Source of the DNA: Streptococcus cristatus ATCC 51100
Lineage (GTDB): Bacteria; Bacillota; Bacilli; Lactobacillales; Streptococcaceae
NCBI RefSeq assembly: GCF_011612585.1
Contig: NZ_CP050133.1
Span: forward strand, 806,001 to 870,000
Direction of reading: 5' to 3'
DNA length: 64,000 nucleotides
In this document: one piece after another, positions 1-64,000 of the stretch
Position numbering within the stretch: position 1 is the stretch's first letter
Layout of the letters: each line of letters starts with the position of its first letter
Translations under genes and position numbers: made by a program
Notes under the pieces: model-generated
Told to the model about the DNA's origin: nothing
Database searches by the model: none
What the model saw: only the letters and a program-made list of their open reading frames with translations

Positions 1-5
1 ATATC

Positions 6-845
6 ATGACCAAAGCAGATACGATTTTTAAAGAGAATATAAAAAAGATTATGGAGCAAGGTGTTTTTTCTGAGAATGCCCGTCCGCGCTACAAGGATGG
101 AAATGTGGCCAACTCTAAATATATCACTGGTTCTTTCGCAGAATACGATTTGAGCAAGGGAGAGTTCCCAATCACGACTCTGCGCCCCATTGCTATCAAG
201 TCTGCCATCAAGGAAGTGCTCTGGATCTATCAAGACCAGTCTAATAGCTTGGAACTGCTCAACGACAAGTATCATGTTCACTATTGGAATGACTGGGAAG
301 TTGGCGACACGGGTACTATTGGCCAGCGCTATGGTGCTGTTGTCAAGAAGCACAATATTATCCATAAAATTCTCCAACAGCTGGAAGCCAATCCTTGGAA
401 TCGTCGCAATATCATCTCTCTCTGGGATTATGAAGCGTTTGAAGAAACAGACGGTCTGCTTCCATGTGCTTTTCAAACCATGTTTGACGTTCGTCGTGTG
501 GATGGGGAGATTTATCTGGATGCGACTCTGACCCAGCGCTCAAATGATATGCTAGTTGCTCACCACATCAATGCTATGCAGTATGTGGCTCTGCAGATGA
601 TGATTGCCAAGCATTTTGGTTGGAAAGTCGGCAAGTTCTTTTACTTTATCAATAACTTGCACATCTATGACAATCAGTTCGAGCAGGCGGAGGAACTCTT
701 ACGCCGAGAACCTAGCGACTGCCAACCTCGACTCGTTTTAAATGTGCCAGATGGGACCAATTTCTTTGATATCAAAGCGGAAGATTTTGAGTTATTAGAT
801 TATGATCCGGTCAAACCTCAACTCAAGTTTGATTTGGCGATTTGA
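6..845 (+). CDS. thyA: Thymidylate synthase
   Basis: Makes dTMP from dUMP with methylene-tetrahydrofolate as carbon donor and reductant; cytoplasmic. The 279-residue protein is full length for the family. The catalytic cysteine is Cys154 in [10 protein letters not shown], followed by the phosphate-binding arginines of DVRR and the QRSNDM motif. The ATG lies six bases into the window, so its ribosome-binding site is not visible. The folate partner, dihydrofolate reductase, is two genes downstream, which is the usual streptococcal linkage. An intrinsic terminator follows at once. Confidence 0.97.
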
Positions 846-855
846 TTGTATTTTT

Positions 856-884
856 CCTACTGAATGACAGTCAGTAGGTTTTTT
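856..884 (+). terminator. Terminator after thyA
   Basis: An 8-bp stem (CCTACTGA / TCAGTAGG) with a 7-base loop is followed by six T residues. Confidence 0.85.
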
Positions 885-903
885 AATTTTCAAGAGCAAA
901 TGA

Positions 904-931
904 TTGAAATATATTTTGTAAGTGCTATAAT
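904..931 (+). promoter_or_regulatory. Sigma-A promoter for the small secreted protein
   Basis: TTGAAA at 904-909 and TATAAT at 926-931 are separated by 16 bp. The promoter lies just after the thyA terminator and before the gene starting at 980. Confidence 0.6.
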
Positions 932-979
932 GACAATAGATATATGTGTTTCGCTAGTGCCTATCTCGGAGGTATTGAT

Positions 980-1465
980 ATGGAAGCAAATTTTTTAACA
1001 CATAGAAGCAGGAGAAAACTCTTTAGTCTGGGCATTTGTTCATTTTTGCTTGGTCTATCGGTTTCTGTGACACCGATGGCTGTTGTGGGTGCGGATGAAG
1101 TCCAGCAGGCAGAGTCCCAACTTGAGCAAATTGCGGATTCTTCAATGGAAGAAGATGACTTTCTGCAGCTTGTAGACCAAGGTTCGGATGGGGCAAATCA
1201 GGGAAAGAAATCCTATACGATTGATTTGCTTTGTCATGGAAAAGGCCCTAAGAATAAAGGGACCGAGCAAAGCAATGCTGATGCTTCAACTGAAGGTAAG
1301 TCAGTCAAAAGAGAGGGATGCGATATTGATCCCTTAGCGGATAAAAAAGAGGCTGCCACTGCTGAGCCTAAGAAGACAGACTCAACGCTCTTGAATGTCT
1401 CCCTGTTTGGCCTTGTGGCTGCTGTTGTAGGATTTATCTTTGTCAAAAAGATGAAGAAAGGGTGA
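980..1465 (+). CDS. Small secreted or membrane-anchored protein, unknown function
   Basis: I do not recognise this 161-residue protein. I chose the ATG at 980 because GGAGG lies 7 bases upstream; an in-frame ATG at 944 has no such site. Residues 10-38 form a signal-peptide-like hydrophobic stretch ending near VVGADE. The middle is acidic and polar with two cysteines (LLCHG and REGCDID). A hydrophobic segment (LFGLVAAVVGFIFV) and a basic tail (KKMKKG) close it, as in a cell-wall sorting tail, but no LPXTG precedes it. Probably exported and held by the C-terminal helix. Confidence 0.7.
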   Translation: MEANFLTHRSRRKLFSLGICSFLLGLSVSVTPMAVVGADEVQQAESQLEQIADSSMEEDDFLQLVDQGSDGANQGKKSYTIDLLCHGKGPKNKGTEQSNADASTEGKSVKREGCDIDPLADKKEAATAEPKKTDSTLLNVSLFGLVAAVVGFIFVKKMKKG

Positions 1466-1485
1466 TTTACCTAGCAAACGAATAG

Positions 1486-1514
1486 TCGATAATCTTTTTG
1501 GTTATCGATTTTTT
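1486..1514 (+). terminator. Terminator after the secreted protein
   Basis: The stem TCGATAA / TTATCGA is followed by a run of T. Confidence 0.75.
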
Positions 1515-1618
1515 ATCTGGATTGGCTGACAAAAATAAATAGATAGAAGTGATAGTCCAAACAAGTCTTTTTTAATAAATTTTGATAGAATAGAAATATC
1601 AATGTGAAGGATAGAGAA

Positions 1619-2131
1619 ATGACAAAAAAGATTGCGGCGATTTGGGCACAGGATCAAAATGGTCTGATTGGCAAAGACCAAAGCTTGCCATGGCATTTAC
1701 CAGCAGAGTTGAAGCATTTCAAAGAAATCACGACTGGACATGTGATTTTAATGGGTCGGGTGACTTTTGATGGTATGCATCGGCGCGTGCTGCCAAATAG
1801 AAAAACTCTGATTTTGACACGCGATAGGGATTATCAGATTGAAGATGAGCGTGTTTTGGTATTTCATGATCTTTCAGCGGTGTTGAAATGGTACCAAGAG
1901 CAAGAGAAGAATCTCTATATTATCGGTGGCGGCCAGATCTTTTCTTTATTTGAGCATGAATTGGATGAGGTGATTAAGACAGAAATCCATGCTAGCTTGG
2001 AAGGCGATACTTATTTCCCAACAGACTTTGATTTGACACAGTTCGAGGAAGTGAGCAGTCGCTTTCGACCAAAAGATGAAAAAAATGAGTATGATTTCAC
2101 CGTAAAAATCCTCAAAAGAAAGGGTTCATAG
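1619..2131 (+). CDS. folA: Dihydrofolate reductase
   Basis: Reduces dihydrofolate to tetrahydrofolate with NADPH, regenerating the cofactor oxidised by ThyA and forming the target of trimethoprim. The 170-residue protein shows the family N-terminus ([16 protein letters not shown], then LPWHLPAEL), the NADPH-binding [11 protein letters not shown] and the IIGGGQIF strand. The ATG at 1619 is preferred over an in-frame GTG at 1604 because AAGGA stands just before it and the family begins at MTKK. A small membrane-protein gene starts 2 bases after its stop. Confidence 0.96.
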
Positions 2132-2133
2132 GA

Positions 2134-2304
2134 ATGGAAAGAAGTGTTTTTGGTTTTTTTACGGCCTTTTTATGTGCAATTTGTCTGATCTGTTCGCTTC
2201 AGACTTTTCGTAAAAAACGTTATGGATTGGCTATTTTATTTTTGTTAAATGCTTTTACGAATCTTGTTAATTCCATCCATGCTTTTTATATGACCCTCTT
2301 TTAA
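2134..2304 (+). CDS. Small two-helix membrane protein between DHFR and clpX
   Basis: A 56-codon ORF (begins MERSVFGFFTAFLCAICLIC) starts 2 bases after the folA stop. It has two hydrophobic segments (about 5-22 and 32-50) split by a basic patch (FRKKRYG), as in a two-pass membrane protein. Streptococcal genomes usually carry a small hypothetical gene at this place between folA and clpX, which supports it being real. Its function is unknown, and the AGGA upstream is unusually close to the ATG, suggesting coupling to folA. Confidence 0.6.
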   Translation: MERSVFGFFTAFLCAICLICSLQTFRKKRYGLAILFLLNAFTNLVNSIHAFYMTLF

Positions 2305-2349
2305 AATGTAAATAAAAATTGAATTAGAAATTTAGAATGGGAGTAAAAA

Positions 2350-3579
2350 ATGCCTACAAATCGTAATAATGAGATGATGGTATATTGTTCTTTCTGTGGA
2401 AAGAATCAGGACGAAGTCCAAAAAATTATTGCGGGCAACAATGCCTTTATCTGTAATGAATGTGTCGAGTTGGCGCAGGAAATTATTCGAGAAGAATTAG
2501 CTGAGGAAGTTTTAGCTGATCTTTCTGAAGTACCAAAACCACAAGAATTGCTCAATATTTTGAACCACTATGTGATTGGTCAAGATCGGGCTAAGCGGGC
2601 TTTGGCAGTTGCTGTTTACAATCACTATAAGCGGATTAATTTTCATGACAGTCGCGAAGAGGATGATGTGGAACTACAAAAATCAAACATCCTCATGATT
2701 GGTCCAACTGGATCTGGGAAAACATTCCTGGCTCAGACCTTGGCGCGCAGTCTCAATGTTCCTTTTGCTATTGCGGATGCCACTGCTTTGACTGAGGCTG
2801 GCTATGTTGGTGAAGATGTCGAAAATATCTTGCTCAAGCTTTTACAAGCAGCAGATTTTAATATTGAACGGGCAGAACGTGGTATCATCTATGTGGATGA
2901 AATCGACAAGATTGCTAAGAAGAGCGAAAATGTTTCTATCACCCGTGATGTTTCAGGTGAGGGTGTTCAGCAAGCCTTGCTGAAGATTATCGAAGGAACG
3001 GTAGCCAGCGTGCCTCCTCAAGGTGGTCGTAAGCATCCACAGCAAGAAATGATTCAGGTTGATACCAAGAATATTCTCTTTATTGTTGGTGGTGCTTTTG
3101 ACGGTATCGAAGAGATTGTCAAGCAACGTCTTGGTGAGAAGATTATCGGTTTCGGTCAAAATAATAAGGCAATTGACGAGGGTGCGTCATATATGCAGGC
3201 CATTGTCGCTGACGATATTCAAAAATTTGGGATTATTCCTGAGTTGATTGGTCGTTTGCCAGTTTTTGCAGCTCTAGAGCAGCTGACTGTTGATGACTTA
3301 GTTCGCATTTTAAGTGAACCGAGAAATGCACTAGTGAAGCAATACCAAACCTTGCTTTCTTATGATGATGTTGAGCTTGAATTTGACGAGGAAGCCCTGC
3401 AAGCCATTGCGAGAAAAGCCATCGAACGTAAGACAGGTGCGCGTGGACTTCGTTCAATTATTGAAGAAACCATGATGGATGTCATGTTTGAAGTGCCAAG
3501 TCAGGAAAATGTTAAGCTGGTTCGTATCACGAAGGAAGCAGTGGATGGCACAGACAAGCCAATCTTAGAAACTGCCTAG
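2350..3579 (+). CDS. clpX: ClpX, ATPase subunit of the ClpXP protease
   Basis: AAA+ unfoldase that feeds substrates to ClpP. The 409-residue protein has the N-terminal C4 zinc domain (Cys13, Cys16, Cys35, Cys38), Walker A GPTGSGKT (118-125), Walker [10 protein letters not shown] and the sensor-2 GARGLRS. The ATG follows GGGAG by six bases. ysxC begins 9 bases after the stop, the widespread Firmicute clpX-ysxC pairing, so the two are almost certainly cotranscribed. Confidence 0.98.
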
Positions 3580-3588
3580 GGGAAGCTT

Positions 3589-4176
3589 ATGGAAATCAAT
3601 ACACATAATGCTGAGATTTTACTGAGCGCAGCCAATAAATCGCATTACCCGCAGGATGATATCCCAGAAATCGCCTTGGCGGGTCGCTCCAATGTTGGTA
3701 AATCTAGTTTTATCAATACTCTGCTCAATCGTAAAAATCTAGCACGAACTTCAGGCAAGCCTGGTAAAACGCAACTGTTGAATTTTTTCAATATCGATGA
3801 CAAGCTCCGTTTTGTGGACGTTCCTGGCTATGGTTATGCCAAGGTTTCGAAAACAGAGCGAGCTAAATGGGGCAAAATGATTGAGGAATACTTGACCAGT
3901 CGGGACAATCTGCGAGCGGTCGTGAGCCTAGTAGACTTACGCCATGATCCTAGTGCGGATGATGTGCAGATGTATGAATTCCTCAAATACTATGAAATTC
4001 CAGTTATTGTTGTGGCTACCAAGGCTGATAAAATTCCGCGAGGTAAGTGGAATAAGCATGAAAGTGCCATTAAGAAAAAGCTGGACTTTGATAAAACTGA
4101 TGATTTTATTATCTTTTCTTCAGTTGATAAAACTGGTCTTGATCAAGCCTGGGATGCGATTTTAGGCAAGATCTAG
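3589..4176 (+). CDS. ysxC: Ribosome biogenesis GTP-binding protein YsxC/EngB
   Basis: Essential small GTPase for late assembly of the 50S ribosomal subunit. The 195-residue protein has the G1 motif GRSNVGKSS (32-40), a switch region with [12 protein letters not shown]3 [10 protein letters not shown] and G4 TKAD. It lies directly behind clpX with its own GGGGAAG site and is followed by a terminator. Confidence 0.97.
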
Positions 4177-4228
4177 ATGTTAGATTTTATCGGAATGATA
4201 GTTGAACTTTCAGAGTTTAAGATCATAG

Positions 4229-4264
4229 CCTGATTCCGTATGGGTTGGAGTCAGGTTATTTTTA
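4229..4264 (+). terminator. Terminator after ysxC
   Basis: CCTGATTCC pairs with GGAGTCAGG (one G-T wobble) and a T-rich tract follows. In the rest of the 4177-4468 gap I see no convincing gene. Confidence 0.65.
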
Positions 4265-4468
4265 TCTTCAGTTCAGTCTGTATATCTTAGTGATAAGACT
4301 CATTATGCAAGCCAAACGAGGAAGTTTTGAATGGAACAATCGTGGCTTGTAAAACTTATATTCGTAGAAGATCTAAAAAATGTCATATACTTGTAATTTA
4401 TTGCTAATGTTATTTTGTTTTTAGTATGTTACAATAGTAGAATAAATATTGTATTTAGGAGAAAGACT

Positions 4469-5176
4469 GTGAAGAAGAGAATTTCAAAAGAAAGAAAAAA
4501 ACTTTTGACAGGTTTGACAGGTTTGGCAGTGATGGCCTCAACCGTTGTCTTTGGTCTGGCTTTGTCAAAGCAAATCAAGCCAGCAAGTGCAAATGATGCT
4601 GTTCAGCAGCCATTGAACCAAACAGAATATTTCATTTCACAAATCAGTGAGCCGGCTCGCCAGTTGGCTCAGGATAATGATCTATATGCTTCTGTGATGA
4701 TTGCACAAGCTATTTTAGAGAGTGGTTCTGGCCAGTCTGGTCTATCAGGCTATCCTCACTATAATTTGTTTGGGATTAAAGGAGCTTATGCTGGTCAGTC
4801 AGCGACGATGGAGACCTTGGAAGAAGATGGTCAGGGCAATACTTACGCAATCAATGATCAATTCCGCTCTTACTCAAGTTACGCTGAGTCACTTCAGGAT
4901 TATGTCTACGTCTTGAGACAAAGTCATTTTGCGGGAGCTTGGAAGAGCAATGCCCCGACTTATCAAGATGCGACAGCTGCCTTGACAGGTGTATATGCAA
5001 CGGATAGTCATTACTATGCAAAATTGAACTATCTGATTGAAGCATACAATCTGACTCAGTTTGATTCGCCTAGCTATCAGACAGGAGCGTCTAATATGGT
5101 TTACAATCCTTACCGTGGACAATACACGACTCAAGATGTTCTGGAAACAGATCAAGCATGGGCATCACATAACTAG
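4469..5176 (+). CDS. Secreted glucosaminidase-type peptidoglycan hydrolase
   Basis: Predicted beta-N-acetylglucosaminidase (GH73 type) cutting cell-wall glycan. The start is a GTG at 4469, nine bases after AGGAGA; an upstream in-frame TTG lacks a site. Of 235 residues, about the first 40 form a basic N-terminus and signal helix ending near ASAND. The catalytic domain follows, with AQAILESGSGQSGLS (catalytic Glu), YNLFGIKG and the YATDSHYYAKLN motif. It lacks choline-binding or SH3 repeats, so wall attachment is not apparent. Monocistronic, between two terminators. Confidence 0.85.
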   Translation: MKKRISKERKKLLTGLTGLAVMASTVVFGLALSKQIKPASANDAVQQPLNQTEYFISQISEPARQLAQDNDLYASVMIAQAILESGSGQSGLSGYPHYNLFGIKGAYAGQSATMETLEEDGQGNTYAINDQFRSYSSYAESLQDYVYVLRQSHFAGAWKSNAPTYQDATAALTGVYATDSHYYAKLNYLIEAYNLTQFDSPSYQTGASNMVYNPYRGQYTTQDVLETDQAWASHN

Positions 5177-5181
5177 ATAAG

Positions 5182-5210
5182 AAAAAAGAGATTGTAATAA
5201 TCTCTTTTTT
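5182..5210 (+). terminator. Terminator after the glucosaminidase
   Basis: A perfect 12-bp stem (AAAAAAGAGATT / AATCTCTTTTTT) with a 5-base loop; the reverse strand is equally terminator-like. Confidence 0.85.
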
Positions 5211-5312
5211 GTGTTTTACTAATAAAGTAGACGATCATTTCAAATAAGCAGACTTATTTATCTTTAGCAAAACTGACTAATTTGCTATTTTAGAAAAGGC
5301 TTAAGGAGCAAG

Positions 5313-6260
5313 ATGGGAGCGTTTAAAGACTTACTTGAAAAGCAAGACATAATAATTCTAGATGGTGCTTTGGGGACAGAGCTGGAGAGGCAGGGCTATG
5401 ATGTTTCTGGTCGGCTTTGGTCAGCCAAGTACTTGCTTGAGAATCCTCAGATTATCCAAGGCCTGCATGAGGACTATGTTCGGGCGGGCAGTGACATTAT
5501 CACCACTTCCAGTTATCAGGCCAACATTCCAGCTTTTGTCGAAGAAGGATTGAGTTTAGATAAGGCTTATGAACTCTTCAAAGAGACGGTCTTTTTGGCA
5601 CAGGCAGCTATCAAAAATGTTTGGCAGGGGTTATCGCTAGATGAGCAGAAGAAGCGCTCTTATCCTTTGATAGCTGGGTCGGTCGGACCATATGCTGCTT
5701 ATCTGGCTGATGGTTCGGAGTACACAGGAGCCTATCACTTGAGTGAGGAGGAATTTAAAGACTTTCATCGTCCGCGTATTCAGGCCTTGCTGGATGCGGG
5801 CTGTGACTTATTGGCACTTGAAACAATTCCTAACGGAGCAGAAACCAAGGCGCTTGTTCATTTACTATCAGAAGCATTTCCGCAGGTGGAAGCCTATTTA
5901 TCTTTTACCGCTCAAACGGTATCAGCGATTTCGGATGGAACACTGATAGAAGAAGTTGGACGCTTGGCTCAGTCGAGTCCACAAGTATTAGCTGTCGGTT
6001 TTAACTGCACAGCTCCACATTTGATTGCTCCTTTATTAGAAAAGTTGAAACAGGTGTGCGATAAGCCCTTGCTGTCCTATCCAAATTCTGGAGAGATCTA
6101 TAATGTGGCGACGAATACTTGGCAGGACAATCCTGAGCAGCAGCTCTGTTTAACTGATTACAGCCATCTTTGGAAGAAGCAGGGCGTTCAGCTTTTTGGC
6201 GGTTGCTGTCGAACTCGGCCAGAAGATATAAGGCGGCTAGCAGGCGAACTAAGAACTTGA
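5313..6260 (+). CDS. mmuM: Homocysteine S-methyltransferase
   Basis: Zinc-dependent methyltransferase that makes methionine from homocysteine, usually with S-methylmethionine or S-adenosylmethionine as donor. The 315-residue protein starts in family style (ILDGALGTELERQG) and carries the zinc ligands in GFNCTAP and GGCCRTRPEDI. The ATG follows AAGGAG. No S-methylmethionine permease is adjacent, unlike the mmuP-mmuM arrangement elsewhere, so the donor cannot be read from context. Confidence 0.92.
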   Translation: MGAFKDLLEKQDIIILDGALGTELERQGYDVSGRLWSAKYLLENPQIIQGLHEDYVRAGSDIITTSSYQANIPAFVEEGLSLDKAYELFKETVFLAQAAIKNVWQGLSLDEQKKRSYPLIAGSVGPYAAYLADGSEYTGAYHLSEEEFKDFHRPRIQALLDAGCDLLALETIPNGAETKALVHLLSEAFPQVEAYLSFTAQTVSAISDGTLIEEVGRLAQSSPQVLAVGFNCTAPHLIAPLLEKLKQVCDKPLLSYPNSGEIYNVATNTWQDNPEQQLCLTDYSHLWKKQGVQLFGGCCRTRPEDIRRLAGELRT

Positions 6261-6307
6261 AATATAGTATTCCAATTTCAAGTTCAAATTTAGAAAAAAA
6301 AACTTAC

Positions 6308-6345
6308 AGAAAACGCTTTCGAAAAATAAAAGTTTGTGATATACT
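6308..6345 (+). promoter_or_regulatory. Promoter of the formate/nitrite channel with an overlapping cre site
   Basis: AGAAAACGCTTTCG (6308-6321) is one or two bases from the ideal palindromic CcpA operator. TATACT (6340-6345) is preceded by TG as an extended -10. The cre covers the expected -35 region, so CcpA binding would be expected to repress. This is predicted from sequence only. Confidence 0.65.
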
Positions 6346-6375
6346 GTACATAGTTTAACTTAGAGGAGAATTATT

Positions 6376-7173
6376 ATGGTCGAATCGACATTTATTCCAA
6401 AAATAGAAGCAGCTTGCCGTAAGAAAGAAGGCTTGTTCGACACAAACAAAGGGAAGTATGCTGTCCGCTCTATCTTTGCGGGGGCCTTTCTGACCTTCAG
6501 TACAGGAGCAGGAGCTATTGCGGCAGACTTGACAAATAAGATTGTTCCAGGCACAGGACGCTTTCTCTTTCCTTTTATCTTCGCTTGGGGATTGGCCTAT
6601 ATCGTCTTTCTGAATGCTGAGCTGGTGACTTCTAACATGATGTTTCTGACAGCTGGCACTTTCTTGAAGAAGATTGATTGGAAAAAAGCACTGATTATTT
6701 TGTTCTATTGTACTTTCTTTAACTTGATTGGGGCTTTGATAGCTGGTTGGCTTTTTGCTAATTCAGCGGCTTATGCGGGACTTAGTAAGGAAAGTTTCAT
6801 TGCTGGTGTTGTACAGATGAAACTTGCCCGCTCCAATGAGCTTATTTTACTTGAGGGAATACTAGCCAATGTCTTCGTTAATATTGCGATTCTTTCCTTC
6901 GTCTTGGTGAAAGATAGCACAGCTAAGCTTTTCTTAGTTATTTCAGCCATTTATATGTTTGTATTCTTAACCAACGAACACTTGGCGGCTAACTTTGCTT
7001 CTTTTGCTATCGTTAAGTTTAGTTCAGCTGCGTCACAGGTGGCAAATTTTGGTATTGGAAATATCCTGCGTCACTGGGCTGTGACCTTCGTAGGAAACTT
7101 GATTGGTGGTGGTCTTCTAATCGGTCTGCCATATGCTTGGTTCAATAAAAAAGAAGAACATTATGTAGATTAA
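6376..7173 (+). CDS. Formate/nitrite transporter family channel
   Basis: Membrane channel of the FocA/NirC (FNT) family for small monovalent anions. The 265-residue protein has about six hydrophobic segments, with the family pattern GAFLTFSTGAGAIAAD near the start and FLTNEHLAANFASFA in the fourth-fifth segment. In a lactic-acid bacterium the likely job is export of formate made by pyruvate formate-lyase, and the cre site upstream fits that. Monocistronic. A nitrite-type function cannot be excluded. Confidence 0.9.
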   Translation: MVESTFIPKIEAACRKKEGLFDTNKGKYAVRSIFAGAFLTFSTGAGAIAADLTNKIVPGTGRFLFPFIFAWGLAYIVFLNAELVTSNMMFLTAGTFLKKIDWKKALIILFYCTFFNLIGALIAGWLFANSAAYAGLSKESFIAGVVQMKLARSNELILLEGILANVFVNIAILSFVLVKDSTAKLFLVISAIYMFVFLTNEHLAANFASFAIVKFSSAASQVANFGIGNILRHWAVTFVGNLIGGGLLIGLPYAWFNKKEEHYVD

Positions 7174-7301
7174 AATGTAGTCTTAGGGCTACATTTTTTT
7201 GAAGAAACGACGCTCTGATTCTTGTCTAGATTTTCCTAAATTGACAAACATATAAAATTTTGTTAAACTTTATTAATATTTTTATATTTAAGGAGATCTT
7301 G

Positions 7302-7643
7302 ATGAATAAACTTACTATTCAAGCACCAGATGGCAGCAATGTTAAGACTTTGTCACCTATGTACTCTATTACAACCTTGCTATTTAACTTTTTCGTTCCT
7401 CTTTTTCGTAAAGACTGGAAATACTTTGGGATCATGCTTGGATCACTGTTTGTATTTGCTGTGATTGCAACACTTCTTATCCCAGATGATTTCTTGAGAC
7501 CTGTAGGAACTGCCTACAACTTGTTTTGGGCCTTTTTCTATAATCGTCTTTGGATAAAAGACCGAGTTTTCACTGATGGTTGGGTGCCTGCTGACGATGC
7601 TAGTAAAGCCTTGCTTGACAAGACTTTTCCTAAAAATGCATAA
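7302..7643 (+). CDS. Small membrane protein, DUF2628-like
   Basis: A 113-residue protein; the ATG at 7302 has AAGGAG upstream, while the longer frame from 7260 has none. It has two hydrophobic segments (about 23-60 and 63-83) and a C-terminal soluble part with FYNRLWIKDRVFTDGWVPAD. The layout resembles small DUF2628-type proteins, but I hold that assignment loosely and propose no function. A strong terminator separates it from the rplJ operon. Confidence 0.7.
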   Translation: MNKLTIQAPDGSNVKTLSPMYSITTLLFNFFVPLFRKDWKYFGIMLGSLFVFAVIATLLIPDDFLRPVGTAYNLFWAFFYNRLWIKDRVFTDGWVPADDASKALLDKTFPKNA

Positions 7644-7650
7644 AAAAAGT

Positions 7651-7686
7651 AAAAAGATTGCACAAAAAGCTTGCAATCTTTTTTTT
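7651..7686 (+). terminator. Terminator before the rplJ operon
   Basis: AAAAGATTGCA / TGCAATCTTTT stem followed by a long T tract. The right arm also supplies the TTGCAA -35 of the next promoter. Confidence 0.85.
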
Positions 7687-7699
7687 CTTTTGCTATAAT
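7671..7699 (+). promoter_or_regulatory. Promoter of rplJ-rplL
   Basis: TTGCAA (7671-7676), a 17-bp spacer, and TATAAT (7694-7699) preceded by TGC as an extended -10. It overlaps the upstream terminator. Confidence 0.8.
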
Positions 7700-7718
7700 T
7701 ATCAATGGTTTGAAAAAA

Positions 7719-7835
7719 CTGCCTAAGACAGTAGGGGAGCTCGACTCATAAAAATCCTACCGAGGACAAAACGTATCATGTAAAAGAAGCGTATTGTACT
7801 TTCGTGTCTAGGTTTGGGCGCGTTTTTCTTTTAGA
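7719..7835 (+). promoter_or_regulatory. Ribosomal protein L10 leader
   Basis: The segment has the conserved core of the Firmicute L10 leader: CCTAAGACAGTAGG pairing with CCTACCGAGG around a GGGGAGC bulge. A downstream GC segment with a T tract (GCGCGTTTTTCTTTT, about 7819-7833) may act as the expression platform. L10 with L7/L12 binds such leaders to repress its own operon. Confidence 0.85.
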
Positions 7836-7876
7836 AAAATTCCCCAAGCAAAATAATTACGGAGGTGAAACACTAA

Positions 7877-8377
7877 ATGAGTGAAGCAATTATTGCTAAA
7901 AAAGCAGAATTAGTTGACGTAGTAGCTGAGAAAATGAAAGCTGCTGCATCAATCGTTGTTGTGGACGCTCGTGGTTTGACAGTTGAGCAAGATACTGTTC
8001 TTCGTCGTGAGCTTCGTGGAAGCGAAGTTGAGTACAAAGTGATTAAAAACTCAATCTTACGTCGTGCAGCTGAAAAAGCTGGTCTTGAAGATCTTGCATC
8101 AGTATTTGTTGGACCATCTGCAGTAGCATTTTCTAATGAAGATGTTATCGCACCAGCGAAAATCTTGAACGATTTTGCTAAGAATGCAGAAGCACTTGAA
8201 ATCAAAGGTGGTGCTATCGAAGGCGCTGTCGCATCAAAAGAAGAGATTCTTGCACTTGCAACTCTTCCAAACCGCGAAGGACTTCTTTCTATGCTCCTTT
8301 CTGTACTTCAAGCGCCAGTTCGCAACGTTGCACTTGCTGTCAAAGCAGTTGCAGACAACAAAGAAGACGCAGCTTAA
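7877..8377 (+). CDS. rplJ: 50S ribosomal protein L10
   Basis: Base of the L7/L12 stalk; binds 23S rRNA and carries L7/L12 dimers. The 166 residues are the normal length, with the RNA-binding N-terminal part ([33 protein letters not shown]) and the C-terminal helix that binds L7/L12. A GGAGGTG site precedes the ATG. It is autoregulated through the leader upstream. Confidence 0.98.
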
Positions 8378-8450
8378 TCTTAAGCTACGCAGCGTAGCCT
8401 AGCTACAAAACATTATTATAAAAATAAAAACTTATTTGGAGGAAATAACA

Positions 8451-8819
8451 ATGGCATTGAACATTGAAAACATTATTGCTGAAATTAAAGAAGCTTCAAT
8501 CCTTGAATTGAACGACCTTGTAAAAGCTATCGAAGAAGAATTTGGTGTAACTGCAGCTGCTCCTGTAGCTGTTGCTGCAGCTGGTGCTGCTGACGCTGGT
8601 GCTGCTAAAGATTCATTTGACGTTGAATTGACAGCTGCTGGTGACAAAAAAGTTGGCGTTATCAAAGTTGTACGTGAAATCACTGGTCTTGGCCTTAAAG
8701 AAGCTAAAGAACTTGTTGATGGTGCACCAGGTGTCATCAAAGAGGGCGTTCCAACTGCAGAAGCTGAAGAAATCAAAGCTAAATTGGAAGAAGCTGGAGC
8801 TTCAGTTACTCTTAAATAA
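8451..8819 (+). CDS. rplL: 50S ribosomal protein L7/L12
   Basis: Flexible stalk protein that recruits translation factors. It has 122 residues: an N-terminal dimerisation part, an Ala/Gly hinge ([18 protein letters not shown]) and the conserved C-terminal domain ([20 protein letters not shown]). The start is the ATG at 8451 behind GGAGG; the in-frame TTG at 8436 lies inside that site. Second and last gene of the operon. Confidence 0.98.
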
Positions 8820-8916
8820 TCGTTTATCGATTGCTTAGGACTGAAAGCCTAGTATTAAAGCCTTTTCGTTGAGTTAAGGCAATTAAAAAATAGGAAGTTT
8901 GTTTGAAACTTCCCCA

Positions 8917-8954
8917 AAAACACCCCCACAAAGTATTGTGGGGGTGTTTTGTAT
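8917..8954 (+). terminator. Strong terminator after rplL
   Basis: AAAACACCCCCACAA pairs with TTGTGGGGGTGTTTT, a GC-rich stem with T tract. A second, weaker hairpin (GGAAGTTT / AAACTTCC) lies just upstream at about 8893-8913. The rest of the 8820-9135 gap holds only the cas6 promoter. Confidence 0.92.
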
Positions 8955-9061
8955 TTTTAGGAATAAAGTTTTTACATCAAGATTGAAGAGACTTCATTGA
9001 ATTAGGGGACTTGGAAGGAATGTTCTATTTTACTAAAGCTGATAAACTTTAATGTTGTAAA

Positions 9062-9090
9062 TTGACAGCGTTTACATTTTCGTGTAATAT
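9062..9090 (+). promoter_or_regulatory. cas6 promoter with an overlapping consensus cre site
   Basis: A perfect TTGACA (9062-9067), 17-bp spacer and TAATAT (9085-9090). TGACAGCGTTTACA at 9063-9076 fits the CcpA operator consensus TGWNANCGNTNWCA at every fixed position and covers most of the -35 and part of the spacer. Predicts a strong promoter shut off by CcpA on preferred sugars. AAGGAGG and the cas6 ATG follow. Confidence 0.8.
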
Positions 9091-9135
9091 CAATACTATA
9101 GGACAAACATATATTAATTTAAGGAGGAAACTAGG

Positions 9136-9864
9136 ATGCAATTATTGATTGAACTGCAAAAAATAGATCAGTTTATCTTGCCGGTGAACTATAATTACCT
9201 CCTTCAATCGATGATTTATAATTTATTAAAAAATAAGGAAGACTTGTCTGCGCAACTTCATGAGAGGGGGTATCTGTTAGAGGATAAATATTTTAAACTT
9301 TTTACATTTTCATTGTTGCAAGGTCAATATAAAATGCAAGGAAAACGAATAGAGTTTCTTGATAAGGTGCGTTTTGAAATTAGAACGATTGATCAATCCA
9401 TTTTATTCACTATTGCAGAGGCCTTGTCAAATCTAGATGAATTGCGAATTGGTCGAAACCTTGTAAAAATTTTAAATGTGAAAATTGGGGAGAAGAAATT
9501 AACGGGTACTTCTTATAAGATTCGGATGATTTCTCCCTTGGTGGTTCGTTCTACAGATGCTGACACTAAAAAAACATTGTATTACAATCCGTTTGATATG
9601 GAGTTTCATAGCAGAATCATGGAGAATTTTGCGAGGAAATATCAAGCTTATTATCATAAAGTACCGACAGGTAAATTCGATATAGAGCCGATAAATTTTT
9701 CTTTAAAAAATAAATTTGTTACCAAATACAAAGACTTTCTCATAACAGGTTGGAAAGGAGAATTTGAGATAAGAGGAGATGCGGAGGTGTTAGATTTCCT
9801 CTATCAAGTTGGGCTTGGTGAGAAGAATTCGATGGGATTCGGAATGTTTGTAATTGAAGAATAG
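9136..9864 (+). CDS. cas6: CRISPR endoribonuclease Cas6
   Basis: Cuts the CRISPR transcript within each repeat to release crRNAs. The 242-residue protein is intact: the N-terminal RAMP fold has YNYLLQSMIYNLL and the probable general-base histidine His42 (LHERGY). The C-terminal glycine-rich loop GLGEKNSMGFGMF is the family signature. The repeat hairpin downstream and the 8-base AUUGAGAC handle fit Cas6 processing. The ATG follows AAGGAGG. It is the only intact cas gene seen here, and the next gene breaks off after 23 codons. Confidence 0.9.
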   Translation: MQLLIELQKIDQFILPVNYNYLLQSMIYNLLKNKEDLSAQLHERGYLLEDKYFKLFTFSLLQGQYKMQGKRIEFLDKVRFEIRTIDQSILFTIAEALSNLDELRIGRNLVKILNVKIGEKKLTGTSYKIRMISPLVVRSTDADTKKTLYYNPFDMEFHSRIMENFARKYQAYYHKVPTGKFDIEPINFSLKNKFVTKYKDFLITGWKGEFEIRGDAEVLDFLYQVGLGEKNSMGFGMFVIEE

Positions 9865-9873
9865 GAGGATAAA

Positions 9874-9945
9874 ATGGATATGGAATTTAGGAATTGTAAG
9901 TTAGAGCTTGACTTAAAATGTCATGCGCCGATTATCCCTTTTTGA
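9874..9945 (+). pseudogene. Stub of a RAMP-like effector gene
   Basis: An ATG with AGGAGG upstream, 9 bases after cas6, opens a frame of 23 codons (MDMEFRNCKLELDLKCHAPIIPF) that ends in TGA. Alternating hydrophobic residues (KLELDLK) followed by a proline resemble the first strand of a RAMP-fold Cas7/Cas5-type subunit, a natural gene at this place. Reading breaks at 'ATTATCCCTTTT', probably a deletion junction. The exact Cas family cannot be named from so short a piece. Confidence 0.45.
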
Positions 9946-10173
9946 CCAGAAGAACTAATCTTGCTTGCTCGTTCAGTGAAAGCAAGGTTTATTGGGTATT
10001 GGATGAAGAGAATTTCAAGCCTGAAAAACGTTTGAAAACTTACACAATGGACTTTATCGCCCAGAATCCTCGCCTTGTTTCTAAGACTATTGAGCCGTAG
10101 AAAAATATGATAGACGGATCATTTAGATAGAAGATAATTGTTACTTGTATTTTGCTGAAGAGGGGGAAACTAG
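9946..10173 (+). other. Decayed coding remnant between cas6 and cas1
   Basis: From the breakpoint a different frame stays open to a TAG at 10098-10100 and contains VYWVLDEENFKPEKRL and DFIAQNPRLVSKTIEP. This has coding-like composition but no start site of its own, and I do not recognise it. It is probably the 3' end of a gene fused to the stub by deletion. The 70 bases after it read openly only in short pieces. Confidence 0.4.
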
Positions 10174-10707
10174 AGTAGCCACAATCCCTACAATGCTTAC
10201 TCTATCTTCAATGAGATTCTGAATCAAAGTGGTTTTTCTTTTGTTAAGCGAACCAAACGGCCACCCCGAGATCCACTAAATGCCTTGATTAGCTTTTGCA
10301 ATACGATTTTATACAGTCGTGTTCTGCGCTTGATCTAGCAGGCTAGACTAGATCCTAAAATCGGAGTGCTGCATGCTTCAAATAATCGTCCTTATAGTTT
10401 GCATCTGGATTTTGCAGATTATATGAAGCCGGTTATCGTGGATCGAGTGATTTTGAGTTTGATCAATAAACATCAAATCAATGCCACAGATCATTTTGAA
10501 GAAAGGGAAGATGGCTCGGTTTATCTGAATCGTGAAGGGAAGTATATCGTCTTGAGAAGTTTTGAGGAAAAGCTACAGACGAGGCTAGTCATGGGAGGCT
10601 CGACCTATACCTATGCCCAGCTCATCCAGCACGACATCCGGCAGTTTAAGAGAATCTTGCAGCAGGATGGGAACTTAAAACGCTTTAAACCCTACAAATA
10701 CTATTAA
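10174..10707 (+). pseudogene. cas1: Cas1 integrase, 3' part with a nonsense codon
   Basis: About 177 codons align with the C-terminal half of Cas1, the metal-dependent integrase of spacer acquisition. Before the break I read FVKRTKRPPRDPLNALISF, the conserved RPPxDPxNALLSF segment. After it come LHASNNRPYSLHLDFADYMK (with the catalytic His and Asp region) and KYIVLRSFEEKL to a natural end. An in-frame TAG at 10336-10338 splits LRLI from QARLDPKIG; CAG would be expected. In-frame TAG at 10171 and loss of the N-terminal half show it is dead. No cas2 follows. Confidence 0.85.
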
Positions 10708-10804
10708 AAAGTCGGTCGATCTTTTCGATTTTTTGCCTCCTTTTTAAAAGCTGTCAACCAAGCGGTTTATAAGCGTTAGGACAAAAAAGATCGACCGACT
10801 TTTT
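10706..10804. repeat. 20-bp perfect inverted repeat between cas1 and the CRISPR leader
   Basis: Arms at 10706-10725 and 10785-10804 (core GTCGGTCGATC / GATCGACCGAC with flanking A and T runs) are perfect complements, with 59 bases between. The arms are flanked by A and T runs, so either strand could form a terminator, though the loop is long. Confidence 0.75.
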
Positions 10805-10815
10805 TCATTGAAATC

Positions 10816-10844
10816 TTGAAAAAAGCCCTATTTTTTGATACAAT
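10816..10844 (+). promoter_or_regulatory. CRISPR leader promoter
   Basis: TTGAAA (10816-10821), 17-bp spacer, TACAAT (10839-10844). Transcription would begin near 10851, about 20 bases before the first repeat, and read the array on the + strand. The whole leader is short, roughly 65 bases after the inverted repeat. Confidence 0.75.
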
Positions 10845-10871
10845 CAATCTAGAAACAGCGAGAATGCTGTT

Positions 10872-11692
10872 GTTATACCTTACCTATAAGGAATTGAGAC
10901 TAGTAAAACACCACCTTTTTAATAATACTTGTCTAATAAGACAGTTATACCTTACCTATAAGGAATTGAGACAAATTACTATAGCCATTATAATCACCTT
11001 CTTTCTATGTTTTGGCTATGTTATACCTTACCTATAAGGAATTGAGACGAAAAGTACTGGCATATTAGCCACCTTCTTTCTTAATTTGTTATACCTTACC
11101 TATAAGGAATTGAGACAGATTCCAAGGCGCAATATGGTAGATAGGTAAACCTTCTACCGTTATACCTTACCTATAAGGAATTGAGACGTAAAATTGGTAT
11201 AAAAGTCGCAGTAAAAGACCCTCATACCGTTATACCTTACCTATAAGGAATTGAGACTTAAATTCGTGCGTTCTCTCCTCATGATAGGTATGCAAGTTAC
11301 TGTTATACCTTACCTATAAGGAATTGAGACAATATTGAATATATCGGTTTATTAGTTTGTACAATTAATACTCTAAGTTATGCCTTACCTATAAGGAATT
11401 GAGACATTTTTTCAATTTTATACCGATAATCATCTTCTAGGTAAGCTACAAGGTTATACCTTACCTATAAGGAATTGAGACGAAATTCCAGTTGGTTTTT
11501 CACCATTTAAAATTTCGAAAGTTATACCTTACCTATAAGGAATTGAGACTCATATATTGACCTCATTTCTAAAAGAACTATTTATAAAAAATATGTTATA
11601 CCTTACCTATAAGGAATTGGGACTTGAGTACGTTCATCAAAAATCCGCCAGAATTTTTCAAAATTTCGTTATACCTTACCTATAAGGAATTG
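10872..11692 (+). CRISPR. CRISPR array, 12 repeats and 11 spacers
   Basis: The 29-base repeat begins GTTATACCTTACC and ends AAGGAATTGAGAC, with an internal hairpin CCTTA-CCTA-TAAGG. Repeats start at 10872, 10944, 11020, 11088, 11159, 11229, 11302, 11377, 11453, 11521, 11595 and 11668. Repeat 8 has TATG for TATA, repeat 11 has GGGAC for GAGAC, and the last ends after 25 bases at GGAATTG. Spacers are long and uneven: 43, 47, 39, 42, 41, 44, 46, 47, 39, 45 and 44 bases. Repeat end and hairpin fit Cas6 cutting with an AUUGAGAC 5' handle, as in type III and I-B systems. Decay at the 3' end and the leader at the 5' end agree on the direction. Confidence 0.97.
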
Positions 11693-11793
11693 TTTGTGTG
11701 TCTTTGTCTGTCTCTAAGGCACCAAAAAAGCGAGCATATTCTTTTCGGCTGGGAAGCCTGAGAATTTGTTCGCCTTTTGTTTTGTAGGAATAT

Positions 11794-11822
11794 TTGAAAT
11801 TTCCGTCATAATTTGCTATACT
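11794..11822 (+). promoter_or_regulatory. Promoter of the ABC exporter operon
   Basis: TTGAAA (11794-11799), 17-bp spacer, TATACT (11817-11822) with TGC as an extended -10. The transcript would have a leader of about 95 bases. Confidence 0.75.
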
Positions 11823-11875
11823 AGTAGCAGTTAGAGATTGTGGCGGAGCTGTTGGCCGCTGCATGGATAATCAAG

Positions 11876-11899
11876 AAAAGTACTCTTCAGTGCTTTTTT
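11876..11899 (+). terminator. Possible attenuator in the ABC exporter leader
   Basis: AAAAGTACT pairs with AGTGCTTTT (one wobble) around CTTC, followed by T residues, inside the leader and before the gene's ribosome-binding site. It lies in an in-frame 20-codon extension from an ATG at 11863 that could work as a leader peptide. Confidence 0.45.
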
Positions 11900-11922
11900 A
11901 TTGTTATAAAAATGGAGGGATT

Positions 11923-13659
11923 ATGCTTTACATTTGGTCTTATTTGAAACGCTACCCCAAGTGGTTGGTACTGGATTTTGTGTCGGCCATCTTTTTTGTA
12001 GTGGTCAATCTAGGGCTGCCAACGGTTTTGGCGCGCATGATTGACGAGGGGATTAATCAAGGCAATCAGGAACGCCTGTATTTCTGGGGCTTTATCATGC
12101 TGCTGGTTATTATCCTTGGAATCTTGGGGCGGATTGTCCTTTCCTATGCCGCTGGAAAATTAACGACCAGCATGGTGAGGGATATGAGGAATGATCTCTA
12201 TGACAAGCTACAGGAGTATTCCCATCATGAGTACGAGCAGATTGGCGTTTCTTCGCTGGTGACGCGGATTACCAGTGATGCCTTTGTCCTTATGCAGTTT
12301 GCTGAGCAAACGCTCAAGATGGGAGCTATCACGCCTATCATGATGCTGTCGTCTATCCTCATGATTTTCCTGACCAGTCCGTCCATGGCTTGGATTGTGG
12401 CGATTTCAGTGCCTTTTTTGGCAATCGTAGTCTGGTATGTGGCGGTCAAGACGCGTCCTCTGTCTGAAAAGCAGCAGAAGACGCTGGACAAGATCAACCA
12501 GTATGCTCGGGAAAATCTGACCGGTCTGCGGGTCATTCGAGCCTTTGCCCGTGAGGAATTTCTGGAAGAGCGCTTCGCTAATGAAAATGAAATCTATGCG
12601 GAGAATTCCAACCGTCTCTTTAAGTTGACGGGTTTGACGGAGCCTCTCTTTGTGCAGATTATCATTGCTATGATTGTGGCCATTGTCTGGTTTGCTCTTA
12701 AGCCACTGGGCAGCGGCGAGCTGAAAATCGGGGATTTGGTTGCCTTTATCGAGTACAGTTTCCATGCCCTTCTATCCTTCCTGCTCCTGTCCAGTCTCTT
12801 TACCATGTATCCACGGACGGCGGTTTCTAGCGAGCGACTGAAGGAAGTCATGGATATGCCTATTTCCATCGATCCAAATGAGAATGGGATCACGGAAACT
12901 GCGACTCGTGGCTATCTGGAATTTGACAATGTAACCTTTGCCTATCCAGGTGAGACAGAAAATCCTGTCCTGCATAATATTTCTTTTAAGGCCAAACCGG
13001 GGGAAACGATCGCCTTTATCGGCTCAACAGGCTCTGGTAAATCTTCCTTGGTTCAGCTGATTCCGCGTTTCTATGATGTGACCTTGGGCAAGATTTTGGT
13101 GGATGGTGTGGATGTCCGCGCCTACAATCTCAAGGCTCTCCGTCAGAAGATTGGCTTTATCCCGCAGAAAGCTTTGCTATTTACCGGAACGATCGCCGAA
13201 AATATCCGCTATGGTAAGGAAGATGCTAGCTCTGAGGAGCTTAATCAAGCAGCAGACGTAGCTCAGGCTCGGGACTTTATTGAGAGTAGAGAAGAGCGCT
13301 TCGAGACGCATTTGGCTGAAGGTGGCAGCAATCTATCTGGTGGTCAAAAGCAGCGTCTGTCCATCGCGCGTGCGGTTGTTAAGGAGCCAGATATTTATAT
13401 CTTTGATGATTCCTTCTCGGCTCTGGACTACAAGACGGATGCGACTTTGCGCCGCCGACTTAAGGAAGTGACGCAGGATGCAACGGTTCTTATCGTGGCT
13501 CAGCGGGTTGGAACCATTATGGATGCAGATCAAATCATTGTCTTAGACAAGGGTGAGATCGTGGGTCGAGGCCGGCATGAGGAGCTGATGGAAAATAATG
13601 CCATCTATCGCGAAATTGCCAATTCCCAGCTCAATAGCCAATCACTAACAGAAGAATAG
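11923..13659 (+). CDS. ABC exporter half-transporter, degenerate-site subunit
   Basis: Half of a heterodimeric exporter of the LmrCD/EfrAB/PatAB type, likely for drugs or peptides. The 578 residues comprise a six-helix membrane domain (about 1-310) and a nucleotide-binding domain with Walker A GSTGSGKSS, a canonical LSGGQ signature and Walker B IYIFDDSFSALD. Asp replaces the usual catalytic Glu after Walker B, typical of the degenerate partner. I start at ATG 11923 behind GGAGGG; a frame from 11863 is open but poorly initiated. The partner gene follows 9 bases later. Confidence 0.92.
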   Translation: MLYIWSYLKRYPKWLVLDFVSAIFFVVVNLGLPTVLARMIDEGINQGNQERLYFWGFIMLLVIILGILGRIVLSYAAGKLTTSMVRDMRNDLYDKLQEYSHHEYEQIGVSSLVTRITSDAFVLMQFAEQTLKMGAITPIMMLSSILMIFLTSPSMAWIVAISVPFLAIVVWYVAVKTRPLSEKQQKTLDKINQYARENLTGLRVIRAFAREEFLEERFANENEIYAENSNRLFKLTGLTEPLFVQIIIAMIVAIVWFALKPLGSGELKIGDLVAFIEYSFHALLSFLLLSSLFTMYPRTAVSSERLKEVMDMPISIDPNENGITETATRGYLEFDNVTFAYPGETENPVLHNISFKAKPGETIAFIGSTGSGKSSLVQLIPRFYDVTLGKILVDGVDVRAYNLKALRQKIGFIPQKALLFTGTIAENIRYGKEDASSEELNQAADVAQARDFIESREERFETHLAEGGSNLSGGQKQRLSIARAVVKEPDIYIFDDSFSALDYKTDATLRRRLKEVTQDATVLIVAQRVGTIMDADQIIVLDKGEIVGRGRHEELMENNAIYREIANSQLNSQSLTEE

Positions 13660-13668
13660 GAGGAAGAG

Positions 13669-15441
13669 ATGAAAGAAAATAGTTTTGTCCGCTTATGGGG
13701 CTATCTAAAAGTCTATAAAGCCGCCGTGCTTCTTGCAGTCTTCCTCAAGATTGTCAGTGTGGTCATGAGTGTCCTAGAGCCTTTTGTCCTAGGACTTGCC
13801 ATCACAGAGCTGACACAAAATCTGCTGGATATGGCCAAGGGAGTACCCGGTGCAGCCATCAATAGCAGCTATGTGGCTTGGATTATGCTGCTTTACTTTA
13901 TTCGTGCCCTCTTTTATGAGATTGGTGCTTATTTCTCTAACTATTTTATGACCAATGCTGTGCAGAGCACCGTTCGCGATATGCGCAATGAGCTCAGTCG
14001 TAAAATCAATCGAATTCCTGTTTCCTACTTTGACAAGCACCAGTTCGGTGATCTGATTGGGCGCTTCACCAGTGATGTGGAGACCGTCTCAAATGCACTT
14101 CAACAAAGTTTTTTGCAGGTGGTCAATGCCGTCATGACCCTTATTTTGGTCATTGGGATGGTTCTTTATCTGAATATCCAGCTGGCCTTGATCGTTATCG
14201 TCAGCATTCCTCTGACTTATCTTGGAGCTAGATTCATCCTCAAAAAATCCCAGCCCTACTTTAAGCAACAGGCAGATGTTTTGGGTGCTATGAATGGCTT
14301 CGTCCAAGAAAATCTGTCTGGCTTCAATGTTCTCAAGCTTTATGGTCGGGAAGAGACCTCGGCTGAGGATTTTCGAGCTATTACTCAAAATTTGCAGGAA
14401 GTCGGCTTTAAAGCCAGCTTTATCTCAGGACTCATGATGCCTGTTCTTAATGGGATTTCAGATTTGACCTATCTCATCGTGGCTCTGGTAGGCGGTTTGC
14501 AGGTTATTGCTGGTCAGCTGACCATCGGGAATATGCAGGCATTTGTCCAGTACGTCTGGCAGGTCAATCAGCCTATTCAAAACCTTACCCAGCTGGCAGG
14601 TCAGCTCCAGAGCGCTAAGTCTTCGCTGGATCGGATTTTCCAGATTTTGGATGAACCAGATGAAGTCATGGATAATACTGTCCGGCTAGATAAGGACTTG
14701 ACTGGTCAGGTCAGCTTCAAAGATGTAGACTTCCAATATGTGGCAGATAAGCCGCTGATTCGCAACTTTAATCTGGAAGTTCAGCCAGGTGAAATGGTGG
14801 CTATTGTCGGGCCGACTGGAGCTGGTAAGACGACCTTGATCAATCTTCTCATGCGTTTCTACGATGTGACCAAGGGCTCTATCAGCGTGGATGGCCACGA
14901 TATCCGCCAGCTATCCCGCCAAGACTATCGTAAGCAATTTGGTATGGTTCTGCAGGATGCTTGGCTTTATGAAGGGACTATCAAGGAAAATCTCCGCTTT
15001 GGTAACCTTGATGCTACCGATGAGGAGATTGTGGAAGCAGCCAAATCAGCCAATGTGGATCACTTTATTCGTACCTTGCCGGGTGGCTACAATATGGAAA
15101 TGAATCAGGAGTCTAGCAATATTTCGCTGGGTCAAAAACAACTTCTGACGATCGCACGGGCGCTCTTGGCCGATCCTAAGATTCTAATTTTGGACGAGGC
15201 GACATCCTCAGTGGACACTCGTTTGGAGCTGTTGATTCAGAAGGCCATGAAAACTCTGATGCAGGGGCGGACGAGCTTTGTCATTGCTCACCGTTTGTCC
15301 ACTATCCAAGAAGCAGACAAGATTTTGGTGCTCAAGGATGGACAAATCATTGAGCAGGGCAATCACGAGTCGCTGCTGGCTGACAAGGGCTTCTATCATG
15401 ACTTATATATGAGTCAATTTTCAGATAAGAAAGAAGACTAG
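13669..15441 (+). CDS. ABC exporter half-transporter, catalytic subunit
   Basis: Partner of the preceding gene. The 590-residue protein has an N-terminal membrane domain and a nucleotide-binding domain with Walker A GPTGAGKTT, an altered signature ISLGQKQ in place of LSGGQ, and Walker B ILILDEATSSVD with the catalytic Glu. Taken together the pair forms one good ATP site (this Walker A/B with the partner's LSGGQ) and one degenerate site, the standard heterodimeric design. AGGAGGAAGAG precedes the ATG. Substrate unknown. Confidence 0.93.
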   Translation: MKENSFVRLWGYLKVYKAAVLLAVFLKIVSVVMSVLEPFVLGLAITELTQNLLDMAKGVPGAAINSSYVAWIMLLYFIRALFYEIGAYFSNYFMTNAVQSTVRDMRNELSRKINRIPVSYFDKHQFGDLIGRFTSDVETVSNALQQSFLQVVNAVMTLILVIGMVLYLNIQLALIVIVSIPLTYLGARFILKKSQPYFKQQADVLGAMNGFVQENLSGFNVLKLYGREETSAEDFRAITQNLQEVGFKASFISGLMMPVLNGISDLTYLIVALVGGLQVIAGQLTIGNMQAFVQYVWQVNQPIQNLTQLAGQLQSAKSSLDRIFQILDEPDEVMDNTVRLDKDLTGQVSFKDVDFQYVADKPLIRNFNLEVQPGEMVAIVGPTGAGKTTLINLLMRFYDVTKGSISVDGHDIRQLSRQDYRKQFGMVLQDAWLYEGTIKENLRFGNLDATDEEIVEAAKSANVDHFIRTLPGGYNMEMNQESSNISLGQKQLLTIARALLADPKILILDEATSSVDTRLELLIQKAMKTLMQGRTSFVIAHRLSTIQEADKILVLKDGQIIEQGNHESLLADKGFYHDLYMSQFSDKKED

Positions 15442-15447
15442 ATATAC

Positions 15448-15479
15448 AAAAAGAGGAAACTCAGCTGAGTTTCCTTTTT
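15448..15479. terminator. Bidirectional terminator
   Basis: A near-perfect palindrome centred on CTCAGCTGAG with A and T runs at its ends lies between convergent genes and can serve both. Confidence 0.85.
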
Positions 15480-15532
15480 GATTTATAATTTGATGGAGTT
15501 TTAAACCAAAAGCTTGTCGGGTGAAAAGGTGC

Positions 15533-16216
15533 TTAAAGATCGTCTACTTGAATGACATGGGTTTCGAATTCGAGATTTGGCATGGCTGCTGCTAAATCCT
15601 GGTGGATGCGTTCAAGCGCTTCTAGACGCATTTGGATAGATGTATGGGCATTTCCTTGGATAATGAAAATGGCATTTTTAGTGCTATTATCAAATTTATA
15701 AAGGTCGCTGTCACGGACATCAAGCCAGGCAAGGATGCCTTTTTCATCTCGATAGACATAGTCGGTCGGAGCCACGTGTTTTTCCTTGGATAAGATAGGA
15801 AGGAAAATATCATCCTTCTGACTGACAGTAAACTCGATCTCATCACCGATTTTATCAAGGTCATGACCGCCGATAGCTAGGAGAGAATGCAAGGATTCTA
15901 CATTATAAATATCAATAACGCTGTTAATCCTTGGAATGGAGCCACGGTGTTGGATATTGCGGATCAAAGCTGGTACTGTTGGCGGGTTCTTTTTAACACT
16001 GCGCCCAACTTTCTGCAACAAATCACAGTAGCCTTGGATAGTCGGATGGTCAGTGATTTCCGCTAGATTGCAGTTCAAGGCCCAGTTTTCTGCTTCCTTC
16101 TGTTTCTGGAGAAAGTCTTCTGATAAAGGTGCTTGGGGATCGACGTTTCTAGCAATGCCAAGGACGACACTTGTGATGCCAAGTTCTGCTAAACTTTTAT
16201 CAATGGTAAATTTCAT
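15533..16216 (-). CDS. B3/B4 domain protein
   Basis: A 227-residue cytoplasmic protein resembling the stand-alone B3/4 domain of phenylalanyl-tRNA synthetase beta subunits. Visible are KKNPPTVPALIRNIQHRGSI, IPRINSVIDIYN and IGGHDLDKIGDEI, all typical of the family. Such free-standing copies are thought to bind tRNA or act on mischarged tRNA, but this has not been shown for most of them. AATGGAGGTC lies before the ATG on the minus strand. Monocistronic with its own promoter. Confidence 0.8.
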   Translation of the reverse strand: MKFTIDKSLAELGITSVVLGIARNVDPQAPLSEDFLQKQKEAENWALNCNLAEITDHPTIQGYCDLLQKVGRSVKKNPPTVPALIRNIQHRGSIPRINSVIDIYNVESLHSLLAIGGHDLDKIGDEIEFTVSQKDDIFLPILSKEKHVAPTDYVYRDEKGILAWLDVRDSDLYKFDNSTKNAIFIIQGNAHTSIQMRLEALERIHQDLAAAMPNLEFETHVIQVDDL

Positions 16217-16249
16217 CTTAGACGGACCTCCATTTTTTTTCTTACCATC

Positions 16250-16278
16250 ATTATACCTTCTTCAAGGGCTTTTCACAA
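16250..16278 (-). promoter_or_regulatory. Promoter of the B3/B4 protein gene
   Basis: Read on the minus strand: TTGTGA (16278-16273), 17-bp spacer, TATAAT (16255-16250). The -35 overlaps the stop region of the upstream ydcF-like gene. Confidence 0.7.
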
Positions 16279-17286
16279 TGAAAAATATGCGTGGAATAAG
16301 GAGAAAAGGAAGGGAAGCAGTAGAATTCCGATGATAAACGCATGCCATTTCCAGTAGATACGGATCAAACCGGCAGTTTCTCGGATCCATGCAGAAGGAA
16401 GAAAATAGAAAGCCGTGCGAGAACCAATACTGCGGCCTTTGAGACCAACTTGTCTCATATAGATCCCTGCACGTAGCGCGTGGAAAGAATTTGTGACTAG
16501 GAGAACTCGATCTTGCTCCAATCCATGTGCGAGCATGAGCTCTTTACTGAATATGAGATTTTCAAGCGTAGTACGAGATTTATTTTCGAGGAAAATACTG
16601 TCAGCTGGGACTCCTTTTTCCATCAAATAACCTGCCATAGCCTCTGCTTCGGAAATCCACTCGTCGTCTCCCTGACCGCCAGAGACAATGATGACTGGCT
16701 TCTGATTAAATTTTTCATAGATGGCTCGTCCTTTATCCAAGCGCTGAGCCAGTAGAGGAGGTACCTTGTCTCCAAACAATCCTGCACCGAGGATAATAAT
16801 AGTCTGAGGCTCTTTCTTAACTGGAAAAATATTTAAAAAGAATGCGTAGATGATATAGGAAAGATAGAGAAAGGTTCCGTAAAATAGTAGTAAATCAGCG
16901 AGGGAAATCAAAATTGCAAGGAAAGACCGAGGAGCGAGAAAATGCAGTAAACCAATTCCCACAATTGCTAGGCCGTAGAGAAGGGATAGGAGATTGGCTA
17001 GTCTGAGTCCCTCTAGCTGTAGCATTTGGCGACCATTAAAAATCAAATAGGCAGTAGAAGCGAAAATACTAATAGGAATTGCTAAAAGCAGGATATAAAA
17101 GCTAATCATAGCTGGTGTATAACCAATAAATCGCTCAAGACTAACAATCGTAAGCCCAGCTAAAACAATGCCCATCATTACAAGAGTGAAGGTCAGGAGA
17201 TAAGCATTGAATAAACTTCCAGGTTCCCGATAGAATAAAAAAGTAAAGATAGCAGCAGGAATGAGCCAGATTAGATGAAGTAACAT
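16273..17286 (-). CDS. YdcF/SanA-like DUF218 membrane protein
   Basis: A 337-residue protein with several hydrophobic segments in the first ~150 residues, then a DUF218 (YdcF/ElyC/SanA) domain: IIILGAGLFGDKVPPLLAQR, IIVSGGQGDDEWISEAEAM, ENKSRTTLENLIFSKELM and VTNSFHALRAGIYMRQVG. A last hydrophobic segment ends the protein. Family members are linked to envelope integrity, but biochemistry is unclear. I use the ATG at 17286 because GAGG sits 7 bases upstream of it; the TTG at 17301 lies beyond that site. Confidence 0.85.
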   Translation of the reverse strand: MLLHLIWLIPAAIFTFLFYREPGSLFNAYLLTFTLVMMGIVLAGLTIVSLERFIGYTPAMISFYILLLAIPISIFASTAYLIFNGRQMLQLEGLRLANLLSLLYGLAIVGIGLLHFLAPRSFLAILISLADLLLFYGTFLYLSYIIYAFFLNIFPVKKEPQTIIILGAGLFGDKVPPLLAQRLDKGRAIYEKFNQKPVIIVSGGQGDDEWISEAEAMAGYLMEKGVPADSIFLENKSRTTLENLIFSKELMLAHGLEQDRVLLVTNSFHALRAGIYMRQVGLKGRSIGSRTAFYFLPSAWIRETAGLIRIYWKWHAFIIGILLLPFLFSLFHAYFSL

Positions 17287-17457
17287 ATTAAAACCTCGCA
17301 ATTGAACTTATAACTAGTATAGCATAAGTCCATCTCATAAAAAAGGAATTACTTATAGGATATAAATCGAAAATAAATAAGAATAATTCGTGATAAATCG
17401 AATTACATTCCGCTATTTTCTTAAGGTTGAGAAAAGGCGATTTTTATTTCAAAATCC

Positions 17458-17486
17458 TTGCAATGAGTGGTGTTTATGGGTATAAT
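17458..17486 (+). promoter_or_regulatory. brnQ promoter
   Basis: TTGCAA (17458-17463), 17-bp spacer, TATAAT (17481-17486). Confidence 0.75.
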
Positions 17487-17516
17487 GGAAAAATCTTAAA
17501 AAGACTGGAGATGACG

Positions 17517-18848
17517 ATGATAAAAAAAGGATCCTTGACCGGTTTGCTTTTGTTTGGAATGTTTTTCGGAGCCGGTAACCTGATTTTCCCACCTCAATTG
17601 GGTTTGGAATCTGGTCAAAATTTCTGGCCAGCTATTGGAGGCTTTGTCCTATCGGGCGTCGGTATTGCTATTCTAACCTTGATTATAGGTACTTTGAATC
17701 CCAAGGGTTATATTGATGAAATTTCGAAAAAGATTGCCCCTTGGTTTGCGGTAGTTTACTTGGTAGCTCTTTATCTTGCAATTGGTCCCTTTTTTGCCAT
17801 TCCTCGGACGGCGACCACTGCATTTTCTGTCGGGATTGAGCCCATGTTGCCTGCAGGATCTCATGCCATTTGGCTTTTTGGGTTTACGCTGGTTTATTTT
17901 GCCTTTGCCTATCTGATTGCACTTAATCCATCGAAAATCCTTGATAGTATTGGTCGTTATTTAACGCCAATCTTTGCCCTATTGATTGTAGTTTTAGTTG
18001 TATTGGGCGCTGCCAAATATGGTTCCACTGCTCCTCAAGGAGCAACAGCGGAATATGCTGCTTCAGCTTTCGGAGCAGGATTTCTTCAAGGTTACAATAC
18101 TCTGGATGCCTTAGCTTCAGTTGCTTTTAGTGTGGTTGCCGTGACAACCCTCAATCAGCTCGGTTTCAAGAATAAAAAGGAATATATTTCTACTATTTGG
18201 GTCGTGGGTATTCTTGTGGCACTTGGCTTTAGCGTTCTTTATATTGGCCTTGCCTTTCTTGGAAATCACTTTCCACTAAATCTAGCGAATTTGCCGAAAG
18301 GAGCAAATGTGGGAGCCTCTGTTTTGTCTTCCGCAACTCAGGCCATCTTTGGGCCGATGGCTCAAGTTTTCCTAGCAATTATGGTAACAGTGACTTGTTT
18401 TACGACAACAGCTGGACTTATCGTCTCAACTGGCGAATTTTTCCATAATACCTTCCCGAAAGTATCTTATAAGGTGTATGCGACCATTTTTACGCTAGTT
18501 GGTTTCGCTATTGCAAATCTTGGTTTGAATGCTATTATTCAGTATTCGGTTCCAGCTCTGGAAATTCTTTACCCTATCACCATTACGATTGTGATGATTG
18601 TCATGGTTAATCGCTTTTTACCACTTTCTAAACCAGGGATGCAGTTGACCATCGCAGTGGTAACGCTGATTGCTTTTGCTAGCATTTTGGGACGACAATT
18701 CAAGCTAACTGCCATTCTTAATCTGGTCAATGCTCTGCCATTTGCTCAAGCTTCTCTACCTTGGTTGCTGCCGGCTCTGGTTGGAATCTTGCTCTCGCTC
18801 CTTTTGCCAAACAAGCAAATAAGTGACGCTTTTGAATTTGAAGCATAA
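17517..18848 (+). CDS. brnQ: Branched-chain amino acid transporter
   Basis: Sodium- or proton-coupled uptake of leucine, isoleucine and valine (LIVCS family). The 443-residue protein has about twelve hydrophobic segments. It begins MIKKGSLTGLLLFGMFFGAG followed by NLIFPP, the family hallmark, which fixes the start at 17517 with GGAG seven bases before it rather than at the longer upstream frame. Conserved IARTATTAFSVG-like (here IPRTATTAFSVG) is present. Monocistronic. Confidence 0.95.
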   Translation: MIKKGSLTGLLLFGMFFGAGNLIFPPQLGLESGQNFWPAIGGFVLSGVGIAILTLIIGTLNPKGYIDEISKKIAPWFAVVYLVALYLAIGPFFAIPRTATTAFSVGIEPMLPAGSHAIWLFGFTLVYFAFAYLIALNPSKILDSIGRYLTPIFALLIVVLVVLGAAKYGSTAPQGATAEYAASAFGAGFLQGYNTLDALASVAFSVVAVTTLNQLGFKNKKEYISTIWVVGILVALGFSVLYIGLAFLGNHFPLNLANLPKGANVGASVLSSATQAIFGPMAQVFLAIMVTVTCFTTTAGLIVSTGEFFHNTFPKVSYKVYATIFTLVGFAIANLGLNAIIQYSVPALEILYPITITIVMIVMVNRFLPLSKPGMQLTIAVVTLIAFASILGRQFKLTAILNLVNALPFAQASLPWLLPALVGILLSLLLPNKQISDAFEFEA

Positions 18849-18855
18849 GAAGAAA

Positions 18856-18881
18856 ATTCACCACAGTGTGGTGGATTTTTT
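18856..18881 (+). terminator. brnQ terminator
   Basis: ATTCACCAC pairs with GTGGTGGAT (one wobble), then T5. The following 200 bases before the surface-protein gene are AT-rich, with no gene. Confidence 0.75.
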
Positions 18882-19085
18882 GACTCATTGCCAATTGTAT
18901 TAGGTGATTTAAGTTTAAGACTGGGAATGTTTGGTGAAGAAACTCAAGTTGTTTCTTATGAACAATAAGACAATATAAGCATTTTATAAGATAGATTTAA
19001 GAGAAATTTTAACTCTTTCTTATCCCTATTTAATCTTAGGAGATTATACTAGATTCATAAAAAAACAAACCTAAAGGAGAATCTT

Positions 19086-21698
19086 ATGAAATTCAACCTA
19101 AATCAAAAGTATGCTCGCTGGTCAATCCGTCGTTTAAGCGTGGGTGTGGCTTCCGTCGTAGTTGCCAGTGGTTTCTTTTTGCTAGTTGGTCAACCAAACA
19201 CTGTACATGCAGATGTTCTCACTACGACTCCGACTGAAGTTCTTCAAACAGATTCATCATCACTAGAAAAGAATGAGTTGCCAGAGACAGTTTTAAAAGA
19301 AGGAGTGGATTCAAATCTTCCTGAAAATCAGTCAGCTTCAAAGGAAGTAGCTGATGAAACTATTTCTTTAGACAAGTCTAGCCTAACTCCAAAGGAAGAA
19401 GTAACAAAAACCAAAGAAGAACAGAATATTACAGAAGTTACCGATCAGAAAGAAGAAACTAAGCCAGTGGCAACTCTTGATGTAGTTTCAAACCAAGCTC
19501 GTGAAGCAGCTATTTCTCAATCAGTAACGACTCAAGATGAAGTTAAAAAAGGAGTTGAAGAAAATACTAAGGACTCAGTAGACGTCCCAGCTAGCTACTT
19601 AGAAAAAGCGAACGTTCCCGGTCCATTCTTGGCCGGTGTTAATCAAGTTATTCCGTATGAAGCTTTCGGTGGAGATGGTATGTTGACGCGTCTCTTGCTC
19701 AAATCTTCTGATAAGGCACCTTGGTCAGATAATGGAACAGCTAACAATCCAGCCCTCTTGCCACTTGAAGGCTTGGCCAAAGGTCAATACTTCTACGAAG
19801 TGGATTTGAACGGCAATACTACAGGTAAAGACGGGCAAGCCCTTCTTGACCAACTTCGCACTAATGGAACATATGCTTACCAAGCGACTGTTAAAGTCTA
19901 TGGTGCTAAAGATGGAAAAGCAGATTTGACCAATCTTGTAGCAACAAAAAATGTAACTGTTAGTTTAAATGGCCTTATTTCAAAAGAAGCAGTCAAAGAT
20001 TCAGTCACTAAAAATATTAAAGACCATATCGACGTTCCAGCCAGCTACCTAGAAAAAGCAAATGTTCCTGGTCCATTCTTGGCGGGTGTTAACCAAGTCA
20101 TCCCGTATGAAGCTTTCGGTGGCGACGGCATGTTGACGCGCCTCTTGCTCAAATCTTCTGACAAGGCTCCTTGGTCAGACAATGGAACAGCTAAAAATCC
20201 AGCTCTCTTGCCACTTGAAGGCTTGGCCAAAGGTCAATACTTCTACGAAGTGGATTTGAACGGCAATACTACAGGTAAAGACGGGCAAGCCCTTCTTGAC
20301 CAACTTCGTGCTAACGGAACTCACAGTTACCAAGCTACTGTCAAAGTCTATGGTGCTAAAGATGGAAAAGCAGATTTAACCAATCTTGTAGCAACAAAAA
20401 ATGTAACTGTTAGTTTAAATGGCCTTATTTCAAAAGAAGCAGTCAAAGATTCAGTCACTAAAAATATTAAAGACCATATCGACGTTCCAGCCAGCTACCT
20501 AGAAAAAGCAAATGTTCCTGGTCCATTCTTGGCGGGTGTTAACCAAGTCATCCCGTATGAAGCTTTCGGTGGCGACGGCATGTTGACGCGCCTCTTGCTC
20601 AAATCTTCTGACAAGGCTCCTTGGTCAGACAATGGAACAGCTAAAAATCCAGCTCTCTTGCCACTTGAAGGCTTGGCCAAAGGTCAATACTTCTACGAAG
20701 TGGATTTGAACGGCAATACTACAGGTAAAGACGGGCAAGCCCTTCTTGACCAACTTCGTGCTAACGGAACTCACAGTTACCAAGCTACTGTCAAAGTCTA
20801 TGGTGCTAAAGATGGAAAAGCAGATTTGACCAATCTCGTAGCTACAAAAAATGTAACTGTTAACTTGAACGGCCTTGTTTCAAAAGAAGCAGTCAAAGAT
20901 TCAGTCACTAAAAATATCAAAGACCATATTGACGTCCCAGCCAGCTATTTAGAAAAAGCGAACGTTCCCGGTCCATTCTTGGCTGGTGTTAATCAAGTTA
21001 TTCCGTATGAAGCTTTCGGTGGAGACGGCATGTTGACGCGTCTCTTACTCAAATCTTCTGACAAGGCTCCTTGGTCAGATAATGGTTCAGCTAACAATCC
21101 AGCCCTCTTGCCGCTTGAAGGCTTGGCGAAAGGTCAATACTTCTACGAAGTGGATTTGAATGGCAATACTACAGGTAAAGATGGACAAGCTCTTCTTGAC
21201 CAACTTCGCACTAATGGAACTCACACTTACCAAGCGACTGTCAAGGTCTATGGTGCTAAAGATGGAAAACCAGATTTGACAAATCTTATCGCGACTCGTC
21301 AAGTAACGATTCAGCTTCGTGGAAAAGAAATGGCTACAATACCATCTCAAGAAGGTCAAATGAATATGAAACCTTCTACAACACCATCTCAAGAAGGTCA
21401 AATGAATATGAAACCTTCTACAACACCATCTCAAGAAGGCCAGATGAATAAGAAGCCTTCTGCAACAGATTCTATGAGTACAGCTGAGGGTACGAAGGAA
21501 GTAGATCATCGCATGACTGATGTGAAGGGGCAACACCCAACTTCTAAGCCGATGGCAGATACGATGAAAAAAAATGATAAGGCTACGTTACCCACAACTG
21601 GTGAAGCTCAAACAGCTACAGCTACCATTGGTTTCTTAGGACTAGCTTTGGCAGGAATTCTTAGCCTTCTAGGTTTGAAAGAAAAACAAAAAGATTAA
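19086..21698 (+). CDS. SSURE-repeat cell-wall-anchored surface protein
   Basis: Likely adhesin; SSURE domains in the pneumococcal protein PavB bind fibronectin and plasminogen. The 870 residues begin with a YSIRK-like signal (KYARWSIRRLSVGVASVVVA) cleaved near VHAD. A 130-residue acidic linker follows, then four 150-residue SSURE repeats (about 166-745). After these come three 14-residue PSQEGQMNMKPSTT-type repeats, a charged stalk and a sortase tail LPTTGEA, hydrophobic helix and KEKQKD. AAAGGAG precedes the ATG. A two-component system lies just downstream behind a terminator. Confidence 0.92.
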   Translation: MKFNLNQKYARWSIRRLSVGVASVVVASGFFLLVGQPNTVHADVLTTTPTEVLQTDSSSLEKNELPETVLKEGVDSNLPENQSASKEVADETISLDKSSLTPKEEVTKTKEEQNITEVTDQKEETKPVATLDVVSNQAREAAISQSVTTQDEVKKGVEENTKDSVDVPASYLEKANVPGPFLAGVNQVIPYEAFGGDGMLTRLLLKSSDKAPWSDNGTANNPALLPLEGLAKGQYFYEVDLNGNTTGKDGQALLDQLRTNGTYAYQATVKVYGAKDGKADLTNLVATKNVTVSLNGLISKEAVKDSVTKNIKDHIDVPASYLEKANVPGPFLAGVNQVIPYEAFGGDGMLTRLLLKSSDKAPWSDNGTAKNPALLPLEGLAKGQYFYEVDLNGNTTGKDGQALLDQLRANGTHSYQATVKVYGAKDGKADLTNLVATKNVTVSLNGLISKEAVKDSVTKNIKDHIDVPASYLEKANVPGPFLAGVNQVIPYEAFGGDGMLTRLLLKSSDKAPWSDNGTAKNPALLPLEGLAKGQYFYEVDLNGNTTGKDGQALLDQLRANGTHSYQATVKVYGAKDGKADLTNLVATKNVTVNLNGLVSKEAVKDSVTKNIKDHIDVPASYLEKANVPGPFLAGVNQVIPYEAFGGDGMLTRLLLKSSDKAPWSDNGSANNPALLPLEGLAKGQYFYEVDLNGNTTGKDGQALLDQLRTNGTHTYQATVKVYGAKDGKPDLTNLIATRQVTIQLRGKEMATIPSQEGQMNMKPSTTPSQEGQMNMKPSTTPSQEGQMNKKPSATDSMSTAEGTKEVDHRMTDVKGQHPTSKPMADTMKKNDKATLPTTGEAQTATATIGFLGLALAGILSLLGLKEKQKD
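19581..21330 (+). repeat. Four tandem 450-bp SSURE coding repeats
   Basis: Units begin at 19581, 20031, 20481 and 20931, exactly 450 bp apart. The stretch 19929-20377 is identical to 20379-20827 base for base, while units 1 and 4 differ from them at scattered silent sites. This points to a recent tandem duplication or conversion of the middle units. Confidence 0.95.
21342..21467 (+). repeat. Three 42-bp stalk repeats
   Basis: Units starting at 21342, 21384 and 21426 encode PSQEGQMNMKPSTT and variants; the third reads MNKKPSAT. Confidence 0.9.
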
Positions 21699-21728
21699 GG
21701 TTCAAATCATTTAAAAATTACTCAAAAT

Positions 21729-21762
21729 AGTGTTATACTAAAGCCAGTATAACACTGTTTTT
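21729..21762 (+). terminator. Terminator after the surface protein, overlapping a -10-like box
   Basis: AGTGTTATACT / AGTATAACACT is a perfect 11-bp stem with loop AAAGCC, then G and T5. The left arm also contains TGTTATACT, an extended -10 that could start the response-regulator transcript, so both roles are possible. Confidence 0.75.
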
Positions 21763-21778
21763 ATCAGGAGATTGGCAA

Positions 21779-22477
21779 ATGGGAAAGACAATTTTACTCG
21801 TTGATGATGAGATGGATATTCTAGATATTCAAAAGCGCTATCTTATGCAGGATGGCTACCATGTTTTAGTGGCTCGAGATGGCGTGGAGGGGTTGGATCT
21901 TTTCAGAAAGAAATCTGTTGACCTGATCATCACGGACATCATGATGCCGAATATGGACGGTTATGAGTTTATCAGTGAGGTTCAGTATATAGCACCTGAT
22001 CAGCCTTTTCTTTTTACAACGGCTAAGACTAGCGATCAAGACAAAATTTACGGTTTGAGCTTAGGAGCAGATGATTTTATAGCCAAACCTTTTAGTCCGC
22101 GTGAGCTAGTTCTAAGAGTCAATAATATTTTGCGCCGACTTCATCGTGGAGGCGAGATCGAACAAATTGAGCTCGGTGATTTGGTGATGAATCATGCGGT
22201 TCATGAGGCTCGCATCGGAGAGCATTTTTTGGAACTAACAGTGAAATCCTTTGAATTGCTCTGGATTTTAGCTAGTAATCCTGAGAGAGTTTTTTCAAAG
22301 ACGGAGCTTTACGAAAAGGTGTGGCAGGAAGACTTCGTAGATGATACCAATACCCTTAATGTTCATATCCATGCTCTGAGACAGGAATTGACCAGGTATG
22401 CCAGCTCAGACACTCCTGCCGTCAAAACTGTCTGGGGTCTGGGGTATAAAATGGAAGGAGCACGAGGTATAAAATGA
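21779..22477 (+). CDS. OmpR-family response regulator
   Basis: DNA-binding response regulator of 232 residues. The receiver domain has the acidic pair DDE (10-12), phospho-acceptor Asp in LIITDIMMPNMDG and Lys in FIAKPFSPREL. The C-terminal winged helix has LTVKSFELLWILASN and VWGLGYKME. Its sensor kinase overlaps by 4 bases. Given the next genes, it may control the ccdA-msrAB thiol-repair genes or the upstream adhesin; this is inferred from position. The architecture resembles SaeR. Confidence 0.93.
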   Translation: MGKTILLVDDEMDILDIQKRYLMQDGYHVLVARDGVEGLDLFRKKSVDLIITDIMMPNMDGYEFISEVQYIAPDQPFLFTTAKTSDQDKIYGLSLGADDFIAKPFSPRELVLRVNNILRRLHRGGEIEQIELGDLVMNHAVHEARIGEHFLELTVKSFELLWILASNPERVFSKTELYEKVWQEDFVDDTNTLNVHIHALRQELTRYASSDTPAVKTVWGLGYKMEGARGIK

Positions 22478-23508
22478 AATTAAAAAGTTACATTCTGGTG
22501 GGGTATCTGATTTCTAGCCTACTAACGATTTTACTCGTTTTCTGGGCAGTCCAGCGAATGTTGATTGTAAAAAGCGAGATTTATTTCCTAGTTGGAATGA
22601 CCTTGATTGCTAGTTTTATAGGAGCGGCAGTCAGTCTCTTTCTTTTATCGCCAGTATTTTCTTCCCTTCGGCATCTGAAAAAACAGGCTCAGAATATAGC
22701 TGACAAGGATTTTAGTACAGAGATTGACGCCAAGGGCCCTATCGAATTTCAAGAGTTAGGTCAGGCTTTTAACGATATGTCGCATAATTTGCAAGAAACG
22801 TTTGAATCGCTTGATGAAAGTGAACGAGAAAAAGGAATGATGATTGCCCAGCTTTCTCACGATATTAAAACTCCCATTACCTCTATTCAGTCGACTGTGG
22901 AGGGGATTTTAGATGGAGTGATCGAAGAAGAGGAGCAGATTCATTACTTGACCACGATTAGCCGTCAGACAGAGCGTTTGAATAAATTGGTGGAAGAATT
23001 GGATGTTTTGACTCTTAATGCCCAGCCTCGAATAGAATCAGATGGAGAAGCTGAAATAGTCTTTCTAGACCAGCTATTGATTGAGGTCATGAGTGAATTT
23101 CAACTATTGATTGAGCAGGAGGAGCGAGACATCTACATTCAAGTGTCTCCTGAGTCAGCGAAAATTAAGAGCCATTACGATAAACTTTCTCGTATCTTGG
23201 TCAACTTGCTAAATAATGCCTTTAAGTATTCAGACCCTGGAACTAAAATTGAGGTCGTGGCTCAATTAACTGAGCCAATCTTGACAATAAGTGTGAAGGA
23301 TGAAGGACAGGGTATTGCTCCTGAGGATTTGGATAAGATTTTCAAACGCCTTTACCGTGTGGAAACATCTCGTAATATGAAGACAGGCGGGCATGGTCTA
23401 GGTCTTGCTATTGCGCGTGAGTTGGCTCATCAGCTGGGTGGAGAAATAACGGTCGAAAGCCAGTGTGGTCTAGGAAGCACTTTTACATTTGCTCTTAACT
23501 TAACATAA
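22474..23508 (+). CDS. Sensor histidine kinase
   Basis: Partner of the preceding regulator: 344 residues. Two membrane helices (about 5-25 and 37-60) leave almost no outside loop, so it probably senses within the membrane. A HAMP linker, the H-box QLSHDIKTPITS, N-box LVNLLNNAFKYS, and G-boxes DEGQGIAPEDL and GGHGLGLAIA follow. ATG overlaps the regulator stop (ATGA-type coupling). Confidence 0.93.
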   Translation: MKLKSYILVGYLISSLLTILLVFWAVQRMLIVKSEIYFLVGMTLIASFIGAAVSLFLLSPVFSSLRHLKKQAQNIADKDFSTEIDAKGPIEFQELGQAFNDMSHNLQETFESLDESEREKGMMIAQLSHDIKTPITSIQSTVEGILDGVIEEEEQIHYLTTISRQTERLNKLVEELDVLTLNAQPRIESDGEAEIVFLDQLLIEVMSEFQLLIEQEERDIYIQVSPESAKIKSHYDKLSRILVNLLNNAFKYSDPGTKIEVVAQLTEPILTISVKDEGQGIAPEDLDKIFKRLYRVETSRNMKTGGHGLGLAIARELAHQLGGEITVESQCGLGSTFTFALNLT

Positions 23509-23583
23509 ATCCACAGCAATTGGTGAACGTTTTCAATTCTTGATTTAGCAAAGATAAAATCAAATTCAAGTTTTTTCAAATCG

Positions 23584-23610
23584 ATCTCCCTATTTTTAGG
23601 GGGATTTTTA
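23584..23610 (+). terminator. Terminator after the histidine kinase
   Basis: ATCTCCCT pairs with AGGGGGAT (one wobble), loop ATTTTT, followed by T5. Confidence 0.7.
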
Positions 23611-23651
23611 TTTTATACTAGAGTCAGAAAAATGATCGAGAGGTTTTTGAA

Positions 23652-24362
23652 ATGGCAACAAGTTTTTTGTTCTTTATTTCTGTTTTTCTGGCGGGGATTC
23701 TTTCCTTTTTCTCCCCTTGTATCTTACCGCTTATGCCGGTTTATGTAGGAATTTTGCTGGATTCGGATCAGCCGAAAACAGTTCGGTTTATGGGAAAAGA
23801 TATTTCCTTGTATGGTCTAGCTAAGACGCTCTGCTTTATAGCAGGTCTATCTACTGTATTTTTGGTTTTGGGCTACGGAGCTGGCGCTCTAGGGCAAGTC
23901 CTCTATGCCCCTTGGTTTCGCTATGTTCTGGGCGGGATTGTCATTCTACTGGGAATCCACCAGATGGGAATCATCAATATCCAGCAGCTGCAAAAGCAAA
24001 AGAGCATCCAACTTAAAAAGAATAGTAAAAGAAGTGATTTTCTTAACGCTTTTCTCTTGGGTATCACCTTTAGCTTTGGTTGGACGCCCTGTGTGGGACC
24101 TGTTCTGAGCTCTGTTTTAGCAATTGCTGCTTCTGGCGGTAACGGCGCTCTTCAGGGAGGCTTGCTTATGTTGGTTTATACACTTGGCTTAGCCCTTCCT
24201 TTTCTAGCCATGGCTTTGGCTTCTGGCTGGGTATTACAGCGCTTTGCCAAACTCAAACCTCATATGGGAACACTTAAAAAAATTGGTGGAGCACTCATCA
24301 TTCTCATGGGAATTCTGCTTATGCTCGGAAATCTAAACGCTTTAGCGTCACTATTTGGATAA
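23652..24362 (+). CDS. ccdA: CcdA-type thiol-disulfide transporter, copy 1
   Basis: Membrane protein that carries reducing equivalents from cytoplasmic thioredoxin to extracytoplasmic thioredoxin-like proteins. The 236 residues hold about six helices and the two redox cysteines, in SFFSPCILPLMPVYVG and GWTPCVGPVLSS. It heads the cluster ccdA, Met-rich lipoprotein, thioredoxin-like lipoprotein, msrAB, all on one strand with short gaps, matching the pneumococcal CcdA-Etrx-MsrAB2 repair system. Confidence 0.92.
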   Translation: MATSFLFFISVFLAGILSFFSPCILPLMPVYVGILLDSDQPKTVRFMGKDISLYGLAKTLCFIAGLSTVFLVLGYGAGALGQVLYAPWFRYVLGGIVILLGIHQMGIINIQQLQKQKSIQLKKNSKRSDFLNAFLLGITFSFGWTPCVGPVLSSVLAIAASGGNGALQGGLLMLVYTLGLALPFLAMALASGWVLQRFAKLKPHMGTLKKIGGALIILMGILLMLGNLNALASLFG

Positions 24363-24389
24363 ATATTATATAATTAAAGGAGAAATATC

Positions 24390-24710
24390 ATGAAAAAAAT
24401 CGCTACCCTTACAATGGCTACTCTTAGTATCTTTGCCTTGGCTGCTTGCTCCAGTCAAAAGTCAAATTCAGACATGAAAAAGATGGATGACAGCAGCATG
24501 ATGAAGAAAGAGGATATGAAAAAAGACGACATGAAGAAGGAGGATATGAAAGACTCTAGCATGTCTGATGATAAGATGAAAAAGGATGACATGAAGGACT
24601 CGTCTATGATATCCGAAAGTAAGTCTGACATGAAAGATGATATGAAATCAAGCGATTCAAGCATGAAGGATGACATGAAAGATTCATCCGAAATGTCATC
24701 TGAAAAATAA
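24390..24710 (+). CDS. Methionine-rich lipoprotein of the msrAB cluster
   Basis: A 106-residue protein with a lipoprotein signal (lipobox LAAC, Cys20). The mature 87 residues are nearly all Met, Lys, Asp and Ser in loose DDMKK/DMKDSSM repeats and contain 16 methionines (about 18%). No fold is expected. Its place between ccdA and the thioredoxin-like gene suggests a role in surface methionine oxidation, such as a sacrificial target regenerated by MsrAB, or metal binding through Met and Asp. Neither is shown by sequence. AAAGGAG precedes the ATG. Confidence 0.85.
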   Translation: MKKIATLTMATLSIFALAACSSQKSNSDMKKMDDSSMMKKEDMKKDDMKKEDMKDSSMSDDKMKKDDMKDSSMISESKSDMKDDMKSSDSSMKDDMKDSSEMSSEK

Positions 24711-24775
24711 AATTATCAATAAGGGTGGAAGTCGTCAGTTTTGTCGGCTTTCTCCTTATTTTGAAAGGAAAGAAA

Positions 24776-25342
24776 ATGATAAAGAAACTATCGATTTTGA
24801 CTGCTAGTCTGCTTTGTGTCGGTTTATTGGGAGCTTGCTCAAATCAGCAAATGAATTCGGAAGCTTCTAAAAATGATAAAAGTTCCATGACTAGTAAGGC
24901 AAATTCTAATCAAGCTACAAAAATGGCTAAGAACTTTAGTCTACAAGGAGTAGACGGCAAGACCTACAAGTTGTCTGATTTCAAAGGCAAGAAAGTCTAT
25001 CTAAAATTTTGGGCTTCTTGGTGCTCTATCTGTCTATCCACTCTTGGAGATACCAATGATTTGGCTAAGGAGCAGGAAGGGAAGGACTATGTCGTCTTAT
25101 CAGTGGTATCTCCGACCTTTAATGGAGAAAAGTCAGCAGATGATTTTAAGAAATGGTACAAGTCTTTGGACTACAAAGACTTCCCAGTTCTCATGGATAC
25201 CAAGGGAGAATTGCTGAAAGAATACGGTATTCGCTCGTATCCATCTGCTCTCTTTATCAATAGTGATGGCTCACTTGCTAAAACTCATGTGGGCTATATG
25301 AGCAAGGAAGATATTGAAAAAACACTGAAAGAAATCAAGTAG
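24776..25342 (+). CDS. Extracytoplasmic thioredoxin-like lipoprotein, CSIC type (Etrx)
   Basis: Relays electrons from CcdA to the surface MsrAB. The 188-residue protein starts at ATG 24776 behind AAAGGAAAG; the open frame upstream has no site. It has lipobox LLGAC (Cys21), then a TlpA/ResA-like fold with active site WASWCSIC (Cys83, Cys86) and the cis-Pro region RSYPSALFI. The CSIC motif differs from the CGPC of the second copy near 29.9 kb, which may tune redox potential or partner choice. Confidence 0.92.
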   Translation: MIKKLSILTASLLCVGLLGACSNQQMNSEASKNDKSSMTSKANSNQATKMAKNFSLQGVDGKTYKLSDFKGKKVYLKFWASWCSICLSTLGDTNDLAKEQEGKDYVVLSVVSPTFNGEKSADDFKKWYKSLDYKDFPVLMDTKGELLKEYGIRSYPSALFINSDGSLAKTHVGYMSKEDIEKTLKEIK

Positions 25343-25357
25343 AAAGGAGCAATAAAC

Positions 25358-26476
25358 ATGGAAGGCAAATGGAAGGTATTTCTGATTTTGATTGGCTTGC
25401 TTGCCTGTTTTGGTCTATTTTTCTTAATCAAGGGCTCCATGTCTATTAACTCATCTCAGGCCAATATTGAGCAAATCAAGAAAGCCTCTATGAGCAAGAC
25501 AGAAGTGACCAAACAAAAGAAAGAAGATGTCAAGGAAGAGGACAAGCGGGAGATTTATCTGGCTGGCGGCTGTTTCTGGGGAGTAGAAGAGTACTTTTCT
25601 CGTGTGCCAGGTGTAATTGATGCTGAGTCTGGCTATGCAAATGGTAGGAGCGACACGACCAAGTATGAATTGGTCTCTCAAACTGGTCACGCTGAGACGG
25701 TAAAAATCACCTATAACGTTAAAAAGATATCTCTCAAAGAAATATTACTTCACTATTTCCGCATTATTGATCCAACTTCTAAAAACAAGCAGGGAAATGA
25801 TCAGGGTACCCAGTATCGGACAGGTGTTTATTATAAGGACGAAGCAGATTTGAATACCATCAATCAAGTTTTTGATGAAGTTGCTAAGAAATATGATAAG
25901 CCTTTAGCTGTCGAAAAAGAACCTCTAAAAAACTTTATCAAAGCAGAAGATTACCATCAGGATTACCTAAAAAAGAATCCTAATGGATATTGCCATATCG
26001 ATGTTAATCAAGCTGCTTATCCTGTTATCGAAGCTAGTCGCTATCCTAAGCCTAGCGATGAAGAGATTAAGGCTAAGCTCTCGCCAGAAGAATACGCAGT
26101 TACACAAAAGAATGACACAGAGAGGGCTTTTTCTAACCGCTATTGGGATAAGTTTGATGCTGGTATCTACGTGGATGTGGTGACAGGCGAGCCTCTCTTT
26201 TCATCAAAGGATAAGTTTGACTCAGGCTGCGGTTGGCCGAGTTTCACACGTCCTATCAGTCCGGATGTTGCGACTTACAAAGAAGACAAGAGCTTCAATA
26301 TGACACGAACGGAAGTTCGTAGTCGGGTTGGAAATTCCCATCTGGGCCATGTTTTCACAGACGGTCCTAAGGACAAGGGTGGCTTACGCTATTGTATCAA
26401 TAGTCTGTCAATCAAGTTCATTCCCAAAGCTGAGATGGAGGAGAAGGGCTACGGTTATCTTTTGGATTATGTTTAA
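25358..26476 (+). CDS. msrAB: Membrane-anchored methionine sulfoxide reductase MsrAB
   Basis: Fused enzyme reducing both S- and R-methionine sulfoxide in surface proteins. Of 372 residues, 7-26 form an uncleaved membrane anchor, the MsrA domain carries GCFWG (catalytic Cys72), and the C-terminal MsrB domain has GCGWPSF and the catalytic RYCINS. A GHVF segment is present, but the CXXC zinc pairs of some MsrBs are not visible. It follows the thioredoxin-like gene by 15 bases with AAAGGAG. The neighbours supply its electrons. Confidence 0.95.
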
Positions 26477-26496
26477 GAGCATTTTGATTGGAAATT

Positions 26497-26505
26497 TGCT
26501 ATAAT
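26497..26505 (+). promoter_or_regulatory. Extended -10 promoter of the YesN-type regulator
   Basis: TGCTATAAT with no good -35. It lies just after msrAB and about 30 bases before the regulator start. Confidence 0.55.
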
Positions 26506-26535
26506 AAATCCAGTATAAATAAGGAGTTGAATCTT

Positions 26536-27270
26536 GTGTATTCAATTATGATTGTAGAGGATGAGTATCTGGTGAGACAGGGTATTGCATCCTTGGTAGA
26601 CTATGAACAGTTTGGTATGCAAGTCATTGCCCAGGCTGAAAATGGAATAGAAGCTTGGCAAAAGTTTCAGAAAAATCCTGCTGACATCCTGCTGACTGAT
26701 ATCAATATGCCACAGATGAACGGCCTCGAACTGGCCAAGCTAGTCAGAGACCAGGCTCCTAAGTGCCATATCGTTTTTCTGACGGGATATGATGATTTTG
26801 ACTATGCTCGGACGGCCATTAAGCTAGGTGCAGATGACTATCTTCTCAAGCCATTTTCCAAGGATGATGTTGAGGAAATGTTGGCTAAGGTGCAGACTAA
26901 GCTTGATAAAGAGCGTAAAAAAGCCCAGATTCAAAACTTGGTCGATCAAGGCCAACGTTCTGAGTTGGAAGAAGCTATTCAAGCGCGTCTAGCTGATTCA
27001 GAATTAAGTCTGAAAAGTTTGGCTTTCCAATTGGGGTTTAGTCCGTCCTACCTCAGCGTTCTTATCAAAAAAGAGTTAGGCTTGCCCTTTCAGGATTATC
27101 TGATCCAAGAGCGGATGAAAAAAGCAAAACTCTTACTCTTGACCACAGATTTGAAGATTTATGAAATAGCAGAGCAGGTAGGTTTTGACGATATGAACTA
27201 TTTTTCTCAACGCTTCAAGCAGGTGGTCGGGCTGACACCTCGGCAGTTTAAAAAAGGAGAGGAGAAATGA
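26536..27270 (+). CDS. AraC/YesN-type response regulator (ZmpR-like)
   Basis: Regulator with an N-terminal receiver (VEDEYLVRQGI, Asp in ILLTDINMPQMNG, Lys in YLLKPFSKDD) and a C-terminal AraC helix-turn-helix pair (SLAFQLGFSPSYLSVLIKKE, EIAEQVGFDDMNYFSQRFK). I use the GTG at 26536 with AAGGAG upstream, giving 244 residues; the frame from 26488 lacks a site. Size, partner and place after msrAB match the pneumococcal ZmpR/ZmpS (TCS09) pair, but no zmp protease gene is here. Confidence 0.9.
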   Translation: MYSIMIVEDEYLVRQGIASLVDYEQFGMQVIAQAENGIEAWQKFQKNPADILLTDINMPQMNGLELAKLVRDQAPKCHIVFLTGYDDFDYARTAIKLGADDYLLKPFSKDDVEEMLAKVQTKLDKERKKAQIQNLVDQGQRSELEEAIQARLADSELSLKSLAFQLGFSPSYLSVLIKKELGLPFQDYLIQERMKKAKLLLLTTDLKIYEIAEQVGFDDMNYFSQRFKQVVGLTPRQFKKGEEK

Positions 27271-28970
27271 AACGATATCCGCTTCTTATCCAGTTGATTG
27301 TCTATATTTTTCTGCTGGTTCTTTTACTCTTGGGGTTTGTTGGGAGTCTCTACTATCAGACTAGCTCGCAGACTATTCGGCAGCTGACAGAGCGGACGAC
27401 GCGTAATAGTATGGAGCAAAGCGGGCAGTTTATTGCTTCCTATTTGCAGAAATTAAAACAAACCACCTCCACACTGAGCAAGGAAGAAACGATTCGTAAG
27501 TTTGCTCATAATCAAGAAAGCAGCGAAAAGTCAGTTCAGGCTTTGATGAAAACCATCATTGAGACTGATCCAGATTTGGTGTCGGCAGTATTGGTTACCA
27601 AGGACGGGCGCGTGGTCTCAACAGATTCTCGAATCAGCATGCAGACATCCTCTGATATGATGAATGAAAAATGGTATCAGGAAGCTGTTCATACCAAAGC
27701 CATGCCTGTCTTGACTCCTGCTCGCAAGGAGTCTCTGTCATCAGAGAAGGAGAAGTGGGTTGTTTCCGTCACTCAGGAAGTAGTGGATGAAGCAGGGCAG
27801 AATCTCGGTGTTTTACGTTTGGATATCGGCTATAACAGTCTCAAAGCCTATCTGGATCGGCTTCAGCTAGGAAAGAAGGGTTTTAGCTTTATTGTCAATA
27901 GCCAGCATGAATTTGTCTACCATCCCAAGAAGAGTGTTTATTCCTCCAGTCAGGAAATGAAAGCTATGCAGCCCTATATTTCGGTCAAGGATGGTTACGC
28001 AGGCCAGAAACAAGCTTTTGTCTATCAAATTGATATCGCAGACAGCGACTGGACTTTAATTGGCGTTGCTTCATTAGAGCAATTGCAGATGCTTCAGTCA
28101 CAGATGCTTTATTCTTTTATAGGACTGGGCGTTTTAGCACTCCTGATATGCTTGACTGGTATTTGGTTTGTCCTGCGTTTGTGGATTAAGCCTCTGCAGA
28201 ATTTACAAGCAGTTATTCTAAAGATTGGCGCAGGCGAATCAAACCTTCGGGCGGAAGCAAAGGGTTCTCCAGAGTTGGTTGACTTGGCTCAGCAATTTAA
28301 TAAAATGCTGGACCAAATTGAACAACTGATGGAAGCTGTCAAGGCTGAAGAACAAAATGTCCGTCGTTATGAGCTCCGAGCTCTCTCGGCTCAAATCAAC
28401 CCCCATTTCCTTTATAATACCTTGGATACGATTGTCTGGATGGCTGAGTTTAATGACAGCAAGCGTGTTGTTGAGGTAACAAAATCACTCGCCCAGTATT
28501 TCCGCTTGGCACTCAATCAAGGGCATGAACAGATTTCTCTCAAAGATGAGATTGACCACGTTCGTCAGTATCTTTTTATCCAGAAGCAACGCTATGGCGA
28601 CAAGCTCCAGTATGCGATTGAAGAGGATGAATCCATAGCTGATTATAAACTGCCCAAGCTAGTACTTCAGCCTTTGGTTGAAAATGCCATCTACCATGGC
28701 ATCAAGGAAATTGACCGACAAGGCATGATTCGGGTGACGTCGAAAGCAGAAGAGGGGCGGCTGATACTGTCTATCTATGATAACGGCCGCGGCTTTGATC
28801 TCCAAAATTCAGAGGACCAGACTCTCCTTCGCTTAGGTGGTGTCGGTCTGAAAAATGTCGATCAACGCTTGAGGTTGCAGTTCGGAGACGACTACCATAT
28901 GGAAATCCAGTCTGAACCAGATAAATTCACCCAGATTTGTCTTTATTTGCCGCTAGTAACAGATGCTTAA
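27267..28970 (+). CDS. YesM/LytS-type sensor kinase (ZmpS-like)
   Basis: Partner kinase of 567 residues, overlapping the regulator by 4 bases. A first membrane helix (9-30), an outer sensor of about 260 residues with a Cache-like pattern (SAVLVTKDGRVVSTDS, LGVLRLDIGYNSL), a second helix (about 280-302) and a HAMP follow in order. The kinase part has the His in QINPHFLYNTLDTIVW and the ATP-binding YDNGRGFD. Signal unknown; Cache sensors bind small molecules such as amino or organic acids. Confidence 0.92.
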   Translation: MKRYPLLIQLIVYIFLLVLLLLGFVGSLYYQTSSQTIRQLTERTTRNSMEQSGQFIASYLQKLKQTTSTLSKEETIRKFAHNQESSEKSVQALMKTIIETDPDLVSAVLVTKDGRVVSTDSRISMQTSSDMMNEKWYQEAVHTKAMPVLTPARKESLSSEKEKWVVSVTQEVVDEAGQNLGVLRLDIGYNSLKAYLDRLQLGKKGFSFIVNSQHEFVYHPKKSVYSSSQEMKAMQPYISVKDGYAGQKQAFVYQIDIADSDWTLIGVASLEQLQMLQSQMLYSFIGLGVLALLICLTGIWFVLRLWIKPLQNLQAVILKIGAGESNLRAEAKGSPELVDLAQQFNKMLDQIEQLMEAVKAEEQNVRRYELRALSAQINPHFLYNTLDTIVWMAEFNDSKRVVEVTKSLAQYFRLALNQGHEQISLKDEIDHVRQYLFIQKQRYGDKLQYAIEEDESIADYKLPKLVLQPLVENAIYHGIKEIDRQGMIRVTSKAEEGRLILSIYDNGRGFDLQNSEDQTLLRLGGVGLKNVDQRLRLQFGDDYHMEIQSEPDKFTQICLYLPLVTDA

Positions 28971-28991
28971 GTTCGCTATCCTTCAGTACTC

Positions 28992-29016
28992 AAGCCGGAA
29001 ACTTTCCGGCTTTTTT
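28992..29016 (+). terminator. Terminator after the sensor kinase
   Basis: AAGCCGGAAA / TTTCCGGCTT stem followed by T residues. Confidence 0.88.
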
Positions 29017-29115
29017 GCTGTTTAGGAATGAAATAGGCCTTTTACAGACGGCTTCTCTGCTAAATTATACAAAGATGAGGATAGTGTAGCAAAATGTGGA
29101 AAATTTTAAATCGTT

Positions 29116-29124
29116 TGTTATAAT
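29116..29124 (+). promoter_or_regulatory. Extended -10 promoter of the second ccdA
   Basis: TGTTATAAT about 30 bases upstream of the ATG, after the preceding terminator. Confidence 0.55.
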
Positions 29125-29156
29125 AATATTGAAAACACATCTTAAAGGAGGTTGGG

Positions 29157-29864
29157 ATGGAGTCTGGTTTATTTTTTGTTTCGGTCTTTTTGGCTGGAAT
29201 TCTCTCGTTTTTCTCGCCTTGCATCTTTCCCTTGTTACCAGTCTACATAGGGATATTGCTGGATGAAGAAGAGCCTAGAGAAGTCAAGTTTTTAGGCAGA
29301 AAGATCGCTTGGACTGGTCTGATCAAGACCCTGTGTTTCATTGCTGGAATTTCTTTAGTTTTCTTTCTACTAGGCTTCGGTGCAGGATTCTTAGGAAGGG
29401 TGATTTACGATGAGAAATTCCGTTATCTGATGGGGATCATCATCATTTTGCTAGGAATTCACCAGATGGAGCTGATTAATATCAGGCAGTTACAATTCCA
29501 GAAAAATGTGGAATTTAAGAAGAACAGTCGTCGGAATGATTTTCTGTCAGCCTTTTTACTTGGTATTAGTTTCAGTTTTGGTTGGACACCTTGTATTGGC
29601 CCTGTCCTTAGTTCGGTTTTGGCTCTAGCTGCCTCTGGAGGAAATGGAGCTATCCAAGGAGCGCTCCTAACATTGGTTTATACTTTGGGAATGGCCTTAC
29701 CATTTCTCATCTTGGCTTTAGCTTCTAGCTTCGTTATGCGCTATTTTTCAAAAATCAAACCCTATATGGGGCTAATGAAAAAAATTGGAGGAGCCTTAAT
29801 CATTTTTATGGGAATCCTTCTCATGCTCGGGCAGTTAAATGCCTTATCAGGAATTTTTGGATAA
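29157..29864 (+). CDS. ccdA: CcdA-type thiol-disulfide transporter, copy 2
   Basis: Second CcdA, 235 residues, clearly paralogous to the copy at 23652 (same cysteine motifs SFFSPCIFPLLPVYIG and GWTPCIGPVLSS, same length). AAAGGAGG precedes the ATG. Paired with its own thioredoxin-like lipoprotein 12 bases downstream. Two ccdA-etrx pairs also occur in the pneumococcus. Confidence 0.92.
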   Translation: MESGLFFVSVFLAGILSFFSPCIFPLLPVYIGILLDEEEPREVKFLGRKIAWTGLIKTLCFIAGISLVFFLLGFGAGFLGRVIYDEKFRYLMGIIIILLGIHQMELINIRQLQFQKNVEFKKNSRRNDFLSAFLLGISFSFGWTPCIGPVLSSVLALAASGGNGAIQGALLTLVYTLGMALPFLILALASSFVMRYFSKIKPYMGLMKKIGGALIIFMGILLMLGQLNALSGIFG

Positions 29865-29876
29865 AAGGAGAAAAAG

Positions 29877-30428
29877 ATGAAAAAAATTCTTTCGTTAGTT
29901 GTTGCTTCGATAGCTTTTCTGACACTATCAGCTTGTTCATCTGATGAAAAGGGGATGGATAGTCAAAGCCAGTCCAGTACAAGTGTCCAATCGCAGGTTG
30001 CAGTTGGTCAGGAGGCACCGGACTTCACTCTTCAGTCGATGGATGGAAAAACTGTCAAGCTTTCTGATTACCGTGGAAAAAAAGTCTATCTGAAGTTCTG
30101 GGCTTCTTGGTGCGGACCTTGTAAGCGAAGTATGCCAGAATTGGTCGAATTAGCTGGTAAAAAAGACCGTGATTTTGAAATATTGTCTATTGTAGCACCG
30201 GGTCTCCAAGGAGAGAAGTCTGTTGAGGACTTCCCAAAATGGTATCAAGAACAAGGATATAAGGATGTGCCCGTTCTATTTGACACGTCTGGTGCAATCT
30301 TCCAAGCCTATCAGGTTCGCAGTATTCCAACAGAAATCCTCATTGATAGCAAAGGAAAAATTGGGAAGATTCATTTTGGAGCAATCAGCAACGAAGAAGC
30401 AGAAAAGGCCTTCAAGGAAATGAAATAA
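29877..30428 (+). CDS. Extracytoplasmic thioredoxin-like lipoprotein, CGPC type (Etrx)
   Basis: A 183-residue lipoprotein with lipobox LSAC (Cys20) and a TlpA-like thioredoxin fold. The active site is WASWCGPCKRSM (Cys79, Cys82) and the cis-Pro region RSIPTEILI. It presumably takes electrons from the adjacent CcdA and passes them to surface MsrAB or other oxidised proteins. Its natural terminator is where the IS element inserted. Confidence 0.93.
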   Translation: MKKILSLVVASIAFLTLSACSSDEKGMDSQSQSSTSVQSQVAVGQEAPDFTLQSMDGKTVKLSDYRGKKVYLKFWASWCGPCKRSMPELVELAGKKDRDFEILSIVAPGLQGEKSVEDFPKWYQEQGYKDVPVLFDTSGAIFQAYQVRSIPTEILIDSKGKIGKIHFGAISNEEAEKAFKEMK

Positions 30429-30437
30429 AATAAAGAA

Positions 30438-30465
30438 AAAGAATGGATGTAAAAATCCATTCTTT
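30438..30465. repeat. Left copy of the 28-bp terminator flanking the IS
   Basis: A palindrome, AAAGAATGGAT / ATCCATTCTTT around GTAAAA, lies right after etrx and right before the IS end. The identical 28 bases recur in direct orientation at 32005-32032. Shape and T run are those of an intrinsic terminator for etrx. Confidence 0.85.
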
Positions 30466-32004
30466 CAGATTGAAGACAAAGTCCTTAGAAGACACTTTTC
30501 TAAGGGCTTTTCTTTTTGTAAAGTCGTATAATAGAGGTGAGAAGAATTGTGAGGTATTCTCTATGTTTCACAAAGAAAAACCTGATTATCATCGCTGCCA
30601 ATATGGCTTCTATACGATCGACGAATTGGTCCCAGAGGATCACTTTCTTCGCCAAGTGGATTCAAAGCTTGATTTTGATTTTATCTATGACTTGGTAGAA
30701 GACACCTATAGTCCAGATAATGGTCGTCCTAGTCTCGATCCTGTCATGTTAGTCAAAATCTCTTTGATTCAATGTTTTTATGGCATTCGCTCCATGCGCC
30801 AAACCATTAAAGATATTGAAGTAAATGTAGCTTATCGTTGGTTTCTTGGACTAAGCTTGGATGACAAGGTCCCTCATTTTACCACCTATGGAAAGAATTA
30901 CAGTCGTCGTTTTCAAGATAAAGAATTAATTTCAGAGATATTTTCGCGAGTGCTCCATCAAGCTTTATGTGCTGGCTTAATTGATCCTTCGGAACTATTT
31001 GTGGATGGTACTCACATCAAAGCGGCAGCTAACAGTCACAAATATCGTAAGAAAATGGTTGCCCAACAAGCTAAATTTATGAGTGAGCAATTGGAAGTTG
31101 AGATTGATTTAGATAGGAGGAAACATGAAAAAAAGTCCTTAAAGCCCGCAAAAGAAAGCGAGGCTAAAGAAAAGAAAATCTCAAGGACAGACCCAGAGAG
31201 TGGCTGGTTCCACAAGGGTCAACACAAGGAAGTATTTGCCTATTCTGCCCAGGTAGCTTGTGACAAGCATGGTTGGGCACTAGCTTATAGTGTTGAAGCA
31301 GGAAATGTACACGATAGTCAGGCTTTCCCTGCCCTTTTTTCAAAGATAGAAGCTTTCTCCCCACGCTACATTATTGCGGACTCAGGCTATAAGACCCCAG
31401 CTATTGCTCATTATTTATTAGAGCGAAACATCATCCCTGTCTTTCCCTATACCCGCCCCAAGGGTGTAAAAGGGAACTTAAGGCCCGGTGATTTTGTTTA
31501 TGATGCCTTCTATGACTGTTACCTCTGCCCAGAGAACCAAGTGTTAACCTATCGCACGACGACCCGAGCAGGCTACCGTGAGTATAAGAGTGATCCAAAA
31601 GTATGTGTCGCCTGTCCCCTATCATCAGTTTGTACCCAGAGCCAGAATCAGCAGAAAGTCATCACAAGACATGTATGGAAAGATGACCTTGAATTTTGTG
31701 AAGAGATTCGCCACAAAAGAGGGATGAAGGAGCTTTATAAGAAGCGCAAGGAAACAATTGAGCGACTCTTTGGGACTGCTAAGGAATATCATAACTTGAG
31801 ATACACCAGAGAGAAAGGAAAGTCCAAAATGGAAGATAAGGTTGGGCTTACTTTGGCGTGTTTGAATCTTAAAAAACTAGTAAAAATGAGGGTGGACAAG
31901 CCTTTTTATTTTGTTCAAATGACCATTATTCTATCAAAAGATGAAATATTAGCCTGACAAACAGAAAAAGACAAACACCATTTGGAATGTTTGTCTTCAA
32001 TCTG
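30466..32004 (+). mobile_element. IS1182-family insertion sequence
   Basis: A 1539-bp element bounded by perfect 15-bp inverted repeats (CAGATTGAAGACAAA at 30466-30480; its complement at 31990-32004). It carries one intact transposase. Just inside the left end a hairpin (CCTTAGAA / TTCTAAGG, then CTTTTC) could block read-through from outside. The flanks are 28-bp direct copies of a palindromic terminator. It appears intact and possibly active. Confidence 0.9.
30563..31957 (+). CDS. IS1182-family transposase
   Basis: DDE transposase of 464 residues. The start at 30563 follows GAGG; the frame reading back to 30443 crosses the IS end and is not used. Visible are the N-terminal IS1182-type domain (GRPSLDPVMLVKISLIQCFYG), catalytic Asp in LFVDGTHIKA and IIADSGYK, and Glu in KKRKETIERLFG. 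A Cys-rich zinc-like knot (CYLCPEN, CVACPLSSVC) lies between. No frameshift or stop is seen. Confidence 0.93.
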   Translation: MFHKEKPDYHRCQYGFYTIDELVPEDHFLRQVDSKLDFDFIYDLVEDTYSPDNGRPSLDPVMLVKISLIQCFYGIRSMRQTIKDIEVNVAYRWFLGLSLDDKVPHFTTYGKNYSRRFQDKELISEIFSRVLHQALCAGLIDPSELFVDGTHIKAAANSHKYRKKMVAQQAKFMSEQLEVEIDLDRRKHEKKSLKPAKESEAKEKKISRTDPESGWFHKGQHKEVFAYSAQVACDKHGWALAYSVEAGNVHDSQAFPALFSKIEAFSPRYIIADSGYKTPAIAHYLLERNIIPVFPYTRPKGVKGNLRPGDFVYDAFYDCYLCPENQVLTYRTTTRAGYREYKSDPKVCVACPLSSVCTQSQNQQKVITRHVWKDDLEFCEEIRHKRGMKELYKKRKETIERLFGTAKEYHNLRYTREKGKSKMEDKVGLTLACLNLKKLVKMRVDKPFYFVQMTIILSKDEILA

Positions 32005-32032
32005 AAAGAATGGATGTAAAAATCCATTCTTT
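32005..32032. repeat. Right copy of the 28-bp terminator flanking the IS
   Basis: Identical to 30438-30465 and in the same orientation. It sits 14 bases beyond the stop of the convergent flavoprotein gene and, being palindromic, can terminate it too. Confidence 0.85.
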
Positions 32033-32046
32033 TCATTTTGTTCTGA

Positions 32047-33279
32047 TTAAGCACTAGCGCCAGATGTTGCATCGGCATCTCCACCGCCGTGACCACCGCC
32101 AGTATCTGAAGCACCAGAAGTGGCATCGGCTGCTGCAGCTGCAGGAGCAAAAGGACCACTTCCTCCAACCAAGCGTTGACCAGTTGTTTTTAGATACCAA
32201 TCTAGCCAAGGTTGGAAGTTGAAGACGATTTCGTTGATACCAGCGTAGGATCCGTCAGGATAGTACATTGCTTGGTAGTTGTGGGTATTGATAACACCTG
32301 CTGGTGAGCCCGGCACGATTGTACGAACGTACTCTTGATCACCGTTACGAAGAACACCAACTACCCATTCTACGTTCTTCATGCGAGCAGCAGGAAGAGA
32401 GTTGTGTAGAGTTGAGAGACGGCCACCTGATTGGGATGGTACACGTTTGGCAAACATAGTGTCCGGATCTTGATGAGCGTTGTTATAGTAAAGGAACTGG
32501 TTGTTATCATCTGCATAAGTCAATTCAAACGGCATAGCCTTTAAGAACATGTCGATTTGGTTAACAGTCAGGATACCATGGTCAAGCTTGACATAGGTAT
32601 CGCCAGAAACAGCACCAACAGCTTTTGCAGCTTTTTCTACCCATTCTGGATCGTCAGGGTCAACTTCTGTGATGGTTGTTGCGATTGGGTTCGTGACATC
32701 TAAGTCTTCAGGAGCAATTGGTTTAGGTTTTTTCAATTTTGAGACTACCTCAACATATTTTACAAAGTTATCTAAGCAAGATTCAAGGAATTTAACAGTT
32801 CCTTCGTTTGTGATGTTGCCTTCATTATCAAAAGCTTCTTTCGCTTTACCAAGAAGGAATTCATTTCCTGGTAACGTATAAGCATTGACACCTGGAGCAT
32901 CCAAGATCTTACGCAAATGTACTTGGGCACGAGACGTTCCTTGGTCGTAGTAGGAAGCTCCCACAATCATGACAGGCTTGCTTTCAAATGGGTGAACTTC
33001 ATAAGAGAGCCATTCAAGGACGCTCTTGAGAGCTGCTGTAATGGTATGGTTGTGCTCAGGAGTAGCAATGATGACACCATCAGCGCGCGTGATGCGGTTG
33101 TACAAAAGGCGTAGCTGGAAGGATTCGTCCCATTTTTCATCTTGATTAAAGAGTGGAACTTCATCAATTTCCAAAACTTCTAATTCAAATTTCAGTTTAA
33201 ATTGTTTTCTGATATATTCTAGTAATTTACGGTTGTATGATTGGTCTGCATTTGAGCCGACAAGTCCAACAAATTTCAT
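32047..33279 (-). CDS. FMN reductase-like protein with two C-terminal flavinylation motifs
   Basis: A 410-residue protein without signal peptide. Residues 1-190 are an NADPH-dependent FMN reductase (flavodoxin-like) domain: GSNADQSYNRK, TPEHNHTITAALKSVLEWLS. Residues about 245-370 look like a PAS-type domain similar to those of DUF438 proteins (FELTYADDNNQFLYYNN). The tail holds DATSGAS twice (385-391, 403-409), separated by a Gly/His-rich spacer. This fits the D-x-x-S/T-G-A-S/T site to which ApbE attaches FMN through the last Ser or Thr. apbE is in the same operon. Function inferred: electron transfer with bound and covalent flavins. Confidence 0.8.
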   Translation of the reverse strand: MKFVGLVGSNADQSYNRKLLEYIRKQFKLKFELEVLEIDEVPLFNQDEKWDESFQLRLLYNRITRADGVIIATPEHNHTITAALKSVLEWLSYEVHPFESKPVMIVGASYYDQGTSRAQVHLRKILDAPGVNAYTLPGNEFLLGKAKEAFDNEGNITNEGTVKFLESCLDNFVKYVEVVSKLKKPKPIAPEDLDVTNPIATTITEVDPDDPEWVEKAAKAVGAVSGDTYVKLDHGILTVNQIDMFLKAMPFELTYADDNNQFLYYNNAHQDPDTMFAKRVPSQSGGRLSTLHNSLPAARMKNVEWVVGVLRNGDQEYVRTIVPGSPAGVINTHNYQAMYYPDGSYAGINEIVFNFQPWLDWYLKTTGQRLVGGSGPFAPAAAAADATSGASDTGGGHGGGDADATSGASA

Positions 33280-33301
33280 GTGATTCTTTCCCTTCTAATT
33301 C

Positions 33302-33910
33302 TTACAAATTTTCCCAGTCAAAGTTTTCTGCTTCTTGTTGAAGAAGTGCTTGGGCGCTTGATAATTTTTCTGTAATTTTAACAAACAGACGGAAGTCGTC
33401 AAAAAGAGCGTCTAATTTTTGAATGGTTTCAAGATCAATCAAGTCCCCATTTTTATCAAAGGCTTGAAGTGAGTGAGAAAGTAGGAATTCAGAACTCGGC
33501 ATAACAGAGGCCTTGAGCTCTGGAGAATCCAAAATTTGACGGAGTTGCAGTTGGGCACGAGACGATCCTAGTGTTCCATAAGAAGCCCCTGTAATCATCA
33601 CTGGTTTTCTAAGCAAAGGATAGATACCGTAAGACAACCAAGCCAAGGCGCTCATGAGAGCAGCTGGGATGGAGTGGTCGTATTCAGGTGTTCCGATGAT
33701 AACACCATCCGCTGCTTCAATTTTCGCAGCGATTTCTTTAACGATTTCTGGCACTTGCATATCTGCCGGTTTGTTGAAAATAGGAATATCCTTGATTTCA
33801 ATCAACTCGATTTCTGCTTTATCAGCGAAATGCTTTTGCATATATTGAAGGAGTTGGCGGTTGGTTGATTTCTTTGAATTTGTACCAACTAGACCGATGA
33901 ATTTTAACAT
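33302..33910 (-). CDS. NADPH-dependent FMN reductase family protein
   Basis: A 202-residue flavodoxin-fold reductase: FMN phosphate loop GTNSKKSTNRQ, then GTPEYDHSIPAALMSALAWL and GASYGTLGSSRAQ. It is paralogous to the first domain of the next protein and lacks the PAS-like part and tail. I use the ATG at 33910 with AAAGGA upstream; a longer frame overlaps apbE with no site. The 22-base gap to the downstream gene implies one transcript. May supply reduced flavin. Confidence 0.88.
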   Translation of the reverse strand: MLKFIGLVGTNSKKSTNRQLLQYMQKHFADKAEIELIEIKDIPIFNKPADMQVPEIVKEIAAKIEAADGVIIGTPEYDHSIPAALMSALAWLSYGIYPLLRKPVMITGASYGTLGSSRAQLQLRQILDSPELKASVMPSSEFLLSHSLQAFDKNGDLIDLETIQKLDALFDDFRLFVKITEKLSSAQALLQQEAENFDWENL

Positions 33911-33929
33911 AGTAGGTTCCTTTCTGGAT

Positions 33930-34868
33930 TTAGGATAAGATTTCTGGGCTGAGACCAGATGAATAAAAAATTTGATGATTTTCTGTAATAACGAAGGCTT
34001 CGATTCCATTTTCTTGCTCGACTTTTTCTAAGATAGAAGTAGGACTTTCCCCAAATAAACGGGTTGTCCATATTTCACCATCGACTGATTTTGATGAAAC
34101 AATCGTGAGACTAGCTAGCTGATTGTCGATCGGATAACCTGTGGTGCGGTCAAAAATATGATGATAGACCCTGCCGTTAACTTGCAGTTTTCTTTCATAT
34201 ATTCCTGAGGTCACGACAGACTGATCCTGAACGGACAGAAGAGCTAGGTTATTTCCCCGTGGCAGACTTGGATTTTGAATGCCAATCCACCAGCAACGAT
34301 TATTTTTTTCATTTTGACCAATGGTTAAGATATTTCCACCAAGATTGATGAGGGCAGAGGTGACACCTTTTCCTCTTAGAAAAGCAGCGATTTTATCTGC
34401 GATATAGCCTTTGGCAAGGGCGCCTAAGTCGATTTTCATGCCTTCCATTGTCAAAAAGACACTGGAGGCAGCTGCATCTAACTCGATACACTCAGGGTCA
34501 GTGAGTGCCAGCGCTTGCTTGATTTCTTTGGGACTGGGAACTTTCGCATCCGCAAAGCCTATCCGCCAAGTTTGAACCAAGGGACCTAAGGTAATATTGA
34601 GATGACTGTCTGGAGCGAGACTATGCTTTTTTCCCAACTCAATCAGCTCAAACAGATCAGGATGGACGCAGACGGTATGTTTACCAGCAGCGTGATTGAT
34701 TTGCATGAGCTCAGAGCTGTCATCATTTGCACTAAAACGCTTTTCGTACAATCTAAGAAGTGAAAACACTTGATCCAGAAGACTGTCAGCATCTTCATGG
34801 AGAATCGAAATAGTAATAGTTGATCCCATTAAATGGATGGATCTAGACTTAAGATCCACTTTTATCAC
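33930..34868 (-). CDS. apbE: FAD:protein FMN transferase ApbE
   Basis: Transfers FMN from FAD to a Ser or Thr in target proteins. About 310 residues with family motifs HLMGSTITI, KIDLGALAKGYIADKI, LINLGGNILTIG and HHIFDRTTGYPID. There is no lipoprotein signal, unlike many extracellular-acting ApbEs, so it should act in the cytoplasm, where its likely target (two genes downstream) also is. The start is uncertain: GTG at 34868 sits too near AAGG, GTG at 34859 a little far. Confidence 0.92.
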   Translation of the reverse strand: MIKVDLKSRSIHLMGSTITISILHEDADSLLDQVFSLLRLYEKRFSANDDSSELMQINHAAGKHTVCVHPDLFELIELGKKHSLAPDSHLNITLGPLVQTWRIGFADAKVPSPKEIKQALALTDPECIELDAAASSVFLTMEGMKIDLGALAKGYIADKIAAFLRGKGVTSALINLGGNILTIGQNEKNNRCWWIGIQNPSLPRGNNLALLSVQDQSVVTSGIYERKLQVNGRVYHHIFDRTTGYPIDNQLASLTIVSSKSVDGEIWTTRLFGESPTSILEKVEQENGIEAFVITENHQIFYSSGLSPEILS

Positions 34869-34903
34869 AACCTTCCCTATTAAATTTCTTAATCGTCTCT
34901 ATT

Positions 34904-34932
34904 AGTATACCAGAAAGATACCGTTTTCACAA
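34904..34932 (-). promoter_or_regulatory. apbE operon promoter with a near-consensus cre
   Basis: On the minus strand TTGTGA (34932-34927), 17-bp spacer, TATACT (34909-34904) with TGG before it. TGAAAACGGTATCT (34929-34916) matches the cre consensus except the last base and spans -35 and spacer. Confidence 0.65.
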
Positions 34933-35035
34933 TTGTAAATATATATTATTTTCAGAAAAATTGAAATTTTTTGCTTAAATTTATGAAGAAATCGAATTTA
35001 TTTGCCATATTTTTAAAAATTCTGAGCATATATCT

Positions 35036-35064
35036 TGTAAACGCTAACAGAAACATGATATACT
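35036..35064 (+). promoter_or_regulatory. nox promoter with a consensus cre
   Basis: TGTAAACGCTAACA (35036-35049) fits TGWNANCGNTNWCA throughout. TATACT (35059-35064) has TGA before it as an extended -10, and the cre overlaps the -35 position (TTGTAA/TGTAAA). Confidence 0.75.
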
Positions 35065-35101
35065 AGTCTAGTAAATTAAATTTTAAAGGTGGAATTATTC
35101 T

Positions 35102-36481
35102 ATGAGTAAAATTGTTGTAGTTGGTGCTAACCACGCAGGTACTGCATGTATCAACACTATGTTGGATAACTTTGGTCATGAAAATGAAGTCGTTGTATTT
35201 GACCAAAACTCAAATATTTCATTCCTAGGTTGTGGAATGGCGCTTTGGATCGGTGAGCAAATTGACGGTGCTGAAGGCTTGTTCTACTCTGATAAAGAAA
35301 AATTGGAAGCAAAAGGTGCTAAAGTTTACATGAACTCACCAGTTCTTTCAATCGACTATGACAACAAAGTTGTTACAGCAGAAGTTGAAGGAAAAGAGCA
35401 CAAAGAATCTTATGACAAATTGATCTTTGCGACTGGATCTACTCCAATCTTGCCTCCAATCGAAGGTGTTGAAATTGTCAAAGGTAACCGCGAATTCAAG
35501 ACAACTCTTGAAAATGTTCAATTTGTTAAGTTGTACCAAAATGCTGAAGAAGTTATCAACAAACTTGCTGATAAGAGCAAACATCTTGAGCGTATCGCTG
35601 TTGTTGGTGGTGGTTACATCGGTGTTGAGCTTGCCGAAGCCTTCGAGCGTCTTGGAAAAGAAGTGGTGCTTGTGGATATCGTAGACACTGTGTTGAACGG
35701 CTACTATGATAAGGACTTCACTCAAATGATGGCTAAGAACTTGGAAGACCACAACATCCGCTTGGCTCTTGGCCAAACTGTAAAAGCAATTCAAGGTGAT
35801 GGCAAAGTAGAACGCTTGGTAACAGACAAAGAAACATTTGATGTGGACATGGTTGTTCTTGCAGTTGGTTTCCGCCCTAACACAGCTCTTGCTGATGGTA
35901 AGATTGAACTCTTCCGCAACGGTGCCTTCCTTGTAGACAAGAAACAAGAAACATCAATCCCAGGCGTTTACGCAGTAGGTGACTGTGCGACTGTTTATGA
36001 CAATGCTCGTAAAGACACTAGCTACATCGCACTTGCTTCAAACGCTGTTCGTACTGGTATCGTTGGTGCTTACAACGCTTGTGGTCATGAACTTGAAGGA
36101 ATCGGTGTTCAAGGTTCAAATGGTATCTCAATTTACGGACTTCACATGGTTTCAACTGGTTTGACTCTTGAAAAAGCAAAAGCAGCTGGCTACAACGCTA
36201 CTGAAACAGGCTTTAACGACCTTCAAAAACCAGAATTCATGAAACATGACAACCACGAAGTTGCAATCAAGATTGTCTTTGATAAAGACAGCCGTGAAAT
36301 CCTTGGTGCTCAAATGGTATCTCATGACTCATCCATCGGTATGGGAATCCACATGTTCTCACTTGCTATCCAAGAGCATGTGACAATTGACAAGTTGGCT
36401 TTGACAGACCTATTCTTCCTGCCACACTTTAACAAACCATACAACTACATCACAATGGCTGCACTTACAGCTGAAAAATAA
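35102..36481 (+). CDS. nox: NADH oxidase, water-forming
   Basis: Flavoenzyme that reduces O2 to water with NADH, supporting aerobic NAD+ recycling. The 459 residues show the FAD-binding [13 protein letters not shown], redox-active Cys44 in [10 protein letters not shown] (its presence marks the four-electron, water-forming class), NADH-binding [17 protein letters not shown] and the second FAD motif [11 protein letters not shown]. It is divergent from the apbE operon. AAAGGTGG lies upstream. Confidence 0.95.
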
Positions 36482-36488
36482 TCAATGA

Positions 36489-36512
36489 AAGTCCCGATGA
36501 GGGACTTTTTTG
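36489..36512 (+). terminator. nox terminator
   Basis: AAGTCCC / GGGACTT stem followed by T residues. Confidence 0.85.
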
Positions 36513-36674
36513 CTACTTGTTTTATCGAGTTGAATTGTCAATACAATTTGGAACAAGAAGAATAGCTGAATATGAGAATACAAGATAAATAAAAATATTA
36601 TAGTAATATCGACTAGAATGCTAATCAAGAATCATTCTAATGAGTCTTAAAATTAGTTCTATTTTAGATTTTTT

Positions 36675-36683
36675 TGTTATACT
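36675..36683 (+). promoter_or_regulatory. Extended -10 of the PrsW-like gene
   Basis: TGTTATACT about 33 bases upstream of the ATG, with no clear -35. Confidence 0.5.
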
Positions 36684-36715
36684 AAGATGAAAATAAAATT
36701 TTAGAAAGTTATTAT

Positions 36716-37534
36716 ATGAAGAAAAATATTGTTCTTTTCATTTTTCTCCTTCTAAGCGCGATTGGCTTGGAATACGAGACGCAAGCTTATACTACTGGCA
36801 GTATGTCAGGTACTGGTTATGGAATTGTCGGACTGTCAGCCCTTTTGGCCCTGCTCTATATCATTCCAGCTCTGCTTTTGATCCGCAGCTTGGGTAAAAA
36901 ATGGCAGACGCCTGCACTTAGCCTTGGGATTGCTCTGCTAGGTGGGCTATTCATTTCTGGATGGACGTCTGGCTTAGCCAATACTTATATTCACGAGTGG
37001 GTTAGTACGAGCTTTCCAAATACAGTGATCAGTTATCTGGAGAATGCTCTCGCAGCTCCGCTGGTTGAAGAGCCGCTTAAGCTTTTGGCAGTTGCTTTCG
37101 CTGTCTATCTAGTGCCAGTCAAAAAACTTAAAGGCTTTTTACTGTTGGGAATTACAGCTGGCATAGGTTTTCAGATTAGTGAGGACTTTTCTTACATCCT
37201 TTCCGATCTTCCTGAAGGATTTTCCTTCACTATCTCTGGCATTTTAGGGCGTATCACAGGTGGGGTAGCTTCTCACTGGCTCTATACCGCTTTGACCACT
37301 ATTGGATTAGCTCTGATGTTCCGATTTGCTAAAACGCAAAAGGTCTACTTTAAAGCTGGACTATTTTATTTCTTATTAGCTTTTGTTCTCCATTTCCTCT
37401 GGAACTCTCCATTGACTTCTATTGAAACGGATATCCCAGTCATCGTTCCTATCATGACTGCTGTGGCTGTCTTCATTTTCTACCAAGCTTATCGAACAGC
37501 ACACAAGATTGATCAGGAAGATTTGTCAATCTAA
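36716..37534 (+). CDS. PrsW-family intramembrane metalloprotease
   Basis: A 272-residue polytopic protein of the PrsW (CPBP-related) family; PrsW of Bacillus cleaves an anti-sigma factor. The signature motifs are present: AAPLVEEPLKLL (EExxK), GIGFQISEDFSYIL (the FxxxE-like motif), a His in ASHWLYT and another in LHFLWNS. About eight hydrophobic segments. The ribosome-binding site is weak. No anti-sigma factor gene is near, so the substrate is unknown. Confidence 0.85.
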   Translation: MKKNIVLFIFLLLSAIGLEYETQAYTTGSMSGTGYGIVGLSALLALLYIIPALLLIRSLGKKWQTPALSLGIALLGGLFISGWTSGLANTYIHEWVSTSFPNTVISYLENALAAPLVEEPLKLLAVAFAVYLVPVKKLKGFLLLGITAGIGFQISEDFSYILSDLPEGFSFTISGILGRITGGVASHWLYTALTTIGLALMFRFAKTQKVYFKAGLFYFLLAFVLHFLWNSPLTSIETDIPVIVPIMTAVAVFIFYQAYRTAHKIDQEDLSI

Positions 37535-37539
37535 ACACG

Positions 37540-37563
37540 AAACGACCTTCAAGGTCGTTTTTT
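37540..37563 (+). terminator. Terminator after the PrsW-like gene
   Basis: AAACGACCTT pairs with AAGGTCGTTT, followed by T residues. Confidence 0.85.
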
Positions 37564-37716
37564 GATGTCCAAACTGCATTTTTGGCATTCTTTTAAATCT
37601 GATAAAGTTGATGTTAAAAAATTTATGTCCAAAAGCAAAATGTTCATGGCTATCGCCTTGTTTCTGGCCTATATTTTGTGCTAAAATGTTGCTATAAGAT
37701 CTTTTGGAGAGAGATT

Positions 37717-39270
37717 ATGATCAAACAAAAAGAACAGATTTCTGATACGAGAAAAGAATTTAATTTTATATCCAGCTCTATTATTTCCCAAGTGTTCAGG
37801 GGGATTCTGGTAGGCATTTTTGCTGGACTAGTAGTGGGAGCATTTCGTTTTTTGATTGAGAAAAGTTTTCACTTGGTGCAAGCGACTTATGTGAGGGGCA
37901 GGAGCGAGTGGATTTGGCTAGTAGCCTTGCTTTTCTTCTATGCTTTCATTGTCTTTATTAATGCTAGATTGGTAGCTACAGAAAAGGATATAAAGGGTTC
38001 AGGGATTCCACAAGTTGAGGCCGAGTTGAAAGGCTTGATGTCACTTTCTTGGTGGAGCATTCTCTGGAAAAAATTCTTAGTTGGTATTTTAGCGATTTCC
38101 AGTGGCTTGATGCTGGGACGTGAGGGACCGAGTATTCAGCTAGGAGCGATGAGTGGAAAAGGCATATCTAAGTGGCTGAACTTGAGTCCGGTAGAGGAGC
38201 GGACCTTGATTGCCAGTGGTGCAGCTGCGGGTTTGGCAGCGGCTTTTAATGCACCGATTGCAGGTTTGCTTTTTGTCGTTGAGGAAGTTTACCATCATTT
38301 TTCCCGCTTCTTTTGGGTTTCAACATTGGCAGCAAGTTTGGTGGCAAATTTCATTTCCCTGTCCATCTTTGGCCTGACTCCTGTTTTGGACATGCCGGAT
38401 AATATTCCTTTCATGGGGCTGGAGCAGTACTGGATTTATATTTTAATGGGCTTGTTTTTGGGCTTGGCTGGCTTTGTCTATGAAAAAGCGGTCCTCAATA
38501 TTCATTTGATTTATGAAGCTCTGGGAAAATTTTTTAGGCTGCCGAAAAACTATTATCCGATTTTTGCCTTTGTTTTAATCATTCCGATTGGCTATTTTCT
38601 GCCTCATTTGCTGGGCGGTGGGAATCAGCTGATTTTGTCTTTGACGAGTGCTCATTACACAGTTGGAACCTTGATTCTCTTTTTCTTACTCCGTTTTGTA
38701 TGGAGCATGATTAGTTATGGCAGCGGACTTCCTGGTGGTATTTTTCTGCCCATTCTGGCTTTGGGTTCTTTACTAGGCGCAGCAATTGGAGCCCTTTGTG
38801 TGGAGGCTGGCTTTATCACGCAGGAACAATTTCCAATTTTTATCATCTTGGGAATGAGTGGGTATTTTGGCGCTATTTCTAAGGCTCCACTAACGGCTAT
38901 GATTCTCGTGACGGAGATGGTTGGAGATATTCGAAACCTCATGCCACTGGGCTTGGTCACTCTGATGGCCTATATTGCTATGGATCTGCTAAAGGGAGCG
39001 CCTGTCTATGAAGCTATGCTTGAAAAAATGCTGCCAGATCGGATTGAAGATGACGGAGAGACAACCTTGATTGAAATTCCTGTTTCAGAAAAGGTCGCGG
39101 GTCGGCAGGTGCATGAATTGGAGCTACCGCATGGCGTTTTAATCACGATGAATATCCATAAGGGTAAGACTCAGACGGTCAATGGAGCCAGTCGTCTCTA
39201 CCTAGGAGATACGATTTATGTAGTCCTTAAGAAGTCAGAAATTGGCAAAATTAAGGATATCTTGCTTTGA
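37717..39270 (+). CDS. ClC-family chloride/proton transporter with a TrkA-C domain
   Basis: A 517-residue ClC protein. The anion path motifs GSGIPQVE, GREGPSIQLG (with the gating/proton Glu) and GLPGGIFLPILALGSLLG are visible. After the membrane part a cytosolic RCK/TrkA-C domain (about 445-515) likely binds a regulatory ligand. The ATG at 37717 has GGAGAGAG upstream; the frame from 37678 is not initiated. The gating Glu points to a proton-coupled exchanger. It precedes the iron-uptake operon but has its own 5' region. Confidence 0.92.
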   Translation: MIKQKEQISDTRKEFNFISSSIISQVFRGILVGIFAGLVVGAFRFLIEKSFHLVQATYVRGRSEWIWLVALLFFYAFIVFINARLVATEKDIKGSGIPQVEAELKGLMSLSWWSILWKKFLVGILAISSGLMLGREGPSIQLGAMSGKGISKWLNLSPVEERTLIASGAAAGLAAAFNAPIAGLLFVVEEVYHHFSRFFWVSTLAASLVANFISLSIFGLTPVLDMPDNIPFMGLEQYWIYILMGLFLGLAGFVYEKAVLNIHLIYEALGKFFRLPKNYYPIFAFVLIIPIGYFLPHLLGGGNQLILSLTSAHYTVGTLILFFLLRFVWSMISYGSGLPGGIFLPILALGSLLGAAIGALCVEAGFITQEQFPIFIILGMSGYFGAISKAPLTAMILVTEMVGDIRNLMPLGLVTLMAYIAMDLLKGAPVYEAMLEKMLPDRIEDDGETTLIEIPVSEKVAGRQVHELELPHGVLITMNIHKGKTQTVNGASRLYLGDTIYVVLKKSEIGKIKDILL

Positions 39271-39317
39271 AATGCTCATGTTTTACTCAGAAAGAAAAGT
39301 TTTATTATAATTATCTG

Positions 39318-39354
39318 ACAATTTATTGAAATATGAGAAATAAATTGTTATAAT
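39318..39354 (+). promoter_or_regulatory. efe operon promoter with an operator-like inverted repeat
   Basis: ACAATTTATT (39318-39327) and AATAAATTGT (39339-39348) form a perfect 10-bp inverted repeat abutting TATAAT (39349-39354), which has TGT before it as an extended -10. Placement suits a repressor, plausibly metal- or peroxide-responsive, but I cannot name it. Confidence 0.55.
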
Positions 39355-39396
39355 TTATATGAATTCGCCCCTTTTAGGGAAAATAAAGGAGTCAAG

Positions 39397-40269
39397 ATGA
39401 AAAAACTTGGAATTGTCTTATTGTCAACAGCTATTTTACTGACTGGCTGTGCTGCTAATCAAAAATCGAATACTAGTGCCAGCAGTTCGGAAGCTAAAAC
39501 CAGTCTATCGGCCTCTGACCAGAAAGCTTTGGATAAGGCAACAGCAGAGTATAAAGCCTTTGTACAGAAAGAAATTGATCAATTATTGACGGATACGGAG
39601 AAATTCAGAGATACGCTCAAAGAAGGCAAGCTTGATGAAGCTAAGAAAATGTATCCACTAATTCGTATGAGCTACGAGCGTTCAGAGCCGATTGCCGAAA
39701 GCTTCGGAGAGTCCGATGTGAAAATTGACTTCCGCTTAGCTGACTATGTGGATGAAAACAAGACCGAAGAAGGTTGGTCAGGCTTCCACCGGATTGAAAA
39801 AATTCTGTGGGAAACTAATACAACGACTGGTACAGAGAAATATGCAGACCAGTTGATCAATGACATCAAAGAATTAAAGGCTAAAATCGCGACTGTTGAG
39901 GTTACGCCAGATATCATGTTGACTGGTGCAGTTGACCTCCTTAACGAAGTGGCGACCAGCAAGATTACTGGTGAGGAAGAAATCTTTTCACATACGGATT
40001 TGTATGACTTCCGTGCCAATATTCAAGGGGCAGAAAAGATTTTCGAACTCTTTAAACCTTTGATTGAGAAGAAAGATGAAAAACTGGTAAAAAGTATAGA
40101 AACTGAGTTCAAGAATGTTAATAGTTTGTTAGACAAGCACATGACGGATTCTAAGAATTATAAACTTTATACCGAATTGAGCAAGGAAGATACTAAAGAG
40201 CTAGGAGAAGCTGTCACAAAACTGGGCGAGCCTCTCTCTCAAATGGGTATCATCCTAGATGGGAAGTAA
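39397..40269 (+). CDS. efeO: EfeO/EfeM-type iron-binding lipoprotein
   Basis: Extracytoplasmic iron-binding component (M75/imelysin-like) of an EfeUOB system. It has 290 residues: lipobox LTGC (Cys18), a Ser-rich linker, then the all-helical domain with the metal-binding GFHRIEKILWE (HxxE). It has no N-terminal cupredoxin part, so it is the short EfeM form. First gene of efeO-efeB-efeU-tatC-tatA, with AAAGGAG before the ATG. Confidence 0.9.
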   Translation: MKKLGIVLLSTAILLTGCAANQKSNTSASSSEAKTSLSASDQKALDKATAEYKAFVQKEIDQLLTDTEKFRDTLKEGKLDEAKKMYPLIRMSYERSEPIAESFGESDVKIDFRLADYVDENKTEEGWSGFHRIEKILWETNTTTGTEKYADQLINDIKELKAKIATVEVTPDIMLTGAVDLLNEVATSKITGEEEIFSHTDLYDFRANIQGAEKIFELFKPLIEKKDEKLVKSIETEFKNVNSLLDKHMTDSKNYKLYTELSKEDTKELGEAVTKLGEPLSQMGIILDGK

Positions 40270-40273
40270 GAAC

Positions 40274-41482
40274 ATGACCAAGGACGAAAAATGGTTTAAT
40301 AAAAAAATGGATCGTCGGGAATTTCTTAAAAAAGCAGGGATTGGAGGCGCAGGCTTAGCACTTGGTGTCTCCAGTGCATCTGCTTTTTTCGCTAATCAAG
40401 CGAAAGAAGACAAAAAATTAGCTGACGGTGATGAAGAAATCAGTTTTTACGGTGAGCATCAAGCTGGCATCACAACAGCCATGCAAAAGAATATCTATTT
40501 TGTCATCCTGGACTTACATACGACGGATAAAGAGACCATTATCCAGATGTTCAAGGACTGGACCGCTTACAGTGAAAAGTTGGTCAATGGAGATTTAGTC
40601 AAAAAAGATGGTTCTAATGCCCTCTTGCCACCTACGGATACTGGAGAAACGGTCGGACTCAACCCTTACCGACTGACCTTGACCTTTGGCGTCTCCGCTT
40701 CTTTTCTGAAAAAAATGGGCTTGGAGGATAAAAAGCCTAAGGAATTTCGCGATCTGCCTCCTTTCCCTAAGGAACAACTGAAAGAGAAATATACTGGCGG
40801 TGATATTGTCATTCAAGCTTGCGCAGATGACGAGCAGGTGGCTTTTCATGCCGTTCGCAATTTGGTTCGTAAAGCACGAAATGCTGTCACCATGAAATGG
40901 AGTCAGGCTGGCTTTGCTGCTATAGGCGATCGTATGTCTACTCCCCGCAATCTATTTGGTTTTAAAGACGGCACGGCCAATGTCACCAAGGAGAAAGATT
41001 TTGACAAGGTGGTTTGGTGCGACAGCAAGGACTGGATGAAGGGTGGCTCTTATATGGCTGTCCGCCGAATCCAGATGTTCCTTGAGACTTGGGATCGGAC
41101 CAATTTGCAAGAGCAGGAAAACACCTTTGGTCGTTATAAGGATAGCGGAGCGCCCTTTGGTAAGAAGAATGAATTTGACGAGGTAGACTTGGACTTGCTT
41201 CCAGTTGATGCACATGTGCGACTGGCCAAAGAAGTCGACAAGCCCCTCTATCGCCGTTCCTATTCTTATTCAGATGGTATTGATGAAACAACGGGTCAAT
41301 TTGATACAGGTCTGCTTTTTATCTCTTTCCAAAAGGATCCCGACAGCTTTATCAAGGTGCAGACCAATCTTGGAGCACAGGATAAGATGAATGAATATGT
41401 CACCCATGTGGGTAGTGGCTTGTTTGCTTGCTTCGGCGGTGTCAAAAAAGGAGAATATCTTGGTCAGAAATTATTTGAATAA
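40274..41482 (+). CDS. efeB: Tat-exported Dyp-type peroxidase EfeB
   Basis: Heme peroxidase of the iron-uptake system, probably oxidising Fe2+ at the surface. It has 402 residues. The twin-arginine signal is MDRREFLKKAGIGGAGLALG (Arg14, Arg15). The Dyp motifs follow: GFKDGTANV (the GxxDG catalytic Asp) and the proximal heme-ligand His in DAHVRLAK. I start at ATG 40274 after GGGAAG; an ATG at 40259 overlaps efeO. tatC-tatA in the same operon export it folded with heme. Confidence 0.94.
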   Translation: MTKDEKWFNKKMDRREFLKKAGIGGAGLALGVSSASAFFANQAKEDKKLADGDEEISFYGEHQAGITTAMQKNIYFVILDLHTTDKETIIQMFKDWTAYSEKLVNGDLVKKDGSNALLPPTDTGETVGLNPYRLTLTFGVSASFLKKMGLEDKKPKEFRDLPPFPKEQLKEKYTGGDIVIQACADDEQVAFHAVRNLVRKARNAVTMKWSQAGFAAIGDRMSTPRNLFGFKDGTANVTKEKDFDKVVWCDSKDWMKGGSYMAVRRIQMFLETWDRTNLQEQENTFGRYKDSGAPFGKKNEFDEVDLDLLPVDAHVRLAKEVDKPLYRRSYSYSDGIDETTGQFDTGLLFISFQKDPDSFIKVQTNLGAQDKMNEYVTHVGSGLFACFGGVKKGEYLGQKLFE

Positions 41483-43157
41483 AGTCCTGTTTTTGCTCCT
41501 GACTCTCTTGCTCCTAGCTCAGCCTGTATCAGCTGAGGATTCCTATAGCAGTCTCTTTATCAAGATTACGGATGCTAGCACCGCTGTTCAAAAGGGTGAC
41601 CAAGCTAGTGCCAAAGAATTGCTGGAGGAAATCCAGACAGAATTTGCAGCTTTAAGCAATCATGAGTCAGCTGCAGGGAAAGAAGTCAGCAAGGCATTGA
41701 CTATCTCGGGCGATGTAACAGAGGACAAGCTGACCAAGGTTTCAGCTGCTCTTTTAGCTTTTGAAAAGGAGCAGAATCCAGTTGATCTTGAGGCGGAAAA
41801 AACCAAGTTAGTCAATAAACTAGAATCAAAGTTTCAAGCTCTTCAGGCAGCGATTGAGAGCAAGGATCTTGAAAAGATTCGTGAAGCCTATAAAAAAATG
41901 AATTCGACTTGGACTGCCAATGAAGGAGTGGTGCGAGATCATAGCACGGCTCATTATGGTAAGGTGGAGACGGCCATTTCCTTTTTACGGAGTGCCATCG
42001 AGACAGAGCCAACGGATTTTGAAGCCATTCAAACTTCCTATGATGACCTGAGAGCAGCGATTGATAGCTTTGTCAAGGGAGAAGAAGCGACAGCTAGCAG
42101 TGAAAATCTTACGCTGGCAGATGGTATTGGTCTGCTGAAAAAGGCTCTGCTTGCTTTCCAAAAAGGGGACGAAAAGCAGGGCAAGGCTGCGATGAAGAAA
42201 TTTATCACGATTTGGCCAAGTGTTGAAGGAGATGTCAGCACGAAAAATCCTTCCCTCTATACCAAAGTAGAGAGCCAATCACCTGTCATCATGGTGAAGG
42301 GCAAGGATAAGGAGTATCAAGACCAGCTCGCGTCCTTAATCAGTGAGCTAGAACAGATTGACACCAGCGGGTCTTATACTTTCTTTGATGCCATGCTGAT
42401 TTTGTTGCGTGAGGGCGTTGAGGCTCTCTTGATTGTGATGGCACTTGTCACGACGCTTAAGACCTCCAAGATGAAAAAAGGCCTCAAATGGGTCTATACT
42501 GGTGCTGGCTTGGGTGTACTAGCCAGTGCGGTCATTGCTATTTTGCTGCAAACTCTTTTTCCAGTCGTTGCCTCTGGCTCTAATCGTGAAATCATTGAGG
42601 GAGCAGTGGGGATTTTTGCGGTTGTCATGATGATTTTGGTCGGCATTTGGCTCCACAGCAAGTCCTCTGTCAAGAAGTGGAATGACTTCATGGAAAGTCA
42701 GATGCAGGCAGTGACAGCCAGTGGTAGTTTTATTTCCATGTTTGCCTTGAGCTTTCTCGCTGTCTTCCGTGAGGGAGCGGAGACCATCTTGTTCTATGCA
42801 GGAATTTTACCGCGCATTACTGCTCTAGATTTCTTTTTAGGACTGGGACTTGCTATCTTGGTTTTAGTTTTGCTTGCAATTCTAATGACCAAGGCCAGCA
42901 GTCTCATTCGGCCTCATCGGATTTTCTTTGGTCTGACCTGGCTGATTTATGCCTTGGCCTTTAAGATGTTAGGTGTCAGCATTCATGCCCTGCAATTAAC
43001 AGCTATTTTTCCTAGTCACTTGCTTGCGCATCTTCCAACCATTGATTGGTTGGGAATTTATCCGAGCTTAGAAGTAGTACTAAGTCAAGCCATCTTTCTT
43101 GTCGTTGTTCTCTATGTGACCTTTAGAAATCGGCAAAGGGAGCGAGCAGATGCCTAG
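41460..43157 (+). CDS. efeU: FTR1-family iron permease EfeU
   Basis: Membrane iron permease. The start is probably TTG at 41460, six bases after AAGGAG, inside the end of efeB; this gives 565 residues. A signal-like helix (LNKVLFLLLTLLLLAQPVSA) leads an outer helical domain of about 280 residues. The FTR1 membrane part then carries two REGxE iron motifs (LLREGVEALLIV, FREGAETILFYAG). The long outer domain is larger than in E. coli EfeU and may bind iron. tatC overlaps its end by 8 bases. Confidence 0.92.
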   Translation: MVRNYLNKVLFLLLTLLLLAQPVSAEDSYSSLFIKITDASTAVQKGDQASAKELLEEIQTEFAALSNHESAAGKEVSKALTISGDVTEDKLTKVSAALLAFEKEQNPVDLEAEKTKLVNKLESKFQALQAAIESKDLEKIREAYKKMNSTWTANEGVVRDHSTAHYGKVETAISFLRSAIETEPTDFEAIQTSYDDLRAAIDSFVKGEEATASSENLTLADGIGLLKKALLAFQKGDEKQGKAAMKKFITIWPSVEGDVSTKNPSLYTKVESQSPVIMVKGKDKEYQDQLASLISELEQIDTSGSYTFFDAMLILLREGVEALLIVMALVTTLKTSKMKKGLKWVYTGAGLGVLASAVIAILLQTLFPVVASGSNREIIEGAVGIFAVVMMILVGIWLHSKSSVKKWNDFMESQMQAVTASGSFISMFALSFLAVFREGAETILFYAGILPRITALDFFLGLGLAILVLVLLAILMTKASSLIRPHRIFFGLTWLIYALAFKMLGVSIHALQLTAIFPSHLLAHLPTIDWLGIYPSLEVVLSQAIFLVVVLYVTFRNRQRERADA

Positions 43158-43857
43158 TAAGGAACAGACCATTGTTGAGCATTTGGCGGAATTTAGATGG
43201 CGTTTTATAGCTGTTTTAATTTGGTTCGGTTTGATTTTTCTGGTTAGTCTGCTTTTTGCAGCTGATATTTACAAATGGTTGACCGCTTCTTTTGAGCAGA
43301 AGCTGATTGTATTGGGACCAGACGACATCCTTTGGATTTATATTAGCTTGGCTAGTCTTGTGGCTTTCTCACTAACCCTGCCTTTTATGGTCTATCAGAT
43401 TTGGGAATTTATCCGACCTGCTCTGAGAAATAGTGAGGCAAAGGCGATTTTTGCTTACATACCAGCTACATTTTTCAGCTTTATCTTAGGATTGGCCTTT
43501 GGTTTTTACTTTGTCAGCCCTGCTATTTTGCAAGTTTTACTTTCTTTAGGTGATGGATTGTTTGCCGTTCAGATGACAGCGCAGAACTATCTGTCCTTTC
43601 TGTTTCACACGACCATTCCGATTGCTTGCTTGTTTGAATTGCCTGTCATTGTGGCCTTTCTGACATCAATCGGTTTGCTCAAACCGCAATTTTTGATAAA
43701 ATATAGACGCTATGCTTATTTCGTTTTATTGGTATTAGCAGTTGTCTTGACGCCGGCTGATTTCATCAGCGATTTGTCGATGACAGTGCCACTGATTTTG
43801 CTGTATGAAGTTAGTATCCTACTGAGTAAAATGATTGAGAAAAGGAGAACATCGTAA
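43150..43857 (+). CDS. tatC: Sec-independent translocase TatC
   Basis: Core twin-arginine receptor, 235 residues with six membrane helices. The N-terminal EHLAEFRWRF matches the signal-recognising HLxELRxR motif, and FMVYQIWEFIRPAL and FELPVIVAFLTSIG are family typical. It lies in one operon with its likely single substrate, EfeB. Overlaps efeU by 8 bases and tatA by one base. Confidence 0.96.
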   Translation: MPSKEQTIVEHLAEFRWRFIAVLIWFGLIFLVSLLFAADIYKWLTASFEQKLIVLGPDDILWIYISLASLVAFSLTLPFMVYQIWEFIRPALRNSEAKAIFAYIPATFFSFILGLAFGFYFVSPAILQVLLSLGDGLFAVQMTAQNYLSFLFHTTIPIACLFELPVIVAFLTSIGLLKPQFLIKYRRYAYFVLLVLAVVLTPADFISDLSMTVPLILLYEVSILLSKMIEKRRTS

Positions 43858-44042
43858 TGGGAATTTTAAAAGACATCGGACTACCGGGACTTATCGTTAT
43901 CGTCCTAGGTGCCTTACTGATTTTTGGACCAAAACGTCTGCCAGAGCTAGGGCAGTCTATTGGAAAAATGTTTTCAGAGTTTAAAAAGGCAGTCGATGGA
44001 GGAGCAGAAGACTCCAACTCAGAAAAAGATAAGAAAGATTAA
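43857..44042 (+). CDS. tatA: Sec-independent translocase TatA
   Basis: Pore-forming partner of TatC: 61 residues, one N-terminal helix (LPGLIVIVLGALLIF), the hinge FGPKRLPELG and an amphipathic helix followed by a charged tail. It overlaps the tatC stop (TAATG) behind AAAAGGAG. No TatB is present, so this is the minimal TatAC type. Confidence 0.96.
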   Translation: MGILKDIGLPGLIVIVLGALLIFGPKRLPELGQSIGKMFSEFKKAVDGGAEDSNSEKDKKD

Positions 44043-44063
44043 AACACGGTCGACCGTGTTTTT
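44041..44063 (+). terminator. Terminator of the efe-tat operon
   Basis: A perfect palindrome centred on CACGGTCGACCGTG with A and T runs, overlapping the tatA stop codon. I see no gene or named element in the 150 bases after it. Confidence 0.88.
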
Positions 44064-44212
44064 CTTAATTTCCGAACATTATCAATAATATATTTGAAAT
44101 ATTTTACAAAACCTGTACCTTGTGATATACTTTTTCTGGAAACGTCTGGATAGATGTAGCGATGCTGAAGAGCATAGGTAGGTCATTTTTAAGTATTGAT
44201 AAGGAGTTTTCC

Positions 44213-45196
44213 ATGCTCAATGATTTTCAGGTTTTTGACTATGAAGATATTCAACTAATTCCAGCGAAATGTATTGTGAAAAGTCGCTCAGAGGCTGATA
44301 CCAGTGTGAAATTTGGTAAACATACGTTTCGGATGCCAGTCGTTCCGTCCAATATGCAGACGATTATTGACGAATCTGTCGCTGAAGAGCTTGCTCGAGG
44401 AGGCTATTTTTACATTATGCACCGTTTCGATGAGGAAGGGCGCAAACCATTCGTTAAACGAATGCATGAGCAAGGCCTGATTGCATCGATCTCCGTCGGT
44501 GTAAAAGACTATGAATATGACTTCGTTAGCAGTCTCAAAGATGATGCACCTGAATACATTACCATTGATATCGCACACGGGCACTCAGACAGTGTGATTC
44601 AAATGATCCAACACATCAAGAAAGAATTACCAGAGACCTTTGTTATTGCTGGAAATGTCGGAACTCCAGAAGCTGTGCGGGAGCTGGAAAATGCTGGCGC
44701 AGATGCGACTAAAGTCGGCATTGGCCCAGGCAAGGTTTGCATTACCAAAGTCAAGACAGGTTTTGGTACAGGCGGCTGGCAGTTGTCTGCTCTTCGTTGG
44801 TGCTCAAAGGTTGCCCGCAAGCCTATTATTGCGGACGGAGGGATTCGAACGCATGGTGATATTGCCAAATCGATCCGCTTCGGAGCCAGCATGGTCATGA
44901 TTGGTTCGCTCTTTGCCGGCCACATTGAAAGCCCAGGTGAAACCATCGAGGTAGATGGTGATAAGTTTAAAGAATACTATGGTTCTGCATCCGAGTATCA
45001 AAAAGGTGCTTATAAAAACGTCGAAGGCAAGAAGATTTTGCTGCCAGCTAAGGGCCACTTGCAAGATACATTAACTGAAATGGAGCAGGATTTGCAGAGT
45101 TCGATTTCCTATGCCGGAGGTCGCGATTTGCATAGCCTGACTCGCGTGGACTATGTCATTGTTAAAAATTCCATCTGGAATGGCGATGCTCATTAA
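44213..45196 (+). CDS. guaC: GMP reductase
   Basis: NADPH-dependent conversion of GMP to IMP, rebalancing purines. The 327 residues carry the IMPDH/GMPR barrel with the active-site cysteine in [11 protein letters not shown] and the flap [13 protein letters not shown]. The ATG at 44213 follows AAGGAG; the frame from 44162 has none. The next genes salvage xanthine and guanine, a sensible purine neighbourhood. Confidence 0.95.
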
Positions 45197-45208
45197 TGAA
45201 ATAGAATA

Positions 45209-45273
45209 ACTTATTTATCTTGCTAATGATTGGGGCAAGGTCTCTACAAGATGCCAAACATCTAACAATAAGT
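45209..45273 (+). promoter_or_regulatory. Guanine-type purine riboswitch aptamer
   Basis: A three-way junction can be drawn: P1 ACTTATT/AATAAGT, J1/2 TAT, P2 CTTGCT/GGCAAG, J2/3 GTCTCTACA, P3 AGATG/CATCT, J3/1 AAC. The P2 loop ends in GG and the P3 loop starts with CC, as in the kissing loops of purine aptamers. The C ending J3/1 corresponds to the guanine/xanthine-reading cytosine. The top P1 pair is U-A rather than the usual A-U, and P3 is short. It precedes xpt-pbuX, a usual target. Confidence 0.7.
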
Positions 45274-45324
45274 GAGTCTAATGACTTTCTGGTACTTTCA
45301 GTGTCAGGCTATTTGTCATTAAAA

Positions 45325-45359
45325 GAAAGGACTTGCTTATCGTGGCAGGTCCTTTCTTC
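45325..45359 (+). terminator. Riboswitch expression-platform terminator
   Basis: GAAAGGAC...GC pairs with GC.GGTCCTTTC, followed by TT; it stands 30 bases before the xpt start. Ligand binding would favour it and turn xpt-pbuX off. Confidence 0.7.
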
Positions 45360-45389
45360 ATTGAACCAAGATATGTTAAGAGGAGATAC

Positions 45390-45971
45390 ATGAAAAAATT
45401 AGAAGAGAGAATTCTGCAAGACGGCAACGTTTTGGGAGAAAATATTCTCAAAGTTGACTCTTTCCTGACCCATCAGGTTGATTTTTCGCTTATGAAAGAA
45501 ATCGGACAAGTATTTGCCGAGCATTTCAGGAATGCAGGCATTACAAAAGTTGTGACGATTGAGGCTTCAGGGATTGTACCGGCTGTCTATACAGCGGAAG
45601 CCCTGGGTGTTCCCATGATTTTTGCTAAAAAGTCTAAGAATATCACCATGACTGAAGGGATTTTAACGGCGGAAGTGTATTCATTTACCAAGCAGGTCAC
45701 TTCGACGGTTTCCATCGCTAGTAAGTTTTTGGAGTCAAGTGACAAGGTCCTGGTCGTTGATGATTTCTTGGCAAATGGTCAGGCAGCTAAGGGCTTGATT
45801 AAAATTATTGAAGAAGCAGGTGCTGAGGTGGTAGCCGTTGGAATCGTGATTGAGAAATCTTTCCAAGATGGTCGAAGCTTGCTAGAAGCTCAAGGACAAA
45901 CAGTTCTTTCTCTGGCTCGAATTGACCGATTTGAAAATGGAAAAGTTGTATTTAGAGAGGCAGATCTATAA
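45390..45971 (+). CDS. xpt: Xanthine phosphoribosyltransferase
   Basis: Converts xanthine and PRPP to XMP. The 193 residues are full length, with the PRPP-binding loop [16 protein letters not shown] and the N-terminal [22 protein letters not shown] typical of Xpt. The ATG at 45390 follows AGAGGAG; the longer frame runs through the terminator. pbuX starts one base after the stop. Confidence 0.96.
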
Positions 45972-45972
45972 G

Positions 45973-47238
45973 ATGAACTATAATGAAGAAAAACATTCAC
46001 AGGCAGCCATTTTAGGTTTGCAGCATTTGTTGGCTATGTACTCAGGCTCCATTCTGGTACCGATTATGATTGCTGGGGCTCTGGGATACTCGGCTGAGCA
46101 GCTGACTTACCTGATTTCGACAGATATTTTTATGTGTGGTGTTGCAACTCTCTTGCAGCTTCAATTAAATAAATATTTTGGTATCGGTCTGCCAGTCGTG
46201 TTGGGCGTGGCCTTCCAGTCCGTTGCTCCCTTGATTATCATTGGGCAGAGCCATGGTAGTGGCGCCATGTTTGGTGCCTTGATTGCGTCAGGGATTTATG
46301 TTATTCTGATCGCTGGGATTTTCTCAAAAATCGCTAATCTGTTTCCATCTGTTGTGACTGGTTCGGTCATTACGACCATTGGGTTGACTTTGATTCCAGT
46401 TGCCATTGGCAATATGGGAAATAATGTAGACAAGCCGACCGCCCAAAGTCTGATTCTAGCAGCTGTGACGGTGCTGATTATCCTTTTGATTAACATTTTT
46501 ACCAAAGGTTTTATCAAATCCATCTCTATTTTGATTGGGTTGATTGTCGGTACGGGCATTGCTGGAGCCATGGGCTTGGTGGATCTGACGCCCGTCGCAC
46601 AGGCTCCGCTGGTCCATGTGCCAACCCCTTTCTATTTCGGAGCTCCAAAGTTTGAATTTTCTTCTATCGTGATGATGTGTATCATCGCAACGGTTTCCTT
46701 AGTAGAGTCAACAGGGGTGTACTTGGCACTTTCTGACATTACCAAAGATAAAATTGACAGCACCCGATTGCGAAATGGTTATCGAGCAGAAGGACTTGCG
46801 GTCCTGCTGGGTGGTGTCTTCAATACTTTCCCTTACACAGGGTTTTCTCAAAATGTTGGCTTGGTCAAATTATCCGGTATCAAAACGCGGTTGCCGATTT
46901 ATTATGCCGCTGCTTTCCTGATTCTCCTCGGTCTTTTACCAAAATTCGGAGCCTTGGCACAAATTATCCCAAGTCCAGTTCTTGGTGGTGCCATGCTGGT
47001 TATGTTTGGTTTTGTCTCCGTTCAGGGGATGCAAATCTTAGCGCGTGTTGACTTTGAGCACAGTGAACATAATTTCCTCATTGCAGCAATTTCTATTTCA
47101 GCAGGTGTCGGACTCAATGGTAGCAGCCTTTTCAACAGCCTACCGACCAGCCTTCAGATGTTCTTCTCAAATGGAATTGTCATGGCCAGTCTGATTGCCA
47201 TTGTCCTAAACGCGATCTTAAATCGCAAAAATAAATAA
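45973..47238 (+). CDS. pbuX: Xanthine permease
   Basis: NCS2-family purine uptake protein, 421 residues with about twelve to fourteen helices. The start is ATG 45973, two bases after xpt. Family motifs: GLQHLLAMYSGSILVP, the QSVAPLI region, ESTGVYLALSDI with the substrate-site Glu, and NTFPYTGFSQNVGL. Cotranscribed with xpt under the riboswitch. Confidence 0.95.
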   Translation: MNYNEEKHSQAAILGLQHLLAMYSGSILVPIMIAGALGYSAEQLTYLISTDIFMCGVATLLQLQLNKYFGIGLPVVLGVAFQSVAPLIIIGQSHGSGAMFGALIASGIYVILIAGIFSKIANLFPSVVTGSVITTIGLTLIPVAIGNMGNNVDKPTAQSLILAAVTVLIILLINIFTKGFIKSISILIGLIVGTGIAGAMGLVDLTPVAQAPLVHVPTPFYFGAPKFEFSSIVMMCIIATVSLVESTGVYLALSDITKDKIDSTRLRNGYRAEGLAVLLGGVFNTFPYTGFSQNVGLVKLSGIKTRLPIYYAAAFLILLGLLPKFGALAQIIPSPVLGGAMLVMFGFVSVQGMQILARVDFEHSEHNFLIAAISISAGVGLNGSSLFNSLPTSLQMFFSNGIVMASLIAIVLNAILNRKNK

Positions 47239-47243
47239 GAAAG

Positions 47244-47360
47244 AGAGTGGGACAGAAATCGGTAATTCGTTAAAATTCGATTTCGTCGTCCCACCTCCGC
47301 AAAGTTGAGTAGGGCTGTAAAAGCTGATGAAATCAGCGTAGTAGAGCCCACTCAACCACT
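47244..47360. repeat. Structured intergenic repeat-like element
   Basis: Two consecutive hairpins: GTGGGAC.GAAATCG pairs with CGATTTCG...GTCCCAC (about 47249-47293), then GTTGAGT.GGGCT pairs with AGCCCACTCAAC (about 47302-47357). The 'GTGGGACAGAAATCG' start and the 'CCCACTCAACCACTGCGTCTTG' end look like a dispersed streptococcal intergenic sequence I have seen in this genus, but copy number cannot be tested here. Confidence 0.5.
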
Positions 47361-47391
47361 GCGTCTTGCGCGACAATCCAAAGACAATTGA

Positions 47392-47421
47392 GAGGCTAGG
47401 ACTTTTGTCCTAGCCTCTTTT
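47392..47421 (+). terminator. Terminator after pbuX
   Basis: A perfect 11-bp stem GAGGCTAGGAC / GTCCTAGCCTC with loop TTTT and a T run. Confidence 0.88.
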
Positions 47422-47476
47422 GACTATTTAGTTGGCTTGTAGTATAGTTAAAGAAGATTAAAAAAAGGACTTCAAC

Positions 47477-48817
47477 ATGTATCAGACTTATCATTTGAAA
47501 CAACGCCTAAGCTTGTTTGTCTCAATTTTTCTTCCCATCCTGATTTATCAGCTGGCAAATTTCTCGGCTTCCTTTGTTGACACGACCATGACGGGCCAAT
47601 ACGATACCTTGCATCTGGCAGGTGTCTCTATGGCGACCAGTCTGTGGGGCTCATTTTTCTCCTTTCTGACGGGGATTGTGTCTGCCTTGGTTCCGATCAT
47701 TGGTCATCATTTGGGACAGGGGAAAGATGAAAAAATAGCCTCTGATTTTTATCAGTTTATCTATCTTTCTTTGGCTTTATCGCTGATTTTATTTGCGCTG
47801 GTATTTTTAGGTGCCCCTTTGGTTTTGCAGCGTTTGGGCTTAGACCCCCTGGTAAAAGATGTGGCCCAGCGTTATCTTTGGTACTTGTCCATCGGTATCA
47901 TTCCCTTCTTGCTCTTTAGTGTTATTCGCTCTCTCTTGGACGCTTTGGGGTTAACTCGGCTTTCTATGTATTTGATGCTTTTGCTCCTACCTTTGAATGC
48001 TAGCTTTAATTATGTTTTGATTTATGGGGCTTTTGGCTTTCCAGAGATGGGCGGGGCTGGTGCGGGACTAGGCACTTCTTTAGCTTATTGGGTTTTATTA
48101 GTCATATCACTATTATTGGCCATCAAACATCCTAAAGTCCGCCAATACCAACTCTGGAAAATTCGTCCCTTGAGCACAACTGGTTTGGCTGAAGGTTTTC
48201 GCTTAGGCTTGCCAATAGGAGGGACAGTCTTTGCCGAAGTTGTCATCTTTTCAATCGTCGGACTGGTGATGTCAAAATTTTCATCTTTGATTATCGCTAG
48301 CCATCAGTCCGCTATGAACTTTTCTACTCTCATGTATGCTTTCCCTATGAGTATCTCTACAGCTATGGCCATTATCGTCTCTTATGAGTTGGGAGCTGAA
48401 AGACTTGACGATGTGAAGAAATATTGTACTTTGGGGAGAATTGTGGCATCCATTTTCGCGGTCTTTACCTTGATTTTTCTCTATATTTTCCGAGACAAGG
48501 TTGCCAGTCTCTATGGCTCAGATCCAGATTTCATACGTCTGACCTCAATCTTTCTTACTTTTAGCCTCTTTTTCCAATTGGCTGATACAATTGCCGCTCC
48601 TTTGCAGGGAATTTTGCGAGGCTACAAGGATACGAAAGCTCCATTTTACTTAGGCTTGCTAGCTTACTGGGGCGTTTCTTTGCCTCTGGGCTTGTTTTTA
48701 GATCAGGCTACGGACTTGGGACCTTATGGTTATTGGATTGGACTGATTGCGAGTTTGGTCGTGAGTGCAATCCTTTACCAACTGCGATTGAATTATATCC
48801 AAAAGAAGCGACGCTGA
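47477..48817 (+). CDS. MATE-family efflux transporter
   Basis: A 446-residue cation-coupled multidrug exporter with about twelve helices in two related halves. The first half has FVDTTMTGQYDTLHLAGVSM; the second has QSAMNFSTLMYAFPMSISTA. NorM/DinF-like substrates (cationic dyes, quinolones) are possible, but the sequence does not settle it. Monocistronic. Confidence 0.92.
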   Translation: MYQTYHLKQRLSLFVSIFLPILIYQLANFSASFVDTTMTGQYDTLHLAGVSMATSLWGSFFSFLTGIVSALVPIIGHHLGQGKDEKIASDFYQFIYLSLALSLILFALVFLGAPLVLQRLGLDPLVKDVAQRYLWYLSIGIIPFLLFSVIRSLLDALGLTRLSMYLMLLLLPLNASFNYVLIYGAFGFPEMGGAGAGLGTSLAYWVLLVISLLLAIKHPKVRQYQLWKIRPLSTTGLAEGFRLGLPIGGTVFAEVVIFSIVGLVMSKFSSLIIASHQSAMNFSTLMYAFPMSISTAMAIIVSYELGAERLDDVKKYCTLGRIVASIFAVFTLIFLYIFRDKVASLYGSDPDFIRLTSIFLTFSLFFQLADTIAAPLQGILRGYKDTKAPFYLGLLAYWGVSLPLGLFLDQATDLGPYGYWIGLIASLVVSAILYQLRLNYIQKKRR

Positions 48818-48836
48818 GCGTTTTCATCATAAAATT

Positions 48837-48866
48837 AAAAGGCTGAGTTATTATCTCAGCCTTTTT
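48837..48866. terminator. Bidirectional terminator between MATE gene and tautomerase
   Basis: AAAAGGCTGAG / CTCAGCCTTTTT stem between convergent genes. Confidence 0.88.
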
Positions 48867-48870
48867 GATT

Positions 48871-49053
48871 TTATTTTGTTCGCATTTCACCTTGAGGGAA
48901 GTAAGTGCCTTCTGGCATGTCGTTGATGATGACATGGACAGCAGACTGAGGTGCGCCAGTATTTCTGACAACGGCTTCGGTGACTTCCTTAGCCAAAGCT
49001 TTCTTTTGTTCCAAGCTGCGGCCTTCAAATAAATCAATTCTGACAAATGGCAT
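48871..49053 (-). CDS. 4-oxalocrotonate tautomerase-like protein
   Basis: A 60-residue tautomerase-family protein. Met is followed by Pro (MPFVRIDLFEG), and that proline becomes the catalytic N-terminal residue after Met removal. GRSLEQKKALAKEVTEAVV and VHVIINDMPEG are family typical. GGAG lies before the ATG on the minus strand. The physiological substrate in streptococci is unknown. Confidence 0.9.
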   Translation of the reverse strand: MPFVRIDLFEGRSLEQKKALAKEVTEAVVRNTGAPQSAVHVIINDMPEGTYFPQGEMRTK

Positions 49054-49135
49054 ATGATTTCTCCTTTTCTTTTGCTAATCTTATTTTATCACAAATTAGG
49101 TTTTAAAGAATAGTGAATTATGGTAAAATAATAGG

Positions 49136-49201
49136 AAGTATGGTTGGTCTTTCCAGCAGAGTTTATGGACAGTGCTGAAAGTCCTAGAAAGACAATACTT
49201 A
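49136..49201 (+). promoter_or_regulatory. Structured tdk leader
   Basis: AAGTAT..TTG.TCTTTC can pair with GAAAGACAATACTT across about 35 bases, an imperfect inverted repeat upstream of tdk. It is not followed by a T run. Its function is not evident. Confidence 0.35.
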
Positions 49202-49220
49202 GAGAGAATGTAAGAATAAA

Positions 49221-49802
49221 ATGGCTCAGTTATATTATAAATATGGCACAATGAATTCGGGCAAGACCATTGAAATTTTGAAAGTGGCCCACAACTACGA
49301 AGAGCAGGGCAAAAGCGTGGTAATCATGACCTCGGCTGTCGATACACGAGATGGCTTTGGCGTTGTTTCCAGCCGTATCGGCATGAAGCGATCTGCTATG
49401 GCAATCGAGGATCAAACGGATATTTTTGGCTATATTCAAAGTCTGCCTGAAAAGCCGTACTGCGTTTTGATTGATGAGGCTCAGTTTTTGAAACGTCACC
49501 ATGTCTATGATTTGGCTAGAGTAGTGGATGAGCTGGATGTTCCAGTCATGGCTTTTGGTCTGAAAAATGATTTTCGCAATGAACTCTTTGAAGGCTCCAA
49601 GCATCTCTTGCTCCTGGCTGATAAGATTGACGAAATCAAAACCATTTGCCAATATTGTTCAAAAAAAGCAACTATGGTTTTGCGGACGGATAATGGGAAA
49701 CCTGTCTATGATGGCGAACAGATCAAAATTGGTGGCCATGAGACCTATATTTCTGTTTGCCGCAAGCATTATTTCAATCCCCCATTAAGTAGAATGAATT
49801 AG
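49221..49802 (+). CDS. tdk: Thymidine kinase
   Basis: Phosphorylates thymidine for salvage. The 193-residue type-II enzyme has the P-loop GTMNSGKT, Walker [10 protein letters not shown] and a zinc site (CQYCSKK with the later CRKH). The lasso-end motif [16 protein letters not shown] is present. No strong Shine-Dalgarno precedes the ATG. It stands 25 bases before prfA, the usual streptococcal tdk-prfA-prmC-sua5-glyA order. Confidence 0.95.
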
Positions 49803-49827
49803 AAAATCAAGGAGATAGATTACAAAG

Positions 49828-50907
49828 ATGAATATTTATGACCAGTTACAGGCAGTGGAAGACCGCTATGAAGAGCTCGGAGAATTACTCAGTGACCCAG
49901 ATGTGGTCTCAGACACCAAGCGTTTCATGGAGCTTTCAAAAGAAGAGGCTTCTACTCGTGATACGGTAACAGCCTACCGCGAATACAAGCAAGTCCTTCA
50001 AAACATCGTTGATGCTGAAGAGATGATTAAAGAGTCTGGCGGAGATGCTGATTTGGAAGAAATGGCCAAGCAAGAACTCAAAGATGCCAAGGCTGATAAA
50101 GAAGCATACGAAGAAAAGCTGAAAATTCTCCTATTACCTAAGGATCCAAACGACGACAAGAACATCATCCTTGAAATCCGTGGAGCAGCTGGTGGAGATG
50201 AAGCGGCGCTTTTTGCTGGAGATTTGCTGACGATGTATCAGAAGTATGCGGAAGCCCAAGGCTGGCGTTTTGAAGTCATGGAAGCCTCAATGAACGGTGT
50301 CGGTGGTTTCAAAGAAGTAGTGGCCATGGTTTCAGGGCAATCTGTTTACTCTAAACTCAAGTATGAATCAGGTGCTCACCGCGTGCAACGGGTCCCTGTG
50401 ACAGAAAGTCAAGGCCGTGTTCATACCTCAACAGCAACTGTCTTGGTTATGCCAGAAATCGAAGAAGTAGAATACGATATTGATCCAAAAGACCTTCGTG
50501 TCGACATCTACCACGCATCTGGTGCTGGTGGACAGAACGTCAACAAGGTTGCGACTGCCGTTCGTATCGTTCATTTGCCAACCAATATCAAGGTTGAAAT
50601 GCAGGAAGAACGGACTCAGCAGAAAAACCGTGAGAAGGCTATGAAGATCATCCGTGCGCGTGTGGCTGATCACTTTGCTCAGATTGCTCAGGATGAGCAA
50701 GACGCTGAACGTAAGTCAACGATTGGTACTGGTGACCGTTCAGAGCGGATCCGTACCTATAACTTCCCGCAAAACCGTGTCACAGACCACCGTATTGGTT
50801 TGACTTTGCAAAAGCTTGATACGATTTTAGCTGGCAAACTGGATGAAGTCGTCGACGCCTTGGTTCTCTATGACCAAACGCAAAAACTAGAAGAGCTGAA
50901 TAAATAA
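49828..50907 (+). CDS. prfA: Peptide chain release factor 1
   Basis: Reads UAA and UAG stop codons and triggers peptide release. The 359 residues include the anticodon-like [14 protein letters not shown] region (here a PVT-type tripeptide, as expected for RF1) and GAGGQNVNK with the catalytic GGQ whose Gln is methylated by PrmC. prmC starts at the last base of its stop codon, so enzyme and substrate are coupled. Confidence 0.98.
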
Positions 50908-51737
50908 TGACATTAGCTCAATATTTAGCTGAGTTAGAGCAGGAGCTAGTGGTAGCAGGAGAAGAAGCAGAAAGTCTGTCTTTCGTTTATCGAGCTCTCA
51001 ATGAGCTCTCCTTTACCGATTTTGTTCTCAAGCTTCAGGCAGAGCTTAGTCAGGAAGATCGTGACCACCTGAAAGCAATTCAAGAGCAGCTGCTTGCTCA
51101 TAAGCCAGCTCAGTATATTATCGGTAGTAGTGATTTTCACGGCTTGACTCTCAAGGTTGATGAGCGGGTCTTGATTCCAAGGCCTGAGACGGAGGAGCTG
51201 GTGGAGCTGATTTTGTCGGAGAATCCTGAAAAATCTTTGTCAGTCTTGGATATCGGAACGGGTAGCGGAGCCATCGCTCTGGCATTGGCAAGCAGTCGCC
51301 CAGACTGGCAGATTACTGCTTCTGACCTTTCGGAAGATGCACTTGCTTTGGCGGCGGAAAACGCCCAGTCCTGTGGGCTTGATCTTGCCTTTGTCCAATC
51401 CGATTGCATGGAAGCGATTAGCGGGAACTTTGACATTATCGTTTCCAACCCACCCTATATTTCAGAAGCAGATAAAGACGAAGTCGGACTTAACGTTCTG
51501 ACCTCAGAACCTCACATGGCCCTCTTTGCTGAGGAGAATGGCTATGCCGTCTATCGGAAAATAGCAGAGCAGGCAGAGGACTATCTGACAGAAAAAGGAA
51601 AAATTTATCTGGAAATTGGCTACAAGCAAGGAGACGGCGTTGCGGAGTTATTCAAAAAATCTTTCCCTCAAAAACGAATCCGAGTCTTGAAAGATCAATT
51701 TGGAAAAGATAGAATGGTGGCGGTTGACAATGGATAA
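50907..51737 (+). CDS. prmC: Release factor glutamine methyltransferase
   Basis: Methylates the GGQ glutamine of release factors using S-adenosylmethionine. The 276 residues have the N-terminal helical domain, ILDIGTGSGAIALALA-type motif I (here VLDIGTGSGAIALALA) and the substrate-Gln motif NPPYI. Translationally coupled to prfA (TAATG). Confidence 0.96.
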   Translation: MTLAQYLAELEQELVVAGEEAESLSFVYRALNELSFTDFVLKLQAELSQEDRDHLKAIQEQLLAHKPAQYIIGSSDFHGLTLKVDERVLIPRPETEELVELILSENPEKSLSVLDIGTGSGAIALALASSRPDWQITASDLSEDALALAAENAQSCGLDLAFVQSDCMEAISGNFDIIVSNPPYISEADKDEVGLNVLTSEPHMALFAEENGYAVYRKIAEQAEDYLTEKGKIYLEIGYKQGDGVAELFKKSFPQKRIRVLKDQFGKDRMVAVDNG

Positions 51738-52320
51738 GATAAAAAAGACTCTGGCAGCAGGTGGAGCGGTTGTCCTGCCCACGGAAACGGTGTATGGCCT
51801 TTTTGCTCAAGCTTTAAACGAAGAGGCGGTTGAGCGAGTCTACGAATTAAAAAGAAGACCTCGTGACAAGGCTCTCAATATCAATGTGGCTAGCTTGGAA
51901 GAGATTTATGCTTTTTCTAAGAACCAGCCCAGTTATCTGAAGCAACTCTATCAAGCCTTCCTACCTGGGCCACTGACTATTATCCTCCAGGCTAATGACC
52001 GTGTGCCATCTTGGATTAACTCTGGTATGGAAACTGTGGGCTTTCGGATTCCTAAGCATCCAGTTACGCTGGACTTGATTCGCAAGTACGGACCCTTGAT
52101 TGGTCCATCCGCCAATCTTTCTGGAAAAGCCAGTGGAACTGATTTCCAGCAGATTATGATGGATTTTCAAGAGCAAGTCTCGGGAGTAGAAGATGATGCT
52201 TCCTTGACTGGTCAGGATTCAACCATTCTAGACTTGTCTGGAGAAAAGGCTCTTATTTTACGCCAAGGGGCAATCACTCGCGAGGATATTCTCGCCCAAG
52301 TAAATGATATAACATTTTAA
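51730..52320 (+). CDS. Sua5/YciO/YrdC-type threonylcarbamoyl-AMP synthase
   Basis: Makes threonylcarbamoyl-AMP for the t6A tRNA modification. The 196-residue protein has only the YrdC domain: [28 protein letters not shown] and [13 protein letters not shown]. The usual ATG at 51730 overlaps prmC by 8 bases. The C-terminal Sua5 domain is absent, so it is closer in size to TsaC. Confidence 0.9.
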
Positions 52321-52367
52321 CTTTTAGGAGCCTAGCGCCCTATTTTCTCAAAAAAAGGAGACACCTT

Positions 52368-53630
52368 ATGATTTTTGACCAAGAAGACTACAAAACATTT
52401 GACAAAGAACTCTGGGATGCCATTGCCAATGAGGAAGATCGTCAGCAACATAATATTGAGCTGATTGCTTCAGAAAATGTCGTTTCTAAAGCTGTTATGG
52501 CGGCTCAAGGTTCTATTTTGACCAATAAATATGCTGAAGGCTACCCAGGTCGCCGCTATTATGGTGGAACAGACGTAGTGGATGTAGTGGAGAGCTTGGC
52601 AATTGAGCGCGCTAAGGAAATCTTTGGTGCAAAGTTTGCCAATGTGCAACCTCACTCAGGTAGCCAGGCCAATTGCGCAGCTTATATGGCTTTGATTGAG
52701 CCAGGCGACACAGTGATGGGCATGGATTTGTCTGCGGGTGGTCACTTGACCCATGGTGCTCCAGTAAGCTTCTCTGGCCAAACCTACAATTTTGTATCCT
52801 ATAGTGTTGATCCAGAAACAGAATTACTGGACTTTGATGCCATCCTCAAGCAAGCAAAGGAAGTACAGCCTAAGTTGATTGTGGCAGGTGCTTCAGCCTA
52901 TTCTCACATCATCGACTTTTCAAAATTCCGTGAAATCGCTGATGCGGTGGGTGCTAAGCTTATGGTCGATATGGCTCACATCGCTGGTTTGGTTGCTGCG
53001 GGTCTCCATCCTAGTCCTGTGCCTTATGCAGATATCACAACAACAACAACTCATAAGACTTTGCGTGGGCCTCGCGGTGGTTTGATTTTGACAAATGATG
53101 AAGAATTAGCTAAGAAAATCAACTCAGCTATCTTCCCAGGTATTCAGGGTGGGCCGTTAGAGCATGTCATCGCAGCCAAAGCAGTGGCCTTTAAAGAAGT
53201 GCTGGATCCAGCTTTCAAGGTTTATGCCCAGCAGATTTTGGACAACGCCCAAGCCATGGCGCAAGTCTTCCGTCAGCATGACAAGTTCCGTGTGATTTCT
53301 GACGGAACTGAAAATCACCTTTTCTTAGTCGATGTCACTAAGGTTGTAGAAAATGGGAAAGTTGCTCAAAATCTCTTGGATGAAGTCAATATTACCCTTA
53401 ATAAAAACTCCATCCCTTACGAGACTTTGTCACCATTTAAGACTAGCGGCATTCGTATCGGTACAGCAGCCATTGCAGCTCGAGGCTTTGGTGTCACAGA
53501 AAGTATCAAGGTAGCTGAGCTTATTATCAAGACTCTGGAAAACGCTGAAAACGAAGCGGTGCTGAACCAAGTGCGGGCGGAAGTTCGTGAATTGACGGAT
53601 GCTTTTCCGCTCTATGAAGGTTTGAACTAA
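52368..53630 (+). CDS. glyA: Serine hydroxymethyltransferase
   Basis: Interconverts serine and glycine with tetrahydrofolate, feeding methylene-THF to ThyA. It has 420 residues with the PLP lysine in [29 protein letters not shown] and [19 protein letters not shown] precedes the ATG. The next gene starts one base after the stop. Confidence 0.97.
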
Positions 53631-53631
53631 G

Positions 53632-54606
53632 ATGGACATTTACGTAAAAAAGGCCATCATTCATCAATTCAGCCCAGCTGATACCGAGCTGCTACTGGCG
53701 GATAAGTTGCTTAACATTACTCCCAAGATTGAGGAATACCTTCGTAAGAAAATCGAGCGGGTCTATTCTGACGAGGCTAAAACAGGCATTTTCGAACCTG
53801 ATAATGTCTTTTTAGCCCAGCTTTCAGACGACTTACTGGAAACATCCGTGACGGTGGCCAAGCTTTGGCAGGAAGAGTTTTCGGTCAGTGAAAACCAGAA
53901 AACCAACGATCTGATTTTCGTTCAGTTTGACAAGGAAGGCGTGGAGCACTTCGCTTTTCTGCGGATTTCTCTGCGGGAAACCTTGACCCACTTGGGTGGT
54001 GAGACGGACAATCCAATCAAGCTGACGCAGAACAATCTGCCTGGCTTTGGTACAGGTGCGGACGAGGCTTTGGTCATCAATCTCCAGTCTCGCAAGTACC
54101 ATCTGATTGAAAAGCGTATCAAGTACAATGGTGCCTTCCTCAACTATTTTTCTGACAATATCTTGCAGGTCAGTCCCAAGATTTCACCAAAAAAATCTAT
54201 CAAAACTCTGGAAAAAACGGCTCAAAAGATTGCTGAAAGCTTTAACACAGACGACTTTCAGTTCCAGTCTAAGGTCAAATCCAGCATTTTCAAAAATCTG
54301 GAAGAAAATGACGAATTGTCTCCTGAAAAGTTGGCAGACGAGCTGTTTGACAGCAATCTGACAGCCCGACTTACCTTTATTGACCAAGTTAAGGAAACTG
54401 TTCCAGAGCCAATCAAGTTTGATGAGATTGACAGCAGTCGCCAGAAAAAGAAGTTCGAAAATCAAAAATTATCCCTCTCTAATGGAATAGAGCTAATCGT
54501 TCCCAATAATGTTTATCAGGATGCTGAATCCGTGGAATTTATCCAGAACGACAACGGGACTTACTCTATTCTCATCAAAAATATCGAGGATATACAAAGT
54601 AAATAA
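53632..54606 (+). CDS. 37-kDa nucleoid-associated protein (NdpA/YejK family)
   Basis: A 324-residue protein of the NdpA family, which in E. coli (YejK) associates with the nucleoid. The N-terminus [26 protein letters not shown] is family like, and [18 protein letters not shown] and [20 protein letters not shown] follow. No classical DNA-binding motif is visible. It sits between glyA and a Pmp23-like gene with near-zero spacing, as in other streptococci. Confidence 0.82.
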
Positions 54607-55208
54607 TGTTTAAATTTATCAGAAGATTGATTTTGCTCATCATTCTGGCTGCCATCGCGATAAAAGGCTATCAAGTCCATCGTGATGTTAAGCAGGTTAT
54701 GACCTATCAAAGCTTGGTTAGAGAAGTGCTGGACGAGCAGGACACAGCGGCCAATGAAGAGCTAGTCCTAGCCATGATCTACACGGAAACCAAGGGAAGA
54801 AACAACGACCTCATGCAGTCTAGTGAGAGTGCAACAGGCGAAATCAATTCGATTACAGACAATAAAGAAAGTGTCCGGCAAGGGATTCAGACTTTATCGG
54901 ATAATCTAGAGCTGGCCAGCGAGAAAAAGGTGGATGTCTGGACGGCAGTTCAGGCCTACAATTTTGGTCAGGCTTATATCGACTATGTTGCGCAAAATGG
55001 CGGCGAGAATACGCTCGAGCTTGCAAAAAAATACTCAAAAGAAGTGGTTGCTCCGAGTCTTGGCAATGTGACTGGAAAAACCTATTCATACTATAATGTA
55101 CTTTCCATTTTTTACGGACCCAAGCTTTATATTAATGGTGGAAATTACTACTATTCGCGTCAGGTACGACTAAATATGTACCTTATCCGCTTTATGGGGT
55201 GGCTGTAA
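54606..55208 (+). CDS. Pmp23-like membrane-anchored lysozyme-fold protein
   Basis: A 200-residue protein with an N-terminal membrane anchor (about 6-22) and an outside lysozyme-like domain. [13 protein letters not shown] holds the likely catalytic Glu, with QSSESATG and [15 protein letters not shown] after it. It resembles pneumococcal Pmp23, a peptidoglycan-acting protein involved in wall maintenance. It overlaps the preceding stop by one base. Confidence 0.85.
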
Positions 55209-55294
55209 ACAGATGATTTGAGTATAGCTTGCCTTTCTATAGGAATAAATTGAGATAAACTATACTAAACCAATTAGAATGCGAGTGTTGAACT

Positions 55295-56128
55295 TTGATT
55301 GAAAAAACATATGAAACACCAAGTGGAAAAATTCATTATTGGACAAATGATGCTGTTGAATCATCCCAAAGTAATCTTATCTTTTTACCTGGGCTAACTG
55401 CTGACCATAGGTTATTTGAAAAACAAATAGAATATTTTAAAGATACATATAGAGTCTTGGTTTGGGACGCACCTGGACACGCTTCATCTTATCCATTTCG
55501 TCTCGATTTTACTTTATTTGATTTAGCAACTTGGCTGGATGAAATATTTGTCAAAGAGAGAATAGAAAATCCAATAGTAATTGGTCAGTCAATGGGAGGA
55601 TATGTAGGACAGGTTTATGCTCAACTTTTTCCTGAGAAATTAAAAGGCCTTGTTACGATTGATTCACCATCCCTTCAAAGGAAGTATTATACAGCTATGG
55701 AATTGTGGCTCTTAAAAAAAATGGAGGCAATTTATAGAATCTATCCATGGAAATCTCTTTTGAAATCTGGGCCTAAAAGCGTATCAACAACAGACTATGG
55801 AAGAAAACTGATGTATGATATGATGATGGTTTATGATGGCGATCAAGAAAGGTATGCTCGTCTTGCGGGATACGGATATAAGATATTTTCAGAAGCAGTA
55901 GAGAAGAAGCTTTCTTATGAAGTAAAATGTCCACAATTGGTTATATGTGGAAAAGAAGATCGTGCAGGGTCTTGTATACGATATTTGAAAGCCTATGAAA
56001 AAAATACTGGGAAGTCTGTTCAATGGATTGATAAGGCGGGACATAATTCTAATACCGACCAACCCGATATTGTAAATAGACTGATTGATGAATTTTTGGA
56101 TAACAAAATTAAAGAAAAGCTTGGTTGA
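55295..56128 (+). CDS. Alpha/beta hydrolase
   Basis: A 277-residue alpha/beta-fold hydrolase with nucleophile elbow IGQSMGG, oxyanion region LPGLTADHR, acid CGKEDRAGS and His in [13 protein letters not shown]. The substrate is unknown. The only usable start is TTG at 55295, since a TGA lies in frame just upstream, and no strong Shine-Dalgarno is seen. Codon use is more AT-rich than its neighbours, and it interrupts the otherwise conserved housekeeping order, which hints at later acquisition. Confidence 0.82.
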
Positions 56129-56144
56129 AAGACCGGCTTTTTGA

Positions 56145-56150
56145 TATAAT
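56145..56150 (+). promoter_or_regulatory. Extended -10 placed for a leaderless transcript
   Basis: TGATATAAT ends 7 bases before the fRMsr ATG at 56158, and TTGGTT lies 18 bp upstream as a -35. Transcription should start at or next to the A of ATG. Confidence 0.55.
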
Positions 56151-56157
56151 AGACTCT

Positions 56158-56655
56158 ATGAACACAAAAGAAAAAATTTCAAATTATCGACTATTACTGG
56201 CTCAGCTGGAAGCCTTGTTGGAGGGTGAGACCAACGCTTTGGCCAATCTTTCTAATGCTAGCGCCCTGCTCAATCAAGCCCTGCCCAATTCGGTTTTTAC
56301 TGGTTTCTATCTTTTTGATGGGAACGAGCTGATTTTGGGGCCCTTTCAAGGGGGCGTTTCTTGTGTCCACATTGCATTAGGTAAGGGAGTCTGTGGGGAA
56401 TCTGCTGAGAAAGAGCAGACGATTATCGTAGATGATGTGACCCAGCATGCCAACTATATCTCTTGTGATAGCCGTGCTAAGAGCGAGATTGTAGTGCCCA
56501 TGGTAAAAGATGGCCACCTTTTGGGAGTGCTAGATTTGGACTCAGCCTTGACGGGTGATTATGATAAGGTAGATCAGGAATATCTAGAAAAGTTTGTTCA
56601 GATTTTGCTTGAAAAAACGACTTGGAATTTTGAAATGTTTGGAGAAAAAGCCTAA
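56158..56655 (+). CDS. Free methionine-(R)-sulfoxide reductase (GAF domain)
   Basis: Reduces free methionine R-sulfoxide. The 165-residue single GAF domain keeps the three family cysteines: Cys69 (GVSCVHI), Cys79 ([13 protein letters not shown]) and Cys103 ([16 protein letters not shown]). [15 protein letters not shown] also matches. I start at ATG 56158, which has no Shine-Dalgarno; the open frame from 56125 overlaps the hydrolase and the -10. dnaX overlaps the stop. It complements MsrAB, which acts on proteins. Confidence 0.88.
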
Positions 56656-58319
56656 TGTATCAAGCTTTATATAGAAAGTACCGCAGTCAGACCTTTGGTC
56701 AGCTGGTGGGTCAGCAAGTAGTAGCTACGACTCTGCGGCAGACTGTGGAGCAAGGCAAAATAAGCCATGCCTATCTCTTTTCTGGCCCACGTGGAACAGG
56801 GAAAACCAGTGTTGCTAAGATTTTTGCCAAGGCTATGAACTGTCCGAATCAAAAGGACGGTGAGCCCTGCAATGATTGCTATATCTGCCAGGCTATTACT
56901 GAGGGGAGTCTTGAAGACGTTATCGAAATCGACGCGGCTTCTAATAATGGTGTCGATGAGATTCGTGATATTCGGGACAAGTCTACCTATGCGCCCAGTC
57001 TTGCCAAGCACAAGGTCTATATCATTGATGAGGTGCACATGCTCTCGACTGGAGCCTTTAACGCCTTGCTCAAGACCTTGGAAGAGCCAACCGAAAATGT
57101 GGTCTTTATCCTAGCGACGACAGAGCTGCATAAGATTCCAGCGACCATTCTTTCTCGTGTTCAGCGATTTGAGTTTAAGTCTATCAAGACGCAGGACATC
57201 ATTGGTCATATTGAGTGGATTCTGGAGCAGGAAGGCATTGATTTTGAGCAAGAAGGTGTGCAGATTATTGCCCGTCGAGCTGAGGGTGGTATGCGGGATG
57301 CTTTGTCTATCCTTGATCAGGCTCTCAGTTTAACTCAGGAAAACCGTCTGACCACTGATATTGCTGAAGAGATCACAGGCTCTATCAGCTTGGGAGCCTT
57401 GGATGCTTATGTAGCAGCCTTGATTGCGCATGATGCAGTTGCGGCATTGGATAATCTCAATCTGATTTTTGACAGCGGTAAAAACATGGCTCGCTTCGTG
57501 ACGGACCTCCTGCAATATCTTCGTGATTTGCTCATTGTCAAAACTGGTGGGGAGAATACTCATGCTAGTGAGCTTTTTTTAGAAAATCTCAAGACACCGC
57601 AGGAGACTCTCTTTGCCATGATTGAGATAGCGACCAAGAGTCTAGCAGATATCAAGAACAGCCTGCAGCCTAAGATTTATACAGAAATGATGACCATTCG
57701 ACTGGCTGAGGAAAAAGCAAGCTTGGATCAGATTCCTGACAACTTGGCAGAAGAACTGTCTAATCTCAAGCAGGAAATCCAAGAGCTTAAGCAACAATTA
57801 GCCAATGTAGGCAGTCAGCCAGCTCCAGTAGCTAAGAAATCAGAGGCACGACCTCAGAAGGCTAAGACCTATCGCGTAGACCGCAATAAGGTCAATGCTA
57901 TCTTGGAAGAAGCGGTGGAAAATCCTGAATTGGCTCGCAGCAATTTGACCAAGCTGCAAAATGCTTGGGGTGAAATCATCGAGAGTTTGGCAGGAGCAGA
58001 CAAGGCGCTGCTCATTGGTTCGCAACCAGTTGCAGCCAACGAAAACCATGCTATTTTGGCTTTTGAGTCTCATTTCAATGCTGAGCAGACCATGAAAAGA
58101 GAAAATCTCAATACCATGTTTGGAAACCTGCTGAGCAATGCTGCTGGCTTTTCACCAGATATTTTGGCTATTTCCCTCGAGGACTGGACTCAGATTCGGG
58201 CAGAATTTTCAGCTAGAAGTCGCAGCAATAAAGCAGAAGTAGCTGAAAAGCAGGAAGAAAGATTGATACCAGAGGGCTTTGATTTTCTAGCGGAAAAAAT
58301 CACTGTTCAAGATGATTGA
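56655..58319 (+). CDS. dnaX: DNA polymerase III gamma/tau subunit
   Basis: Clamp-loader ATPase subunit of 554 residues. Walker A GPRGTGKTS, the zinc module CPNQKDGEPCNDCYIC, Walker B VYIIDEVHML and SRC-like sensor TILSRVQRFEF are visible, followed by a helical collar and a variable C-terminal part. I did not find a convincing slippery run for a gamma frameshift product. It overlaps the previous stop codon (TAATG). Confidence 0.96.
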   Translation: MYQALYRKYRSQTFGQLVGQQVVATTLRQTVEQGKISHAYLFSGPRGTGKTSVAKIFAKAMNCPNQKDGEPCNDCYICQAITEGSLEDVIEIDAASNNGVDEIRDIRDKSTYAPSLAKHKVYIIDEVHMLSTGAFNALLKTLEEPTENVVFILATTELHKIPATILSRVQRFEFKSIKTQDIIGHIEWILEQEGIDFEQEGVQIIARRAEGGMRDALSILDQALSLTQENRLTTDIAEEITGSISLGALDAYVAALIAHDAVAALDNLNLIFDSGKNMARFVTDLLQYLRDLLIVKTGGENTHASELFLENLKTPQETLFAMIEIATKSLADIKNSLQPKIYTEMMTIRLAEEKASLDQIPDNLAEELSNLKQEIQELKQQLANVGSQPAPVAKKSEARPQKAKTYRVDRNKVNAILEEAVENPELARSNLTKLQNAWGEIIESLAGADKALLIGSQPVAANENHAILAFESHFNAEQTMKRENLNTMFGNLLSNAAGFSPDILAISLEDWTQIRAEFSARSRSNKAEVAEKQEERLIPEGFDFLAEKITVQDD

Positions 58320-58342
58320 ATTTAGATTTTTATGATTTTTCA

Positions 58343-58351
58343 TGCTATAAT
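58343..58351 (+). promoter_or_regulatory. Extended -10 just upstream of the 63-residue gene
   Basis: TGCTATAAT ends 6 bases before the ATG at 58358, with GGAAGA between. It could give a leaderless or near-leaderless transcript, or GGAAGA may serve as a ribosome site on a read-through message. Confidence 0.5.
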
Positions 58352-58357
58352 GGAAGA

Positions 58358-58549
58358 ATGAATAGACGACAATTTATAGTAATGGCGGCTTTTACAGCCT
58401 TAGAAACGTACTTTTTTAATAAATCAATCATGTCTGAAGACTATCTGATGGCTATTTTCTGGGCTATCTTGATTGGTCGAAATCTGCAGATTAGCTATGT
58501 GATGGGGCGGATTATAGATGAGATTGATAAGCATTTAGGACACAAATAA
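58358..58549 (+). CDS. Small conserved protein, DUF3272-like
   Basis: A 63-residue protein (MNRRQFIVMAAFTALETYFF then NKSIMSEDYLMAIFWAILIG) with two hydrophobic stretches and a charged tail (RIIDEIDKHLGHK). I recall a streptococcal family (DUF3272) of this type, without known function. The ATG at 58358 is preferred to the frame entering from 58316. It follows dnaX by 38 bases. Confidence 0.7.
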   Translation: MNRRQFIVMAAFTALETYFFNKSIMSEDYLMAIFWAILIGRNLQISYVMGRIIDEIDKHLGHK

Positions 58550-58614
58550 TGGTTAAATCAGAGAATGACTAGAGTAAGAATCTGGTACTCTCGTGGTTTT
58601 GACAAGGAATAAGG

Positions 58615-58646
58615 GAGGCTGAGAGACGATTGTCGCAGCCTCTTTT
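58615..58646 (+). terminator. Terminator before aroA
   Basis: GAGGCTG / CAGCCTC stem with a partly paired loop and a T run. Confidence 0.75.
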
Positions 58647-58740
58647 ATCATGTAGAAAAGTAGAAAGAAGGAAGAAGTCGGAATGAATACAAGAATTTTT
58701 TAGAAAATTGCTATTTTTATGATAAAATAGAAGTTAGTAG

Positions 58741-60507
<1,767 letters not shown>

Positions 60508-60511
<4 letters not shown>

Positions 60512-61356
60512 AAGTAGCTTTTTTAGGACCTAAGGGATCTTTTTCCCACCATGTTGCCCAAGAAGCCTTTCCCCAAGCAGACTTGGTGCCCTACCAAAAT
60601 ATCACAGAAGTGATGAAGGCCTATGAAGGGAAAGAGGTGGATTATTCAGTCGTTCCCGTGGAAAATTCGATTGAAGGAAGTGTCCATGAGACCTTGGATT
60701 ATCTTTTCCATCAGGCTGAGATTCAAGCGGTAGCAGAGATTATTCAGCCCATTAAGCAGCAGTTGTTGGCGACCAGTTTGGACAAGCCCATTGAGAAAGT
60801 TTTTTCCCATCCTCAGGCGCTTGCTCAGGGGAAAGGCTATATTCGCCAGCATTATCCAGCAGCAGCAATTGAAATTACTGCCAGTACAGCTTATGCGGCT
60901 CGCTTTGTGGCTGAGCATCCTGACCAACCTTTTGCCGCTATTGCACCGCGGACTGCGGCAGTTGAGTATGGTTTGCAAGTGGTGGCTCAGGATATTCAGG
61001 AAATGGAGGAAAATTTCACTCGTTTCTGGATTTTAGGACAAACCACCCCTGCTCTTAAGCTTGTAAAGCAAGAGGAAAAGCAGAGTTTAGCTTTGACCTT
61101 ACCGGATAATCTGCCCGGTGCATTGTATAAGGCACTATCAACCTTTGCCTGGCGCGGTATTGACCTGACAAAGATTGAAAGTCGCCCTCTTAAAACAGCC
61201 CTAGGGGAATATTTCTTTATTATTGATATTGATAATGAACGGAAAGAATTAGTGGATTTCGCTTACCAAGAGCTTGCTACACTTGGTATCACCTTTAAAA
61301 TTCTAGGAAGTTATCCCGTTTTTCAAATTCAGGATTATAGATTGGAGCAGAGATGA
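60508..61356 (+). CDS. pheA: Prephenate dehydratase
   Basis: Converts prephenate to phenylpyruvate for phenylalanine. The 282 residues consist of the catalytic domain (FLGPKGSFSHHVAQEAF, VPVENSIEGSVHETLDYL, the TRFWILG motif) and a C-terminal ACT domain with the phenylalanine-binding KIESRPLK (ESRP). There is no chorismate mutase part. It overlaps aroK by 4 bases and the next gene by 4. Confidence 0.96.
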
Positions 61357-62690
61357 GAGAAACAGAAAATCTGAGTCGACACGAGCAGTTAAGGCTGGAT
61401 TATCTCCATACAAACTATTACTATCTTAACGAACATGAAAAAGAGGAGTATAATTATCTCCGCCAAAAGTCGAAAGGACGGCCAGATGCTGCGCAAAAAA
61501 CGCCTACCAAGCAGACCGTGCAGGCTTCGCCAGAGGATTCGAAGACGGATTCATCCGGTTTGTTACCCAAATACCCGGGTAAAGGTTCTCTTAGCAGAAG
61601 TCAAAAGAATTCCCGCACTTCTTCAAAGCAAGAAGCGAAAAAATCAACTCAGAAAACTGCTAGAACCTACAAAAAAATTCGTCCGAAGCGCGTGCTGATG
61701 TGGCTCCTTATTTTTGTGCTTTTGGTTGTTTCTGGCATGCTCTTTATGTTTTTCAAAGGCTTAAATACAGCGAGACCAGGAAATCTCAAAGCGGCTGATG
61801 TTGAGTACTTTGATGGCCATGATGCTCGAGATGGGATCAACATTCTTGTTTTAGGGACGGATGGCCGAATTGGAGAAAATTCAACGGAGACTCGGACTGA
61901 TTCAATTATGGTCTTGAACGTTGGCAATAAAGACCATAAAATGAAGTTAGTCAGCTTTATGCGTGATACCTTGATTCATATTGACGGTGTCAGCAATTCC
62001 TACACGGAGCCAACGGATGATGATTATTATGATCAAAAATTGAACTCCGCCTATACTTTTGGTGAACAAGACAATCATCGTGGAGCTGAGGCAGTTCGTC
62101 AAGCTTTGAAAGATAACTTCGATATTGACATTAAATACTATGCTTTAGTAGACTTTAACACCTTTGCGACTGCAATTGACACCCTCTTTCCAAATGGTGT
62201 ATTTATGGATGCTAAATTTTCGACCATTGATGGGGAAAAAGTCACAGAAGTGGAAGTTCCAGATGATTTAAACATGAAGGATGGAGTGGTTCCTACTCAA
62301 ACCATCAAGGTTGGTCGTCAGCACATGGACGGTCGGACGCTCTTAAACTATGCCCGTTTCCGTAAGGACGATGAGGGTGACTTTGGTCGTACACGTCGCC
62401 AGCAAGAAGTCTTGACTGCTATCATGCAGCAGATAAAAGACCCTACGAAGCTTTTTACAGGATCTGAAGCATTAGGAAAAGTTTTTGCCTTGACCTCGAC
62501 CAATGTACCTCAGAGTTTTATTTGGTCACAAGGCTTATCCTTGGTGCTTGATTCACGCAATGGGATAGAGCGCCTCACTATACCAGAACTAGGCGACTGG
62601 ACGGATACCTATGATATGTATGGTGGACAAGGACTCTTGATTGATTTTGAAGCCTATAAAGAAAGATTGAAACAAATGGGCTTAAGATAG
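61353..62690 (+). CDS. psr: LytR-CpsA-Psr family cell-wall glycopolymer ligase
   Basis: Attaches teichoic acids or capsule-like glycans to peptidoglycan. The 445-residue protein has a basic cytoplasmic part of about 110 residues, one membrane helix (RVLMWLLIFVLLVVSGMLFM) and the LCP domain with NILVLGTDGR, SFMRDTLIHI and ARFRKDDEGDFGRTRRQQEV, including the conserved Arg and Asp residues. The place after pheA matches the pneumococcal psr locus. Confidence 0.93.
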   Translation: MRETENLSRHEQLRLDYLHTNYYYLNEHEKEEYNYLRQKSKGRPDAAQKTPTKQTVQASPEDSKTDSSGLLPKYPGKGSLSRSQKNSRTSSKQEAKKSTQKTARTYKKIRPKRVLMWLLIFVLLVVSGMLFMFFKGLNTARPGNLKAADVEYFDGHDARDGINILVLGTDGRIGENSTETRTDSIMVLNVGNKDHKMKLVSFMRDTLIHIDGVSNSYTEPTDDDYYDQKLNSAYTFGEQDNHRGAEAVRQALKDNFDIDIKYYALVDFNTFATAIDTLFPNGVFMDAKFSTIDGEKVTEVEVPDDLNMKDGVVPTQTIKVGRQHMDGRTLLNYARFRKDDEGDFGRTRRQQEVLTAIMQQIKDPTKLFTGSEALGKVFALTSTNVPQSFIWSQGLSLVLDSRNGIERLTIPELGDWTDTYDMYGGQGLLIDFEAYKERLKQMGLR

Positions 62691-62856
62691 GGCTCTTATG
62701 ATATAATGGGAAGTGGCAGATTTTGTCTCTTCCCTTTCTTTTTGGAAAATAGCAGAGCAGAAATGTGAACATATTTTCCAATAGGAAGAAAGAAATAAAC
62801 AGTAGAAATCCTGTGATTCCCTGCTTTAGTATAATTGTAGTTGAGTGCAGGATTGA

Positions 62857-64000
<1,144 letters not shown>

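Follow-up and report, generated by a model that had tools for sequence, protein, structure and literature searches.

The window analysed here, a stretch of 64,000 nucleotides from Streptococcus cristatus ATCC 51100, contains an apparent operon on the minus strand, in which apbE is followed by the gene of a 202-aa FMN reductase (FMNr) and then by that of a 410-aa protein (FPT) (Table 1). Open reading frames and Pfam searches agree with the initial annotation, made from the sequence alone, on the genes, order and strand of this operon, within which the small FMN reductase had been left without a role. FMNr most likely starts at 33910, with the ribosome-binding site GAAAGGAAC, and not at the start of a 235-aa ORF that overlaps apbE. 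Promoter-like sites in the region (10) are not above the level of shuffled sequences (7.6, sd 2.3), and matches to the cre consensus of CcpA sites number three in the window versus 1.5 expected by chance, three being reached in 17 of 100 shuffles.

Table 1. Features of the apbE-FMNr-FPT locus and its divergent neighbour (positions in the window).
Feature	Position	Strand	Support
apbE, cytosolic FAD:protein FMN transferase, 312 aa, GTG start	33930..34868	-	Pfam ApbE, E 6.5e-78
FMNr, small FMN_red protein, 202 aa, predicted heterodimer partner (HcrA/FRed-like)	33302..33910	-	Pfam FMN_red, E 2e-35
FPT, 410 aa: FMN_red + PAS_10 + flavinylation tail	32047..33279	-	Pfam, AlphaFold2
FPT FMN_red domain, residues 1-147	32839..33279	-	Pfam, E 2.6e-34
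FPT PAS_10 domain, residues 242-355	32215..32556	-	Pfam, E 2.2e-20
FPT disordered tail, residues 379-410	32050..32145	-	pLDDT <50
Putative flavinylation motif 1 DATSGAS, residues 385-391, target Ser391	32107..32127	-	Motif match
Putative flavinylation motif 2 DATSGAS, residues 403-409, target Ser409	32053..32073	-	Motif match
Promoter-like site upstream of apbE, TTGTGA-17-TATACT, TG before second hexamer	34904..34932	-	Consensus scan only
cre-like (CcpA) site TTGTAAACGCTAACA between apbE and nox, overlapping nox promoter-like site	35035..35049	+	Consensus scan
Terminator-like hairpin after FPT	31967..31998	-	Consensus scan only
nox, H2O-forming NADH oxidase, divergent neighbour, outside operon	35102..36481	+	NCBIfam NOXase_Strep, E 9.7e-230

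The AlphaFold2 model of FPT has a mean pLDDT of 84, which falls below 50 for residues 379-410, indicating a disordered tail. In Foldseek comparisons, the FMN_red domain matches ChrR (3svl; TM, target, 0.87-0.88) and the PAS_10 domain matches the C-terminal domain of S. mutans SMU_1151c (2qkp; TM, target, 0.86-0.89; 27% identity), while a Pfam scan found neither FAD_binding_2 nor FMN_bind (PF04205) in FPT. Pfam, the motif positions and pLDDT thus bear out the architecture first described, an FMN reductase domain, a PAS-like domain and a flexible tail with DATSGAS twice, ending in Ser391 and Ser409; both copies fit the flavinylation motif D-x-x-[ST]-G-A-[ST] given in an excerpt of PMC12052999. 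The absence of export signals on ApbE and its target, also claimed at the outset, was reproduced by a simple hydrophobicity test: FPT, FMNr and ApbE all came out without a signal peptide or a lipobox, while two proteins of the window that served as positive controls, TlpA and EfeO, scored 2.25-2.54; values for the ApbE ORFs of the locus sets (n=122, untrimmed) were at most 1.67, with no lipobox. Sequence and comparison lend good support to the predicted product, a soluble, cytosolic flavoprotein that ApbE modifies at two sites in its tail.

Conservation of the tail was evaluated with the published motif (strict) and with a relaxed form, D..[STA][GS]A[ST]. The named locus set comprises the best 80 of 542 relatives among the matches listed, and loci were read from 69 of the 83 FPT genomes of other genera; because two locus sets share organisms, the 159 full-length FPTs from 160 loci (L171 was dropped as short) reduce to 134 distinct ones. 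At least one relaxed motif occurs in 133 of the 134 and at least two in 128, L080 being the single distinct tail devoid of any, and 104 contain the strict form. Motif-bearing tails carry one to seven copies; two is the commonest number (66/134), and 62/134 have three or more relaxed motifs. Among shuffled tails, just 4 of 26,800 had as many as two relaxed motifs. All 30 closest Streptococcus loci among the matches listed have two strict motifs, and ten of 11 further Streptococcus loci have two or three motifs, with one in L110. Across the Streptococcus tails (41 loci, 38 distinct), motif positions 1 and 4-7 show synonymous codon change, with Ser and not Thr at positions 4 and 7; because a strict motif was the criterion for picking these tails, their invariance at those positions is in part a product of the selection. 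At least seven Streptococcus genomes (G161, G109, G125, G134, G014, G015 and G077) have a broken or split FPT, indicating that the protein is dispensable; that of G064 has one internal stop.

ApbE aligns with the FAD:protein FMN transferase of PDB 7esa (E 1.8e-67) through the conserved HHIxDxxTGYP region, which has a catalytic meaning, and is the sole ApbE found in the genome. We searched the genome for other substrates: FMN_bind (PF04205) gave no match at E up to 10 and, of 19 motif-like DNA sites, the true motifs in frames of more than 100 residues were the two of FPT, a further three that belong to a collagen-like surface protein, and a single one from a 139-residue frame that is present twice and does not resemble a protein. 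Thus, neither the motif search nor the FMN_bind search revealed any other credible motif-bearing substrate. In the window, apbE adjoins FMNr on the same strand; among relatives, it lies within the flanks in 56/80 loci (up to 7 kb) and 66/80 loci (up to 5 kb). Taking as full FPT a best E below 1e-90, in a hand count based on E-values and not on intact frames, 120 of 295 genomes sampled from the order were positive (83 from other genera and 37 Streptococcus); all 120 contain ApbE, and none of the 31 ApbE-negative genomes has a full FPT, against an ApbE baseline of 264/295 that is not necessarily cytosolic. Likewise, 161 of 197 Streptococcus genomes were positive by E-value among the matches listed, broken or split copies included, and at least one ApbE, not every one of which need be cytosolic, was present in 192 of the 197; the lone FPT-positive, ApbE-negative genome among the matches listed has a broken FPT. 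The initial annotation had pointed to homologues lacking both the tail motif and apbE as evidence against its reading. This combination was not seen for FPT-type homologues and was found only for shorter, tail-less FMN_red pairs devoid of PAS (L248, L249 and L251); two of these three genomes (G237 and G321) have no ApbE at all, as would be expected if tail and ApbE go together.

We consider flavinylation of the FPT tail highly probable, by analogy with the Lactococcus FMN_red proteins WP_021723379.1 and WP_205872264.1, which carry a Ser/Thr-dependent covalent flavin on C-terminal motifs (Huang 2024, PMC11334425); the assay is described there as co-expression with the cognate apbE (section 6) and as addition of purified Listeria ApbE to lysates (methods). 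That the tail is not flavinylated in vivo, its motif resemblance reflecting another role and ApbE having a different target, would agree with the 30 of 134 distinct tails lacking a strict motif, some of which may be poor ApbE substrates, and with L080, which lacks even a relaxed one. This reading is extremely improbable considering the flavinylated Lactococcus relatives, the co-occurrence and linkage with ApbE, the lack of another credible substrate in the genome and, with the bias mentioned above, the preservation of the motif despite synonymous codon change.

FMNr is 42% identical to the FMN_red domain of FPT and directly precedes FPT in 79/80 and 80/80 loci of the two locus sets. In a phylogenetic tree, a branch with 97/99 support separates FPT and HcrB-like domains from FMNr and HcrA-like proteins, a label that we assigned to loci by architecture, and FMNr, HcrA-like proteins and tail-less pair A group together with 100/97 support; the FMNr-FPT and HcrA-HcrB pairs thus seem to share one old duplication. 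The Lactobacillus FRed pair lies on long branches beside the FMNr/HcrA side, in a placement flagged as unsure by the tree tool. HcrB is stabilised by HcrA, and a heterodimer was proposed (excerpt of PMC10295242); FRedA/FRedB of L. johnsonii, which correspond to LJ_0548/0549 of Hertzberger 2014 as cited in PMC4500961, form an obligate heterodimer with NADH oxidase activity that yields 0.56 H2O2 per NADH (Valladares 2015, PMC4500961). By analogy, FMNr is very probably the partner of FPT, and we regard an FMNr-FPT heterodimer as likely; both the heterodimer and H2O2 formation would follow from the resemblance to the L. johnsonii relative. The heterodimer would take NADH electrons on non-covalent FMN and, given FMNr as probable partner, the one bound flavin proposed at first may become up to two per heterodimer, beside the tail flavins.

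FRedA/B has a Km of 20 uM for added FMN and a KD of about 2 uM for its binding; after purification the enzyme was only partly filled, at 0.58 FMN per dimer (PMC4500961). In the operon described here, ApbE would link FMN covalently to Ser391 and Ser409 of the floppy tail, and these tethered flavins would replace the free FMN that FRedA/B needs as substrate, loading electrons at the heterodimer and ferrying them to the acceptor; we lean slightly towards such a captive substrate. Alternatively, the tail FMN could fold back and fill the catalytic site of an FMN_red domain, either in the same chain or in its partner, ApbE making the normal cofactor covalent and loss-proof. AlphaFold models place the tail flavin of the Lactococcus proteins near the FMN_red flavin site (Huang 2024, PMC11334425), which would make it a catalytic cofactor and not an extra carrier; the KD and partial FMN occupancy of FRedA/B and the prevalence of two-motif tails, equal to two sites per heterodimer, also agree with folding back. 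However, the tails that carry at least three relaxed motifs, and at most seven, exceed two sites per heterodimer. Moreover, in four Lactobacillus-type genomes (this and Lactococcus-type are labels assigned in this analysis) the tail, with two or three strict motifs, is on stand-alone LjPAS-like proteins of 27.8-28.1 kDa, and the reductases at L252, L253 and L256 are tail-less. Folding back is thus unlikely, and we retain the tethered carrier.

The PAS module is also variable in its attachment. PAS_10 is a separate gene beside FMN_red-tail and apbE genes in three Streptococcaceae loci, and the genus label g81 includes both fused (L114 and L115) and split (L117 and L118) forms. The tail-bearing reductases of the split loci are on the FMNr/HcrA side of the tree, on a long branch apart from FPT; the split form is thus not simply an FPT cut in two, and this placement counts against our model. 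PAS domains often bind flavins, and FPT could be mainly a redox or flavin sensor, with a tail flavin bound in its PAS domain and the redox state of that flavin acting on the enzyme or on some other protein. The support for the PAS_10 fold against 2qkp and the altered assembly rate of FRedA/B with LjPAS are consistent with this; the latter is no more than a slowing seen in vitro, which, like the absence of any effect in a two-hybrid assay, counts against our model, and the abstract and results give opposite directions for the oxygen control of LjPAS (PMC4500961). Nevertheless, we found no signalling output domain fused to the FPT of the window (Pfam) or conserved beside FPT in 80 loci, an XRE-type regulator (Pfam on one member) occurs in 29/80 loci, none of them Streptococcus, and variable, multiple motifs are needless for a single sensor flavin, all of which makes a sensor quite improbable. 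PAS_10 may instead gate heterodimer assembly or tail docking in a carrier protein.

The initial annotation listed O2, a small unsaturated acid and a quinone as candidate acceptors, and this list can be narrowed. A quinone is disfavoured because FRedA/B did not reduce quinones (PMC4500961). The genome lacks a full-length FAD_binding_2 (fumarate-reductase-type) protein, with no match covering more than 107 of 414 positions and, hence, no known acceptor enzyme of that type; FPT itself was rejected as a fumarate or cinnamate reductase, having neither FAD_binding_2 nor FMN_bind. For these reasons we infer that O2, giving superoxide or H2O2, is the leading candidate, with about an even chance of being the main acceptor in this Streptococcus. 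No acceptor gene is conserved near FPT across 80 loci, where only the trio itself is; a DUF454-like membrane protein (Pfam on one member) appears in 10/80. In three lactobacillar loci (L091, L094 and L278), a fumarase and a 463/464-aa FAD_binding_2-type protein (Pfam assignment run on the L278 copy) lie beside FMNr-FPT; the L094 genes share a strand and are separated by 31, 18 and 1 nt. In some lactobacilli, therefore, the acceptor is perhaps fumarate, via this separate FAD fumarate reductase.

Going by expression data from relatives, a role in fermentation at low oxygen is indicated no less than one facing O2. SMU.1088-1090 of S. mutans, orthologous to the trio by annotation only, are raised in a ccpA mutant together with adhE-type SMU.148, fumarate reductase-like SMU.180, pyruvate formate-lyase and NADH oxidase (excerpt of PMC3610829), and pneumococcal SPD_1301/1302 are down 2.2-fold in a pflB mutant under anaerobic growth (PMC5327383). 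The system might thus be an anaerobic sink, regenerating NAD+ in mixed-acid fermentation via a partner that reduces fumarate or another unsaturated acid, with O2 reduction incidental. These data, the lactobacillar fumarase loci, the HcrAB-like affinity of the input pair in the tree and the cre-like site are in line with this. Against it stand the partial FAD_binding_2 matches of this genome, the lack of a conserved acceptor gene and the scarcity of strict cre sites, found in just 5/79 upstream regions versus 21/4,693 tiles, which are coding and so a biased background; the same scarcity led us to discard CcpA control as a general feature. An anaerobic sink is rather unlikely, and O2 remains our preferred acceptor here. 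The co-regulation with pfl also prompted the idea of FPT as a low-potential donor to pyruvate formate-lyase activase, which we consider unlikely on general thermodynamic grounds.

In all, the architecture, disordered tail, motif conservation, ApbE co-occurrence and conserved gene pair found here by computation suggest a soluble, NADH-oxidising flavoprotein complex. The whole model, in which electrons from NADH, oxidised by the FMNr-FPT heterodimer, reach the tethered FMNs of the tail and then an acceptor, has in our judgement slightly better than even odds. More tentatively, and at a little under even chances, the H2O2-related FMN-reductase/PAS system of lactic acid bacteria might be one flavinylation machine, with an HcrAB-type NADH input heterodimer and exchangeable outputs: the PAS protein, regarded as a sensor, would be a multi-FMN carrier, with one to seven covalent flavins on a disordered tail that shifted in evolution between reductase and PAS protein and, in streptococci like this one, ApbE would serve this one substrate. 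The locus would then represent a new way of moving NADH electrons inside the cell, in which short, disordered tails bearing several flavins act as naturally occurring electron wires. It would also assign a definite function to the cytosolic streptococcal ApbE, which the literature continues to list under thiamine synthesis (PMC3610829, PMC11559097), and suggests a wider ApbE motif, with Ser in place of Gly. LjPAS was made in E. coli without added ApbE and was probably unflavinylated; on the present reading, the protein characterised from L. johnsonii would have lacked its cofactors.

Several known systems share parts of this design. Like HcrA/HcrB, the NADH:hydroxycinnamate reductase of L. plantarum (excerpt of PMC10295242), the locus combines a small FMN_red partner with an FMN_red domain for NADH input, but HcrB-like proteins carry FMN_bind and FAD_binding_2 (L123) where FPT has PAS_10 and a motif tail; apbE is present at three of five HcrB-like loci read. 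The cytoplasmic ApbE of Klebsiella pneumoniae (excerpt of PMC12052999) likewise has no signal peptide and a soluble cytosolic redox target, as predicted here, although that target is a soluble fumarate reductase and FPT lacks FAD_binding_2. The PAS_10 fold is common to DUF438-type SMU_1151c (2qkp), whose solved chain is the PAS domain only, with no FMN_red or motif tail, and, unlike in the FMN_bind (PF04205) carriers NqrC and RnfG, the FPT motifs are outside any FMN_bind fold.

The closest relatives are those described by Huang 2024 and Valladares 2015. As with the Lactococcus proteins, compared here by the paper's description, FPT has PF03358, an unstructured C-terminal extension, motifs (one or two there), an apbE neighbour and a Firmicutes host; the title and discussion of Huang 2024 present flavinylation as mainly extracytosolic, whereas FPT and ApbE lack an export signal, and its main text does not mention PAS, heterodimers, streptococci or H2O2 (PMC11334425). 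As with FRedA/B-LjPAS, the locus encodes a PAS_10 module and FMN_red chains that come as a pair but, unlike there, a single reductase has both PAS and tail fused to it, and the operon includes apbE; PAS-FMN reductase fusions were noted in Valladares 2015, Lp2732 and EF1227 being named in a figure legend, and ApbE is not mentioned in its main text (PMC4500961). The initial annotation knew of no described streptococcal system of this shape; the kind of system is described (PMC11334425, PMC4500961), and what is new is the joining of its parts. FMN_red flavinylation and FRedA/B-PAS were known separately in other lactic acid bacteria; joining the protein flavinylation literature with the H2O2/NADH-oxidase physiology of lactic acid bacteria, both now look like one system.

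The small-FMN-reductase and flavoprotein operon proposed in the initial annotation stands: apbE, the gene of an FMN_red protein of 202 aa (hereafter FMNr) and that of a 410-residue protein (hereafter FPT) lie on the same strand, separated by short intergenic gaps and preceded by plausible ribosome-binding sites, and the trio is a real and conserved electron-transfer operon with a product that is probably flavinylated. FPT contains an FMN_red domain (residues 1-147) and a PAS_10 domain (residues 242-355). Foldseek comparisons of an AlphaFold2 model built from 48 sequences (mean pLDDT 84) place the first close to reductases of the ChrR type (3svl; TM by target, 0.87-0.88) and the second close to 2qkp, a PAS structure of S. 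mutans (TM by target, 0.86-0.89). The flexible tail carrying DATSGAS twice was also borne out, with motifs at residues 385-391 and 403-409 and pLDDT below 50 over residues 379-410; Ser391 and Ser409 are thus the predicted flavinylation targets. Likewise, the claimed lack of an export signal on ApbE and its target was reproduced for ApbE, FMNr and FPT by a simple test that flagged TlpA and EfeO of the window as positive controls. Two further features of the surroundings were noted. A transposase-like ORF of 504 aa, recognized by eye, separates the FPT operon from genes of the CcdA/TlpA/MsrAB thiol-redox type and suggests a local rearrangement. Near nox and apbE there is also an Efe-type iron/haem system, formed by an EfeO-like lipoprotein (Imelysin) and a peroxidase of the DyP type, the latter with a weak TAT signal match.

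Features of the apbE region, with positions in the window
Feature	Position	Strand	Remark
Transposase-like ORF	30443-31957	plus	504 aa
FPT	32047-33279	minus	410 aa
FMNr	33302-33910	minus	202 aa
apbE	33930-34868	minus	in a trio with FMNr and FPT
cre-like site	35035-35049		between apbE and nox
Imelysin and DyP-type peroxidase genes	39397-41482	plus	Efe-type system

The genome (2.03 Mb, one contig) contains a single ApbE, a protein type that also includes EF1225 of E. faecalis (PMC7074142), and no FMN_bind domain was found in it even at E 10. A motif scan retrieved 19 sites whose DNA might code for D-x-x-[ST]-G-A-[ST] (the strict motif), of which seven fail on codon reading and two are those of FPT. 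The other ten were inspected in eight sequence stretches. Three of them lie within a collagen-like surface protein and two in duplicates of a 139-residue frame without the look of a protein; four fall in short frames (19 to 49 residues), and the last encodes no motif. On this basis, FPT is the only credible ApbE substrate in the genome.

The tail motif is a nearly constant feature of FPTs. Among 134 distinct full-length proteins, the relaxed motif, D..[STA][GS]A[ST], occurs at least once in 133 and at least twice in 128 (none in one protein, one copy in five, two in 66, three in 43, four in 18 and seven in one), with only 4/26,800 shuffled tails reaching two; at least one strict motif is present in 104/134. 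The final motif lies four residues or fewer from the C-terminus in 128 FPTs, and the spacers vary in length and abound in Ala, Glu, Val, Thr, Ser, Pro and Lys. Two strict motifs are kept in all 30 closest Streptococcus loci, and the motif codons differ synonymously (at Ser409 between TCN and AGY serine codons, among others) in loci that were picked with the motif present. Ser replaces Gly at position 5 in 148/413 motif copies (duplicates included), with D-x-x-S-S-A-S tails in Enterococcus and Trichococcus; since a Gly to Ala change there leaves about 50% flavinylation, according to a review (PMC12052999), such tails may still be ApbE substrates. Some tails are atypical: that of a Limosilactobacillus fermentum FPT (L278, CP033372.1) ends in far variants of the DxxASAS type (DASASAS, DADASAS), and one FPT frame (L012, genome G056) continues for about 320 residues past a two-motif tail, to 737 aa, as either a real fusion or a lost stop. 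In a third arrangement, reductases of this family gain a flavinylation site by fusion to FMN_bind, as in a 288-aa FMN_red+FMN_bind protein (L126:12604-13470).

The tail motif and the apbE neighbour, which the initial annotation had proposed to look for in homologues, recur together. In a sample of 295 genomes of the order, ApbE occurs in all 120 genomes with a full FPT, and none of the 31 genomes without ApbE has one. This co-occurrence supports, but does not prove, a dependence of FPT on ApbE, because the genomes are related, ApbE is common (264/295) and many genomes carry a second, longer ApbE. In a Streptococcus sample, FPT was found in 161/197 genomes (E below 1e-100, a hand count that includes broken or split copies) and ApbE in 192/197; in the single genome that is positive for FPT but lacks ApbE, G161, the FPT gene is disrupted (internal stop, two frames). 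FMNr directly precedes FPT in 79/80 Lactobacillales loci, the exception (L110) having no FMNr, and in 80/80 named loci, which are the best 80 of at least 542 relatives and take in Enterococcus, Vagococcus, Trichococcus, Oceanobacillus, Gracilibacillus, Virgibacillus and Furfurilactobacillus. The fetched flanks include ApbE in 56/80 and 66/80 of these loci, respectively, and the same simple test found no hydrophobic or lipobox N-terminus in any of the 122 ApbEs of both sets.

Loss of FPT is recurrent in Streptococcus, where the gene is disrupted or split in G161, G125, G134, G109, G015, G014 and G077 (loci L209-L230, among the matches listed). Single records place the whole trio on plasmids: one of Lactococcus lactis (L112), predicted to be conjugative, close to Crp/Fnr regulator genes, and one of Enterococcus faecium (L113), flanked by IS1216 copies. 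Two loci from another family (L032 and L033; f4 g20) encode an FPT about 90% identical to that of the window, which suggests acquisition of the trio by horizontal transfer. Records labelled Roseburia sp. and Sedimentibacter sp. (L131, L136) contain FPTs very similar to those of Bacilli, reflecting mislabelling or contamination of the records, or transfer to Clostridia.

A tree of 57 FMN_red domains, rooted at the midpoint, has a branch (97/99) with FPT and the N-terminal domains of HcrB-like proteins on one side (24 rows, close kin included) and FMNr with HcrA-like proteins on the other (33 rows). By this placement, FMNr relates to FPT as HcrA-like proteins do to HcrB-like ones. In the NADH:hydroxycinnamate reductase pair itself, HcrA is reported to stabilise HcrB, probably as a heterodimer (PMC10295242). 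The HcrB-like protein of L123 has the domains FMN_red+FMN_bind+FAD_binding_2, and apbE is near three of five HcrB-like loci. Counter to this simple picture, however, the tail-bearing reductases of four Streptococcaceae loci (L117-L120) fall, on a long branch, on the FMNr/HcrA side, as does the Lactobacillus FRed pair, with a placement flagged as unsure by the tree tool.

The modules of FPT also occur separately. In L117-L120, an FMN_red protein of 302-337 aa bears the tail (2-4 motifs) and the cluster encodes a separate PAS_10 protein of 162-165 aa, with apbE between both genes in L117-L119. Six genomes that we call Lactobacillus-type, by resemblance, all contain ApbE. In four of them (L269, L270, L271, L273) the tail, with 2-3 strict motifs, belongs to a PAS_10 protein encoded on its own and 244-246 aa long (mass 27.8-28.1 kDa in three of them); in G456 (L272) this gene has an internal stop and the remaining frame has one motif, and G412 showed no more than a PAS-like protein (L276) that is shorter and more distant and has a single motif. 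No motif was found on the reductase pairs of L252, L253 and L256. In size, gene gap and identity these loci resemble, and putatively represent, the L. johnsonii system of the FMN reductases FRedA/FRedB and LjPAS: the pair in L253 is 41% identical with a gap of 11 nt, and the L. johnsonii genes are 41% alike with a gap of 12 bp, LjPAS being a 28-kDa protein (PMC4500961). Downstream of the PAS-tail gene in L273 and L276 are genes for membrane proteins of the DUF3290 and DUF421/YetF types (Pfam check on L273 only). The stretch read at L250 shows an FMN_red protein with a variant tail, apbE and a partner, and no PAS. Those read at L248, L249 and L251 show a pair without the tail, and no apbE; two of these three genomes lack any ApbE.

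We infer that an FMNr-FPT heterodimer would reduce the FMNs tethered to the FPT tail, which would spare the free FMN of the cell and pass electrons onward. FRedA/B, an obligate heterodimer, acts as an NADH oxidase that yields 0.56 H2O2 per NADH with a Km of 20 uM for FMN, and does not reduce quinones (PMC4500961). O2 is the leading candidate acceptor here, given that H2O2 is formed by the relatives studied and that a search of this genome for an FAD protein of the fumarate-reductase type gave just four partial FAD_binding_2 matches, covering at most 107/414 positions. Fumarate may be the electron sink in three lactobacillar loci, because a fumarase and a stand-alone FAD_binding_2-type protein adjoin FMNr-FPT; in L094 these genes are probably one operon. 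Expression data from relatives are mixed. SMU.1088-1090, orthologous to the trio by annotation only, are raised in an S. mutans ccpA mutant (PMC3610829), and SPD_1301/1302 (pneumococcal gene names: PMC11559097) are 2.2-fold lower in an anaerobic pflB mutant (PMC5327383). These data, together with a cre-like site that overlaps a nox promoter-like site and is within chance for the window, speak as much for NAD+ regeneration at low oxygen as for a function as oxidase. For LjPAS, the abstract of the L. johnsonii study reports anaerobic repression and its results a 3-fold drop of the transcript on aeration (PMC4500961), so that the two disagree on the direction of oxygen control.

The initial annotation knew of no described streptococcal system of this shape. 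This held for the trio itself in the literature searched (further sources: PMC8238504, PMC8546594, PMC6062600, PMC9234739, PMC13101492, PMC9864754), where no paper describing it, or uniting the two lines of work that bear on it, was found, which is weak evidence of absence because subscription papers and preprints were mostly outside the search. Its parts, however, are known, and the literature examined had not joined them. Huang et al. 2024 (PMC11334425) describe FMN_red proteins associated with ApbE, chiefly from Firmicutes, that carry one or two motifs at the C-terminus, and demonstrate flavinylation of two Lactococcus proteins; Valladares et al. 2015 (PMC4500961) describe the link of PAS to FMN reductase, with named fusions in other species.
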